Program-made: the position numbers and the translations under genes | In this document: positions 1-64,000 of the stretch, one piece after another | How positions within the stretch are numbered: position 1 is the stretch's first letter | Layout of the letters: every line of letters starts with the position of its first letter | DNA from: Haematobia irritans | Taxonomy: Eukaryota > Arthropoda > Insecta > Diptera > Muscidae | Assembly (NCBI RefSeq): GCF_050003625.1 | Contig: NC_134397.1 | Span: forward strand, 96,642,162 to 96,706,161 | Direction: 5' to 3' | DNA: 64,000 nt | The notes under the pieces: model-generated | Database searches by the model: none | Told to the model about the DNA's origin: nothing | The model's input: only the letters and a program-made list of their open reading frames with translations

Positions 1-527
1 TAGAATCGCGAGCTGTGTGGCATGTAGCGCCATCTTGTTGAAACCACATGTCAACCAAGTTCAGTTCTTCCATTTTTGGCAACAAAAAGTTTGTTAGCAT
101 CGAACGATAGCGATCGCCATTCACCGTAACGTTGCGTCCAACAGCATCTTTGAAAAAATACGGTCCAATGATTCCACCAGCGTACAAACCACACCAAACA
201 GTGCATTTTTCGGGATGCATGGGCAGTTCTTGAACGGCTTCTGGTTGCTCTTCACTCCAAATGCGGCAATTTTGCTTATTTACGTAGCCATTCAACCAGA
301 AATGAGCCTCATCGCTGAACAAAATTTGTCGATAAAAAAGCGGATTTTCTGCCAACTTTTCTAGAGCCCATTCACTGAAAATTCGACGTTGTGGCAGATC
401 GTAAGTCTATTCATGATGAAATGTCAAAGCATACTGAGCATCTTTCTCTTTGACACCATGTCTGAAATCCCACGTGATCTGTCAAATACTAATGCATGAA
501 AATCCTAACCTCAAAAGAATCACCCTT
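1..527 (-). mobile_element. Tc1/mariner-type element, copy cut by window start
   Basis: This is the 5' part, on the minus strand, of the element found complete at 51077-52008 and 62418-63350. Its terminal inverted repeat (reverse complement AAGGGTGATTC) ends at 527, followed by the target TA. The minus strand encodes the same transposase core seen in the two complete copies. It has landed in an AT-rich repeat whose uninterrupted relative is at 6096-6835, so the insertion is younger than that repeat. Confidence 0.85.
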
Positions 528-529
528 TA

Positions 530-1130
530 TAATAAAATTTGCAGCAAATATGCATGATTTTATGCCCATTTTTACTGATATAGTTTTCACTTTAGCGGCA
601 AAACTCAAACTTAGTCTCACCATTAGGAACCGCTATTCAAGTATACACCTTGATCAGTTTAAATGCTTTCGTCCAATTCATTTTGATCAGTGATGTTTTT
701 CAACTTTTACAATATTAATATATGGAAATAGTCTATTGCTTATTTCAGTTGTGCGTGCTTTTGTGAATTTAATACAAACGTTTTTAATGACATCTTTACC
801 AAATTCAAAAATTCGACACTCATCGCTCGACTTTCCCACAGAAAACCCTAAATAACAATATTTATTAAAAAATAATCAATACCAACTTCATAACAATCAA
901 ATTCTATATTTGGCAATAAATTTGAGTTTCTTCGGCTCTTCAAAGTCTAATCAAAATTTTTGTATCAATTAAACTTAATACTGTTCAAAATAAAAAAGCA
1001 CTAAATGAAAAGGCCAGAAAGCACCAAATTGGTGCTTTTTTTGAAAAGGCACCAAAAAGGCAATTTGGTGCTTTTTAGAAATCAAAAAGCACTAAATTTG
1101 GTGCTAAAAGCACCAAATTGGCAACACTGG
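530..1130 (+). repeat. AT-rich repeat ending in a GGTGCTTTT/CACCAAA block, inverted relative of 6096-6720
   Basis: The sequence is closely matched, in inverted orientation, by 6096-6720. The right end (1000-1130) is a dense run of 'accaaattggtgcttttt' motifs in both orientations, able to form several hairpins. No terminal repeats or coding sequence are evident. The short open frames here have no recognisable product. Confidence 0.6.
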
Positions 1131-1374
1131 TTTGATATAAACGAAATGGATTGTGTTGTTGGTTCAAAAATAACTTTTTTTATTGAAAAAATAAAAATTT
1201 TGTAACAAACGAATTTTTTTGGTGATAAAAATATATACTTTTCGAAGCAATTCAAAAAACTCTAACAAAAGAAAAACGTTTTCGGTACACGTTTTCCAAA
1301 CGTTTTTTTTCTTTGCGTATACAGTGTGGTAGTAGGCATTTAGAGAAGCATTGGAACACTCAGACATTTCACCA

Positions 1375-1480
1375 ACATTACTGAGAGAGGATAATCCACC
1401 GCTGACAAAACAGGAATTGAACCAATGACTGCACGCAATGCAAACACCATTGCACCACAGTGGCTCCCATATGAATCAAA
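1375..1480 (-). mobile_element. Diverged tRNA-derived SINE fragment
   Basis: On the minus strand this matches the head and part of the body of the SINE seen complete at 2776-3119: a GGGAGCCAC start, a tRNA-like A box, a degraded B box and then 'cagcggtggattatcc'. It is more diverged than the other copies and lacks the 3' tail. Confidence 0.65.
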
Positions 1481-1499
1481 ACCTCCTCCGTATACTTAA

Positions 1500-2770
1500 T
1501 AAAACCCCACGTTGGGAAATTCTCACTGAAACTCTCTATGCTTATTTAAAACATTTCCAGATACCAAAGAGCATGTATTTTGTATTCGTGGAAAAACAAA
1601 ATGCGAGCGTCAAAAATTATATTCGCAACAATATGTTAATGTTTGTCTTTTAAGACGAGTCTTTGTGGATCATTATATGTGAGCCTTGGGGTGGACGGAG
1701 GCACAGAATGACGCTATTTGTTATTATTTATGCACTTATAAAAATTTAACATTAAAATATGTCACCTGAATATGAATTTTAAATGTATATGAAAATGTAC
1801 CAAAAATATTAGTCCCAGAGCATACTGATAGACTCAGAATTACATCTTTATTTATTTTCTCATAATTACTCATTGTAATTACGCTAGAATGAGCTCACTT
1901 TCAATATAAATTTTATTCTATTGGAAAAGTAATATGTATTATAGAAATTCATGCTCAAATAAATCTAACTGAAATCAATTATTTTTTCAAATAACTTTGC
2001 ACTATAAATGAAGATAAAAATTATCAACTACTAGAGGGTTTTTTGAAATTCGGGTTTTCTCAGGTTTGAAAAAGCGGACTTTCCTCCCCGGTGGACGGTG
2101 TTTTTGAAACCGGTTCAGCCGGTTTTCACGTATGTTTAAAAGGAAAATCTAATCTTATTTTCACAAAAAAACAACGGAAAAAATAATTCGATAACTGATT
2201 AAAAGTTGGACACAATTTTTTTTAATATATATGTACGTTGCATCTATGTGGAATTGCAGTGTATTAAAAACCCCAGATGTATATGCCTAAATTAGTCGTT
2301 AAATTGGCAATTTTACAATGAAAATGTAAAAACCGAAATCCGGTTGTTGGGGTCTTAAAATCACCGGTTCTACTATTCCACCGAAAATGGGATTTTCACG
2401 AAAACCGAATTCTTAGTAAGAAGAAAAACCGATCTACCGGTTTCGATCACTCTATCAACGACCCAATGAAAACTCCTTAAAATTAATTAATGAAAAGCTA
2501 ATTAAAATTAATTAAATTTTCTAGCTTGAATTTTTGAAATTTTCAAAATTTGGATATACATATTTTAGCCGATTCTTCCATTATGTATATACTGAAAAAG
2601 TGCAAGCAAATATTAGGTTACAAAGTTAACATTAAAAGTAAGTTAAAATGTTTTTCTCTAGTATTACATATGCCTTTGATGTAGGCCCTCAATACACTTC
2701 AAAGAAAAATACCTCCTCTGGAATGACATTTTATACAAACGAAATTTCCCTTTTCTTTTTTATCATGTAA
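1500..2770. other. Non-coding AT-rich stretch
   Basis: I see no gene. Around 2080-2450 there is a cluster of CCGGTT/AACCGG motifs in both orientations (about 2108, 2120, 2340, 2364, 2437), which could be the remains of an old element. Elsewhere it is low-complexity AT-rich sequence. Confidence 0.4.
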
Positions 2771-2775
2771 ACAAG

Positions 2776-3119
2776 GGAGCCACCGTGGTGCAATGGTTAG
2801 CATGTCCGCCTTGCATACACAAGGTCGTGGGTTCGATTCCTGCTTCGACCGAACATCAAAAATTTTTTCAGCGGTGGATTATCCCACCTCAGTAATGATG
2901 GTGACATTTCTGAGGGTTTCAAAACTTCTCTAAGTGGTTTCAATGCAATGTGGAACGCCGTTCGGACTCGGCTATAAAAAGGAGGTCCCTTGTCATTGAG
3001 CTTAACATGGAATCGGGCAGCACTCAGTGATAAGAGAGAAGTTCACCAATGTGGTATCACAATGGACTGAATAGTCTAAGTGAGCCTGGTACATCGGGCT
3101 GCCACCTAACCTAACCTAA
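2776..3119 (+). mobile_element. Complete tRNA-derived SINE
   Basis: A ~340 bp element with a tRNA-like head: A box around 'tggtgcaatggttagcatg' and B box 'gggttcgattcc' near 2830, an internal RNA polymerase III promoter. A unique body follows (2870-3030), and the 3' part (from about 3050) is nearly the same as the 3' end of the LINE at 33630-33701. The tail is a short run of CCTAA units. Imperfect direct repeats flank it ('atcatgtaaaca' left, 'atcgtgaaaaca' right), as expected for target-primed insertion. Confidence 0.85.
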
Positions 3120-3124
3120 CCATC

Positions 3125-5095
3125 GTGAAAACAAAATAATAATTATGTATAATATATTTTCTTGAATTTGTGGAAAAATATTTACTTAGTATTGTGAAAT
3201 CCTCATGACAACTGCCTTTCTAATACAGTTTAGTTAAAATTTTCTAAAATTTACCTAAAATTTCTAAAATTAACCAAAAATTTTCCTTTGTTCCTACTGT
3301 TTGTCATCAGAAAATAAAAAAATTAAATTGAAAAGAAAAGAAATAAGACAAACATATAAAACTACGATAATTTTGTTGTAAATGTTTTCAATAAAACATA
3401 GTACAATTTTGTATAAATTTTCATTACAAGTGTTGCTTGTGAAGAAAAACTTTTCAAAGATTCTTTACATAAAGTCGGTAATTTCTATAGCAAAACAAAC
3501 ATAAATTGTTGACCACCTGACAGATTTGTAAAGTTCTTATCTATTAAAGGATTCGATAATATGAGGTTGTTTTTATGTTTTCGTAGAATGAAATTTATAT
3601 GCATTTTTCTTAGGGGATTTTTCGTGGAGAAAAATGTTTCGGTTGGGGACTTTTTGGGGATATACCTTCGAAATTTGGGGAATATCTCGCAAAAATCTGG
3701 CAACCGTGCTCGGCACTTTTAATTGATACAATTAAAAATTTTATAGATCGTAAATCTCGATTTTTTTAATTGAGGCAATTATTTATTATTTATTATTTGT
3801 ATTATTATTAGTTATTTCACCTTTATTATTATTAAGTTTTAGCCGCTAAAATCAAAAATAAATTTGTAAATGCAGAATAACGTTACAACTTTATTTTTTA
3901 ACAAATTTTATAAAAAGTGGACCTATACAAACTTTCAATATCGATTTGGCCTTAATAGTGTTGACATAGAAGAAGATTAAATCCCATCCACTTGTTTAAC
4001 TTTATTTCGATGTGACGTTGGTTGAATCGCGGACAATCCATAGCCCATAAAACGTAGCAATTAATCCTAATTTACTTATGCTGTTTTATTGGCTGGGAAT
4101 ATTCCATTTATTAAATCACACAAGCAGTGCAATTAACATTAAATTGTTTATTTGATTATTGTTAACCGTATTTTTCAGCTTACGTACTTTTATTGTTATG
4201 GTCAAAAAGCGCGTGATTTTCTGTCAGGCATTTTTCGTTCGCAATGTTTATTTGCGTATGTGAATTTATATATTGCTGTTATTATTAGCGCCTCTATAGT
4301 ATATTTATAGATCCAATCATTCAAGGCAGACGAGAAATGATGAATAAAAAATAACAAATATTCCATTTTATGACAAAAATATCTCTGCCCAGTGGATAAC
4401 ATGTTTTAAGTTTAACTCTATATAGACTCTGCGTCCTGGAATAGATTACAAAATGTATCTGATGTGATTATCATAAATTGTAGATATAATAATTTACCAA
4501 TTATTTTGTTCTCACATACAGCTGCCATAAAATGGGAACATAGAAGGTGTTATAAAATTTGGTGTCACATGCCCCGGGGAGAAATTTCTATTATCAACTT
4601 TGAAATTAACGAAGTTTTAGTTCACAAATTCCTTAAGTTTGACTTCTAGCACATGGAGAAAAACCATGTTTGTCATGAAAGGAAATATAATGTGGTTCAA
4701 AATCTTTAAATATTGGTCCTGAAAATATATTTTAATTGATTGAAAAAACATAGTCAAGTGTAAAACGTAGTGATGCTTTTTTTTAATTAAAGAGATATTA
4801 TCAATTTCTGTGGCACATTTCAATCAAAAATGTAAACACAGAACTCAATTGTTAATTTGATACAACCAAATACTTTGTCCAAAAAATATGTTTATTAATT
4901 CAATTAAAAAATAATTGAAATTATTACTGAATTTCTTATATAATATTTTAGTTGTTTTTTCCGTCTTTATTTATGTTTTTTAGAAATTCCAAAGGTAGAA
5001 TTTTTAAAAATTATGTTTAAAATTTCGACGACATTCGGTAAGGAAATTTTCATTAAGTCTTTTAGTGGATTGTGAAAAAACATAAAGTATATTAG
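3125..5095. other. Non-coding AT-rich stretch
   Basis: No coding region, RNA gene or clear repeat boundary could be supported. Open frames here are short, lack start context and resemble no family known to me. Confidence 0.4.
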
Positions 5096-5100
5096 TTTGA

Positions 5101-5240
5101 AGTGCACTCGCGGTAACGTGAACACCGCCTAACGTGAACTCCGCATAATATGAGCACGCTTTTTCTGGCACTAACTACTCCGTAACGCTGAAAACCATGA
5201 AATTTAACATTAAGGGCAGATTCACCATATCCCTACCCTC
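5101..5240 (+). mobile_element. Left end of pogo-like MITE family
   Basis: The sequence starts GTGCACTCGCGGTAACGTGAA and matches the left end of the elements at 40406-41081 and 49647-53261. Similarity fades after about 5240 and no right end is found nearby, so this is a decayed or truncated copy. A short open start at 5455 (MARLDIDPSRK) lies downstream and could be a relic of a coding parent, but this is weak. Confidence 0.6.
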
Positions 5241-5259
5241 AAAAATGTTTAAATGATTT

Positions 5260-6095
5260 TGGCATTGATTTAGAGCCAAATATGCGTCTTCTTAAAATAA
5301 AGGCATTTTTATGAAGCTATCCAGCTTGAAATCTAAAACTAAAATTAGGATACTGAATTCTAAATAAGATTGTCCTTGTGTAAATTGCGTGTCCTAACAT
5401 TTTTGTTCAATAATTTTTCTTACTACGTCAATGTGTTTTCATTGTAAACAGTTATGGCTCGTTTGGATATTGATCCTTCGAGGAAAATAAAAAAGTTCAA
5501 GAGTTGTATTCAAAATTTATTTATAAACTATAATTTGTTCATACTTAATTCCTTTATTATTATATATTTTTTTTACTGCAATAGTAGACAATAGTAAACA
5601 GTTCTACAATAGAATTTATTTCGATCGTATATGGGCAATCTGCCTTGCTCTCCTCCTCAGTCGCAGTTGTTGCCAAGACGATAAAGTTAAATATTTTTTT
5701 TTAAATCTGCAAATAGCCCAATCTCCTCTTCAATCGCATTAATTTAAATTGAACGCGAAACTTGATTACGGTCCAAGCTCTTGACAAGTAAAGCAGAGGG
5801 AGCAGCGCGCACTCAGTACCTCTGACCACTTATATGTACATATATTGCATCCATACGGTTGAATGTGTGTGATTTTGTGTCATAATTTGCACATATGTAG
5901 TATGTATGTAAACGCCACCCTCAATCTGCTTAAATTTTCTATAGATATTTTTTGTGACAGATTGATCTGAACACGAAGATCGTCTGTTGTCACGCCGAAG
6001 ACAGATTGTTTTTTGTGTGCTAATTGAAATTTTTACCCTCTTCAAAGTGTTACCACACACACAGAAAGAAGTTAATCAAACCAAAGCGGTTTCAT
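5260..6095. other. Non-coding stretch
   Basis: No supported gene. A minus-strand open frame of 76 codons (5830-6060) has no recognisable domain and is not called. Confidence 0.35.
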
Positions 6096-6720
6096 CAGTG
6101 TTGCCAATTTGGTGCTTTTAGCACCAAATTTAGTGCTTTTTGATTTCTAAAAAGCACCAAATTGCCTTTTTGGTGCCTTTTCAAAAAAAAGCACCAAATT
6201 GGTGCTTTCTGGCATTTTCATTTAGTGCTTTTGGTGCTTTTTCATTTTGAACAGTATTAAGTTTAACTGATACAAAAATTTTGATTAGACTTTCAAGAGC
6301 CGAAGAAACTCAAATTTATTGCCAAATATAGAATTTGATTGTTATGAAGTTGGTATTGATTATTTTTTAATTAATATTGTTATTTAGGGTATTCTGTAGG
6401 AAAGTCGAACGATGAGTGCCGAATTTTTGAATTTGGTAAAGATGTCATTAAAAACGTTGTATTAAATTAACAAAAGCACGCAGAATTGGAATAAGCAATA
6501 GACTTCTTCCATATATTAATATTTTGAAAGTTGAAAAACATGACTGATCAAAATGAATTGGACGAAAGCATTAAAACTGATCAAAGTGTATACTTAAATA
6601 GCGGTTCATAATGGTGAATACTAAGTTCGAGTTTTGCCGCTAAAGTGAAAACTATATCAGTAAAAACGGTATAAAATTATGCATATTTGCTGCAAATTTT
6701 ATTATAATGGGGAATAGTCA
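6096..6720 (-). repeat. Inverted partner of the 530-1130 repeat
   Basis: Starting with the GTGCTTTT/CACCAAA block at 6096-6260, this is a minus-orientation copy of 530-1130. It continues without the Tc1/mariner insertion, so it shows the empty site ('attttattataatgg' near 6700). It merges on its right with a MITE that ends in 'aatacccacctt'. Confidence 0.6.
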
Positions 6721-6835
6721 AATTTTCACAAAGTTTGTATTCCTCAAAATGAATTATTAAAGAAAAGTAATTGTGAAAAAATGAGTATTTTAGCAGCTAA
6801 ACTCGATCTTAATACCCACCTTAACTTCTTAAAAT
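6608..6835 (+). mobile_element. Diverged copy of the 233 bp TA-target MITE
   Basis: The ends resemble the terminal repeats of the complete element at 40475-40707: left 'actaagttcgagtttt', right 'aaactcgatcttaatacc'. It has no coding capacity. It overlaps the preceding repeat, so the two may have moved as a unit or one may be inserted in the other. Confidence 0.55.
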
Positions 6836-7210
6836 TCAATTCATAATACATCTTCGGAAGTTTTTTTTTTTTTTTTTTTTTTTAGTAGAGCATTCAATTT
6901 TCGATTTTGTGGTGGAAGGTGGTATGTTAGAATTTATAATATATTTTTGGTGCTTTTTGGACTTGGGGAGTTGGCAACACTGGGTTTCATATTAACCCAA
7001 GAGATTGGGAATCACTGTAGTACTAGAGTATGAATAAATCACACGCTGAGAAGAAATATGGTTACCGCCCCATTCGAAAAGCAAAAAATATGATTGGATA
7101 CATTTTATATCTAACAATTTCCCCGGTTGTCCCAAATTAAGAAATACCTGCTCAAAATTTTCAATTTTTTTTATTTTTTAACTAAAAGTGATATATTCCT
7201 GTAAAAGACC

Positions 7211-9350
7211 ATATGTTAGGTTAGGTTAAATTGGCAGCCCGAGTTATTTTCAGGCTCACTTAGACTATTCAGTCCATTGTGATACCACATTAACTAATAG
7301 TACCTATTACATATGGGCACTTCTAGTTTTAACCGCTGAACCTACTCGATTATTTTTTTCTGCTGAACCAACCATATTGTTCCAAAAACATGAGCAGACT
7401 GCTTCAGTTAACATTTTCCAGGCCCGCCAGTAATCTAAAGCTGTATGCTCCTAAAATTCACTTTCGCCTTACACAAAATGGGACACACTCACACAAGAAG
7501 TGTTTAATTGATTTCTTTTCCTCCGCATCATATCATCTCATACAGTAGTCATTAACAGGTTGGCTGATAAGTCCCCGGTCTAACAAAGAAAAACACATTT
7601 TTTTTGTCAAAATTCGTTTTTATTATTCACCATAGTTCCCTTCAAGAGCGATACAACGATTATAACGACCTTCCAATTTTTTGATACCATTTTGGTAGTA
7701 CTTCTTCGATTTTGCCTCAAAATAGGCTTCAGTTTCATTGCAGCCAAATTTTTTTCCCTGCGAGCATTCTTTTGAGGTCTGAGAACAAGAAAAAGTCGCT
7801 GGGGGCCAGATCTGGAGAATACGGTGGGTGGGGAAGCAATTCGAAGCCCAATTCATGAATTTTGCCATCGTTCTCAATGACTTGTGGCACGGTGCGTTGT
7901 CTTGGTGGAACAACACTTTTTTCTTCTTCATATGGGACCGTTTTGCCGCGATTTCGACCTTCAAACGCTCCAATAACGCCATATAATAGTCACTGTTGAA
8001 GGTTTTTCCCTTCTCAAGATAATCGATAAAAATTATTCCATGCGCATCCCAAAAAACAGAGGCCATTACTTTGCCAGCGGGCTTTTGAGTCTTTCCACGC
8101 TTCGGAGACGGTCCACCGCTGTCCACTCAGCTGTCCTGAGTGGACAGCTGTCCACTCAGCCTACTGTTGATTGGACTCAGGAGTGTAGTGATGGAGCCAT
8201 GCTTCATCCCTTGTCACAAATCGACGGAAAAACTCGGGTGTATTACGAGCTGCAAACACCGCTCAGAATCATCAACACGTTGTTGTTTTTGGTCAAATGT
8301 GAGCTCGCGCGGTACCCATTTTGCACAGAGCTTCCGCATATCCAAATATTGATGAATGATATGACCAACACGTTCCTTTGATATCTTTAAGGCCTCTGCT
8401 ATCTCGATTAACTTCATTTTACGGTCATTCAAAATCATTTTGTGGAATTTTTTCATTAACACGATATGGTCTGTATCAAACATTTTTAGGTTTGCTTCTG
8501 TCCCAAAATTGTAATCGTCGTAAATGTAGAAAAAGTAACAAACGTCGCAAACTCAAAATACTTCAGTCCTCTCAGCCAGTCGAAGAAATTTCAATTCTTA
8601 GGAATATTCATAAAATTGTTTAAATGTTCATAAATTAAAAAAGAAAAACTTGAGTTATTTCAATTGGAGACTCCAAGGCAAAATTGCGATGGTGCAGTAA
8701 ACGTGATGGTCGATACACGCTCTTAATTAACCTTTCACAAATTTCTGCAGAAACTGGAAGAAAGGAGTGAATTTTATAAAATCACTTTATGGCTTATTTG
8801 CGACAATTTCCATACTAATTAAAAAATTTCAAAATTGTAGCTAATCATGCAGATAGCTAGTCATGTCGCAAAAGTCACAGTTTGTGACAGGTCAACCCTG
8901 GTTATAGCGGATATTAGGAGTGATATCTGACGTTTTGAAAACACTAACATATCTAGTGTGCGGTGTAAGTTTGGATGGGGCCATTCTCCCATCGGACATT
9001 CGCCATCATAATGGCCTCGCACAGTATAAGATTGCAGGTAGCCAGAGGTTCAGAGTTCCCCTGGAATATGTAAGGTAGTTCGTTGAGAAACTTGCTGCAG
9101 TTGATTTAAGGAACACAGAGTCCAAGAATTTTATTGCAGGTTGACTCCCTGAGTATATATTAATGCCAACATTTGTTGGAACATTAATTCTCAGCCAATT
9201 GCCACTTATTTTATTGCTAATATTGGAACCTGAAAAACACTACAGCAATTAAGTAATCGTTTCGCTATTCGAAGATCCAAGTCTTTGGAATATACTCCGA
9301 AAACCACTTATCCATTCAATTTGGAGCCATCGGTGTAGAAATGTAGACCA
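7211..9350 (-). mobile_element. LOA/I-like LINE remnant interrupted by a mariner
   Basis: On the minus strand, 8893-9350 is the RNase H region of the LINE seen at 23574-33701, and 7211-7552 is its 3' end with the GGTTAGGTTA (CCTAA) tail. The reading frame is broken many times. The gap holds a mariner (7555 to about 8457) and about 430 bp of unrelated sequence. Confidence 0.8.
7555..8457 (-). pseudogene. Broken irritans-type mariner transposase
   Basis: The right-hand inverted repeat begins ACAGGTTGGCTGATAAG after a target TA (7553-7554), the signature end of the irritans/Himar group. Minus-strand frames give the helix-turn-helix part (IAEALKISKERVGHIIHQYL) and the catalytic part (SDYYMALLERLKVE, FHQDNAPCHKS), but frames are shifted and the third catalytic aspartate region is degraded. 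The transposase 5' end and the far inverted repeat are missing beyond about 8457. A small palindromic rearrangement at 8117-8159 disrupts the middle. It is a dead copy. Confidence 0.85.
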
Positions 9351-9410
9351 TAACATTTAAATATCTAAAATAGTTTTCAAGACACATACTATATGACCAA
9401 AACGAATTTA

Positions 9411-9900
9411 CACTGAAAAAAACTATTGTTGTCAGGACAAGGATTTCTTGTCCTTAAACTACAAACACGATTTTTCTTTCTCCGATATAAAGTTTTTACT
9501 TATCCAAAAGTCGATAAACTTTTTTTGTCCTTATAGTTAAGTCATTCGACTTAAAAATTGGTATCTTTACATGAAAGAAAATTTTGTTGGACTAAGGTCA
9601 ACTCTACTTTAATAATTCTGAAAAATCTTCAAATTTTATGAAATCGTTTTAAAATTGGTTAACTTTTGGTATCTTGAGTACAAAGCAAAAAAACGTAGGA
9701 CATGTTTTTATTACATTATTTTATCGACGTTTTTTTAAGTTTTAAAGGACTTTGATAGTACATGAAGAAAAAAAAAACAGAAAAAATGATTAAATTCAAA
9801 TTTGTTTCCTAGTATCAAGTACTCAAAACTCAAATTTAAAATAGAATTGTGTGTTAAAAGTAACCTTACTTCAATCCTCCGCTTTTTTTTGGCTCGGATT
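9411..9900 (-). repeat. MITE-like repeat with TACACTGAAAAAA end
   Basis: One end reads 'tacactgaaaaaaactattg'; the other lies near the 'gccaaaaaaaagcgg' motif (minus strand) around 9885. Relatives occur at about 11690-12075, 14430-14645 and 45935-46497. It is AT-rich with no coding sequence. Confidence 0.5.
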
Positions 9901-10275
9901 CAATACCAAAATCCTAAGTTCAAACGTGTCACATACAATTTTTTGTTCGAAGAATGCGTTCTATAAAAATAGGAAGAAATTAAATATTCCCCATTATTAA
10001 TTACTGAACATTTAATATCATTTGTGAGTTTATCATGAAAAATTTTGCAAATTAAAAATCTACTTTTTGAATTAACCCTCATTTTCAGGAAGCTCCGTTA
10101 GTGCTACGTTAGCGTAAAGAACTTTTAAACCATGCTATGTACATATATGTCATCTTGCGCATATATTCCATAAGAACTGCTGAAAATGTTTCAGTTAAAG
10201 ATATTTCCATTTTTCTTTCTGTTAACTGGCAATTAAAGCCTAACGGACCTACATGAAAATGACCGAAAATGGTGG

Positions 10276-10330
10276 TTTAGGTTAGGTTATGTATAGTGGC
10301 AGCCCGTTGTGTTTAGTCTCACTAAGAATA
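10276..10330 (-). mobile_element. SINE/LINE 3' tail fragment
   Basis: The minus strand carries the shared tail 'gggctgccac' followed by CCTAA units. It is too short to tell whether it came from the SINE or the LINE. Confidence 0.5.
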
Positions 10331-10611
10331 GAACAAAAAATTTGACCAATATTATTAACAAATTTCTTTAATATATGATATAATCTTTATTATAAATAAA
10401 TGTTCCATTAATCTTAGAATTGTGTTGTGAATTTTTAAGCGATACGTCTTCACTGTTGTAACTCATGCCAAAAATACTCTACCAAATAATGAGAAAAAAA
10501 ATGTACCAAAATTCTACCAAATTTAAAAAATCTTATTTTGAAGTATTTGTCAAAATTTATTTCTATAGAAAATGTTGTTTCTACCAACTGTGGCAACCGT
10601 ATACGTCTTAA

Positions 10612-10790
10612 GAAATACACGTACACAAATGTTCACCCACCGACATTCGCTGTACTTGTGTTTACACCCAAATAATGGGATTAATATTTAATCTAGTGGC
10701 ACGCCACTTGGCACACGGATTGTGTTTGCGCCCTTTGAATTTGTTCGCTTACCGACAATCGCTATGGTTGTATTCACACAATGCTTCCAA
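10612..10790 (+). repeat. Relict of the long-TIR MITE family
   Basis: Position 10612 onward ('aagaaatacacgtac...cgctgtacttgtgtttacac') and 10740-10785 ('ttcgcttaccgacaatcg') match the terminal region of the MITE at 28563-28995 with many substitutions. It is interpreted as an old copy. Confidence 0.45.
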
Positions 10791-11118
10791 ATCAGCATTC
10801 AGAAAATGTCGTCTCTCCCAAATGATTTCGATTTGTTTTATTCTTGCTTTCGTTTCTAAATTAGTGAGACCCTCTCCTATACGCGACAATATTTCCTATA
10901 CTATTTGGTTCTCCCCTTTCGATGCTACAATGTTTTTTTTTATTTTTTTGTTTATTTAGTTTTCACCGGCAAACTAACATTGAAAACATATTGAATGGAT
11001 GAGAGGGCACGTGTTTGATGGACGAGTTTGAATTGTTCAGTTTTCAATACGAGCCAAATGATAATGACCGCAATTAGCTATTTTTAGAAATGGGAAAATT
11101 TAATTAAAACAGAGATTA

Positions 11119-11388
11119 TTAGAATGTCAACCGAACGTCGTCAGACAACCATTGCGGTATGTGCTCGTATGAATTCAACTCTCTCGTTAGTTGTTTACGT
11201 TTACTTTCATGTGAAGAAGATACTGTCATAGTAGTTGGGTCGCAACAACGTTCCATTGGTTTTGGGCTAGTCTCGTTGTTCCATTTACCGTAAAAGTGAG
11301 TTGACATAATTTCAGTCTTGTTCGTTATTTTCATCCAATCTTCCGTCTCTGTTTGCCGCCTAACGTGGATCGTAGTAAGTGTTGTCAT
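11119..11388 (-). CDS. Possible small hypothetical protein or exon, 89 residues
   Basis: An open frame on the minus strand lies in sequence (10960-11640) that does not match any repeat in this window. The translation is hydrophilic, ends WLSDDVRLTF and shows no motif I recognise. It might be an exon of a neighbouring host gene or chance; no splice or start evidence settles it. Confidence 0.2.
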   Translation of the reverse strand: MTTLTTIHVRRQTETEDWMKITNKTEIMSTHFYGKWNNETSPKPMERCCDPTTMTVSSSHESKRKQLTRELNSYEHIPQWLSDDVRLTF

Positions 11389-11689
11389 TTGCCTAGGTCG
11401 ATAACAGGAGAGAACGAGAGCTAACGAAAACTAAGGCGAAATACTTTATCAATTGCTCATCATACAGTAACTAAACTGTTGACTATTCTTCTCTTTGCAT
11501 GTTCGTTCATAAGGCCTAGGTCAAAGCAAATAACATATGTAGATGCTCATGTTCATGCGATCCTAACTAGCTTGTGCGATTAACAATCGAGCTCAATTTA
11601 GAGAAAAATGTTTTCCTTAAACTCTTGTAAAGTGTAAACACCATAGTGCCTCAAATACCCGGATCCAAAGATTTTGCATTACAGTAATG

Positions 11690-12075
11690 ATTCTGGTGTT
11701 GATTCCGAACCAAAGAAGCGGAGAATTCAAGTAAGGATACATTTATGTCACAATTCTCTCTTCAATTTGAAACAAATTTTAAACAATTCGTTTCTTCATC
11801 TTAAATTTCTAAATTCCAAATTCAGACTCGACTTCAAGTAGAAATTATGCTATGTTTAAAGTAAAACAGTCAAGATACTAAACGTCAATAAATTTAAAGA
11901 CGATTTCGTTCATTTTGAAGAATTTTTCAGATTTATTATAGCAAAGTAGAGCTTAGTCAAACAAAATTTGCTTTCGTGTAAAGATAGCTAATTTTAAGAC
12001 GAATCACTTAACTACAAGGGCTAAGATTTATTTTGAATATGCTTCGTCTTTGATTTAAAGTTAAGTTAAGAAAAA
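11690..12075 (+). repeat. Repeat related to 9411-9900
   Basis: It shares 'aaagaagcggagaatt' near 11713, 'gacttcaagtagaaatt' and the 'cttaactacaagg' block with the other members. It is non-coding and lacks a clear right terminus. Confidence 0.45.
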
Positions 12076-12561
12076 GTCACAAACGAGGCACAGTAGAAAC
12101 ATTTTTGCTTTCCAAATACACTACTCCTTTGTCTTGCTCAATGTCCATTGGCTGACTTATTGACTTCCAAATTGGTACCACAATTTGGATTTTCCTCGAT
12201 AGATATGACCTTTTAGGTCATTTGGTAAATATGGATTTAGCTTCTTTCTTAATTTTAGGAATAGGATTGAACTGCCAGTTAACAGAAAGTTAAGTGCAGA
12301 TATCTAGTTATGTTCCTAATTGGCTTGTGAGTATATTGGCAGAGTGTCAGACGTTTTAAAATTATTTGGTAACGTGCACTGAACGAAAAGCATGCCCGGT
12401 CGCGAATTTGATTTTGTCTTTACATAATTTTGGTATTGATTCCCAGCCAAAGAAGCGGAGAATTGAAGTAATAATAATTCTAAGATACAATTCTCTGTTA
12501 AATTTGAGTTTTGCTTACATGATTCTAGCAAACAAATTTTCTTTTTTTTTTATTCGTTTTT

Positions 12562-13345
12562 CAGCTTTTTTTCTTCATGTGCTATAAAAGTCCTTTGAAA
12601 ACCGGTTAACGACAACATAAATGCTTCAACTAAGAAACGTCTTGGAAATAAAGTATTGAAAACATTTATTTTAGTGTGTAAATATAACCATACACACAAA
12701 AAATTTTTTCGTCTTCAATCACGAAATTAATTGATCCAATTATTTTTAAATGAAAAGTCTTCAATAACAAAAAATTAATTAATTAAAAAATTAATTGAGC
12801 TTTGCAAGGAGAAAGTCTATTACTTTGTAAAATGTAAATATAGAATCATTATTATATTTTTGTTAATAACCATTGTGAAAGTAAATATTGTTAAATGTTT
12901 AAATTATGATATTTTATAGATAATATCTCGCTGAAGATGATCACCAAAGGTGTATCGAAATATCTGAAATAGCAATATTTCAATAATAAAACAATGAAAA
13001 ACAATTACAACAGCATTTTTCATTTATCATGACCTCAAGCCAAACGAAAAAAAATCCCAAAAAATTTTTTTTTCTTTTTATTTTTTAATAGTTTTTCAGC
13101 TTTTTTCTTCATGTGCTATAAAAGTCCTTTGAAAACCGGTTAACGACAACATACATGCTTCAACTAAGAAACGTCTTTGAAATAAAGTATTGGAAACATC
13201 TATTTTAGTGTGTAAATATAACTATACACACAACAAATTTTTTCGTCTTCAATCACGAAATTAATTGATCCAATTATTTTTAATTGAAATGTCTTCAATC
13301 ACAGAAAATTAATTAATTAAAAAATTAATTGATCCAATTAAAAAA
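12562..13345 (+). repeat. ~240 bp direct duplication around a Penelope-like 3' fragment
   Basis: The segments 12562-12800 and 13092-13330 are near identical direct repeats ('cttcatgtgctataaaagtc' onward, then 'agtgtgtaaatataacc' and an AATTAATT-rich end). Between them, about 12915-13010 reads 'cgctgaagatgatcacc...tcgaaatat', like the 3' end of Penelope-like elements such as 47033-47742. No coding sequence is present. Confidence 0.55.
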
Positions 13346-13484
13346 TTTATTGATACTATTAATTTTTGTGATTGATTTTTGTTTCAAAATGTAAAAAAAA
13401 ACTGTTGAATCAATTAAATTTTTAATTGAATATTTTTTAAAACTCAATTAAAACTTTAATTGGAAAATTTTTCTGTGTAGCGAG

Positions 13485-13860
13485 AGGCGAAACATTTCGC
13501 TTGTCAGCAAAAATTTTCTTTTTCCTTGTTTCCGAGTGTTTTGATGACCAATATAGCATGATTTTTTAATATTTAACATTGGAGTTGAATAAGAACATGT
13601 AATATCGTGTTATTTGTTGAGTTATTTGAAGATAAAAGAATGTCCACTTGGCCAGGCAACAACAATACCTGATGGTGAGTTCAAACAATTGAAAAGCGAT
13701 GGCAACACTATACCATTTTCCTCCAAGGAATTGGTATAGATTTTAATTTGGTGGTACGTCACTAACAGTCACGGTATTCCGTCGCGGATTTTTGGCTACC
13801 CATAAGAAACAAACGTAAACACATGTTAGCCTACCACCATCACTATGGTTATGTAGTCAA
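13485..13860 (-). repeat. Old copy of the 433 bp long-TIR MITE
   Basis: On the minus strand this matches the interior of 28563-28995: 'tcttatgggtagcc', 'atccgcgacggaatacc', 'atagtgttgccatcgctt'. The terminal repeats are eroded. It indicates that the family is older than the well-preserved copy inside the BEL-like element. Confidence 0.6.
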
Positions 13861-14429
13861 GGCACATAAAGTCAATAAATTGAAAGATGGTTTTGTTAAT
13901 CCTTTCACTACCGAAATAAACCTAATGTTAAACACTTTAATTTTTCTTCTGTTTTTACTTGTACTAACAGCATGTAGAACAAAAATTGCCATTTTGAAAA
14001 CCTACCTCAATTACTTCAAAAACTATATGAGCTTGTTCTGAAAACTTGATTGTTGAATTGTGACCAAACGGCCTTACGAAAATAAGAGCTATTTGGCCTA
14101 TAATATCCTTCAAAGTGTGAGAAAAAATACAAAAAAGTACCCGAAAAAGTATCAGCCATGGTTTTTGTATGAAGGAGCATTTACTAGAAACATACAGTTG
14201 AAAAATTTTCTCAAATTTTCGTATTTTTCGTTTATAGCTAAAGAAGTTTATAAAAATGTATTTTAGACCTCACCAATATGGAAAATATTTATAGCTTGTT
14301 TAGATTAAAGCCTCTACTTTAAAATAACATCGAGAAATAAATCGAAACTAAGTGGGATAATAGAATTTGGTGTCTTTTTCGAATGTCCTTCTAAGGGGAC
14401 ATCGGTAGTGAAAGGGTTGATTTTGAAGA

Positions 14430-14645
14430 ATTTATCAGATTTATAAAAGCTAAGTTGACCTTATTCAAACAAAATTGTCCTTTATGTAAAGACACCCAAT
14501 TTTCCTTCATGTGAAGACCTCACAAAGTTTATTGACTTTTGGATAAGGAAAAAACTTTAAATGAGAGAAATACGTCTTCTATGCTAAGCAAAATTAGCAT
14601 TCGTATTTAAGAACATCTTTCGCGTCAAACAATATTTTTTCAGTG
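14430..14645 (+). repeat. Repeat end related to 9411-9900
   Basis: It ends 'aatattttttcagtgta' at 14645, the reverse complement of the 9411 end, just upstream of frayed. It is non-coding. Confidence 0.5.
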
Positions 14646-14867
14646 TAGTAAACCAACTAACGTAACCTAGTAATCAACACAATCTATTCTGGAATCAAAC
14701 TGGTGTGCAGTTTTTTAATAAAATCATCGATATACCTTATATTGTGAATTATAAATGGGGGTTATTCTTTTTGAATGGATTTTGGTGTCGACCAATACAT
14801 GTACATTTGTTTTTTTTTTTACAAAATTATACCAACAGAGACTTTTTTCTCTACTTTACTTTTACAG

Positions 14868-17149
14868 AAGTGGCATTCCTCACGACACAACCGGCGATAT
14901 TTAAATACTGTTTGGCGGCACCAAAATCCAGGACTTATATTACCAGTGTAGAGGGAAGCTCTGCAGCGACTGGAACCAGAACCCAAGATATTCTACAAGA
15001 AATTGCAGTTGATGAATCGGATATAACGACTGAGCAAACACCAGCAAGATATCGAACTTTCAGAGAGGAGGACTTTGAACATTTACCACCATCACAAGAA
15101 CCAACCCTAAAACAACCCCACTCTTGCTTGGATGATTTGGTGTTACACCAGTCGCATATTGAATATCCTGTCAAGTCCCGTTTAAGCACACTAGACCACA
15201 TAGAAAAGGAATTTTCCAAGCCAAAAGGTTTCACTGCACCATCTCGGCTGGAAGGCAATTTGAACAGTTCGTTGAACGATTTGCTGTTGATATCCAGACG
15301 TTCGGAACGTTTGTCAAAGAGTTGTACTGCGATTTCTTCTATCGGTGAAGGCCATTGCAGCATCGTAAAAAGAAACAAAATAGATAAAGCAAGCAACATG
15401 TCGGCTATACCAACAACCAATAGTGCTGGAGCTGCTGCCGCTAGCGATAAGCAACCTTGGCCCAATTCCAAGGATGACTATGAGTTGAGGGATGTTATTG
15501 GTGTTGGTGCCACAGCTGTAGTGCATGCAGCTCTATGTATACCACGCAATGAGAAATGTGCTATAAAGCGTATCAATTTGGAGAAATGGAACACCTCTAT
15601 GGATGAGCTGTTAAAGGAAATCCAAGCAATGTCTTCTTGCAACCACGAGAACGTTGTAACATATCACACATCGTTTGTGGTTAGAGAAGAGTTGTGGTTG
15701 GTATTGCGTCTTTTGGAAGGCGGATCTCTGTTGGACATTATTAAACATAAAATGCGTACGAGCAATTGCAAAAATGGTGTTTTTGACGAGGCTACTATTG
15801 CCACAGTTTTGAAGGAGGTATTGAAAGGTCTCGAATATTTCCATTCGAATGGCCAAATTCATCGCGACATTAAGGCTGGTAATATTTTAATCGGTGATGA
15901 TGGTACGATACAAATTGCAGATTTTGGTGTAAGTGCTTGGTTAGCAACAGGCCGAGATTTATCACGCCAAAAGGTACGTCATACGTTTGTAGGTACACCT
16001 TGCTGGATGGCTCCGGAGGTTATGGAACAAGATCACGGGTATGACTTCAAAGCCGACATATGGTCGTTTGGCATCACCGCTATTGAAATGGCCACCGGCA
16101 CTGCACCATATCATAAATATCCACCTATGAAAGTACTAATGTTGACTCTACAAAACGATCCACCCACCTTGGACACAGGTTCCGAGGAAAAAGATCAGTA
16201 CAAAGCCTATGGCAAAACATTCCGCAAGATGATTGTGGAATGTTTGCAGAAGGAGCCATCGAAACGGCCAACTGCTGCCGAATTGCTTAAGAATGCCTTT
16301 TTCAAGAAGGCTAAAGATCGCAAGTATTTGACACAGACATTGTTGGCATCTGGTCCCTCAATGGAAACGAGAGTACATAAGGCGGCCAAGAGACAGCCTG
16401 GCCAATCGGGACGATTGCATCGAACTGTTACTGGTGAATGGATGTGGTCCGACGAAGAAGATGACAACGGTGGCAAACGACACTCTTCGGATTCGGAATC
16501 GGATGAACGGCCCGTAAACCGTTTAGAACGAGCTGATTCCTCGGATAGTGATCGTGAGGATCTATCGGAACAAACTGAACACACTGCCTTTGCTACTGTT
16601 CAACACCAGCCACAAGCGCAATCACATCAACCTGCACAGACGCAACACGTTCAGCCACAATCTGGAACAAATCCACAACAACAATTCGTTCAGCAACAAG
16701 GACAAGATGTGCAGTTGCAGCAGCAGTCCCAACAGCCCCCTGTACAACAACAGCAACTACCTGCCGTTATGTCGCCCAGTTCTGTGGGTCAAGCAATTGA
16801 TGCAATGGCACAAATGCCACTGCCATCTGCCGATTCCACTGTAATGACAGATGCACCTCCAGTCAACTTGGTCCTGCGCATGCGAAATGTACGCCGAGAA
16901 TTACATGACATTCGATTTGAATTTGCTGTTGGCAAAGACTCTGCACAGGGCATAGCCGCTGAACTAGTTGATGCCGGTCTAGTGGATCCTCTCGACACGC
17001 ACGCCATGGCAGCTAACTTGCACCAATTAATCGAACAACGACATGCAATGAAAACCGTAACGTTCCAATTAAATTCTGGGGTACAACCAGGTGAAGTACC
17101 CGATGATCGCTCGCTGGTCGGGTATGCTCAAATATCTATAACAGATTAG
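14868..17149 (+). CDS. fray: Frayed: Ste20-group kinase of the SPAK/OSR1 family (5' exons not identified)
   Basis: Fly orthologue of SPAK/OSR1, a cytoplasmic kinase activated by WNK that phosphorylates cation-chloride cotransporters. A methionine at 15398 (context AACATG) starts a 583-residue protein. Numbered from it: glycine loop [10 protein letters not shown] (34-43), catalytic Lys57, HRD 155-157, DFG from Asp175, activation loop with Thr196 in HTFVGTPCW (the WNK-site position of OSR1), and S-motif Ser337 in [10 protein letters not shown] Gln-rich linker (about 404-480) follows, then the C-terminal docking domain ending [12 protein letters not shown]. The frame stays open upstream to a good acceptor (tttacag, 14861-14867), so this may be an internal or terminal exon of a longer isoform; the open frame before the acceptor looks intronic. 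No intron interrupts the kinase domain. Possible polyadenylation signals lie at 17396 and 17842. Confidence 0.93.
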
Positions 17150-20100
17150 GAATTATCCCCCGCCAAAGAGGATAATACGAAAAACATTTATTTATAAAGA
17201 AAGAAAGAACTTCAAGCATGTCCCGACGAAATCCACACCACTCGCAAGCAGAAGCCTTCGCCAAGATGAAATTCTTTCGCAGTAGAATAACCAAACTATG
17301 TCAGTTCGATTATTGTTATCAGTTTCCATTGTCTCGCTTCCTTTATGTTAATTGCAAAATGTCAATGTAACTTTTACATAAGATATTGAGAAGCGAATAA
17401 ATTACTTTGAATGTGAACTACAATTCCCCATTTAATGCAATCCGCACACCACTCAATATGCTATCAAATTTTTACATATAACCAAGTGGTCAATACTTTT
17501 TCAAGGTACCATCCATATGAGAAAAATGTATTGTTTTATTTAATGAATTCATGTCATATATGCTTTTTTATTTTAACTTTTGATTCACTTCATTTTACTA
17601 TGTAATTATTTATAAATATTTTATTTTAAATGTTGTAATGTTTTGTTCTTTTTTGTTTTTTTTTTTTTTTTTTGTTTTAATAACAATGATCCCCTGATAC
17701 CCCATTGCTACAATATAAACTATTTAGCAAAAAGAAATACAAGCGAATAGATTAATTGTGTAATTAATAAGTACTTATCATTCGTTTATAGTTATAAATA
17801 TTTGTAATTTATTGAAATTTCGTTAAGAGAGAGTATTTTTGAATAAAATCAAATTTTTAATCAAACGAAAATTAGTGAATATAATAGTACAGGCATTTTT
17901 TAAAGATGTGCTGATGCTAACTGTATTCAGTGATAAGAAATTCAAAATGGCAAAGAAATTAGTTTATTAAAATTTTTGTTTAATCAAAAGCTAACAAAAA
18001 GCAAGGAATTATATTGAAATTGATTTAATCAGACCGCTTATTTTCGAAGCTCGGCATTAGTATAAATAGCAACTTTCGGATAAATATATACCCAGAGAAG
18101 AAAGCTATAAGCAAATTCTCGCGATGAACCAATCTTGCCGACCTATGCATTCTAGACTTCATATTTCACCAAGCAAATAAATATGAAGCGGGCATCCATT
18201 AATAGTCATTGATCCAGAAATATAGCCAACGTAAGGGGAAGTAGTTTCATTCCAGTACGAAAACATATGTTATACGGTTATAACACGTTCTTATCGTGAT
18301 TTCGTTCCTGGAAAATCGTATGGGGATCAAAACTTTTAAATGTAAAACACTTTAATTTCGCTATTCTGATCTTGAACGAAGTACGGTATTTGCACCAGAC
18401 AACAGCTGCCTAAGTCTACTCGCTTTTGCTTTAATGAATTTTTGAAGCTATAGAAATAAATGCGACAGGATAGGATCGTTGTTGTTCCCTAAAAGCAAGC
18501 AAATGTTAAAAATTCTCGTTTTTTATCCTTTTTGTGTAATTTAAATGTTGACCTAAGCCCTTTTTAATTTCGAATAAGATGTATGTTCATGTGTGATAAT
18601 TCCTTGTATTCTTTGTAGATTTTGAAAATTTTATCACACTCCACTTATTCGCTACTTTCTCGTTTTCGTTTTCTTGTCTCTTTTGAGCAGCTATGATTTC
18701 ATGGAATGCTCTTCTATAACAAAATATTTCAAAATCGACGTCGTGCCAAGTCTTATATGAGGAGTTTCAAATTTGCCCGACGAAGAATCTGGTGCTTTGA
18801 CTCGCACATTATAATTTGTTGATTTCAGTTCTACCTGTTCCAAATAAGAACCAAAACATGAAATGGAAAATATTCAATTGAAGTGCGATTATATCCCTCT
18901 GTGTGCAACACAGAATATGCACCATCAAACAAACACTTTCTATTAGTTGCAATCACACACCCGAAAAACATCATAACAGTGTCTAACCAAAAAGGTAGAT
19001 AGATGACTTCGATTACACTAAGTGCAAGTGGACAGCTAAGAATCACATTATAAATCACTACCAATATTAAGAGTTAATTAGTTAAGTATGAGAGTAATAT
19101 ATATTATTCCTTTTTACAAAAAAAAATATACAAATGGCCAATTTATATTTATTTGTGTAAATTAAGCCAGTTTTGTTTAAGTGTTTGTTCTTGTAATTTA
19201 AAAATTAAGAGAAGAAAAAAAAAACAATATTAAGTAAAAACACATAATTTTGTTTAGTAGTACTACTACCTATAATATAAGATTAAAATGTGTGTAACTT
19301 GTTTGGCTTTAACTAAATTCAATTCGAATTGTTTTGAAACTAAAGGAAGTACGAATGGTATCACTTTTCTAACTGCTTCTATTTTTAGTATATGTAGGCC
19401 TTTAATTAAATTTGTAATGATATGGTTCAAATGTAACGATTTGAGAGCAGTAGAAAAATAAAAAAAACGGATAAAGCCTTTTCCAAATAGAAAACCAGAA
19501 AACACCTGAAATTGAGTGGAGTTTTGATTTACAGAAGTTGGAAGGGTAATAAAGTTTGTATAAAAATGGTTAATAATCATGAATCATGGCGTATTTGAAT
19601 AAATTCATCCACAATACTGAGCGTGAAATATAAAGTGTGAGATATCAGCCAAGTAAATTGCATTACATATCCTAACCAAGAATTCGTCAAATAAAAAAAT
19701 ATAGTTTTATTTAAAGCGTTGCATTCAGTTAAATTGAATGAATGATATGTTTTGATTTATCTTAAATTAATATTTTCTTATTTAATTTATTTAGAATTAA
19801 GTCCTATTTAGTTAGTTTAACTTAAATAAATTATGTTTTTATTACAATGCAATTTAATACAACGTATTTTGATTTCATTTAAATTAGGTATCTATACCAA
19901 TGTTGTCGGGTTGGAGGTTTTTCCCGCTACGTCGAAAATTTATTTGCGGGTTTTTAGCGATGAAAAATAAATAAAACAATACTCAACCATATTCGGAACA
20001 ATTCGGACATGAATTTGAAGAAGAAATGATTCGGGAGGTCAAAACAAGTACCTAACTAAAAGCAAGTATGCAATAGCATTACTGTCGCTACACTTTTCAC

Positions 20101-20540
20101 ATGCTTCTGTAGAAAGAACATTTTCAATGTTCGACATAGTTACAGACAAATTAAGAATTCGTATGCTAACTTCAATAGCTAAAAGCCTTCTAGAGTTAAT
20201 TATTCCATATATGATGAGTGCCATAATGTTACTCCTGCAAGTGCAATGATTAAATTATTTACTTCGAACAATTAGGACACTGCCAATGCAGAAGATTTAG
20301 TAATTTTTGACTATTTTGGGCGAATATGCATATATTTACTGAATTTTATTTCGATTGAGTTTTTTCTCAAAATTTGGAAAGAAATGTTTATCTATTTACA
20401 TTTCTAAAATTTGTGGGGACTTTTGAAAAACTCTAGAGCAATTTAGGTTTTTTTTCTTGAAATATGGGGGCAAGGTTCACAAATCACCTGGCAACACTGA
20501 TCTGTACACAGGAAATAATTTATATTTATAGCCTCCCTAG
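17150..20540. other. 3' flank of frayed and unique AT-rich DNA
   Basis: The first few hundred bases are probably 3' UTR, with AATAAA at about 17396 and GAATAAAATC at about 17840. There is a poly-T tract at about 17655-17675. No second gene is supported; the open frames at 18831-19064 and 19266-19580 (minus) are hydrophobic or low-complexity translations of AT-rich DNA. Confidence 0.5.
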
Positions 20541-21015
20541 CTAAAAATTAATAGAGTGAAATTATAGGTTCAATTAATGTTTTATTTTATAAAAAAAGAA
20601 TAAAAAGCAGACTTCAACATAACTAGAAAATTAATTTATAATAAAGCAACTGAAAGTAGTTCCACACTTTTTCCTAGCAAAAATGGTGTTAAAAGCACTT
20701 CTAAAAATGTCCTCATAAAGAAGTTAATTATTTTAACTACACAGGAAATTTTTTTAATTTATAATTTTTGAATATTTTCGATGTCAAACGTTTCAGACAA
20801 GCGTTTATTTGGCAAAATGTCACAAAATTTTTTAATTCACATTCAAAACACTGAATTCGGATTACGCCTTAAAAAGTAACGTAAATTCAGTGCAGCAGCT
20901 GTTCCAATGGTGGACATCCGCCCTATGACGTGCCCATGTTAAATTCATTGCTTTTTCACCACTTCCGAACCCTAAAAGAACGTTTTTGTTTTGCACCGTT
21001 ATTAATATATTCATT

Positions 21016-21838
21016 GGAACAAATCTACTTTAGCACAAATTGTTGAAAATAAACAAATTTTTTTGAGTGTAAGAGAAGGGGTTTTAAATCGAAAATGTAA
21101 AGTAAAAAATTCGTCGGAAAAGCCTAGTTTTCGAGATATCGTCATCTGAAAATCGGTATTTTCCTTTACATTTTTGTTAATTCTGACAGCAATTTTTCAT
21201 GAAATCAATAAAATACGTTTTTTTTACATATTTGGTAAAAATAGTGCATTTTAAGCAGAAAATATGAAGCAAAAATTTTGTCGGAAGAGCGTAGTTTTCG
21301 AGATACCGACCCTTATAAAGTGGAAAAGCCTAGTTTTCGAGATATCGTCATCTGAAAATCGGTATTTTCCTTTACATTTTTGTTAATTCTGACAGCAATT
21401 TTTCATGAAATCAATAAAATACGGTTTTTTTACATATTTGGTAAAAATAGTGCATTTTAAGCAGAAAATATGAAGCAAAAATTTTGTCGGAAGAGCGTAG
21501 TTTTCGAGATACCGACCCTTAAAAAGTGGGCATAGGTGGTCGGCCTTCGGCCGGGGTTTGGTACTTTCTCCTATGGACATAATCCAAAGTGGGCTAACGC
21601 GAACCCAGGACCTCTCCGGGTCCATGTTATTCGAAATATTTTACTTTTAGGATGATTATGTGCGATGGATACTAAATCCAATATACGTGATAATGAAAAC
21701 TTTAGAGGCCCGTAACTCCGAAAATAGGTCTTTCCGCCAAAAAGTGGTATATTACATTTTGTGCTTAGAATCGAAAAGTTTACACGCTAGCCAAAAATTG
21801 GACCAATAGGACCACTTGTACTAAAGTAGATTTAAGCC
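21016..21838 (+). mobile_element. 823 bp DNA element with 8 bp target duplication
   Basis: The flanks are TATTCATT at 21008-21015 and 21839-21846. The ends are inverted repeats sharing AAATCTACTTTAG and ACAA (left GGAACAAATCTAC, right reverse complement GGCTTAAATCTAC). No transposase frame is visible. The interior has a 206 bp direct tandem duplication. The 8 bp duplication fits hAT or P superfamilies; I cannot decide which. Confidence 0.75.
21116..21527 (+). repeat. 206 bp tandem duplication
   Basis: Units 21116-21321 and 21322-21527 are almost identical, both starting 'ggaaaagcctagttttcgag'. Each unit also contains an internal half-repeat ('gtagttttcgagataccg'), which suggests repeated unequal exchange. 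Confidence 0.85.
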
Positions 21839-22101
21839 TATTCATTTATGAAAGAATAGTTTTAATATCAATTACTATTTTTTAGTTAAATCGACTAAAA
21901 ATCAGACTAAACAAAATAATAAATTTGCTTTAGTTATTAAATTAAACATAAATTTAGGAACATAAATCATAAGTTCAACCACAGTTTTATTTCAGTGCTG
22001 CCGATAATGAAAAATTGAGTGAAGTAGATTTTGGAAAAAAGTGGAGTAGATTGAATAAAATTGAAGTAGCATACATTTTTGAAAACATAACAATAGAATT
22101 C

Positions 22102-22785
22102 ATTTTATTATACCCTCCACCATAGGATGGGGGTATATTAACTTTGTCAATCCTTTTGTAACACATCGAAATATTGCTCTAAGACCCCATAAAGTATATA
22201 TATTCTGGGTCGTGGTGAAATTCTGAGTCGATCTGAGCATGTCCGTCCGTCTGTTGAAATCACGCTAACTTCCGAACGAAAGAAGCTATCGACTTGAAAC
22301 TTGGCACAAGTAGTTGTTATTGATGTAGGTGGGATTGTATTGCAAATGGACCATATCGGTCCACTTTTACGTATAGCCCCCATATAAACGGACCCCCAGA
22401 TTTGGTTTGCGAATCCTCTAAGAGAAGCTAATTTCATCCGATCCGGTTGAAATTTGATACGTGGTATTAGTATGCGGTCTCTAACAAACATGCAAAAATT
22501 GGTCCATATCCGTCCATAATTATATATTGCCCCCATATGAGGCGATCCCCAGATTTGAACTCCGGAGCCTCGTGGAGGAGCAAAATTCATCCGATGCGGT
22601 TGAAATTTGGTACGTGGTGTAAGTATATGGTATCTAACAACTATGCAAAGATTAGTCCACATCGGTCAATAATTATACAAAGCCCCCATATAAACCGATC
22701 CTCCGATTTGGCTTGCCGATCCTCTAAGAGAAGCAAATTTCATCCGATCCGGCTGAAATTTGGTACATGGTGTTAGTATATGGAT
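22102..22785 (-). repeat. 153 bp period tandem-repeat element (minus copy)
   Basis: It starts with an 'ataccctccaccatagg' terminus at 22109, the reverse complement of the right end at 39773. Units with the 'cccccatata' marker recur at 22381, 22534 and 22687, exactly 153 bp apart. The units stay open in one frame because 153 is divisible by three, so the open frames at 22147-22662 and 22537-22776 are repeat artefacts. Confidence 0.8.
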
Positions 22786-22789
22786 TATT

Positions 22790-22950
22790 ATTCAACCGTC
22801 GAACGGAACGGACGTGTTTTTTAATAGCGGATAAACTCATCGTAAAAGGTACCTACTAAGAATTTCAAGTGTGGTGGGATATTAAGCCACCATGCAGCGA
22901 AATTCAAAGTCATCCACTGGGTTGCTAACTTCAGGGCCCAGTGGACGGGT
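22790..22950 (+). mobile_element. LINE 5' UTR fragment
   Basis: It closely matches the 5' end of the LINE at 23580-23750 ('attcaaccgtcgaac', then 'ggacgtgt', then 'catccactgggttgctaac'). It is cut off after about 22950 and carries no ORF. It is inserted beside the 153 bp array. Confidence 0.7.
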
Positions 22951-22954
22951 ATCG

Positions 22955-23379
22955 ACTATAGTTTAGTCTTATACTCGTATATAAGAGTATGCTACACACA
23001 CACACTCCATTCCTATTTTATTTGTTGTTGGCACATACAATAAAAAGCGCAGACCCGCTCATTGCCTGCATTCACTGACTTCTGCCAATCAACTGATCGA
23101 TGATTGTGTTTATTTTTCGGTTGATAGTTGATGCTAAAGCAAAGTATTCTATCTTCACTAAAAATGTTATGTTTTACTCGTATCGTGACGATTACAACAG
23201 AACTAAAATATTGAAAAGAACTGTAAAACGATTCCTTTTGAATGTGACGGCTCTGAAATGCAGGACACTGTAATCGCTTTACAATGTTTCTGTTCTAATC
23301 ATTAATCGAAGTATTCGTGTAGTGTATTGCCGTCACTAGAACATCGATTACTTCGAATAAGCTTGTGCAGGCCTTTGGT
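22955..23379. other. Unassigned insertion inside the outer hAT copy
   Basis: This non-coding sequence includes a short (CA)n run near 22995. I recognise no family, but it interrupts the hAT between 'ttttatttca' (22002) and 'ttgccatcg' (23400). Confidence 0.35.
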
Positions 23380-23593
23380 TAAGACTTAAAACTATATATT
23401 GCCATCGACAACTGTTACCACAACCCAAGTAATTCGATTGTTCATGGAAGTTTTTAGCGGAACTTTGTGTGGTTGTATTTACTTATTATTATAAAAACTA
23501 TGGAAAATCATAAATAGTTTTTCAAATTCTGAGGGGGCTAACATTTTTCTGAGGGGTCTAAGCCCCCTCCCCACCGTCATTCAACCGTCGAAC

Positions 23594-23606
23594 TGAATGG
23601 ACGTGT
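23594..23606 (+). promoter_or_regulatory. Possible downstream promoter motif of the LINE
   Basis: GGACGTGT lies about 26-33 bases after the inferred 5' end at 23574, close to where RGACGTGY sits in the internal promoters of fly LINEs. The same motif follows 'attcaaccgtcg' in the second copy near 22810. Start-site mapping is inferred from the target duplication. Confidence 0.45.
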
Positions 23607-23729
23607 TTTTTAATAGCGGACTATTTCATCGTAATAAGTACTTACTACGAATTTCAGGTGTGGTGGTAAGTAAATTAACCAAGCAGCGAAATTCAAAGTC
23701 ATCCACTGGGTTGCTAACTTCACGGCCCA

Positions 23730-24672
23730 GTGGAAGGGTATCGACTGAAGAATTTGGGCAATGACCAAGAGTTAGGCCCAATTAGTCGACCTGTAGACGG
23801 GTCGACAGGTTGCGATAATTTGACAAGTCGAACCTTCCCTAGGGTAACGACATCAAAAGGAGGTAATCCCTTAAGAAAGAGATTAAAAGAACGCAGAATT
23901 ACCTTGTTTATCCTAAAGAAATTAGGATCAGTCGACACAAGCACATTGTCGACTAAGCAAAGCAATTCCTTAAAATGGGTGCAAGGAATTCTTGAAGCTG
24001 GAAAGAGGGAAAGATCGCCGAATGAACCGCCATCAAGGGATCAAAGATCGTTTGCCTCAGTGGCAAAAAACAGTCTTGTGATGGCGATTGTTAACAGGAG
24101 AGCAGTGGACGGTATTGTTCCAAAACACAAGTGGGGAAATTGAGAATGCTTTGTCTGGCGTCTACTTACAGGTGCTAGAAAAGTTTCCCGGCCCCGATCC
24201 TCGACACCAAGAGGCTGGTTGGTATCAAGGACGATTTAAGCTAGTCGCATTAGAGGACCAGAGGTCTATAGAATGTTTTAAAGCTGCGTTGATTCTAATT
24301 GGTGAAGTTTGGAAAAGAGTTGCACAAGAGTTAGTAGAGAAGAAAGACATACCAGCAAACCATCCTGACCCTGAATCTATTTTATATAGACTGAAACTAT
24401 GCAATCCAGATCTTCCAACAGCTGATTGGAAGGTTGGCCGTTTGGATGAAGTAGATGGACCGAGACGACATCTAGTGATTATATTGAACACTCAGTCTTT
24501 GCCACATCTAGCAAAGTCCCAGGGGCGTGCATGTTATGGCTTTTATTATATCCAAATGAAGGTATATAAAAACGATCAGCTAAAGGATTCAGAAATGGAC
24601 AAGCCCCTGTCTGAATCAAAAATAAGCAGACCTTTTTGCGAAGTCGAGGGAGATACGAAAGACATGGATTGA
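23730..24672 (+). pseudogene. LINE ORF1 (DUF4780-like), frameshifted
   Basis: Two overlapping frames (23730-24143 and 24088-24672) form one protein broken near 24095, where the first frame's NRR and the second's EQWTVLFQN should join. The second part (CNPDLPTADWKVGRLDE, then GPRRHLVIILN) resembles the DUF4780 region common in ORF1 of fly non-LTR elements, which binds element RNA. The 3' part to about 24830 is out of frame. Confidence 0.7.
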
Positions 24673-24835
24673 CACCGTATGCGAGAGGAGGTTTCTACTG
24701 CCTCAAAACTCACCAAAGTTGAACCTATGGTTATCGCGAGAGTAACCGAGGTTTGTGAAGAGGACATTCTTGATGACTCGATTGAAACGGCTAATGTGAC
24801 GTTGTTTTTGAAAATCTCTATGGTCCTACGGATCC

Positions 24836-25912
24836 TCTAGATAAATCTTCAGCATTGTAAGGCCGCTTGTGCTGGCTTAAAAGTTCCCCTGATGAAAGGG
24901 GACATATATATAATTCTTATTCAAAAATCATGTGTTTATAGAAACAAAATATGTGAATTAAGTACACCGAGGTTCAAACTATTGCAGTATACTGGTAAAG
25001 ATATAAATCGAGCCTGTATAATTGCTAAAAATGAGCTTAACTTGTTTCTGCTTCCTTCAATGCCACTGTCGTTGCCAATTTAGAATTGGGTATTTTCGGT
25101 CTACATGGGACATGATAGGGAGATGCCTCCATGAGCCGTTGACACCTTAGTTGAGGAGTCAAACAAAGACAAAACTCATGGGATGCGATGCAAAACTCAT
25201 TATGCCACGCAAAACTCATTATGGGATGCGACGCAAATGCACATCATAGTATATGGGGAAGTGGTGACATTAATACAAGAGGAGAGTCAGTCCTAGAGTT
25301 TATTTTGCGTACTAATTTGGTTGTTTGCAATAAGGGAGATGCCCCAACCTTCGTCACTAAAAACAGGCAAGAGGTTTTGGACGTCACCTTGGCCTCGCAA
25401 GAACTGAATGAAATGATATCTGAGTGGCAGGTTTTAAGTGAACATAGCTTCTCAGATCATCGATACATCAGTTTCAAATTTGATGTTCATACCACCAAGA
25501 CCATATTTCCGACAAATGTTTGGAAAGCTGATTGGAATAGGTATAGGGAATCGTTCAATATGATGATACCGGAAATACCAGAGGCAAATATGAGCACTGT
25601 GCAAGATATCGGACACGCAGTGGAGCAGATTACTAAGGCCTTCAACATCTCACTGAAAGCTGCATGCCCCAGAGGAAAGCCAAGGGGAAAATCGACCGCC
25701 ATGGTGGTCTACGGAGATGTGTAATATGAAGAAATCCTGCAGGAAGCTCTTTAACAAAGCAAAGTCCACCAGAGCTCCGGAGGATTGGGATGCTTATAAG
25801 AAGAATCTGAGAGGATACAAGCGAGAACTAAGTAAGGCTCAGCATAACTCTTGGAATGATTACTGCAGCAATATTGAGAATACATATACGCTTCCAGATG
25901 CTAAGGTACTAG
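24836..25912 (+). pseudogene. LINE ORF2, apurinic-type endonuclease region
   Basis: The frame begins around 24836 and is broken near 25080 and 25720. The endonuclease core is visible: MGCDANAHHSIWGS (catalytic Asp and Asn) and HSFSDHRYISF (the SDH motif). The linker to RT continues to DAKVLA at 25912, where the hAT-like element inserts; reading resumes after it with STNSAPGFIKTSEG (26980 on). Confidence 0.8.
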
Positions 25913-26971
25913 CATAAGCGTAGGAAGGCCTCTGGGGAGGGGGCTTAGACCCCCCCAGAAAAAGTCTAGCCCCCCCCAGAATTTGAAAACCTATTTACGA
26001 TTTTCCATTTTTATAAAAATTAAACAAGTATATACAACGCACAAAGTTACGCTAAAGACTTTCATGCACAATTTAATTACTTCGGTTGTGGTCGCAGTTG
26101 CCGATGGCAATGTTTGAAGTCTGATATTTATGAAATAAAGCTGTGGTTGTGATTTAGTTTATTATTTATTATTTTATTTAGTCTGATTTAGTCAATTTAA
26201 TTTAAAAAATAGTAATTGATAATAAAACTATTCTTTCATAAATTAATATCTTAATAATGCTGCAAAAAAACGTCGCCAAAAAAAAGCGAAAATGTTCTTT
26301 TTGGGTCCGGGAGTGGTGAAAATTGGCGTAGAAGCGATGAATGTAATATGAATTTGTCATAGGAGGGACGTCCATCGAACAGCCGTTGCTATTGATTTGC
26401 ATCACTTCTTAAGGTGTGATCCGAATTCAGTGTTTTGAATGTGAATTCAAAAATTGTGTGATATTTTCCAGCTAAATAATTTTTATATTTTTTATAATTT
26501 TTACTGCATTCCAAAAGCTTGATTGAAACATTTTCCCTCGAATATTTTCAAAAAGTATTGATTTTTCTATAATGGATTTGTCATTTTTGTGGCAAAATTT
26601 GAATAATTTGTACTACTTTATTTATTCTTACTCTTTTTTTAAACTAGTTGAAAAAAAGAAAACAAAAAATTACGCATTAAAATATGAAAAAAATGAAGTT
26701 AAAAACTTCCTGTGTAGTTAAAATAATTAACTTCTTTGTGGAAGTGCTTTTAAAGTTGTGCCTTTAGAACAACTACCATTTTTTTTGCTGGGAAAAGTGT
26801 GGAACTACTTTAAGTTGCTTTATTATAAATTAATTGTCGAGTTATTTTGATGTCTAATTTTTATTAATTTTTATGAAATAAAACATTAATTGAAGTTATA
26901 AGTTCAGTCTATAAATTTTTAGCTAGGGGGGCTATAGCCCCCCCTAGGAAGATTGTCTAGCTACGCTAATG
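25913..26971 (+). mobile_element. Intact non-autonomous hAT-like element (1059 bp)
   Basis: Bounded by the 8 bp target duplication GGTACTAG (25905-25912 and 26972-26979). The inverted termini are CATAAGCGTAG on the left and CATTAGCGTAG on the right (reverse complement), each followed inward by G/C homopolymer runs. No transposase frame exists. It splits ORF2 of the LINE cleanly between two codons' worth of homology. Relatives lie at 20545-33735, 57079-63776 and around 46494-49520. Confidence 0.88.
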
Positions 26972-27509
26972 GGTACTAGCATCCACGAACTCCGCTCCAG
27001 GTTTCATTAAAACATCGGAGGGCAATTGGACAACGTCCAGTGTAAAGAAATTATAATAATCCTTACACGATTGAGTGGTTGTAAGTCACTAATTTATTCT
27101 AAAATATATTCATCCTTATATACTAAATCTTAAACTAGCTACAATCTAAATATTCTTAAAAAGTAAAGATAAGCAAATACTTATACAACACTATCTTGTA
27201 TTTGTTACCCTTAGATACGATTCTATGGCCACGCATATGCAGCACATTGGTGCGTTATCAGCTAACCGCTACATATGTAATGCGTTTCCTTTTTTATTAT
27301 GCCGTAACCCGTATCTATCCCAAATACACATATCGCAGATAGTACATGTTTAGAAACATTCTGCGGGCGGTCACATGATACATTTATACCAAATATGATG
27401 ACCTATCAAAACTATGGCTCTTATTCTAAACAGAATACACAATTTAAAAAAAAAAAAAACAACTAATTATACTTTAAGCTAAATTCTTATAGCGTAGCAC
27501 ATGAAATCT

Positions 27510-28369
27510 TCAAACATCTGGCCGGTCTGGCTCTTTCGGGACTTTCTTCTGTCTGCGCCAATACAGCATTGTCTTCCTTCTTTTTATTCCTTCCTTGAGC
27601 AAACTGCTTTCATCATTAGTAGACCGGTCCTTGTAGATTATTGCAGCGGTAGAACGCACCAACTCTGCATTTCGTTGCACTCCGACGGTGAGTGATACTC
27701 TTCCTCTCTTGGATCTATTCCACGAAGCTTCTTCAGCCAGCTTGCTCACTTGAGTGGTGGCTAATTGCTTCCCTCGCCTTTTTGCTGGATACTCCTTGTG
27801 CTCATGCCATCATGGATATGTTGCTCAACCGCTCCTCCTTATACTTCCCGAGCCTCCACACCATCTTGACTCTCAGAGGCCAAATCTTCTTCCTGTAAAG
27901 ATAAAACTGAAACATTAAGAAATTCTCCCAGAATCTCAGATGACTTGACACCTTTTTGTGGTTCATCAATGTCTTCTTCAGTTGCGGCTGGACCAGACTC
28001 TTAAACTTCGACTGCTCTTTCGGCTTGCGCAGCAGCAGTACCATCAACTTCAGTTTTTGTACGCTTCTGCTTCTCATTTGATGGCTTTTTGGATCTATTC
28101 CTATAGAACCAAATAGTAGGAATGGCATCAGGGCTCCTTCCAATCGAGTATGACTCATCTGATCTATTCCGGTAAACCCAAATAGTAGGTTCGGTGTCGG
28201 AGCTCCTTCCATTGGAGCATGATTCCTGCACCAATGGCTTCTTTCCTGACCATTCCCTATTTATGACCTCTTGTCGATTAATGTAGATCGACTTCACATC
28301 AGCATTCTGTCCATTAGAGGTTGCTTCAATTTGCTTCCGCCTTTCTCTAGCCCTCCATATAGCCTCCAT
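27510..28369 (-). pseudogene. Gag-like remnants of the BEL/Pao-like element
   Basis: Minus-strand frames start MEAIWRARERRKQIEA at 28369 and continue in shifted frames (27802-28212, 27510-27749). A repeated ~22-residue unit (PTIWVYRNRS, PTIWFYRNRS) is seen at 28090-28210. No protease, RT or integrase follows, so the element cannot move on its own. Confidence 0.5.
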
Positions 28370-28562
28370 TAATCTACATCTCCTAAGGATTTGTGCACTC
28401 AGATCGTCGTACAGATCCTACATAAGCTCAAAGAGTCCAAGCACTTTTTCAGAATCTAAATCGACAACCACCATTGCATCCATTATATTTTGCAATTTAG
28501 TGAATTCCAAATGCAATCATTGCTTGTTCTTCAACAGTTCTCCGGAAAAATTGTCTAATTAA

Positions 28563-28995
28563 GTGTGTAAATATAACCATAGCGATAGGCGGTAGGCGAA
28601 CACTTATTTACGTGTATTTCTTATGGGAAGCCCAAAATCCGCGACGGAATACCGTGACGGCTAGCGGCGTGTCGCTAAATTAAAACTTATTCTAACTCCT
28701 TGGCGAAAACTGGTATAGTGTTGCCATCGCTTATCAATTTTTTAAACTCACCACTAGGAATTGCTGTTGCGTGGATACGTGTAGATTATTTTTTCTTGAA
28801 ATAACTCAACAAATAACAAGCCATTGTATGTTTTTATTCAACTTCATTGTTTAATATTGTCAAAGCCTGCTGTATTGACAACAAAAACGCTAGGAAACGT
28901 GAAAAAGGGAATTATTCGCCGTCAAGCTTATTGTATTTGCCGTTGCGGCAAAAATGTTTCGCCTACCGCCTATCGCTATGGTTATATTTACACAC
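28563..28995 (+). mobile_element. 433 bp MITE with perfect 38 bp inverted repeats
   Basis: The left arm 28563-28600 (GTGTGTAAATATAACCATAG...) and right arm 28958-28995 are exact reverse complements. TAA occurs on both sides (28560-28562, 28996-28998), compatible with a 3 bp target duplication and PIF/Harbinger-type mobilisation. No ORF is present. Diverged relatives are at 10612-10790 and 13485-13860. Confidence 0.85.
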
Positions 28996-29666
28996 TAACA
29001 TTGGTTTTCACACAATCTATCTTCACGTCTCCCGACTTGCCACTGGAACCTCCTCTCCAATCCCATTTCAGATTTCGGTTCCATTACTCTTTTACATTAA
29101 ATGCTTCCTTACAATCTAATCCTCCACTAAGTTGTTGTTCTTTACCCCTATAAAGAATATTTGAACTTTTAGATTTACCTGCACACAGAACGGGGTTCCC
29201 TAATGAACGCAAGTGTGTAGGATTTCCAATCTAGGGATTGAATTCCCTTTCTGCAACCCTGTGCAGATTTTGCCTCCGATCCGTTCGAAAGGCTTATTTT
29301 TACCGTTCGAGTCTCTTACCACGGGTGGGGGAAAACACAATCCGGTTCGAAGGAACAAAATGTAAAGATATTACAATACTCCTGATACGATTGAGGTAGC
29401 TACAATCTAAATATTCTTAAAAAGTAAAGATAAGCAAATACTTATACACTACCACTACACTATCTTGTATTTGTTACCCCTTAAAATACGATTCTATGCC
29501 CACGCATATGCAGCACATTGGTGCGTTATCAGCAAACCCTGCATATGTAATGCGTTTTCATTTTTATTATGCCATAACCCTTATCTATCCCAAATATACA
29601 TATCACAGATAGTGCATGTTTAGAAATCTAAACATCCAGTGAGGAGACGCTGGAGGTACTATTGGA

Positions 29667-30006
29667 CAATGGGAGCATACCTTGTGTATGCAAGGCATGC
29701 CCGCCTTGCATACACAAGGTCGTGGGTTCGATTCCTGCTTCGACCGAACACCAACAAGTTTTTCAGCGGTGGATTATCCCACCTCAGTAATGCTGGTGAC
29801 ATTTCTGAGGGTTTCAAAGCTTCTCTAAGTGGTTTCTGCAATGTGGAACGCCGTTCGGACTCGGCTATAAAAAGGAGGTCCCTTGTCATTGAACTTAACA
29901 TGGAATCGGGCAGCACTCAGTGATAACAGAGAAGTCCACCAATGTGGTATCATAATGGACTGAGTAGTCTAAGTGAGCCTGATGCATCGGGCTGCCACCT
30001 AACCTA
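29667..30006 (+). mobile_element. tRNA-derived SINE with rearranged 5' end
   Basis: Flanked by the 9 bp duplication ACTATTGGA (29658-29666, 30007-30015). The body and the CCTAA tail match 2776-3119, and the B box 'gggttcgattcc' is near 29730. The normal first part of the tRNA head is replaced by 'ccttgtgtatgcaagg', an inverted copy of the following 'ccttgcatacacaagg'. It interrupts the LINE between LLD and THFPGNQ. Confidence 0.88.
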
Positions 30007-30199
30007 ACTATTGGAAACACATTTTCCTGGAAATCAGACGGTTGAACCAGGTTCTGGCGGTGCCACAGGGCCCTGCTGTCATTTCCTATCGAGGAAATTG
30101 TATCGGAATCTAGAATAAAATGGGCGTTAAATAGTTTTGGACCATTTAAATCCCCCAGACCTGATGGAATTACTCGGGCGGAGTTACAAGCAGTGACTG

Positions 30200-31313
30200 A
30201 CAGAATTATCCCCTGGTTGTCGGCGATATGTATAGGATGTATCAACTTAGCATATATTCCAGGAAACTGAAGGGATACAAAAGTTGTTTTCATACCTATA
30301 CATTTCGATACCTAGATATTTCGATTCAAGTTTGCTCTCGAAACTACAACATGCATACTCGAAGGGCAGGTATACTGAGACCGCATTACATGAACTGGTC
30401 AGCTTTATTGAAAGCTCACTATCTGTCAATGAATACACAATCGTGCCGTTTCTAGACATAGAAGGGGCATTCAATAACATCCATCCGATTTCGAAATGGA
30501 CTGACAATTCTGAATGTTGATCCAGGTATACTTAGACTGTTAGACGAACTTCTAATGAGGAGACGCATTTCAGCCACACTAGGACAAGCAAACATACAAA
30601 GGTATGTGAACAGATGCACTCCCCAAGGAGGAGTTCTATCACCTCTTCTTTGGAATGTTGATATAAAAAACCTTCTGGGTTCCCTAGAAAATGATGTGGC
30701 TCTAGCATTCAGGGGAAAATTCCCCACAATCAGAGATATTATACAGAGAGCCCTCCGGATGACTGAGAAATGGGCGAAAGAAAATGGAGTTGGGGTAAAT
30801 CCTGCAAAGACAGAACTACTCATGTACTGCAAAGATCGAAAAACTCCCACGGTTAAGCCCATATCCTTAGGGGGCATTGAAATTCCCTTTGGTGAGTGTG
30901 TAAAATACCTTGGCGTTATTTTGGACAGGAAGCTGAACTTTAAACTTAATATTGAAGAAAGGGCGAGAAAAGCCACGGTAGCTTTGTACTCGTATAAAAA
31001 GGCAATAGGAAAAAAGTGGGGACTAAAACCGAAAATTGTGCATTGGCTATACACGGCAGTGGTTAGACCTATAATGCTATATGGTGTTGTAGTCTGGTGG
31101 CCGGCACTTCAGCAGCCGACAAGTTTAGACAAAGTTCAGCGTATGGCATGCTTGTGTATCTCAAGCGCATTCAGTACGACAGGAACAACTTCCCTTAATG
31201 TCATGCTGCCTCTATTGCCTTTAGACATTTTGGCCAAACAGTCAGCTGCAACAACGGCTGTGCGGTTGCGCGAGCTATCGTTGTGGTCGGCCACAGTTCG
31301 GTCCTCACAATAA
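30200..31313 (+). pseudogene. LINE reverse transcriptase, catalytic motif deleted
   Basis: Recognisable blocks: AYSKGRYTETALHELVSF, the first catalytic aspartate block PFLDIEGAFNN, TPQGGVLSPLLWNV and the thumb region (CVKYLGVILDRKLNFK, VRPIMLYGVVVWW). The YADD box is missing: the frame reads SLENDVALAF, where copy 52859-52830 (minus) still reads AYADDVALA. Further frameshifts lie near 30270 and 30520. The enzyme cannot be active. Confidence 0.88.
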
Positions 31314-31990
31314 TACCAGATGTGCCAAACGGAGTACACACAGACCCCGGGGAATAAACGATATATAGATTTCTACACTGATCGCTCCAAAATGGACGGA
31401 CAAGTGGGTTTCGCAGTATATTCTAAAGATCTGGAACTTCAAATTGCGAAAAGATTGCCTAATCACTGTGGGTTTCGGAGTATATTCTAAAGATGTGGAA
31501 CTTCGAATAGCGAAAAGATTACCTAATCACTGTAGTGTTTTTCAGGCTGAAATATTAGCAATAAGAGAGGTGGCGAATTGGCTGAGAAGTAATGTTTCAA
31601 AAAATGTTGGCATTAATATATACTCAGACAGTCAACCTGGAACCTGGACTCTGTGTTCCTTAACTCGAAAACGGCCATCGACTGCCGCAAATCTCTCAAC
31701 GAGATGGCTGAGCAATACAATATTCACCTAATATGGGTGCCTGGCCATAGTAACATACCGGGGAACTGCGATGCGGATGAGTTAGCAGGGCTAGGCACTA
31801 CCTTATATATTCCAGGGGAACTAGAATCTCTTGCAGGTAGCCAGAGGCATAGGCTACCTGCAAGCTCTTACTGGGTGAGAGGGCTGTTATGATGGCAAAT
31901 GTTCGATGGGAAAATTGCAAGGGTTGTAACGACACCAAGCAAATATGGCCCCATTTAAACTTAAACCGCACACTAGATATGATATCACTC

Positions 31991-33298
31991 CCCTGCCAAC
32001 ATTTTTTGAATTTGACGGCGCTTCTGAGAATCCCCACCACGCCGAAAACAATCGTATACGACATCTAAAACTAGTCGGAAAAGCGCCATCACTATTGAGA
32101 AGTTGTACCACGCCAAGTTACTACAAAAAATTATCGCATGAGTGCAATTATTAGGCTCATATTAAGATAAATTTAGAACGACGCCAATAAGAGCCCCTTC
32201 AAACTATCAGAAAAAGTGAATGTTAAGGTAGTTGTGAAAGAATCATTGTGGTCAAGTAAACACTATTGTTTAGTTGTTTGTTAATTTGATTAAATATTTA
32301 TAAATTCGTATTTATACGACTATCACATCACATTTAACATAATTTATTGCATTATAAAAGAATGATGTTGATTTACAAGTCGCAAGTTACATGTTACAGC
32401 GTCTATCAGCCAGTGCTTTTATTTTCGATGGAGGCAGCGTGTCTGGAAAAATATTTGAAAAACTATCACTATTCCACACCCAAAAAAAAGGGGGCTCTAA
32501 TGCCAACTGAACTTTATTTTAGTTCATGAAGATTAGTTGATTTTAGTTAAATTTTGTGTAATATGAGTAAATGTTCCTTATTTGAATAATTTTTTGCTAA
32601 CTTTAATGACGTGAACTAAAAATAAGAAAAAAAAGTTGTATACAAATATAGTGCACAATTTTACTACAAAATAAAATACTTCATATTTTCCTAAAATGGC
32701 AGAAGTTTGCTTAAATTGAGTTCATAAGTCTCTCAAATGAGTAAATTTTACTAAAATTGTACCTGTCTTGAACTTCGTATAGCGCTAAAGACATTTTAAC
32801 AATTTTTCAATTCAATTTTTTCTTTCAACATATGAAATTTTCTTAAGCAACAGAAAAAATTAATTATTTTTAAAAAAATTTCTTCAGTTTGACTAAAAGT
32901 ATTAACTTATTTATAACATGTTGCAATTAGAAAACTATTTTAGTTAAAATTTTCAAAAATAAACCTACATTTTCGTCCACGGTGGGTTCACTTTTTTGGT
33001 GCATTTGGAAAGTCAAAAATTGTTCACCAATATACCTTTCACAATTTTAAGTGAAATAACGTATGTTTTCCGCACTTCATTATCGTTTTTATTGAAATAA
33101 ATTACTAGAAGCTAGTTGCGCTTGGTGTTTCACAAAATATCAAATGGCTCTTGTAACAATAGTGATGGCAAAATACTTTTATGTACATTTCATACTTTTT
33201 CATACGCTTCCCCCAACACAGTTGGCGATTGTTGCAGTGTCACTTACGAGTCTGTGGTAGCGATGGGGATGAAATGGAACTTTGAAATGCTGTCAGGG
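31991..33298 (+). mobile_element. Unclassified DNA element with CCCTG ends
   Basis: Inverted ends are CCCTGCCAACATTT on the left and CCCTGACAGCATTT on the right (reverse complement). It interrupts the LINE at 'cactcctgatat', duplicating TC (31989-31990, 33299-33300). No transposase frame exists. A second, smaller element with CACCC...GGTG ends lies inside at about 32476-32999. The right 180 bp recur, inverted, at 63854-64000. Confidence 0.65.
32476..32999 (-). mobile_element. Diverged relative of the CACCCAG-ended element
   Basis: The ends 'cacccaaaaaaaagg' and 'cacttttttggtg' resemble those at 36865 and 38250. The interior shares 'ttgaacttcgtatagcgc' near 32770 with those copies. No coding sequence. 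Confidence 0.5.
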
Positions 33299-33945
33299 TC
33301 CTGATATCTGCCATAACGGGTCGCTGCCTGATAGGCGAATTTGCACAAAATATTGGCGCGAAGTATAATGATTATTGTATGAGCTGTCATGATGCGGAGG
33401 AAAAGGAATCAATTAAACATCTCTTCTGTGAGCGTCCTGCATTTTGTGTAAGGCGTAAGCAAATTTTAGGGGCATATAGCTTTAAATTACTGGTGGACCT
33501 GGAATACGATAACTTAAGCAGTCTGCTAATGTTTCTGGAACAATCTGGTTGGTTCAACAGAACAAAATAATCGAGAAGTTTCAGCGGTTAAAACTGGAAG
33601 TGCCCATATGTAATAGGTACTTTTAGTTAATGTGGTATCACGGTGGACTGAATAGTCTAAGTGAGCCTGAAACTTAATCGGGCTGCTACTTTAGCCTAAC
33701 CTAAGCCCCCTCTCCAGAGGCCTTCCTACGCTTATGTACCGAACCCTCATCTCATGGTCACAGATCTGTACATATTTAAAAACAAACAAGTATATACGGC
33801 CGTAAGTTCGGCCAGGCCGAAGCTTATGTACCCTCCACCATGGATTGCGTAGAAACTTTTACTGAAGACTGTCATCCACAATCGAATTACTTGGGTTGCG
33901 GTATCACTTGCCGATGGCAAGGTATCTTAAAACTTCCTAACACCG

Positions 33946-33984
33946 CACATAGGTAGATATTGAGTAATTAGGCGGCCAAAAGTC
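33946..33984 (+). repeat. Transib left terminal inverted repeat
   Basis: Heptamer-like CACATAG, 23-base spacer, then CCAAAAGTC. It pairs with 36696-36734; the strongest shared block is TTAGGCGGCCAAAA. Confidence 0.85.
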
Positions 33985-34599
33985 AAAATTTGAAATTCGT
34001 AGTAGGCATAAAATTTTGACGTCTACCTGTAGTAAACACTTCCCCGAATTACCCCCATCCTTTTTTTTAACAACCATACGTTACCCCTTCCGTGCAATTA
34101 GACGCAATTTGATCGTTGACGTGATACGTATTTCGATTTGGGTGCCCGGATTATATCAAATTTCGCAATACGCATGTATTCTTATTTTAAGTTGTGTAGT
34201 GAAGTGAAAGTGAAAGTGATTCCAATAGCTCAAGTAAGCTGCTATTAGATAAATAATAGTTTTAACTTTTATTTTTAACTTTCGTTATATTTTTCGGTAG
34301 TTGAACATATCCTCTTTTTCACATAAAAAAAAATAATTTTTTTAATTTCAAAGGCAATTTTGTTATGGATCAGGATTCGTCCGGATCATATTTTTTTGTT
34401 TATTGAATACGTTACACATTTAGCTTTTCTTTAAAAAAAAAACAAGAGCCGCAGAATCCAGCAGACAGCAGTTCAAAGTAGTTTGTTAAAAAAAATTTAA
34501 AAAAAAAAATTTGCTATGGAGATGCCTAGTTCATCGGGGGTGAAAATAGTAACTCGTAAATGTCTGTTTGAGCAAATGTAAATTCAAAATTTACCAAAT

Positions 34600-36504
34600 A
34601 TGGATGAAAAATTGGAATTTTTAGAAAACCACTTGCTATTGTCTTGCGGAGACACTGTGGAAAGAAAAAAGGACCTTAAACATAAATTTTCCTACATCAA
34701 ACACGAGTTTAAACAGAGATGGCTAAAAGCTCATAAAGTTGAAGAAGTTTTTATGAAAAACAACCAGAATTGGCTGGAAGGCACTTTTGAAATACCAGTG
34801 CATTCGCTTAATCAACCAGGTCGTCCGAGCAAATCATTTTCGGAATCGAGTGAACGAAGCAAGAGAAGAAAAACTGAGGAACTTCGATCAAATGTTGATG
34901 ATGAAATGATTATACATGCCGCACAAGTCATATTGCAAACGAAGGGTCAGAGAAATGCCTCAAAAGTGCTCAAAGAAATAGGAAATTCGCCAACAAAGGC
35001 TAGTCAATATAGAAAAGCCTATTCCAAGACCAATGAAACCATTGCTCCTTTGACCCCGTTCCAAGCACTCAAAATGTTCGTAGAAGCTGATCTAACAAGA
35101 CGACAATATGAAATAATAAGGGCAACTAACCCAAAGCATTACCCTTGTTACGACCTTTTGTTGAAAGCAAAACAAGAATGCTACCCACCAAAGACGGCAT
35201 TGAGAGTAACGGCTACCTGCGCAGAAATTAATTTACAATACCTAATGGATCATACTATTCAACGGTTATCAATCTACCTGGAAGAAGTGTTATTAACCCT
35301 TAACGAAATTGAAAGAAAGTCATTAACGATCATTTATAAATGGAGTTGTGACGGGTCACAACAAGCGCGGTACAAACAAAAATTCTCAGAAGACGCCGAA
35401 TCCGATGGTAGTATATTTTTGAGTTCTTTTGTGCCGCTTCAAATTATTTGTGGTAAAGAAAACAATAAAGTGTTATGGCAAAACCCAACACCATCATCAC
35501 CACGATTTTGCCGCCCCATCAGATTTCGGTATGTGAAAGAAACTACAGATGTAACAAAAGAGGAAATATGTTATGTGCAAAATGAAATTAAGAACCTCAC
35601 TCCTACAAAAGTACATATTGATGGAAAAGAATTTGATTATAATCACATTTTGAAAATGACCATGGTTGATGGCAAAGTTTGCAATGCTGTAACCAACACG
35701 ACCTCAACTAGCCGATGCTATATATGTGGCGCCACTTCCAAAGATTTCAATAATTTAAGCAAACAGAACGAAATAAGTCCCGATGCTCTTAAGTTTGGAA
35801 TTTCGGTATTACACGCAAAAATACGTATTTTTGAGAGCATTCTGCATTTGGCATATAAATTGCCCGTGAAGAAATATGGAAAGAAAAGGACCCAGGAAGA
35901 GAAAGCATTAGAAGAAGAAAGGAAAAAAGAAATCCAAGAAAGATTCCGCTTAGAAACTGACCTGTTGGTTGACATGCCTAAACCCAATTTTAGTAATACC
36001 AATGATGGAAATACGAGTAGGAGATTTTTTGAAAACACAGAATTAGCGGCGGACATAACAGGCATTAAACACGAATTAATATATAGATTTAAAATCTTAT
36101 TAGAGGCGATTTCAAGTGGACACAAAATAAATACAACAAAATTCAAAGAATATGCCTTCAACACCGCGCAAATGTATGTGGAATTATACGACTGGCATCC
36201 CATGACTCCAACAATGCATAAATTATTATTACATGGGGCGACCATCATAGATAATGCACTGTTGCCCATCGGCCAATTGTCGGAGGAGGCTGCAGAAGAA
36301 CGAAATAAACATTTTCGGTCATACAGACAGAATTTTTCAAGAAAATTTTCAAGGGAAGAATGCAACCGTGTTATTTATCAAAGATTGCTCCTTACTTCAG
36401 ATCCACTCGTAAGTAGTGAAAGATCGTTAAAGAAAACTTCACACAAGATTTTTTCTAGTGAAGTTATAGAACTATTAGAACCTGCCGAGCCCCACACAAT
36501 ATAG
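34600..36504 (+). CDS. Transib/RAG1-like DDE transposase, intact
   Basis: A 634-residue protein with no internal stop, predicted to cut and paste the surrounding element in the nucleus. A basic patch near 84-92 (SERSKRRK) could be the nuclear signal. Candidate catalytic residues: Asp251 (KWSCDGS), Asp357 (TMVDGKVCN) and Glu562/563 (GQLSEEAAEERNKHFR); the Asp-Asp spacing of 106 is close to RAG1 (108). A CCHH zinc site like that of RAG1 is visible: C373-x2-C376 (CYIC) and H540-x4-H545 (MHKLLLHG). The start at 34600 follows an in-frame stop region; an upstream exon is not needed. A polyadenylation signal AATAAA follows near 36587. The family call rests on these motifs, the element's ends and its target duplication. 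Confidence 0.88.
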   Translation: MDEKLEFLENHLLLSCGDTVERKKDLKHKFSYIKHEFKQRWLKAHKVEEVFMKNNQNWLEGTFEIPVHSLNQPGRPSKSFSESSERSKRRKTEELRSNVDDEMIIHAAQVILQTKGQRNASKVLKEIGNSPTKASQYRKAYSKTNETIAPLTPFQALKMFVEADLTRRQYEIIRATNPKHYPCYDLLLKAKQECYPPKTALRVTATCAEINLQYLMDHTIQRLSIYLEEVLLTLNEIERKSLTIIYKWSCDGSQQARYKQKFSEDAESDGSIFLSSFVPLQIICGKENNKVLWQNPTPSSPRFCRPIRFRYVKETTDVTKEEICYVQNEIKNLTPTKVHIDGKEFDYNHILKMTMVDGKVCNAVTNTTSTSRCYICGATSKDFNNLSKQNEISPDALKFGISVLHAKIRIFESILHLAYKLPVKKYGKKRTQEEKALEEERKKEIQERFRLETDLLVDMPKPNFSNTNDGNTSRRFFENTELAADITGIKHELIYRFKILLEAISSGHKINTTKFKEYAFNTAQMYVELYDWHPMTPTMHKLLLHGATIIDNALLPIGQLSEEAAEERNKHFRSYRQNFSRKFSREECNRVIYQRLLLTSDPLVSSERSLKKTSHKIFSSEVIELLEPAEPHTI

Positions 36505-36695
36505 TATTGAGCACGAAGAAGTCGAGATAGAAACATCTTTCAATAAGAAAATTTAATTCATTTTTATTTATTTATGATTTATGAGAATAAAATGTGTTTT
36601 TTATTATAAAATATATGTTTTTCTTATTTATTTTTTAAAATAAATAGGTAGTTTTTTTTAAAATACAGTCTTTCGAAGCCATTAACGTCCAAAAA

Positions 36696-36734
36696 TATTT
36701 TTGGCCGCCTAAATATTTCAAATCGACCACTGTG
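36696..36734 (-). repeat. Transib right terminal inverted repeat
   Basis: Read on the minus strand: perfect heptamer CACAGTG, a 23-base spacer and CCAAAAATA. It abuts the CACCG target copy at 36735-36739. Confidence 0.88.
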
Positions 36735-36864
36735 CACCGTCTTCAAAATTGCAAGGTAGTCCATATGTGGTATATATTAAACTAAAAAAGATCGATTAAA
36801 TACATATATAATTAAGTTTGACAAAATTTTCTGTAGAAATAAAATTTTGATAAAAGTTTCTATA

Positions 36865-38250
36865 CACCCAGAAAAAGAAAAAGTTTAGCCATTTTATTTC
36901 CATTAAGTTAATTTTTTTTTGTGAAATAAAAAAATTTACTTGTTTCAGTAAAAAAATCCCAAACTGAAAGCAGTTAGGAATAGTTCATTAACTAGAATAA
37001 GGCATGCAATTTTACTAATACTGTTTTCTTTGCTGGGTATAAGAATTTACTACTGAACAAGAAAATTTTATTCAATGATAACAAAGCATTCGTAAAAATA
37101 AACAAAACCCGAACTAAAACCAAGTTTCGCCAAATTCAGTAAAATTTCTTGTAAAACGATAACACTGACTTCCTTTATTATAGAAAGCTTATCATACATA
37201 CGAATAACACTTGACATAGAAAAATATTTTAGTTCATTCATACTAAGAATTATTCAATCCTTTCAAAACTAAAGGAAACACACTTGTTAGAATATAAATA
37301 GAAATTTTCCTATATTTCTTTTATCTACCTGTAATCGATACCTGTCATCCATGCACTCGATATGTTTGCGCGTGGGTTGTTTTTTTAGTTGGAATCGCGT
37401 TGTTATGGTATACGGAGAGATTGTTAAAAAATAATATAATAAATAACAAATAAAATATTTGTTATTGTAAATTAGAGAGAAAAATTTTAGTTTTTTCAAA
37501 ATTATTGAACATAAATAACAAACAATAAGTCTATCAATGTTCGTGATGGTGTATAAAGAAAGAAAACAGCAACAGAATAACAACCCCTTCATTCGTCTTC
37601 ACTTTGGAATCTTCAATTATCAGGTAACATTCATACAGTGACGCTAACCTTTTGTGAAAAAATTGGTTTATGATTTTTTATATTTGTAGGTATTGAAATT
37701 GTAAAAGGAGGACAAAATCGGTACGCAGCATTAAAAGTGAAAGGAACAAGAAGAAGAAAAGCATTACGTTTTACAGTTGGTAACTTTACATGGAAATTGG
37801 AAGTAGTGGAATAATAAACTAATATTTCAAGGCCAGTCGATGCTGTTAATTCTTAATAAATATATTTAATATATTAATAAAACATGTCTTTTATTGAAGA
37901 AAAAATGTCTATATAAATAAATAAAACTGTATTTAAAAACGAAGGTAAGCAGTTCTAATTTTGAAGTAAAAGGTTTACCACAAATTTGTAAGATTTGTCC
38001 AAATGAATGAAAAAAGTTCAATAAAATGATTCCATATATGAATTCAATTCAGTTAAATTTTTTCATTCTGTAGTATAGTGGTACATAAATATAGCAAAAT
38101 GTTAACTAATATATGGAATGCATTCTACCTAATTTCTACGAAAATCACATCGTTCAAACAAATAAAAATGTCTTTGGCGCTATACGAAGTTCAACTTTCA
38201 TCACAATGAGTTCATTTTAACTTAAAGAAGTGATCACTTTTTTCTGGGTG
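36865..38250 (+). mobile_element. CACCCAG-ended DNA element, copy 1 (1386 bp)
   Basis: Ends CACCCAGAAAAAG and its inverse CTTTTTTCTGGGTG, with TA on both sides (36863-36864, 38251-38252). It is inserted in the ~30 bp minisatellite. No transposase. It contains a spliced-looking segment: exon ending at 37621, a 69 bp GT-AG intron and an open exon to about 37812. A second copy, inverted and interrupted, is 46659-49348. Confidence 0.8.
37622..37813 (+). other. Exon-intron-like segment inside the CACCCAG element
   Basis: Donor 'atcag|gtaaca' at 37622 and acceptor 'tttgtag|gt' at 37690 define a 69 bp intron-like interval. The following frame reads IEIVKGGQNRYAALKVKGTR and on to a stop at about 37813. 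The inverted copy near 47820-47965 has the same splice sites but shifted codons. The protein is not recognised; it may be a captured exon or the end of a lost transposase. Confidence 0.35.
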
Positions 38251-38252
38251 TA

Positions 38253-38625
38253 GTAATAAAATTTTGACAAAATAAAATTTTGACAACTTTTTCTATAGAA
38301 ATAAAATTTGGAGAAAATTTTCTATAGAAATGAATTTTAACAAAATTTTCTATAAAAATAACAATTTTTCTATAGAAATAAATTTTTGACAAAATTTTCA
38401 ATAGAATTAAAATTTTGACAACACTCTCTATAGAATTAAAATTTTGACAACATTTTCCATAGAAATAAAATTTTGCCAAAATTTTCTATAGAAATAAAAT
38501 TTGACAAAATTTTCTATAGGAATAAAAATTTGACAAAATTTTCCATAAAAATAAAATTTTGACAAAATTTTCCATAAAAATAAAATTTTGACAAAATTTT
38601 CAATAGAAATACAATTTTGGTAGAT
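38253..38625 (+). repeat. ~30 bp minisatellite (ATTTTGACAAAATTTTC type)
   Basis: About a dozen degenerate units of 'aaattttgacaaaattttct' plus 'atagaaata'. The array begins before the CACCCAG element (36820-36862) and resumes after it, so that element landed inside the array. Minus-strand open frames here are repeat artefacts. Confidence 0.85.
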
Positions 38626-38689
38626 TATTTTTGGCTCGAGTGGCAACCATGATTATGAGCCGATACAGACCACTTTTTGGCGTTGCAAA

Positions 38690-39600
38690 TTTCAATTGGA
38701 TCGGATGAATTTTGTTTCTCCAAGAGGCTCCGGAGATCAAATCTGGGGAACGGTTTATATGGGGGCTATATATAATTATGGACCGATATGGACCAATTTT
38801 TGCATGGTTGTTAGAGACCATATAACACCACGTACCAAATTTCAACCGAATCGGATGAATTTTGCTCCTCCAAGAAGTTCCGGGGGTCAAATCTGGGGAT
38901 TGATTTATATGGGGGCTATATATAATTATGGACCGATATGGACCAATTCTTTCGTGTTTGTTAGAGACCACATACTAACATCACGTTCCAAATTTCAACC
39001 GGATCGGATGAATTTTGCTCCTCCTAGAGGCTCCGGAGGACAAATCTGGGGATCGGTTTATATGGGGGCTATATATAATTATGGACCGATATGGACCAAT
39101 TTTTGCATGGTTCTTAGAGACCATATACTAACACCACGTACCAAATTTCAACCGGATCGGATAAATTTTGCTCTTGCAACAGGCTCCGGAGGTCAAATCT
39201 GGGGATCGGTTTATATGGGGGCTATATAACATATAATTATGGACCGATATGGACCAATTTTTGCATGGTTGTTAGAGACCATATACTAACACCACGTACC
39301 AAATTTCAACCGGGTCAGATGAATTTTGCTCCTCTAAGAGGCTCCGGAGGTCAAATCTGGGGATCGGTTTATATGGGGGCTATATATAATTATGGACCGA
39401 TATGGACCAATTCTTGCATGGTTGTTAGAGACTATATACTAATACCATGTACCAAATTTCAGCCCGATCGGATGAAATATGTTAAACTTATAGGCTCCGC
39501 AAGCCAAATCTGGGGGTCCGTTTATATGGGGGCTATACGTAAAAGTGCACCGATATGGCCCATTTGCAATACCATCCGACCTACATCAATAACAAGTACT
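38690..39600 (+). repeat. 153 bp tandem array (plus copy)
   Basis: The marker 'tatatgggggctata' recurs at 38756, 38906, 39059, 39212, 39370 and 39523, giving periods of 150, 153, 153, 158 and 153. The long open frames at 38696-39229 and 39265-39675 come from this periodicity (NYGPIWTNFCMVV repeated), not from a gene. The inverse orientation is at 22102-22785. Confidence 0.88.
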
Positions 39601-39774
39601 TGTGCCAAGTTTGAAGTCGATATCTTGTTTCGTTCGGAAGTTAGCGTGATTTCAACAGAGGACGGACATGCTTAGATCGACTCAGAATTTCACCACGACC
39701 CAGAATATGTATACTTTAGGGGGTCTTAGAGCAATATTTCGATGTGTTACACCCATCCTATGGTGGAGGGTATA

Positions 39775-40405
39775 AAAATAATAAAAGCTTTGCATTTAAA
39801 TTTAGTACCCCTTCCTGTTATAAATAGGTACAATAATGCGGACATACGTCCCGCCAACACATCCTATTACTCTTAGAATTCCATGCGTGGCGTAAAAAGC
39901 TAACGAAATCTTCTTTTTTCCTCTTTCGTTTTGATGAAATCCACCAACTTTGGCCATATGCGTTCTTCAAATATATTGACTACTTTAAGAGCTTTTCTCT
40001 GGTTACATATACGCCTTCATCTTGTTCCACGGCCTTTATAGTAGCCACGTTCGTCAAAGAAGCGCAAAGCGGCACTTTATTTTACTACACGCAGAGAAGG
40101 AATATGATCACCTCAAACATGTTTCAAGAGCAAAATGTTATTTTTGTATGTTGACCATGTAACATGTTTGTCACTAAAATGTTATTTTCTCGTCAAATAT
40201 AACCTGCTTGCCGAAATCAGATGCATGATTTCCGAGGAAATAACATGGTTGCGAAAACCATGTTACATGGTCACCACCCAAAAATAACATTTTGCTCTTA
40301 AAACATGTTTGAGGTGATCATATTCCTTCTCTGGGTGTATTGGGGATAATCCAAAAGACTTGGTTTGAGGTGGAATGTGGCCTGCTAACACGTCCAACAG
40401 GAAGG
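39775..40405. other. Unassigned sequence interrupted by a foldback MITE
   Basis: The sequence on both sides of the MITE at 40088-40337 shares a short motif, 'cgtcc(c)gccaacac' at about 39848 and 'cacgtccaacaggaagg' at about 40389. No convincing protein is encoded. Confidence 0.3.
40088..40337 (+). mobile_element. Foldback MITE with ~80 bp arms
   Basis: From CACGCAGAGAAGGAATATGA to the inverse of CACCCAGAGAAGGAATATGA, with TA at both flanks (40086-40087, 40338-40339). The arms of about 80 bp differ at only a few positions and include ACATGTTT and CATGTAACATG motifs. A degraded related end is at 7043. Confidence 0.85.
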
Positions 40406-41081
40406 CAGTACATTCGCTATAACGTGAACATCGCCCAACGTGAACACGCTTTTTTTTACACTAACTACTCCCTAAAGGTGGGTATTAAGTTCGAGTTTAG
40501 CCGCTAATTTTCACTAAAGTGAAAACTAAATGAGTAAAAAACGTCATAAAATTATACATATTTGTCGCAGATTTCATTATAACTTGATGGGGAATATCAC
40601 AAAGCAAATTTTTACAAAGTTTATATTCCTTAAAATGGATTATTAAAGAAAAGTAATCGTGAAAAAATGACGATTTTAGTGGCTAAACTCGAACTTAATA
40701 CCCACCTTAACACTGAAAAACATGCAATTTGACGTAAAAGGCAGATTCACAATGCCAAATTCAATTTCAAATACACCTACGGAGTTTTTTAGTGATCTAT
40801 TTTGTCATTTTTCGTTAATTTTAATTATTAATTTAAATTGCTTTATAATTCCATACCCATTGATATTTTACCGATATCTTTTTTTATTTTTTATACAAGA
40901 AATTAAATTAAGTTTTTAATATTACTAATAACAAAAATAAAGACTATCACGCTAGAACGTGTAAAACTGCCGAATATGGCTATGTTTTATTCTGAAATTC
41001 GCTGAAGTTAGCTAACGTGAATTTTTTCGCAAACGTGAACTCTCTTGGTTTTAATTAGTTCACGTTACCGCAAGTGCACTG
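40406..41081 (+). mobile_element. Pogo-like MITE carrying a smaller MITE
   Basis: Inverted ends CAGTACATTCGC...TAACGTGAAC and GTTCACGTTACC...CACTG, with TA on the right. CAGTGCAC-type ends suggest the pogo/Tigger group. Without the insertion (40475-40707) it is about 441 bp and has no ORF. Copies: 5101-5240 (left end), 49647-50032 plus 53213-53261. Confidence 0.75.
40475..40707 (+). mobile_element. 233 bp MITE with TA target duplication
   Basis: The ends AAGGTGGGTATTAAGTTCGA and its inverse are almost perfect over about 33 bp. TA flanks both sides (40473-40474, 40708-40709). The undisturbed pogo-like copy near 49725 ('ctactccgtaacgctg') shows the empty site. Confidence 0.88.
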
Positions 41082-41084
41082 TAT

Positions 41085-41668
41085 TTGTGAAATCTTCAAA
41101 AGCAAAGCATCCCATTAACTAAGTAACAACTTCTTCATGTACAAGTATGGAGTTACAAAGTTTCGGGCAACTCAAGCGCATCTTCCTCAGCTACTATTTT
41201 TCTCATTTAAATCCACTTTTAAGTCAATTCATACAATTTCAATTTTAAATTTGTATGTAAATATTTGACAGAATAAAACAGATGAAGCAAAACAGCTGAC
41301 TTCGAATACTCGAAAAATGTTTCTCCCTACACACAAAAAACCAAATACGTAAGTTGACTTTGGAAAACTTTTTTTATATGTAGTTGAAATGGTTTATACA
41401 AGCTTTTGTTGACATACGAAAGGGATATTCGAACATTTTACAAAGTAAACTTGGTTCATGCTAAGTTGTTTATGATAACCTGCCATATTATTGATATGGC
41501 ATATGTTCGAATTGCTCAACGTCAATAAACACTCGTTAAATTGTATACACCCAATATCAATCCATCTTCCTTTTTCAGAAGAACGAATAGCATTATCACG
41601 CAAATATGAGACATATCTCTATTGGTAAAATATGTACCATATTACTTATCGCACATCCTAAATATTCT
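41085..41668. other. Non-coding stretch
   Basis: No gene or repeat family recognised in this AT-rich spacer. Confidence 0.35.
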
Positions 41669-42650
41669 TGTTGTAATCAAAAGACGTCCGCTCACGTTGA
41701 GTTCAATACGAGAATGACTTTATTTATATGATTACAAAAGAGTAAATTCTTTTATACCATTTATCGATAACAACAGTGATGATCAAGCAATGTTAACCCA
41801 TATTAACATCATAACATTTCTCCCCCCGTATTTCAATCAAATTCATGGTAAGAACCTTGGAAACGTTTAGGCAGTTGTTTCGTGCGTGCTGATCTGGGCA
41901 ATCCTTCAAAGTTTGACATAGCCGTATTTCCGTCCGGAGTATCAGTTGAAATGCGTACTGTCTGTTCACTTGACTCTGCAATCTGGCTTTCTGCAAGGTT
42001 TGCAGCTGATTTCTCTGAAGATTGCATCACTGGCAATGGTATTTTCGAAGGCACGTCCTGAGTTGTTCCAAGTGTCACGGATACTTGTTTCTGTTTGTTA
42101 TGTGTTGGGTTACAACTAGATTCTTCATTACTTTGCACTGAGGTTGGTCTTAATTAATCTACGTGTCGACGCCAAACTCTACCATTATCTAACTGGACAT
42201 CGTAATGTAGTTCTCCCATTTTACTTTTTACACACCCATATTGCCACTTCTTTTTGATAAATAATCCCGCGCCGCTACTCTCTCTCCCGGCGAAAAATGT
42301 TTTAATAATTCGGGTTGATGCTGCGTAGTCGCCTTTTCTGTTTCAATTAACAAGTCCAAACATGATTGAATCTGCCTGCCCAACATCGGCATTGATGGCG
42401 ACTTAGCAGTTTTTGGGTGTATAGATCGTCTATACTACATAAGTATCTTTGACAATTCACCAATCATAGTGTATGCAGAACAATTGGATGCCATCAACTT
42501 GTTCTTGATTGTTTGAACATACCTTTCCGCCTGTCCATTGGTTGCAGGGTGGTATGGTGCTCCCTGTTTATATGTAATTTCATTATTCATTAAAAACGTT
42601 TGAAGCTCCTTCGAATCAAACTGTCTACCATGGCCACTAACCAGGCTACA
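41669..42650 (-). pseudogene. Ty3/gypsy-type integrase end and 3' LTR
   Basis: Minus strand: SGHGRQFDSKELQTF and QGAPYHPATNGQAERYVQT (42480-42650) are the integrase core of Ty3/gypsy elements; the frame degrades toward 42200. A purine-rich tract (inverse of 'ttctcccccc', 41817-41826) abuts a putative 148 bp LTR (41669-41816, TGTTGTAA...TAACA). The rest of the element is missing beyond 42651, so this is a truncated relic, different from the copy at 58019-63600. Confidence 0.75.
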
Positions 42651-42995
42651 GATTTTTCTGTGTAGTTTTTTTTGTTTGTTTTTGTTTTGCTCAACTCTTT
42701 CGCCGAAAGCGTTGGGTGCTTAATTGGTGTATAGCGCTTGATACTGGATCAAAAAAGTGAAAAAAGTAAATACAGTGAACCCACCAGGAAGGAAAATTTT
42801 GGTTAATTTTAGAAAATTTGGAACAATTTTAGAAAATTCTTCGCAATAGATCCAATAAACACAAGCACTGGTATGTTCTTAATTTCCCTCCAAACAGTTT
42901 TGATTGTTCTTGGTTTCACGTGAAACAAGATTTTTTGAAATCCCTTGTCGAAAAATAAAAATCTACAAGTCATATGATTTGCGGAGGAAACCATA

Positions 42996-43332
42996 GACCA
43001 AGAAAATGTATAGACGTCTCATGTCAATTTACAGCGCTGTAGTTTGTCTGCACACCGCAGATAAAACTTTCTTCTGCAAATAAGTGATTTTTTAATTTGG
43101 CTTTAATTTGTTTTCTTTATTCTATTGATGAAACACAAAATATTGTTAAAGCATATAAAATTCTGTACATCCACACCTTTTTTTAATGCAAATTGACTGA
43201 TTTGTACGGTAATTCTCGTTTGTCGAAAAGATATTGAGTCTCTTGACTGCGAAATTGAGTGCGATGACTGCGCACTGCAAATAAACAAAATCATTGTAAA
43301 TTGACATGAGATGTCTATACATTTTCTTTGTC
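42996..43332 (+). mobile_element. 337 bp MITE with ~36 bp inverted repeats
   Basis: Ends GACCAAGAAAATGTATAGAC and the inverse of GACAAAGAAAATGTATAGAC, with TA at 42994-42995 and 43333-43334. No ORF. Confidence 0.82.
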
Positions 43333-43476
43333 TATGTAGGAAAATGTAAACATATAATCACATTTGTGGCACATTTCTTATGTCATTCCGCGCGTAATAC
43401 ATCGAAATACCATATTGGTCTCAGATCCCATAAAGTATATATATTATGGGTTGAGGTGAAATCCTTTGTCGAACTA

Positions 43477-44731
43477 AAGGGTGATACGGTCAAAATTTGG
43501 TCAAGGGAAAACGCATGTAAATCGGTGAAATCGTTTATTTAAAAAATCAAATTAAATTTGTTTTTCAAGTTCAATTAGCATAAAATTCAGGAAAAATATT
43601 CAGTTAGGCTTTCGCTTTTCCAAATCCGAATTGCCGGGCCTCACGCTTGACACCTGCCATCAGATTTTGTACAGCCACCTTGTCCACCTTCTTCGCCGCA
43701 GAAAGCCAGTTTGCCTTGAACTGTTGCTCGTCCTTAGCAGTTTTTTGGTCTTCTTTAGGTTCCGCTTGACAATAGCCCAGTATTTCTCAATTGGGCGGAG
43801 CTCTGGCGTGTTGGGAGAGTTCTTGTCCTTGGCAACCACCTGCACGTTGTTGGCGGCGTACCACTCCATGGCCTTTTTACCGTAATGGCAAGATGCCAAA
43901 TCCGGCCAAAACAGTACGGAACAACCGTGTTTCTTCAGGAAAGGCAGCAGACGTTTATTCAAACACTCTTTTCACTTGGTTGACAGTCCCGGAAGCTATG
44001 AAAATGCTGCTTTTCAAGCCACAGGTACAGATGGCTTGCCAAACCAGATATTTCTTTGCGAACTTTGACAGTTTTATGTGCTTGAAAATATCTGCTACAT
44101 TTCCCCTTCCTTTTGCTGCTGCTGTCCCGGAAGCTGCTTGTAGTCGGCTTTGACGTAGGTTTCGTCGTCCATTACCACGCAGTCAAACTTCGTCAGCATC
44201 GTCGTGTACAGCCTCCGGGATCGCGCTTTGGCCGTCGTATTTTGTTCATCATCGCGATTTGGAGTCACTACCTTCTTGTAAGTCGATAGTCCGGCTCGTT
44301 TTTTGGCTCGATGCACGGTTGTAGACGATACACCCAGCTTATTTGCGGCATCTCGGAGAGAGAGGTTAGGGTTTCGCTTGAAACTACCAGCAACTCTCTT
44401 TGTCGTCTCAGCGGCTTCCGGTTTTCGATTTCCCCCAGATCCAGACTTCCTGGCTGTCGACAAACGTTCCCCAAACACTTTAATTACATTTGTAACGGTT
44501 GATTTGGCAACTTTTAGCGATTTTGCCAGCTTTGCGTGCGAGTAGCTCGGATTTACGCGATGCGCGAGCAAAATTTTGATACGCTGCTCTTCTTGCTTGG
44601 ACGGCATTTTGACAACTGAAGAGTGAATTCCAAAATCAAAATAGGAGCAATATTCTACACACACCTTCAAAATGAGGGGGAGGGGAAATACGTCAAGTTT
44701 ATATTGACCAAATTTTGACCGTATCACCCTT
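43477..44731 (-). mobile_element. Tc1/mariner DD37E-type element (1255 bp)
   Basis: Inverted ends AAGGGTGATACGGTCAAAAT and its inverse, with TA at 43475-43476 and 44732-44733. It carries a minus-strand transposase pseudogene. The length and the 37-residue D-to-E spacing fit the ITmD37E group described in insects. Confidence 0.88.
43660..44607 (-). pseudogene. DD37E transposase, frameshifted
   Basis: It starts MPSKQEEQRIKILLAHR at about 44607. A helix-turn-helix follows (YSHAKLAKSLKVAKSTVTNV, then LSLRDAANKLGVSSTTVHRA). The first catalytic Asp lies in CVVMDDETYVKAD. The frame breaks at about 44090 and resumes at 43962 with FWPDLASCHYGKKAMEWY and PELRPIEKYWAIVK; 37 residues separate the Asp and the final Glu. 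It cannot make an intact enzyme. Confidence 0.85.
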
Positions 44732-44832
44732 TAAAGATGCCCGTCTGTGGAAATCACGCTAATTTCCGAACGAAACACCTTGAAACTAGGTATGAAGTTT
44801 AGTGAAAAGTTTTCCCATCTGTGAGGGGAAAT

Positions 44833-45173
44833 GTAGGTTAGGTTAGGTATAGTGGCGGCCCGATATTTCAGGCTCACTTGGACTATTCAGTCCATTGTGA
44901 TACCACAGTGGTGAACTTCTCTGTTATCACTGAGTGCTGCCCGATTCTATGTTAAGCTCAATGACCTCCTTTTTATAGCCAAGTCTGAACGGCGTTCCAC
45001 ATTGCAATGAAACCACTTAAGAAGCTTTGAAACACTCAGAAATCTCACCAGCATTGCTCAGGTGGGATAATCAACCGCTGAAAAACTTTTTGGTGTTTAG
45101 TCCAAACTGGGTTTGAACCTACAACCCTGTGTATGCAAGGCGGGCATGCTAACCATTGCCCCACGGTGGCTCC
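44833..45173 (-). mobile_element. tRNA-derived SINE, minus copy
   Basis: From the CCTAA tail at 44833 to the head GGAGCCACCGTGGGGC at 45173. Flanks share GAAATGTA (44828 side and 45174 side). The body has a few deletions compared with 2776-3119, and the B box is altered ('gggttgtaggttcaaac'). Confidence 0.85.
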
Positions 45174-45179
45174 GAAATG

Positions 45180-45930
45180 TAATCCTCAAATTGAAATGTA
45201 TCTCCACTCAATAGTTTCTCAAAAATATTTCGATGTAAGACAAATTAAATATTGACATTGTTGAGAATATTTTTCAACAAAAATTTGTATAAAAACTAAC
45301 CCTGACATTTAGTTCAGCAATATCAAGACAAAAACATTTACATGTGAATACCAAATCAAAACGATATATTTTGTAATGGAAGAAACTGTTACAATATTTG
45401 GAACAGTCTCATCTAGGTCTAAAATTAAATTCAAGAATATAAGTCATCATAAGCGTTTACATTGTCTTATTTCATCAAAACACAAAATTATTCAAATATA
45501 TTGAAAAAATTAATTTTAGAAAATTAACTAAACTGTATTAGAAACGCAGATGTCACACCGATTTCATAAAAATAAGTAAACATTTATTAGACAAAATTAT
45601 TATTTTTCATTTATTTAAGAAAATTTAGTAGTTTAAAGGAAAAGTTGGATTTAGAAATTGCAAAAATGTCTTTAGTCCCATACGATGTTCAAGATGGGCG
45701 TTTTATTGGTAAAATTTTACAATTTTAAGAAATTCTGAACTATTTTGAGGAAGATACGAATTTAGTTAATCTTTATGCTTCATTTGAGCATATTTTTTGC
45801 CTTGGGTTTAGTTAATTGAACTAACGTACACAAAAATTATTAGAGTAAAGAAAACTTTCTCCAAACATAATAATTCTATGAACTAAAATAAAGTTAAATT
45901 GGCTTTAGTGAAATAGGGAGTTCACTTTTT
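45180..45930. other. AT-rich non-coding stretch
   Basis: No gene. Around 45650-45730 there are weak echoes of the CACCCAG-element interior ('aaatgtctttagtcccatacgatgttcaa'), probably an eroded relative. Confidence 0.4.
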
Positions 45931-45934
45931 TAAG

Positions 45935-46497
45935 TGAAGGAAGCGGGGAATTAAAATAAAGATACATTTAAGACAAAATTCTCTTTTAAATTTGAGTTTT
46001 GCTTACTTGATTCTAGGCAACAAATTTTATTTTAATCGCTTTCTCAGCTTTTTTCTTCATGTGCTTTCAAAGTCCATTAAAAAAGTTTTGACATCAACTT
46101 AAATTTTCATATTCAGACTCAACTTCAAGTAGAAATTATGATATGTTTCAAGTAAATAACACCTTTAAAATAAAGTTTTTTTTAGCTTTGTGGACAAGAT
46201 GCAATATGTCTACAAATTTACTGACGATTTCTTTAATTTTGAATATTTTTTGAGAAGTATTAAAGTCAAGTTGACTTTAGTAAAACGAAATTTTCTTTCA
46301 CGGTAGAACACCTAATTTTAAGTCGAATCGCTTAACTACAAGGACAAAATGACTTCATTGAAAAGTTTATCGACTTTTGTACAAGGAAAAAAACTATATC
46401 AGCGAAATGCGTCTTTTATGGTAAGCAAACCTCGCATTTGAAATTTAAGCACATGAAATCTTTGGCCCCACGACAATATTTTTTGTTTTTCGGTGTA
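45935..46497 (+). repeat. Repeat related to 9411-9900
   Basis: It shares 'gaagcggggaatt', 'cttcatgtgcttt', 'gacttcaagtagaaatt' style blocks and a 'tttttcggtgta' end at 46497. Non-coding. Confidence 0.5.
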
Positions 46498-46656
46498 TGA
46501 TGTCAAACGTTTCTGACAAGCGTTAGAATGCATTAAAAATCATAAAAACAAATATTAAAAATATTTATTTGGCAAAATATTACAAAATTGTTTAATTCAC
46601 ATCCAAAACACTGAATTCGAATCACATCTTAAGAATTGCAACGGCTGTTGAAATGG
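46494..46656 (-). mobile_element. hAT-like fragment (continues at 49351-49520)
   Basis: The minus strand matches the interior of 25913-26971 ('cgaattcagtgttttga', 'gtgatatt'). The same copy continues after the CACCCAG element at 49351-49520 ('atccatcctatgacaagtcc', 'gcttccgggtcc'). Confidence 0.65.
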
Positions 46657-47032
46657 TACACCCAGAAAAAGTGACCCCTTCTTTAAGTTAAAATGAACTC
46701 ATTGTGAAGAAAGTTGAACTTCGTATAGCGCCAAAGTCATATTTATTTGTTTGAACGATGTGATTTTCGTATAAATTAGTTAGAATGCATTCCATATATT
46801 AGTTAATATTTTCCTATATTTATGTACCACTATACTACAGAATGAAAAAAATTAACTGAATTGAATTCATATATGAAATGATTTTATTGAACTTTTTCAT
46901 TCATTTGGACAAATCTTACTTTTTTGTGGTAAACCTTTTACTTCAAAATTAGAACTGCTTACCTTCGATTATATTTTATTTTATTTATGTCGATACAACT
47001 TTATTTTATTTATGTTTTATTAATATATTAAA

Positions 47033-47742
47033 AATGTTGTTGTTTGATAGTTGACCTTTAAATTGTTAATTATATTTGTTTAATTCGGCTTAAGATCATG
47101 TCATAAAAACAGATGTTGTTATTTTTTTGAGTTGTTTTTTTATTCAAAAATAACCTCCAATGTTTCGAAACATCACCGATGTTCGTCTTCAGGGAAATTT
47201 CTTTAAACAAATAACAGAAAAACATTTTACACATTGATTAACAAAAATATATATCAAACTCGGAAAATACTGATTATTACATTTAGAAGTAAAAGAAACA
47301 TGAACTTATTCGCAAACGAGTAGATTTACAACTAAGTCTAATTTGATTTTGTATATTTCTGCACAATATTTCGATAAATATGTGCACAATGGTCCGTATC
47401 AGTCTTGAAATTCATCCGTCTTTTATAGTTGTTTTCTTGGGTCAAAATATCTACGTCCTTAAGATTTGGCTTGTGTCCTGTTAGGGTGCAATGTGCTGCA
47501 AGAGCCGTCTTTCGATCCAAGGGCTTGTCAGTGGCTTTCTGATCAGATTTATGCCCTGAGATTCTAGTTTTTAATTTGGTTTTTGTTGTACCAACGTATA
47601 CTTTTTGACAAGTATCCGATTCTTTTCCATCGCATTTAATCTTATATACTACGTTCGACATATCATCTTTCTTGATTTTAGATTTTGTCTTATTGAAGAA
47701 TTTATTGACATTATTGTGAGTCCTTTGTGCAAAAAAAAAATA
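47033..47742 (-). pseudogene. Penelope-like retroelement 3' part with GIY-YIG endonuclease
   Basis: The minus-strand frame (47763-47338) encodes VVYKIKCDG...KVYVGTTKTKLKTRISGHKSD, the GIY-YIG nuclease fold typical of Penelope-like elements (the YKI/YVG pair, Arg in LKTRISGHK). The reverse transcriptase is missing, as expected of a 5'-truncated copy. Its 3' region (47140-47210) has the 'gaagacgaacatcggtgatg' hairpin-like block common in this group. A related 3' relic is near 12915. Confidence 0.8.
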
Positions 47743-47968
47743 TTTATTAAGAATCAACAGCATCGAAATATTTGTTTATTATTCCACTGTTTCCAATTTT
47801 CGTGTAATGTTATCAACTGTAAAACGTAATGTTTTCTTCTTCTTGTGCCTTTCACTTTTAATAAGTTGCTGCCTAACGAGTTTGTCCACCTTTTACAATT
47901 TCAATACCTACAAATATAAAAAATCATAAACCAATTTTTTCACAAAAGGTTAGCGTCACTGAATGTTA

Positions 47969-49182
47969 CATAGTTCCCTCCAAGAGCGATACAACGATTA
48001 TAACGACCTTCCAATTTTTTGATACTACTTTGGTAGTACTCCTTCGCTTTTGCCTCAAAATATAACTCAGTTTCGGCGATCACCTCTTCATTGCAGCCAT
48101 ATTTTTTTTCCTGCGAGCATCCTTTTGAGATCTGAGAACAAGAAAAAGTCGCTGGGTCCAGATCTGGAGAATACGGTGGGTGGGGAAGCAATTCGAAGCC
48201 CAATTCATGAATTTTTGCCATCGTTCTCAATGACTTGTGGCACGGTGCGTTGTCTTGGTGGAACAACACTTTTTTCTTCTTCATATGGGGCCGTTTTGCC
48301 GCGATTTCGACCTTCAAACGCTCCAATAACGCCATATAATAGTCACTGTTGATGGTTTTTCCCTTCTCAAGATAATCGATAAAAATTATTCCATGCGCAT
48401 CCCATAAAACAGAGGCCATTACTTTGCCAGCGGACTTTTGAGTCCTTCCACGCTTCGGAGACGGTTCACCGGTCGCTGTTCACTCAGCCAACTGTCGATT
48501 GGACTCAGGAGTGTAGTGATGGAGCCATGTTTCATCCATTGTCACATATCGACGGAAAACCTCGGGTGTATTACGAGTTAACAGCTGCAAACACCGCTCA
48601 GAATCATCAACACGTTGTTGTTTTTGGTCAAATGTGAGCTCGAGCGGCACCCATTTTGCACAGAGCTTCCGCATATCCAAATATTGATGAATGATATGAC
48701 CAACACGTTCCTTTGATATCTTTAAGGCCTCTGCTATCTCGATCAACTTCATTTTACGGTCATTCAAAATCATTTTGTGGATTTTTTTGATATTTTCGTC
48801 GGCAACCACCTCTTTCGGGCGTCCACTGCGTTCACCGTCCTCCGTGCTCATTTCACCACGCTTGAATTTTGCACACCAATCAATTATTGTTGATTTCCCT
48901 GGGACAGAGTCCGGAAACTCATTATCAAGCCAAGTTTTTCCTTCCACCGTATTTTTCCCCTTCAGAAAACAGTATTTTTATCAAAACACGAAATTCCTTT
49001 TTTTCCATTTTATTTTTTTTTTTGACAATAACAAAAGACGCTCTATCTCACAAGCTAATTGACTTACAGACGTCAAATTTTGACACGAATTATTTGAAGG
49101 TTTGTACTATATAAAAATAATATGCATTTAATACTAGCGACGCCATCTATGTGTCAGACCGGGGACTTATCAGCCAACCTGT
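47969..49182 (-). mobile_element. Irritans-type mariner (Himar-like), copy 2
   Basis: The minus-strand 5' end ACAGGTTGGCTGATAAG ends at 49182, next to TA (49183-49184). The 3' inverted repeat is lost: at about 47969 the element joins directly to host-repeat sequence. It encodes the transposase pseudogene 47975-48947. Confidence 0.85.
47975..48947 (-). pseudogene. Mariner (irritans subfamily) transposase
   Basis: Two frames: 48947-48480 (KTWLDNEFPDS, GERSGRPKEVV, IAEALKISKERVGHII, the catalytic MDETWLHHY) and 48419-47975 (SDYYMALLERLKVE, FHQDNAPCHKS, HPPYSPDLDPATF). Two catalytic Asp are present, and the third lies in SPDLDP. The frame breaks around 48425-48480 and again after DLDPA. Strong resemblance to the Himar-type transposases of horn fly is from memory; no alignment was run. 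Confidence 0.88.
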
Positions 49183-49559
49183 TATTCTAGTTAATTAACT
49201 ATTCCTAACTGCTTTCAGTTTAGGATTTTTTTACTGAAACAAGTAAATTTTATTATTTCACTATTAACTTAACGGAAATAAAATGGCTAAACTGGCTAAA
49301 TATATGAAAATTTTTTCCTTTAGTTTCGAGGGCACATTTTTCTGGGTGTAGGCATCCATCCTATGACAAGTCCATGTTAAATTCATCGCTTTTGCACCAA
49401 ATTTGCACCGCTTCCGGGTCCAAAAAGATCATTTTCACTGCGTGTTTGGCGACGCTTTTTTTTTTTTTTTTTTGCTCGGTTCCTATAAAAAACAAAGTTC
49501 GGAGCCCATTAGATTCTGGATTAGAATTCCCGACTGTGCATATAACTCGGACAAGGTAA

Positions 49560-49646
49560 CCAGGGGAAGTTCTATATAAGTACCAAACTGAAATAGTACA
49601 CGCAAAAAATAATTCTTTCCTCCCAAACGAAATTTTAGATAAACAA
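49560..49646. other. Short spacer
   Basis: Nothing recognisable between the hAT-like fragment and the pogo-like MITE. Confidence 0.3.
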
Positions 49647-50076
49647 AGTTCGCACTCGCGGTAGCGTGAACACCGCCTAACGTGAACTCCGCATCACGTG
49701 AACACGCTTTTTCTTACACTAACTACTCCGTAACGCTGAAAAACAAGAATTTTACGTCAAAAGCAGATTCACAATGCCAAATACAATTTCAAATACACAT
49801 ACGGAATTTTTTAGTGATCTAGTTTGGCCTTTTTTCGTATATTTTAATTATTAATTTAAATTGCTTTATAATTCCAATCTCTTTTTTATGTTTACATGAA
49901 GTTAAATTAAGTTTTTAATATTACTAATAACAAAACTAAAAGACTATAACGCTAGAAAGCGTAAAACTCCCGAATATGGCTATGTTTTGTTCTGAAATTC
50001 GCTGAAGTTCGCTAACGTGAACATTTTTGCTAGGTTAGGTTAAAGTGGCAGCCCGATTAAGATTCAGGCTCACTTA

Positions 50077-50287
50077 TGGCGATTTCGATTGGGGTAAAAG
50101 GTGCAACATTCTCGAAATTGATTACAAAATATGAGGGACACTGTCATTGTTTTTGGATGCTGGATCCCTCGCAATACATTGAATTAACAATAACTTTGGA
50201 ATGACACTACCATTTAGGCGAAAATACATTGAGGGAAAAAGTAGTGCAACACCAAGGCAACATATTTTTTGCAAAACGAAAACGCCC
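50077..50287 (+). mobile_element. 211 bp MITE with TTA duplication
   Basis: It interrupts the conserved LINE tail 'gctcacttagactatt'. TTA flanks both sides (50074-50076, 50288-50290). Ends TGGCGATTTCGATT and GGGCGTTTTCGTTT (inverse). A TTA target fits the PIF/Harbinger group. Confidence 0.75.
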
Positions 50288-51076
50288 TTAGACTATTCAG
50301 TCCATTGTGATACCACATTAACTAAAATTACCTATTACATATGGGCACCGCTGAACCTTCTTGATTATTTTTCTTTATTGAACCAACCAGATTGTTCCAA
50401 AAACATTAGCAGACTGCTTAAGCTAACGTTTTCCAGATCCGCCAGTAATCTGAAGCTATATGCTCCTAAAAGTTGCTTGCGCTTTACACAAAATGCAGGA
50501 CACTCACACAAGAGGTGTTTAATTGATTCCTTTTCCTCCGCATCATGACAGCTCATACAATAGTCATTATACTTCGCGCCAATAGTTTTTGCAAAATCGC
50601 CTATCAGGCAGCGACCCGTTATAGCAGATATCAGGAGTGATATCTGACGTCTCGAGAACACTAGCATATCTAGTGTGCGGTTTAAGTTTAAATGGGGCCA
50701 TATTTGCTTGGTGTCGTTACAGCCCTTGCAATCCTCCCATCGAACATTTGCCATCATAACAGCCTTCTCACGCAGCATGAGCTTGCAGGTAGCCAGGGGC
50801 ATACCAACAGATTCTAGTTCCCCTGGAATATGTAAGGGAGTCCCTAGCCTTACCACCTCATCCGCTTCGCAGTTCCCCGGTATGTTCCTATGGCCAGGCA
50901 CCCATATTAGGTGAATATTGTACTGCTCAGCCATCTCATTGAGAGATTTGCGGCAATCGATGGCCGTTTTCGAGTTGAGGAACACAGAGTCCAAGGATTT
51001 TATTGCAGGTTGACTGTCGGAGTATTTTTTGGAACATTACTTCTCAGCCAATTCGCCACCTCTCTTATTGCTAATA

Positions 51077-52008
51077 AAGGGTGATTCTTTTGAGGTTAGG
51101 ATTTTCATGCATTAGTATTTGACAGATCACGTGGGATTTCAGACATGGTGTCAAAGAGAAAGATGCTCAGTATGCTTTGACATTTCATCATGAATAGACT
51201 TACGATCTGCCACAACGTCGAATTTTCAGTGAATGGGCCCTAGAAAAGTTGGCAGAAAATCCGCTTTTTTATCGACAAATTTTATTCAGCGATGAGGCTC
51301 ATTTCTGGTTGAATGGCTACGTAAATAAGCAAAATTGCCGCATTTGGAGTGAAGAGCAACCAGAAGCCGTTCAAGAACTGCCCATGCATCCCGAAAAATG
51401 CACTGTTTGGTGTGGTTTGTACGCTGGTGGAATCATTGGACCGTATTTTTTCAAAGATGCTGTTGGACGCAACGTTACGGTGAATGGCGATCGCTATCGT
51501 TCGATGCTAACAAACTTTTTGTTGCCAAAAATAGAAGAACTGAACTTGGTTGACATGTGGTTTCAACAAGATGGCGCTACATGCCACACAGCTCGCGATT
51601 CTATGGCCATTTTGAGGGAAAACTTCGGAGAACAATTCATCTCAAGAAATGGACCGGTAAGTTGGCCACCAAGATCATGCGATTTGACGCCTTTAGACTA
51701 TTTTTTGTGGGGCTACGTCAAGTCTAAAGTCTACAGAAATAAGCCAGCAACTATTCCAGCTTTGGAAGACAACATTTCCGAAGAAATTCGGGCTATTCCG
51801 GCCGAAATGCTCGAAAAAGTTGCCCAAAATTGGACTTTCCGAATGGACCACCTAAGACGCAGCCGCGGTCAACATTTAAATGAAATTATCTTCAAAAAGT
51901 AAATGTCATGGACCAATCTAACGTTTCAAATAAAGAACCGATGAGATTTTGCAAATTTTATGCGTTTTTTTTTAAAAAAAGTTATCAAGCTCTTAACAAA
52001 TCACCCTT
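51077..52008 (+). mobile_element. Tc1/mariner-type element, 932 bp
   Basis: Ends AAGGGTGATT and its inverse, with TA at 51075-51076 and 52009-52010; the flanking LINE reads through at 'ttgctaatatttcagcctg'. It encodes only the catalytic part of a transposase. Nearly identical to 62418-63350 and, as far as it goes, to 1-527. Confidence 0.9.
51249..51902 (+). CDS. Transposase catalytic domain lacking the DNA-binding end, 217 residues
   Basis: Catalytic motifs: FSDEAHFWLNG (first Asp), WFQQDGATCHTARD (second Asp) and PPRSCDLTPLDYFLWG (third Asp), with 36 residues between the last two. The frame upstream of Met1 reads on to a stop (HHE, stop, TYDLPQRRIFSEWALEK), and the helix-turn-helix region is missing between 51150 and 51190. 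This is the same in every copy here, so the element was probably spread by an enzyme supplied from elsewhere. The protein may be made but should not bind its ends. Confidence 0.75.
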   Translation: MAENPLFYRQILFSDEAHFWLNGYVNKQNCRIWSEEQPEAVQELPMHPEKCTVWCGLYAGGIIGPYFFKDAVGRNVTVNGDRYRSMLTNFLLPKIEELNLVDMWFQQDGATCHTARDSMAILRENFGEQFISRNGPVSWPPRSCDLTPLDYFLWGYVKSKVYRNKPATIPALEDNISEEIRAIPAEMLEKVAQNWTFRMDHLRRSRGQHLNEIIFKK

Positions 52009-53289
52009 TATATCAGCCTGAAAAACACTACAGTGATTAGGTAATCTTTTCGCTATTCGAAGTTCCAGATCATTAGAATATACTCCTAAACCCAATTGTC
52101 CATCCAATTTGGAGCCATCAGTGTAGAAATCTATATATTCTTTATTCCCCGGGGTCTTTGTGCACCACGCCTCACTGTTGGGGATTAGAGTCTCAAACTT
52201 TTTGTCGAAAAGTGGACTCGCCAAAGTGTAATCCACTACGTTAGGCACATCTGGCGTTATTTTGAGGACCGAACTGTGACCGTAACTTTTTTCCGACCAC
52301 AGCGATAGCTCGCGCAACCGCACAGCCGTTGTTGCAGCTGATTGTTTGGCCAAAATGTCTAAAGGCAATAGATGCAGCATGACATTAAGGGAATTTGTTC
52401 CTGTCTTGCTGAATGCGTCTGAGATACACAAACACGCCATACGCTGAACTTTGTCTAAACTTGTTGGTTGGTGAAGTGCCGGCCACCAGACTACAACACC
52501 ATATAGCATTGTAGGTCTAACCACTGCCGTATATAGCCAATGCACAAATTTTGGTTTTAGTCCCCACTTTTTTCCTATTGCCTTTTTGCACGAGTACAAA
52601 GCTACCTTTGCTTTTCTCGCCCTTTCTTCAATATTAAGCTTAAAGTTCAGCTTCCTGTCCAAAATAACGCCAAGGTATTTTGCACACTCACCAAAGGGAT
52701 TTTCAATACCCCCTAAGGAAATTACCCCAAGACCATTGTCTTTTGGCCCATTTCTCTGTCATCCGGAGGGCCCTCTGAATAATATCTCTGATTGTGGATG
52801 GGAATTTTCCCCTGACTGCTAGAGCCACATCATCTGCGTATGCCACCACTTTCATCCTTTATTTTTCTAGGGTAACCAGAAGGTTATTTATAGCAACATT
52901 CCAAAGAAGAGGTGATAGAACTCCTCCTTGAGGAGTGCCTCTGTTCACATACCTTTGTATGTTTGCTTGTCCTAGTGTGGCTGAAATACGTCTCTTCATT
53001 AGAAGTTCGTCTAATAGCCTAAGTATACCTGGATCAACATTCAGGGTTGCCAGTCCATTTAATATCGAGCTCGGATGGACATTATTGAACGCCCCTTCGA
53101 TGTCTAGAAACGCCACGATTGTGTATTCTTTGACAGATAGTGAGCTTTCAATAAAGCTGACTAGTTCATGTAATGCGGTCTCAGTAGACCTGCCCTTCGA
53201 GTATGCATGCTAACGTGAACTCTCTTGGTTTTAATTAGTTCGCGTTACCACGAGTGCACTGTATTCGATTTTATAAATTTTTTACATTT

Positions 53290-53362
53290 TACCTTTCGCC
53301 TGGATGGAGAATCGAACGGCAATTTGTAAGCCAACACACTATCCACTGAGCTATGTAGCTGT
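53290..53362 (-). mobile_element. tRNA-like SINE head (second type)
   Basis: The minus strand reads 'ctacatagctcagtggatag' (A box) and 'gttcgattctc' (B box), a tRNA-derived head different from the other SINE. The variable and T arms are too short for a working tRNA, so I call it SINE-derived. Confidence 0.6.
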
Positions 53363-53465
53363 TATTGTCATCAATAGACAATTATCCATATAAGTTATTT
53401 ATATAGCATAGCTTGCGGCGCCCACGAGCCGATTAAACAAACTTTATTTAACAGAAACATACATT

Positions 53466-53556
53466 TAGTTGCGCACCGTGGAGCAGTGGTTGCTACGTCT
53501 GCCTTGCATGCCAAGGGTTGTGGGTTCGATCCCTGCTTCGACCGAACACCAAAAAA
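53466..53556 (+). mobile_element. tRNA-like head of the main SINE family
   Basis: 'gcgcaccgtggagcagtggt' then 'tgggttcgatccctgcttcg' and an A-rich stop. Only the ~85 bp head is present; the body and LINE-like tail are absent. Confidence 0.7.
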
Positions 53557-53559
53557 AAA

Positions 53560-54737
53560 ATTTTTACATATATTCTAGATATGTTCGGATGATTCCGAAA
53601 AGATGTTAAACATTACATACTATTATATTAAATTTTTACTATGAACTGTAAAATGTGTCTTATTAAAGACTTAAAGTCAGAAAAGAACAGTGCTTGATAT
53701 AAACGAAATGGACTGTGTTGTTGGTTCAAAAAAAATTTTTTTTTTGAAAAAATAAAAATTTTGTAACAAACGAATTTTTTTGGTGATAATAGTTTAAAAT
53801 TTTCGAAGCAATTCAAAAAACTTTTTCAAACGTTTTTTTTCTTTGCGTGTAGGATACAATTTTGGAACAAATTGCAATAGTTTACTTAAATTATTTTTTA
53901 AATTACCAAGTTTGAATTAACCTAATGGTACGAAAATCCAGCTTTTGTAATATTGGTAGTAAAATTTTATGTAAAATATTGTAGAAAAATCCCCGGAATT
54001 TTCCGCTCTTAATTGCCAGGAAGACGATAACGATACAATTGTTTTAATCAGTCAGCTTCTTAATTGTTTAAACAATGTAGCATCCAAAATTTCTGCAAAA
54101 ATATATTAGTTTAGAGACCTTTCTAAAAAGTTAATTTAATTTTTTTCCTTGGCAATTATTACAAACTATTTGGAGAAATTTCTGCCAATTGCCCATGATT
54201 TTCCATATTTTTTATATATAGGTCCACTCAGCAATAATAGACAAGTTCACCATTGTGGTATCACAATGGAGTGAATAGTCTACGTGAGCCTGAGCCTGCT
54301 ACTATACCTAACCTAATCCAACACATTTTAAAAAATTTCGTAAACATTTTGCCCATTTAGAAGTAATTCGCAAAATATTTGAAAATGCATTAAAGATTAG
54401 TAGTTTCAAGTCAACTTGAATTTATGTTGAAAAGTATGTTTATGCTCAAACTTAAAACTTGTTACATTTGTTTATATGGAATATAATATAAGTTTAACAA
54501 GTAACTTTTTTGTTTGTAACTACATACAACGGAAGTAATATGTTACGGTAGTAAGCTATTGTCATAAACAAATTCTTTTTATGTGATCCATTGAAGAAGG
54601 TTTGGCCGAATTTACTTGTTTTAGTTCGATATAACAATGGTCGGTCCATTGCCTAAGTCACCGTACAAAAATATATGTATATATCCTATCATTTATGGTT
54701 TGTTTCATTTGTTCATATAGTTTGAAGACTTTTAACA
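53560..54737. other. Upstream region of the RING gene
   Basis: AT-rich; 53690-53840 resembles 1130-1310 (a shared 'gtaacaaacgaatttttttggtg' stretch). A SINE 3' fragment lies at 54225-54318. The promoter is presumably within the last few hundred bases, but no core element could be supported. Confidence 0.4.
54225..54318 (+). mobile_element. SINE 3' tail fragment
   Basis: It holds the end of the SINE ('ttcaccattgtggtatcac' to 'ctacctaacctaa'-like tail). Confidence 0.65.
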
Positions 54738-56948
54738 ATGGCGGACTACTTCGATGAACTTGGCCACACCCCAACGGGCCCTGAAGGAGCAAATGATTTC
54801 GACAGAAATTACAAGCGTTTGCAAATCCTCGCAATTATGAACGGAATTGATATGGAAATAGAAGTGCCAGAGGCATCGAAAAGAGCTATAGCCGAGTTAC
54901 CCATTCACGAGATAACAGTTGACGATGACAAAGGTGACCTTGAATGCGCAGTTTGCAAACAACCAGCCGAAAACGGGGATCAATATAAAATTTTGCCATG
55001 TAAACATGAATTTCACGAGGAGTGTGTATTATTGTGGTTAAAGAAGGTAATGTCATATTATTGCCCAATATTTTTTTCTTTTTTTTGTAATTTTACTTTA
55101 TTTCATTTTAAGTTTTACTACTAACCCCCATTTTCATGATGCTTCGTTAGAGCAAGGTTAGCTGACCAACTTTCGAAGCGTACAACAGGTACGTGTATAA
55201 ACCTGCCCATGAGTAAAGAAATTGACTACTAAACATTTTTTAGTCAAAATTATACTTTTAACCCTTTATCACTCATGAACTCCGATTTGTATTGGAGATG
55301 ATAACAAAAAAATAACTTTAAGGACCCACGAACCTTGAATTAAAACCTCACGATTTCATGTTATTTACAAAATTCTATAATGGTATATACGTATAATCGT
55401 GTTAATTGTCATACAATGTATGCTGGGTAGTTAGTCTTTTTTGATTGTGTGGGCCTCGTTGCTGCAGAGCTTTCGGCATGGTATATTTAACGGAAAAAGA
55501 GTGTCGGTGTTGTTGATTCTGGATTGTCGTTGATACAGTTTATTCGGTGTCGCACAGTGGTTTCAAATCGTTTTTTTAAATAACTCTGCAACTTTGACTT
55601 CATTAACTTAATTTATCTATCTTGATTGAAAAGTTAATTGTATAAATTAATTTATTGATTGAAAAAATTTTCAATTTCAATCAACTTTTTAATTGAAAAT
55701 GTTTTGGTGATATTTTTTCTGTGTATGTAGGTCTGGTACTGAGTATAAGTACAATGGTACGATATGAAGAAGAATTAAATGATTTTATGTACGGACGAAT
55801 ACATTTTGTTCCACACTGTGGACAATATAGGTCCAAACAATTTCAATTTTTTAAACTTGGTCCGATGGTGGTCATTTTTATCAAATGAATCATTTTTTCC
55901 AATTTTTTTTTCTAGCATTTTATTCCATATTCAATATCCAAAACTATTTGAGTTACCATTTTCACAACCGTGGTGCAATGGTTAGCATGTCCGCCTTGCA
56001 TTCGACCAAACACCAAAAAGTTTTTCAGCGGTGGATTATTTCACCTCAGTAATGCTGGTCACATTTCTGAGTGTTTCAAAGCTTCTCTAAATGGTTTCAC
56101 TGCAATGTGGAACACCGTTCGGACTAGAAGTGTGCACATGAGTAATATTTTACTCACGCACACTCACGACGGAGAAATCTTACTCACGCACACTCAAGCA
56201 CAATATGGTTTGGTAGGACTCACGCTCACGCACACTCACGAAAAGAAAATTTGTCACTAAAATTGTAAATGAATTCAACTCGTAAGCGTTTTATGTCTGT
56301 GGACGGGTTTTTTTCGTGAGTGTATTTTTCCGAAATTCGTAACTCACGCACACTCACGAAAAAATTATTTTCGTGACTCACGCTCACGCTCGACTTTTGG
56401 GTTGTTAATCACGCTCATGCACACCAACGCCGTTGCCATCAGCGACTCTAAACGTCTATTCAACATATTTGTTTGAAATTATATTTATGAAGCATCGATG
56501 TCACTAACATAATATAATATAATCTAACATATTAACATTATATTTTTGCGCATTTTCAAAACACATAGTTGTTATTCAAGAACATATGAAAAACAAACTT
56601 TTTTGACCGTGCAGTTATGAGAGATTAAGTTTTATGAGCCAATATAGCAAATGTCTCTCAAAAATTGTCCACTTTTGAGAGGTGTCCAAGTTTGAGAGGT
56701 TTCGTCGTATTCGTGTTCATTCGGTTTAATTTCATTGTTTGTTTGTATAATTTTAAAGCTTGATTACTAACCATTTTATTTCCATTACTTTAAAATGTAT
56801 TTTATATTTACAGGCTAATTCTTGTCCATTATGTCGCTTTGAACTGGAAACGGATGATGAAGCTTACGAAGAACTTAGACGCTATCGCCAAGATGAATCA
56901 AACCGAAGAGAACGACAAAGTAACCTATTAGATTCAATGTTTTCTTAG
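54738..56948 (+). CDS. RNF181-type RING-H2 E3 ubiquitin ligase, two exons (54738-55046, 56814-56948)
   Basis: Spliced protein of 147 residues: 103 codons in exon 1, a GT-AG intron (donor AAG|GTAATG, acceptor TTTACAG|GCT, phase 0) and 44 codons plus stop in exon 2. The RING-H2 ligands are C70, C73, C88, H90, H93, C96 in exon 1 and C107, C110 in exon 2 (ECAVCKQ, LPCKHEFHEEC, SCPLCRFEL), so the intron splits the RING finger. The N-terminus MADYFDELGHTP and the acidic, Arg-rich C-terminus fit the RNF181 family, small cytosolic E3 ligases; I recall the fruit-fly homologue (CG7694) as the same size. The start has a good context (ACAATGG). The unspliced frame would end at 55124 in AT-rich intron. 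Confidence 0.93.
55966..56127 (+). mobile_element. Truncated SINE
   Basis: Head 'accgtggtgcaatggttagc', then a deletion that removes the B box ('gccttgcattcgacc'), body to 'gttcggact'. The 3' half is missing. Confidence 0.8.
56140..56440 (+). repeat. CACACTCACG-type simple array
   Basis: Degenerate units of 'actcacgcacactcacga' recur at 56153, 56183, 56219, 56341 and 56370. The 'agtaatattttactcacgcac' block at the start contains a small palindrome (AGTAATATTTTACT). No coding sense. Confidence 0.75.
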
Positions 56949-58080
56949 ATACATTCCTTTTTTGTCCGTTAACATATAAATATGTCCAAGGGTTAAATAA
57001 AATAATTTTTGGTGATTGGAGTGTTGGCGTTTGCTTTATTTCGTTTTATTTTATCAGCTAAGTAATATTCGTGTGAACATAAGACTAGGAAGGCCTCTGG
57101 GTGGGGGCTTAGACCCCCCCCCCCCCAGAAGAATTTTAGCTCCCCCAGAATTTGAAAACCTATTTTTTCCATTGTTTTTATATAAATAAAAAATAAAAAT
57201 AAATAAATAAAATTAAACAAGTAAATACACAAAGTTGCGCTAAAGACTTTCATGCACAATCGAATTACTTGGGTTGTGGTAGCAGTTGCCGATGGCAATA
57301 TAGTTTTATTTCTTAACGTTGTCTTCTAAATTGTAAGTTAGTTTCTTTATTATAAGTGAATGCTTGACGTCTGATATTTATGAAATAAAGCTGTGGTTGA
57401 ACTTATGATTTGAGTTTTTATATTTATGTTTAGTTTAATATCTAAAGCCCATTTACTATTTAATTAAATAAATAGTAATTGATATTAAAACTATTCTTCC
57501 ATAAATGCACATATTAATAATGCTGCAACAAAGTGTCGCCAAAAAACTAGTGAAAAATTTCTTTTTGTGTATCGGAGTGGTGCAAAATTGGCGGAGAAGT
57601 GATGACTGTAATATGAACTGTCATAGGAAGGATGTCCACAATTTCAGCAGCCGTTGCACTAAATTTACATCACTTTTTAAGGTGTGATCCGAATTTAGTG
57701 TTTTGAATGTGAATTAAAAAATTTTGTGATATTTTCCCGTATAAATTATTTTAAATGCATTCCAATGGAATATTTTCAAAAATTATCGATTTTTTAGCAT
57801 TCTTTCGGCAATATAGCATTCTTCGCCATTTGAATAATTTGTACCATTTTATTAATTCTTTTTAACCTATTTGAAAAAAATATTAATGGGTATTTTGACA
57901 AAACGAGCTATAAAAAAATTTAATTAGTTAAATTTCCTGTGTAGTTAAAATAATTAACTTTGAACAATTCCTTTAGAACAATTTCCAATTTTTTGCTGGG
58001 AAAAAGTGTGGAACTACTTGTTATAAACACAAAGAGTTCTATTTTACAACTGAAGTTTTATTTCAATGTCTATATACTTA

Positions 58081-58176
58081 CCCCCATATGCAAAAAAGTT
58101 AAAGAAAACTTCAAGCCTACTTTTACCAAATAAATTCCTTCGATAAACTGTCAATAAATTATTTTACATATGGGCA
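58081..58176 (+). mobile_element. 96 bp MITE in the 3' LTR
   Basis: Present in the left LTR and absent from the right. TTA on both sides (58078-58080, 58177-58179). Ends CCCATATGCAAAA and CCCATATGTAAAA (inverse). Confidence 0.75.
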
Positions 58177-58576
58177 TTAAAATATAAAATTATAAATGTA
58201 ATTTGAATAGCCTACCTGATTATAGATATAAGTTGAAATACAAGTATAATATTAACAAGTATTATTACAACATCTTCCTTTTTTTAATATAAATAGAAAC
58301 ATCGCCATAAATAATAAATGTAAATAATTTTTAAACAAATACTTAATACATACAAAAACTACAATTTTCAATATTTTAACTTATTTGGAGGTTTTATGAT
58401 TCTTCCACTTCTCGACCTGATTTGATTATTAGTTGTGTTCGTATCGTCAGTGTTTTCAATACCGCTGTTATTGTTATTTTGTATGTCGGATGTATTCATG
58501 TGGCTATTCCTTTTCTGATTAATCTCTAAAAAATGCTGTCTATTTCTTCTAAATGTTACCCCTTATTGATCCTCAA

Positions 58577-61105
58577 TCATATATGACCTAGGTTGTTCAC
58601 ATTTTCTACAATGGTACCTGGAAGCCAACCGGATAATGGATTTTTCTTGAAATATGTTTGGCTACCTATCTCAATAGGTTTAATTTTTTCAGATTTTTTA
58701 TTATAATGATACGATACTGCAATAAAGACATAACAATCTCTTCCAGTCTCACGACATTTCTGTAAAATCTTCTTTATAGTCTGTACACTTCTTTCTGCTA
58801 GGCCATTTGATCTTGGCAAGTAATGACTACTATTTTGGTGATCAATGCCCCAATCGACACAAAATTGTTTAAATTGTTTAAAGCATTAGCAACCCCTTTA
58901 TTTTTAAAAAGCGAATACTTCAATTGTATCGGAATTAATTTACATCTATCTTGTCCTTCGTAAACTTCTTTTTTACATACTATCACGTCTTTGCATTTAA
59001 ATGTTAAATTTTCTACGATATTATTATAAATACTAATAACATATTACTTTTCAAAAATCATTAATTATATAAACTATTACTATTTAAAAGAAATGTTTTT
59101 CCTCAATTTTTTTTATAAAATTTCCCATTATATAAATTATTGTAATCCTAGTTAAGATGGATATTATTTCAACTATTGAAATCTGCACTATAGTTATAAG
59201 ACATTGTCTTGCTGTGTAGAAAAACAAATAAATAAATAAATGCCTGAGAATTATATGGGGGTCCATTATCAGATATCATTACTATCGGAATACCATGTCT
59301 CGAAAAAATACTCTTCATTTTCAAATCGGAAATCTCTATATATTTAGAAAAGTAATCAACCACCAAAAGATAATGTCTTCCTTCAAATTCGAAAATATCC
59401 GTTCCAACTTTGAACCATGGAATTTGCGGTATCTCATGATTTTTCAATACCTGCTTCGGATTAGCATTTTTGTACTTTACACAAATCTCACAAGCAGATA
59501 TTAAATTGTAAATATCATTGCTTATATTCGGCCATTAAATGCAATCTCGTGTTAAACCTTAGCATCTCTGTATGCCCTAATGTCCCTCATGTAATCTATT
59601 CAACATATATGATCTGAGTGCTTTTGGTATAAATAATCTGTTGTTCTTGAAAAGAAGCCCATCTATTTCATGAATTTCATCTTTAAAACTGAAGTACGGT
59701 AAAACTTCCTTTTCGCACAACTTTTTACTCTAAGGCCATCCGTTCGTAAAATAATCACTTAGCTTTTTGAACAGTTCATCCTTTCTGACCGCATCCCTAA
59801 TACGGTAAATTTCATTTTCCGTGCAATGTTAACAATCAAAGAATTGCAATGTAGATTCACTTCGCTCTCGAAAGTGTATCCGCAAAATGAAGAAATTTTC
59901 CTGGTTTATATCTAACATCTAAATCATAAGCCAAGAGACGCATCATGAAGCGTTGTAGTCTCGCTGGAATCTTATGCAAGGACTTTTTAAAAAGTGACAC
60001 TAGTGGCTTGTGATCGGTCTCAACTATAACCTTTCGCCCATACACATACTGATGAAACCGGGTAAAGAAAGCATCAACAGACGTGTCAACTCCTTTCTTG
60101 TATCATAGTACGTCAAGACAGGAGCTTTAGTTATTTCCATTTTCAATTGATTAAATTCTTTTTCCTGAGCCTCTTCCCAGTACCACAGAACCTCCTTTTT
60201 CAATAAATCTCTTAAATGCTTATTTTTTGCCGATAAATTAACGATAAATTGGCCTAAATAATTCACCATTCCCAAAAATCTTTGAAACCCTTTTACATTA
60301 TTTGGACGTGGCATCTGCAAAATAGATTTTATTTTGTCATTGTCAGGACTAATACCTTGTTCGCAAAATGTGTGCCCGATAAACTTAATATGCCTTTTCA
60401 AAATGTGTGACTTTGTCTTATTAAAACGTAGACAAACATGTCTCGCTCTGTCCAATACCTGGCGAAGAATAACATTATGTATATGATCAATCCCTTAATA
60501 TCTCCAAAAAGACGAACCAAGACGAAATATTTCTGGTGCTGAGTTTACCCCAAAAGGTAAACGTAGAAACCGGTATCTACCAAATGGTGTGCTGAAAGTG
60601 CAAAGACGTGATGAATCATTATCAAGTGGTATCATCCAAAATCCAGAACTTGCATCCAATGTGCTAAAAAACTTAGAGCCACTCATCTGTGATGTACATT
60701 CGGAAAAGAATACCTAGGTCTCACAATAGACTTGTTTAAATTACATGGATCTAAACAAACTCTCAGTGATCCATTACTTTTCGTAACTAAAACTATTGAA
60801 CTTACCCACTCAGTTGGCTCATGCACCTCTACAATCACACCCATTTTTTTTTCATTCGTTCTAGCTCAATCTTTAAAGTTTCTAAAAGACTAAATGGAAT
60901 CCTACGAGGGGGACCTACAACAGGGACTGCATTATCCGTTAGCTTCAGACTACATTCTTCTTTTAAATGGCCAAGGCCCTCAAACACGTCGGAATATTGT
61001 TCAAAGATATTGCACTTATTGATAGATTTTGTTAACCTAATCAAATCCATCTTCGCTGCCAAATTTAATCCTAGAACAATGTTACATTCCATATCAAGGA
61101 CATAA
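58577..61105 (-). pseudogene. Gypsy-like pol: RT, RNase H and integrase remnants
   Basis: Minus-strand pieces: linker to RT (61092-60835, PRRIPFSLLETLK), RT palm (60686-60495, FFSTLDASSGFWMIPLD, FGRYRFLRLPFGVNSAPEIF), RT thumb (60455-60024, FIGHTFCEQGISPD, FLGMVNYLGQF), RNase H (60045-59857, VETDHKPLVSLF, LRYKPGK-like VRYKPGK), integrase (59447-59230, VGTDIFEFEG, VDYFSKYIEI, MISDNGPPYNSQAF; then 58819-58577, RSNGLAERSVQTIKK). The RT active-site box is lost near 60470, where the frame reads IIYIMLFF. About 370 bp (58870-59240) of unrelated AT-rich DNA splits the integrase. Dead copy. Confidence 0.85.
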
Positions 61106-61326
61106 AACTCTTCTTGACATTAAAATTGTCCGAATTTTAGATGTACATAAACCCTTCCAATTACGGGAAATTGTTCCCCACTAAATGTAAGAATTCTATT
61201 ACTAAAATTCTTATATACTTTCTTAATATTATACCTACACAAGAGTCCAACTGGCATAAGATTTGCTTGCACACCTGAATCCACCTAACATTGAATAGGT
61301 TTTCCGTTAAGCTCTACGGCAATGTT

Positions 61327-62231
61327 TTATTCTTTCATTTCGCTTTTCTTGTCCGGTGCATGCACTAGCCCCACAAATAGGTCTTCAGAATCGTTGACTT
61401 CTTCATCTTTTGCTGCGTTGTTTTGATTCACACTTTTTACAAATTTGTTTTGGCGAAATTTTTCTTTAGAAAGGCACATCCCAGCAAAGTGAGTTGGCTT
61501 CTGGCATAAATAACAAACTGCAGGACATTTTTTATGTGATTTTGTCCACACTTACTACATTTTTCTTGAGAAGGTTTCATTTGACGATTGATGGGGGCTT
61601 TGCTATTTCTTAAAGCAGACACCATAGACTCCGGATTTTCAGAGATTTCTGCTACATCCTCTCTAGCCCGTTCAATGCTATTTGCAATGCTTTTACCCAT
61701 GTTATATTTCCCTCGCTTAAAAGTCGTTCCTTGACTTGTTTGAAATTTCGAGATAATCCACATATAAATATTTATATCTTTAACCAAATCTTCCCGCAGG
61801 TCACCGAACTCACATGTCATACTTAAGTTCTGCAAAACGGTTGCATATTGATTAATGGTTTGATCTTCGTCTTTTTTTCGTAAAGAAGTTATGTCGCTCC
61901 ATTGCAAGATTGGTTTTGGGTGTAAAATAGGCTTGAAATTTATTCGAAAGTCCTTCAAATTTCACAGTTTCCATATCCAAATTGAAGGAATTGAATACTT
62001 CTAAAGCACCTGGCCCCATATGGTACAAAAGTATAGCAACCTCCGTTGGTCATTTTGCTGCTCCAAATTAGTTGCAATTAAAAAAATTTTGAATGCTTTG
62101 CTCCAATTACGCCATTCTAAAGCCATGTTTCCATTTTGCGTATTAAACGCTGGTTTGCTTGCAGCAAAGGAGAATATTTGCTTTTCCATTATTTCACTGC
62201 TTCTGTTTGATTTGTCTTTTCCAGTCGCCAT
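61327..62231 (-). pseudogene. Gypsy-like gag with zinc knuckle
   Basis: Start MATGKDKSNRSSEIMEKQ at 62231, then frames 61958-61437 and 61551-61327. The nucleocapsid CCHC knuckle is CYLCQKPTHFAGMC (C-x2-C-x4-H-x4-C); an earlier degenerate one is CSKCGQNHIKN. Frameshifts near 62000 and 61540 break it. Confidence 0.8.
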
Positions 62232-62417
62232 TTAGTTCTTTTTTTCTTTAAATTTTAGGTATGTCGATTATTTTTCCAAGTACACACCTGACACCATGTT
62301 ATAAACACAAAGAGTTATATTTTACAACTGAAGTTTTATTTCAATGTCTATATACAGTTTGTCAAGAAAGTGTTTTGACAATGGGATAAAAATTATGTTT
62401 TGTTCCAAAATTAAATA

Positions 62418-63350
62418 AAGGGTGATTCTTTTGAGGCTAGGATTTTCATGCATTAGTATTTGACAGATCACGTGGGATTTCAGACATGGTGTCAAAGAGA
62501 AAGATGCTCAGTATGCTTTGACATTTCATCATGAATAGACTTACGATCTGCCACAACGTCGAATTTTCAGTGAATGGGCCCTAGAAAAGTTGGCAGAAAA
62601 TCCGCTTTTTTATCGACAAATTTTGTTCAGCGATGAGGCTCATTTCTGGTTGAATGGCTACGTAAATAAGCAAAATTGCCGCATTTGGAGTGAAGAGCAA
62701 CCAGAAGCCGTTCAAGAACTGCCCATGCATCCCGAAAAATGCACTGTTTGGTGTGGTTTGTACGCTGGTGGAATCATTGGACCGTATTTTTTCAAAGATG
62801 CTGTTGGACGCAACGTTACGGTGAATGGCGATCGCTATCGTTCGATGCTAACAAACTTTTTGTTGCCAAAAATGGAAGAACTGAACTTGGTTGACATGTG
62901 GTTTCAACAAGATGGCGCTACATGCCACATAGCTCGCGATTCTATGGCCATTTTGAGGGAAAACTTCGGAGAACAATTCATCTCAAGAAATGGACCGGTA
63001 AGTTGGCCACCAAGATCATGCGATTTGACGCCTTTAGACTATTTTTTGTGGGGCTACGTCAAGTCTAAAGTCTACAGAAATAAGCCAGCAACTATTCCAG
63101 CTTTGGAAGACAACATTTCCGAAGAAATTCGGGCTATTCCGGCCGAAATGCTCGAAAAAGTTGCCCAAAATTGGACTTTCCGAATGGACCACCTAAGACG
63201 CAGCCGCGGTCAACATTTAAATGAAATTATCTTCAAAACGTAAATGTCATGGACCAATCTAACGTTTCAAATAAAGAACCGATGAGATTTTGCAAATTTT
63301 ATGCGTTTTTTTTAAAAAAAAAGTTATCAAGCTCTTAACAAATCACCCTT
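62418..63350 (+). mobile_element. Tc1/mariner-type element, 933 bp
   Basis: Third copy of the AAGGGTGATT-ended element, with TA at 62416-62417 and 63351-63352. It is the innermost level of the nest and differs from 51077-52008 by only a handful of bases, so both are recent. Confidence 0.9.
62590..63243 (+). CDS. Transposase catalytic domain lacking the DNA-binding end, 217 residues
   Basis: Differs from the protein at 51249-51902 at only three residues (Met for Ile in KMEELN, Ile for Thr in CHIARD, last residue Thr). The catalytic motifs FSDEAHF, QQDGATCH and CDLTPLDYF are kept. The same N-terminal loss and in-frame stop are seen upstream. Confidence 0.75.
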   Translation: MAENPLFYRQILFSDEAHFWLNGYVNKQNCRIWSEEQPEAVQELPMHPEKCTVWCGLYAGGIIGPYFFKDAVGRNVTVNGDRYRSMLTNFLLPKMEELNLVDMWFQQDGATCHIARDSMAILRENFGEQFISRNGPVSWPPRSCDLTPLDYFLWGYVKSKVYRNKPATIPALEDNISEEIRAIPAEMLEKVAQNWTFRMDHLRRSRGQHLNEIIFKT

Positions 63351-63853
63351 TATAATGAAATTTAAAAAAAAAATTTTATTATGTATTTTGCAAAGTATAC
63401 ATACGTACACAGAATTAAAAATTTAATAAAATATTTAATATTTCAATTATTTCTAGAAGTTGAAATAGTTGGCAATGTCAAAAGACTTTCTTGACATACT
63501 GTACTTAAAATATAAAATTATAAATGTAATTTGCATAGTCTACCTAGTTATAAATATAAGTTGATAAAGAAGTATAATATTAACAAGTATTATCACAACA
63601 CTACTATTAGTTGCTTTATTAAAAATTAATTGTCTAGTTATGTTGAAGTATGATTCTTTATTCATTTTTATAAAATAAAACATTAATTGAACCTATAAGT
63701 GTATTCGTTTTTAGCTAGGGGGGATATAGCCCCCACCCTCCTCTCGCCCTATGAAAATTGTCTAGCTACGCTAATGCGTGAGAAAGGTGAGTACTAGACC
63801 TCAAAAACACGTTTCTGTAGCATATTTTCCCAAGCATCAGCCAAATGTAGCAG

Positions 63854-64000
63854 CCCTTCCAGCGTTTCAAATTTCCATTTCATCCTCATCGCTACCACAG
63901 ACTCGTATGTGACACTACAACAATCGCCAACTGCGATGGGGGAAGCGTATCAAAATGTACATGAAAGTATGTTGCTATCACTATTGTTACAAAGGCCTTT
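63854..64000 (-). mobile_element. End of the CCCTG-type element, cut by window end
   Basis: It starts CCCTTCCAGCGTTTCAAATT and matches, inverted, the right 150-180 bp of the element at 31991-33298 (shared 'atcctcatcgctaccacag', 'caatcgccaac', 'cactattgttac'). The rest lies outside the window. Confidence 0.7.

Follow-up and report, generated by a model that had tools for sequence, protein, structure and literature searches.

Transib, RAG1 and the horn fly element

RAG1 is thought to have been domesticated from Transib, and of the described systems compared here the nearest to our locus is HzTransib of Helicoverpa zea (PDB 6pqn, 6pqx and others). The chemistry of HzTransib, as given in PMC6941560, is one in which end cleavage leaves hairpins on the flanks. 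An NBD-like N-terminal region of Transibs has already been published, and the same source separates a Transib Subgroup II that has lost the RAG2-binding alpha11-alpha12 region and carries a type II C-terminal tail (both from the available text of PMC9435367).

The window, by which we mean the whole 64,000-nt stretch of horn fly (Haematobia irritans) DNA that was analysed, contains one such element, an ordinary member of the known Transib superfamily that was probably broken recently:

33946-36734 (2789 bp), between two CACCG copies: Transib element

HzTransib has its fold, DDE core and zinc-type Cys/His pattern in common with this element and, in the description of PMC1852546, is also like it in its inverted ends and 5-bp duplication; it differs in being reported as 3518 bp with a GCTCG duplication, against 2789 bp with CACCG here. 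The best explanation, of which the family, the ends, the duplication, one related empty site and the broken frame are observed parts, is very probably that of a Transib cut-and-paste transposon lying in an older dispersed repeat, with a 5-bp target duplication, whose own transposase gene has since been lost. The ends and the breaks were judged from this single copy together with the proteins of its relatives.

The transposase and its catalytic residues

The transposase is homologous to known Transib transposases and, in sequence comparison, closer to HzTransib (39-42% identity to the window protein) than to RAG1/RAG1L, the vertebrate RAG1 core being 13-18% identical. The Transib/RAG1 placement offered by a preliminary description of this DNA came through the profile check, and the triad, the ends and the 5-bp duplication agree with it. 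Pfam RAG1 (PF12940) gives 23.9 bits with the window protein, under the cut-off of 25, and is matched by 31 of the 51 family members at E ≤0.01; an NCBIfam search of the transposase returned no family. PF26100, which is annotated for many relatives and absent from the Pfam scans here, was left out of the argument. On closeness to HzTransib solely, the element likely belongs to Subgroup II of PMC9435367. Unlike the RAG1 system, and unlike RAGL/ProtoRAG, which has RAG1L plus RAG2L, the element shows no RAG2-like gene in the list of frames of at least 80 aa, where the one entry besides the 634-aa frame is antisense and inside the transposase gene.

Three codons make up the catalytic triad:

35350-35352, plus strand: codon of catalytic D251, aligned with HzTransib D126 and RAG1 D600 (51/51 rows)
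35668-35670, plus strand: codon of catalytic D357, aligned with HzTransib D225 and RAG1 D708 (50/51 rows, one gap)
36295-36297, plus strand: codon of catalytic E566, aligned with HzTransib E436 and RAG1 E962 (50/51 rows, one Asp)

The triad thus stands at the positions that it occupies in HzTransib. Both Asp had been proposed as catalytic beforehand, and each aligns to a catalytic Asp of HzTransib and RAG1. The Glu had been placed at E562/563; these are conserved neighbours (51/51 rows), and we reject them in favour of E566, which is the residue aligned to the known Glu. C373, C376, H540 and H545 are invariant in 51/51 family rows. A C-x2-C/H-x4-H site placed as in RAG1, also proposed, holds for the His pair, H540/H545 aligning to two RAG1 His that we take to bind zinc, but is no more than a loose fit for the Cys pair: C373-x2-C376 matches the HzTransib pair, and in the RAG1 pairwise alignment only C376 lies opposite a RAG1 Cys.

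Upstream of the catalytic core lies one further region:

34819-35031, plus strand: region in place of the RAG1 NBD (residues 74-144; GRP motif, then helices)

Its likeness to the RAG1 NBD is weak in the window protein. The HzTransib alignment starts no earlier than window residue 148-152, the window protein having the longer N-terminal part, and the covered part of the HzTransib structures begins after the GRP-bearing N-terminal region that the window family's proteins keep.

Terminal inverted repeats

The nonamer consensus of the RSS is ACAAAAACC, against which the ends of the element were compared:

33946-33981, plus strand: left terminal inverted repeat, with CACATAG and CCAAAA separated by a 23-base spacer
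36699-36734, minus strand: right terminal inverted repeat, starting CACAGTG
33976-33984, plus strand: left nonamer-like block CCAAAAGTC, spacer 23, 6/9 to the consensus
36696-36704, minus strand: right nonamer-like block CCAAAAATA, spacer 23, 6/9 to the consensus

As in other Transibs, both inverted ends begin with CAC and an RSS-like heptamer, the left and right heptamers differing at two positions. The inverted ends named in the preliminary description are equal at 28/36 positions, and when the two 701-base end regions were shuffled a 36-base match as good arose in 0/100 cases; their 37-nt arms are 78% complementary and have in common the inner block TTAGGCGGCCAAAA. With spacers of 5-31 scanned, the best nonamer score at both ends was 6/9, at spacer 23, where a score of at least 6/9 is found in 2.06% of the window's plus-strand 9-mers. 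Since the two ends are homologous, this peak is closer to a single observation than to a pair and, since the shared block extends into the last spacer bases, the start position of the nonamer depends on the RSS register. The scan peaks where a CCAAAA block had been seen on both sides, and supports the view that both ends are putative 23-type, recombination-signal-like sequences. V(D)J recombination, in contrast, is described as pairing 12 with 23 (PMC8355894).

A broken transposase gene

A search of 5.8 billion proteins gave 477 relatives, 120 of them listed; P0001 (680 residues, from public read assemblies) is the closest among the matches listed, with 94-95% identity over 634 residues. It is open at both points where the window breaks, and its comparison with the window gives the following parts:

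34516-34578, plus strand: transposase frame upstream of the stop (MEMPSSSGVKIVTRKCLFEQM), separated by it from the rest; the P0001 start is nearly the same
34579-34581, plus strand: premature stop TAA, across which P0001 aligns without a gap
34600-36504, plus strand: remaining open frame of 634 residues, a Transib transposase without start region and original tail
36497-36556, plus strand: C-terminal tail in another frame, matching the P0001 tail; stop at 36554-36556

P0001 starts MEIPSSSGVKIVTRKCMFEQMQLQNLPSIDEK and is longer than the window frame by 46 residues, 28 before and 18 after. From 34516 the upstream residues, the TAA and then IQNLPNMDEK all lie in one frame. Residues 1-660 of P0001 match 34516-36495 and residues 662-680 match 36497-36553 in a different frame (89%); there is a frame shift near 36496, and the last residues of the window protein (HTI) are out of frame. 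Considering that P0001 is uninterrupted, that in-frame upstream residues are cut by the TAA and that the tail is shifted, the 634-residue frame, as read from its sequence, is the remainder of a broken gene. The frame previously called intact does run from 34600 to 36504, but it is not intact; likewise "complete" applies to the two ends, both kept, and not to the transposase gene, while "possibly active" is not supported by a gene interrupted at two points where a close relative is not. The element thus lacks the uninterrupted transposase gene of an autonomous Transib. Because the tails of the 24 relatives printed vary, the early stop is the graver fault; both faults concern activity, not family membership. 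The break is probably recent, judging by how closely the protein agrees with P0001 and by the exact duplication.

An intron explaining the stop at 34579 was considered and rejected, since P0001 aligns gaplessly across it. Further upstream, an ATG at 34365 begins MDQDS, and by eye 34365-34529 might be a first exon plus short intron: an AG ahead of TTCATCG near 34530 would connect the MDQDS exon in phase to SSGVKIVTRK, although the donor site is poor. The relative P0007 begins MDCDNTG...TTSG, which may be compared with this putative exon, and the predicted starts of several relatives look, by eye, like read-in of an intron end.

Could the shortened protein, translated from the Met at 34600, still work and the copy still be autonomous? 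The catalytic core is open, with triad and zinc-type residues retained, and HzTransib, whose alignment does not reach the start of the window protein and which was deduced as 489 residues (in PMC1852546), cleaves its ends when purified (in PMC6941560). Among the 50 aligned relatives, whose starts are all predictions, the stretch before the window's first Met is at least 15 residues long in 28, 7-12 in 18 and missing in four, of which P0009 and P0027 start at the same Met and P0023 and P0093 later. The predicted starts of 46/50 are therefore at or before the stop's place, and a VTR-like motif upstream of the Met, present in 22/50, is still encoded in frame by the window. As the tail is also lost and five family-conserved residues are altered, we regard autonomy as improbable. 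The remainder does retain the catalytic residues, so that some residual activity may still be conceivable.

Those five residues, G249, G454, G465, A567 and D591, are kept by P0001 and by 47-49 of the 49 other relatives. Elsewhere the evidence of decay is a modest signal: at the 35 differences between window and P0001 the commonest family residue is in P0001 at 17, in the window at 10 and in neither at 8. Departures from conserved columns number 8/191 for the window (rank 4/51 by fraction) and 4/160 for P0001, with a median of 0.6% for the relatives. The count is uneven: the window was compared with 50 rows, giving 191 conserved columns, and each relative with 49, giving 156-167 columns in those listed. 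Of the eight changes in the window, those at 364, 407 and 500 also occur in P0001, and the departure at 496 is P0001's; moreover, the relatives being predicted proteins, the comparison is biased toward the window appearing decayed.

The insertion site

The element is bounded by a short duplication, and a related repeat in the window carries no insertion:

33941-33945, no strand: left target site duplication CACCG, identical to the right copy
36735-36739, no strand: right target site duplication CACCG, identical to the left copy
57240-57342, plus strand: paralogous empty site (related repeat without the insertion)

The empty site is 80% identical to the joined flanks across 105 columns, with a gapless junction, and holds the target site once, in diverged form. 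Three copies in the window (at 57240, 26052 and 23457) are related to the end portion of the left flank; the latter two end short of the insertion point, and only 57240-57342 spans it. This one paralogous site supports the boundaries and, with the exact copies on both sides, the CACCG duplication already recognised from the letters. In the window blastn found no second copy of the element, and tblastn of the 50 relatives gave 24 matches outside it, of which the 20 listed all have E ≥0.087.

A long open core frame might suggest a host gene domesticated from Transib. The gene, however, is interrupted and still flanked by transposon ends and a target duplication, transposase or reverse-transcriptase families are matched by several of the 10 frames scanned nearby, and the window has many repeats; we give domestication virtually no credence.

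Proposed mechanism and possible recent movement

For the preferred reading, a transposon that has lost its gene, a mechanism may be proposed from homology to HzTransib and RAG1. The DDE transposase of a working copy (D251, D357, E566) would bind and pair both 23-type ends, would cut at the outer edge of the CAC by nicking, with hairpins formed on the flanking DNA, and would insert both ends at a new site with a stagger of 5 bp. The copy's own transposase gene has since been lost, through the early stop and the C-terminal frame shift, and any movement of the broken copy would most likely depend on transposase supplied by a different one. Recent movement had been deduced from an intact frame plus matched target copies, and the first of these does not hold; a recent insertion is nonetheless plausible, considering the exact 5-bp duplication and the protein identity to P0001.

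Surroundings of the element

The host kinase gene frayed also has an exon in the window (14666-17149), and its part 15398-17146 shows 100% identity with the Haematobia irritans protein across 583 residues; the next-best named species (Stomoxys calcitrans, Musca) reach 88% and the best other full-coverage sequences 89%. Copies at 51073-52012 and 62414-63354 agree at 99.3% of 941 columns, and part of the sequence recurs inverted at 1-570; the 234-aa frame in each of the two long copies has, by eye, the look of a Tc1/mariner-type transposase, and a Pfam scan of one (51198-51899) found no family. Degraded mariner-type transposase sequence is present at 7626-8126, with a Transposase_1 match, and at 47940-48977 (minus strand), 47969-48791 being 90% identical to 7631-8456. 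In the horn fly mariner is reported to be abundant, and mariner and Tc1-type elements are named in the genome paper (PMC5940159, as far as its text was available). Arrays of a 153-bp tandem unit lie on opposite strands at 38686-39562 and 22375-22783, open in frame across several units.

Significance

A search of the accessible papers for Transib in Haematobia irritans returned a single one, a general review (PMC2874221), and not the genome paper. This element adds a horn fly copy to a well-described superfamily, and is of modest use for its pair of 23/23 RSS-like ends and for family proteins that retain the GRP-bearing N-terminal region. A tentative and rather doubtful further idea is that the horn fly has seen recent movement of a Transib lineage in which symmetric 23-type ends go with an NBD-like N-terminal region, and that uninterrupted copies persist elsewhere in the genome; if true, this lineage could be a second active Transib beside HzTransib.
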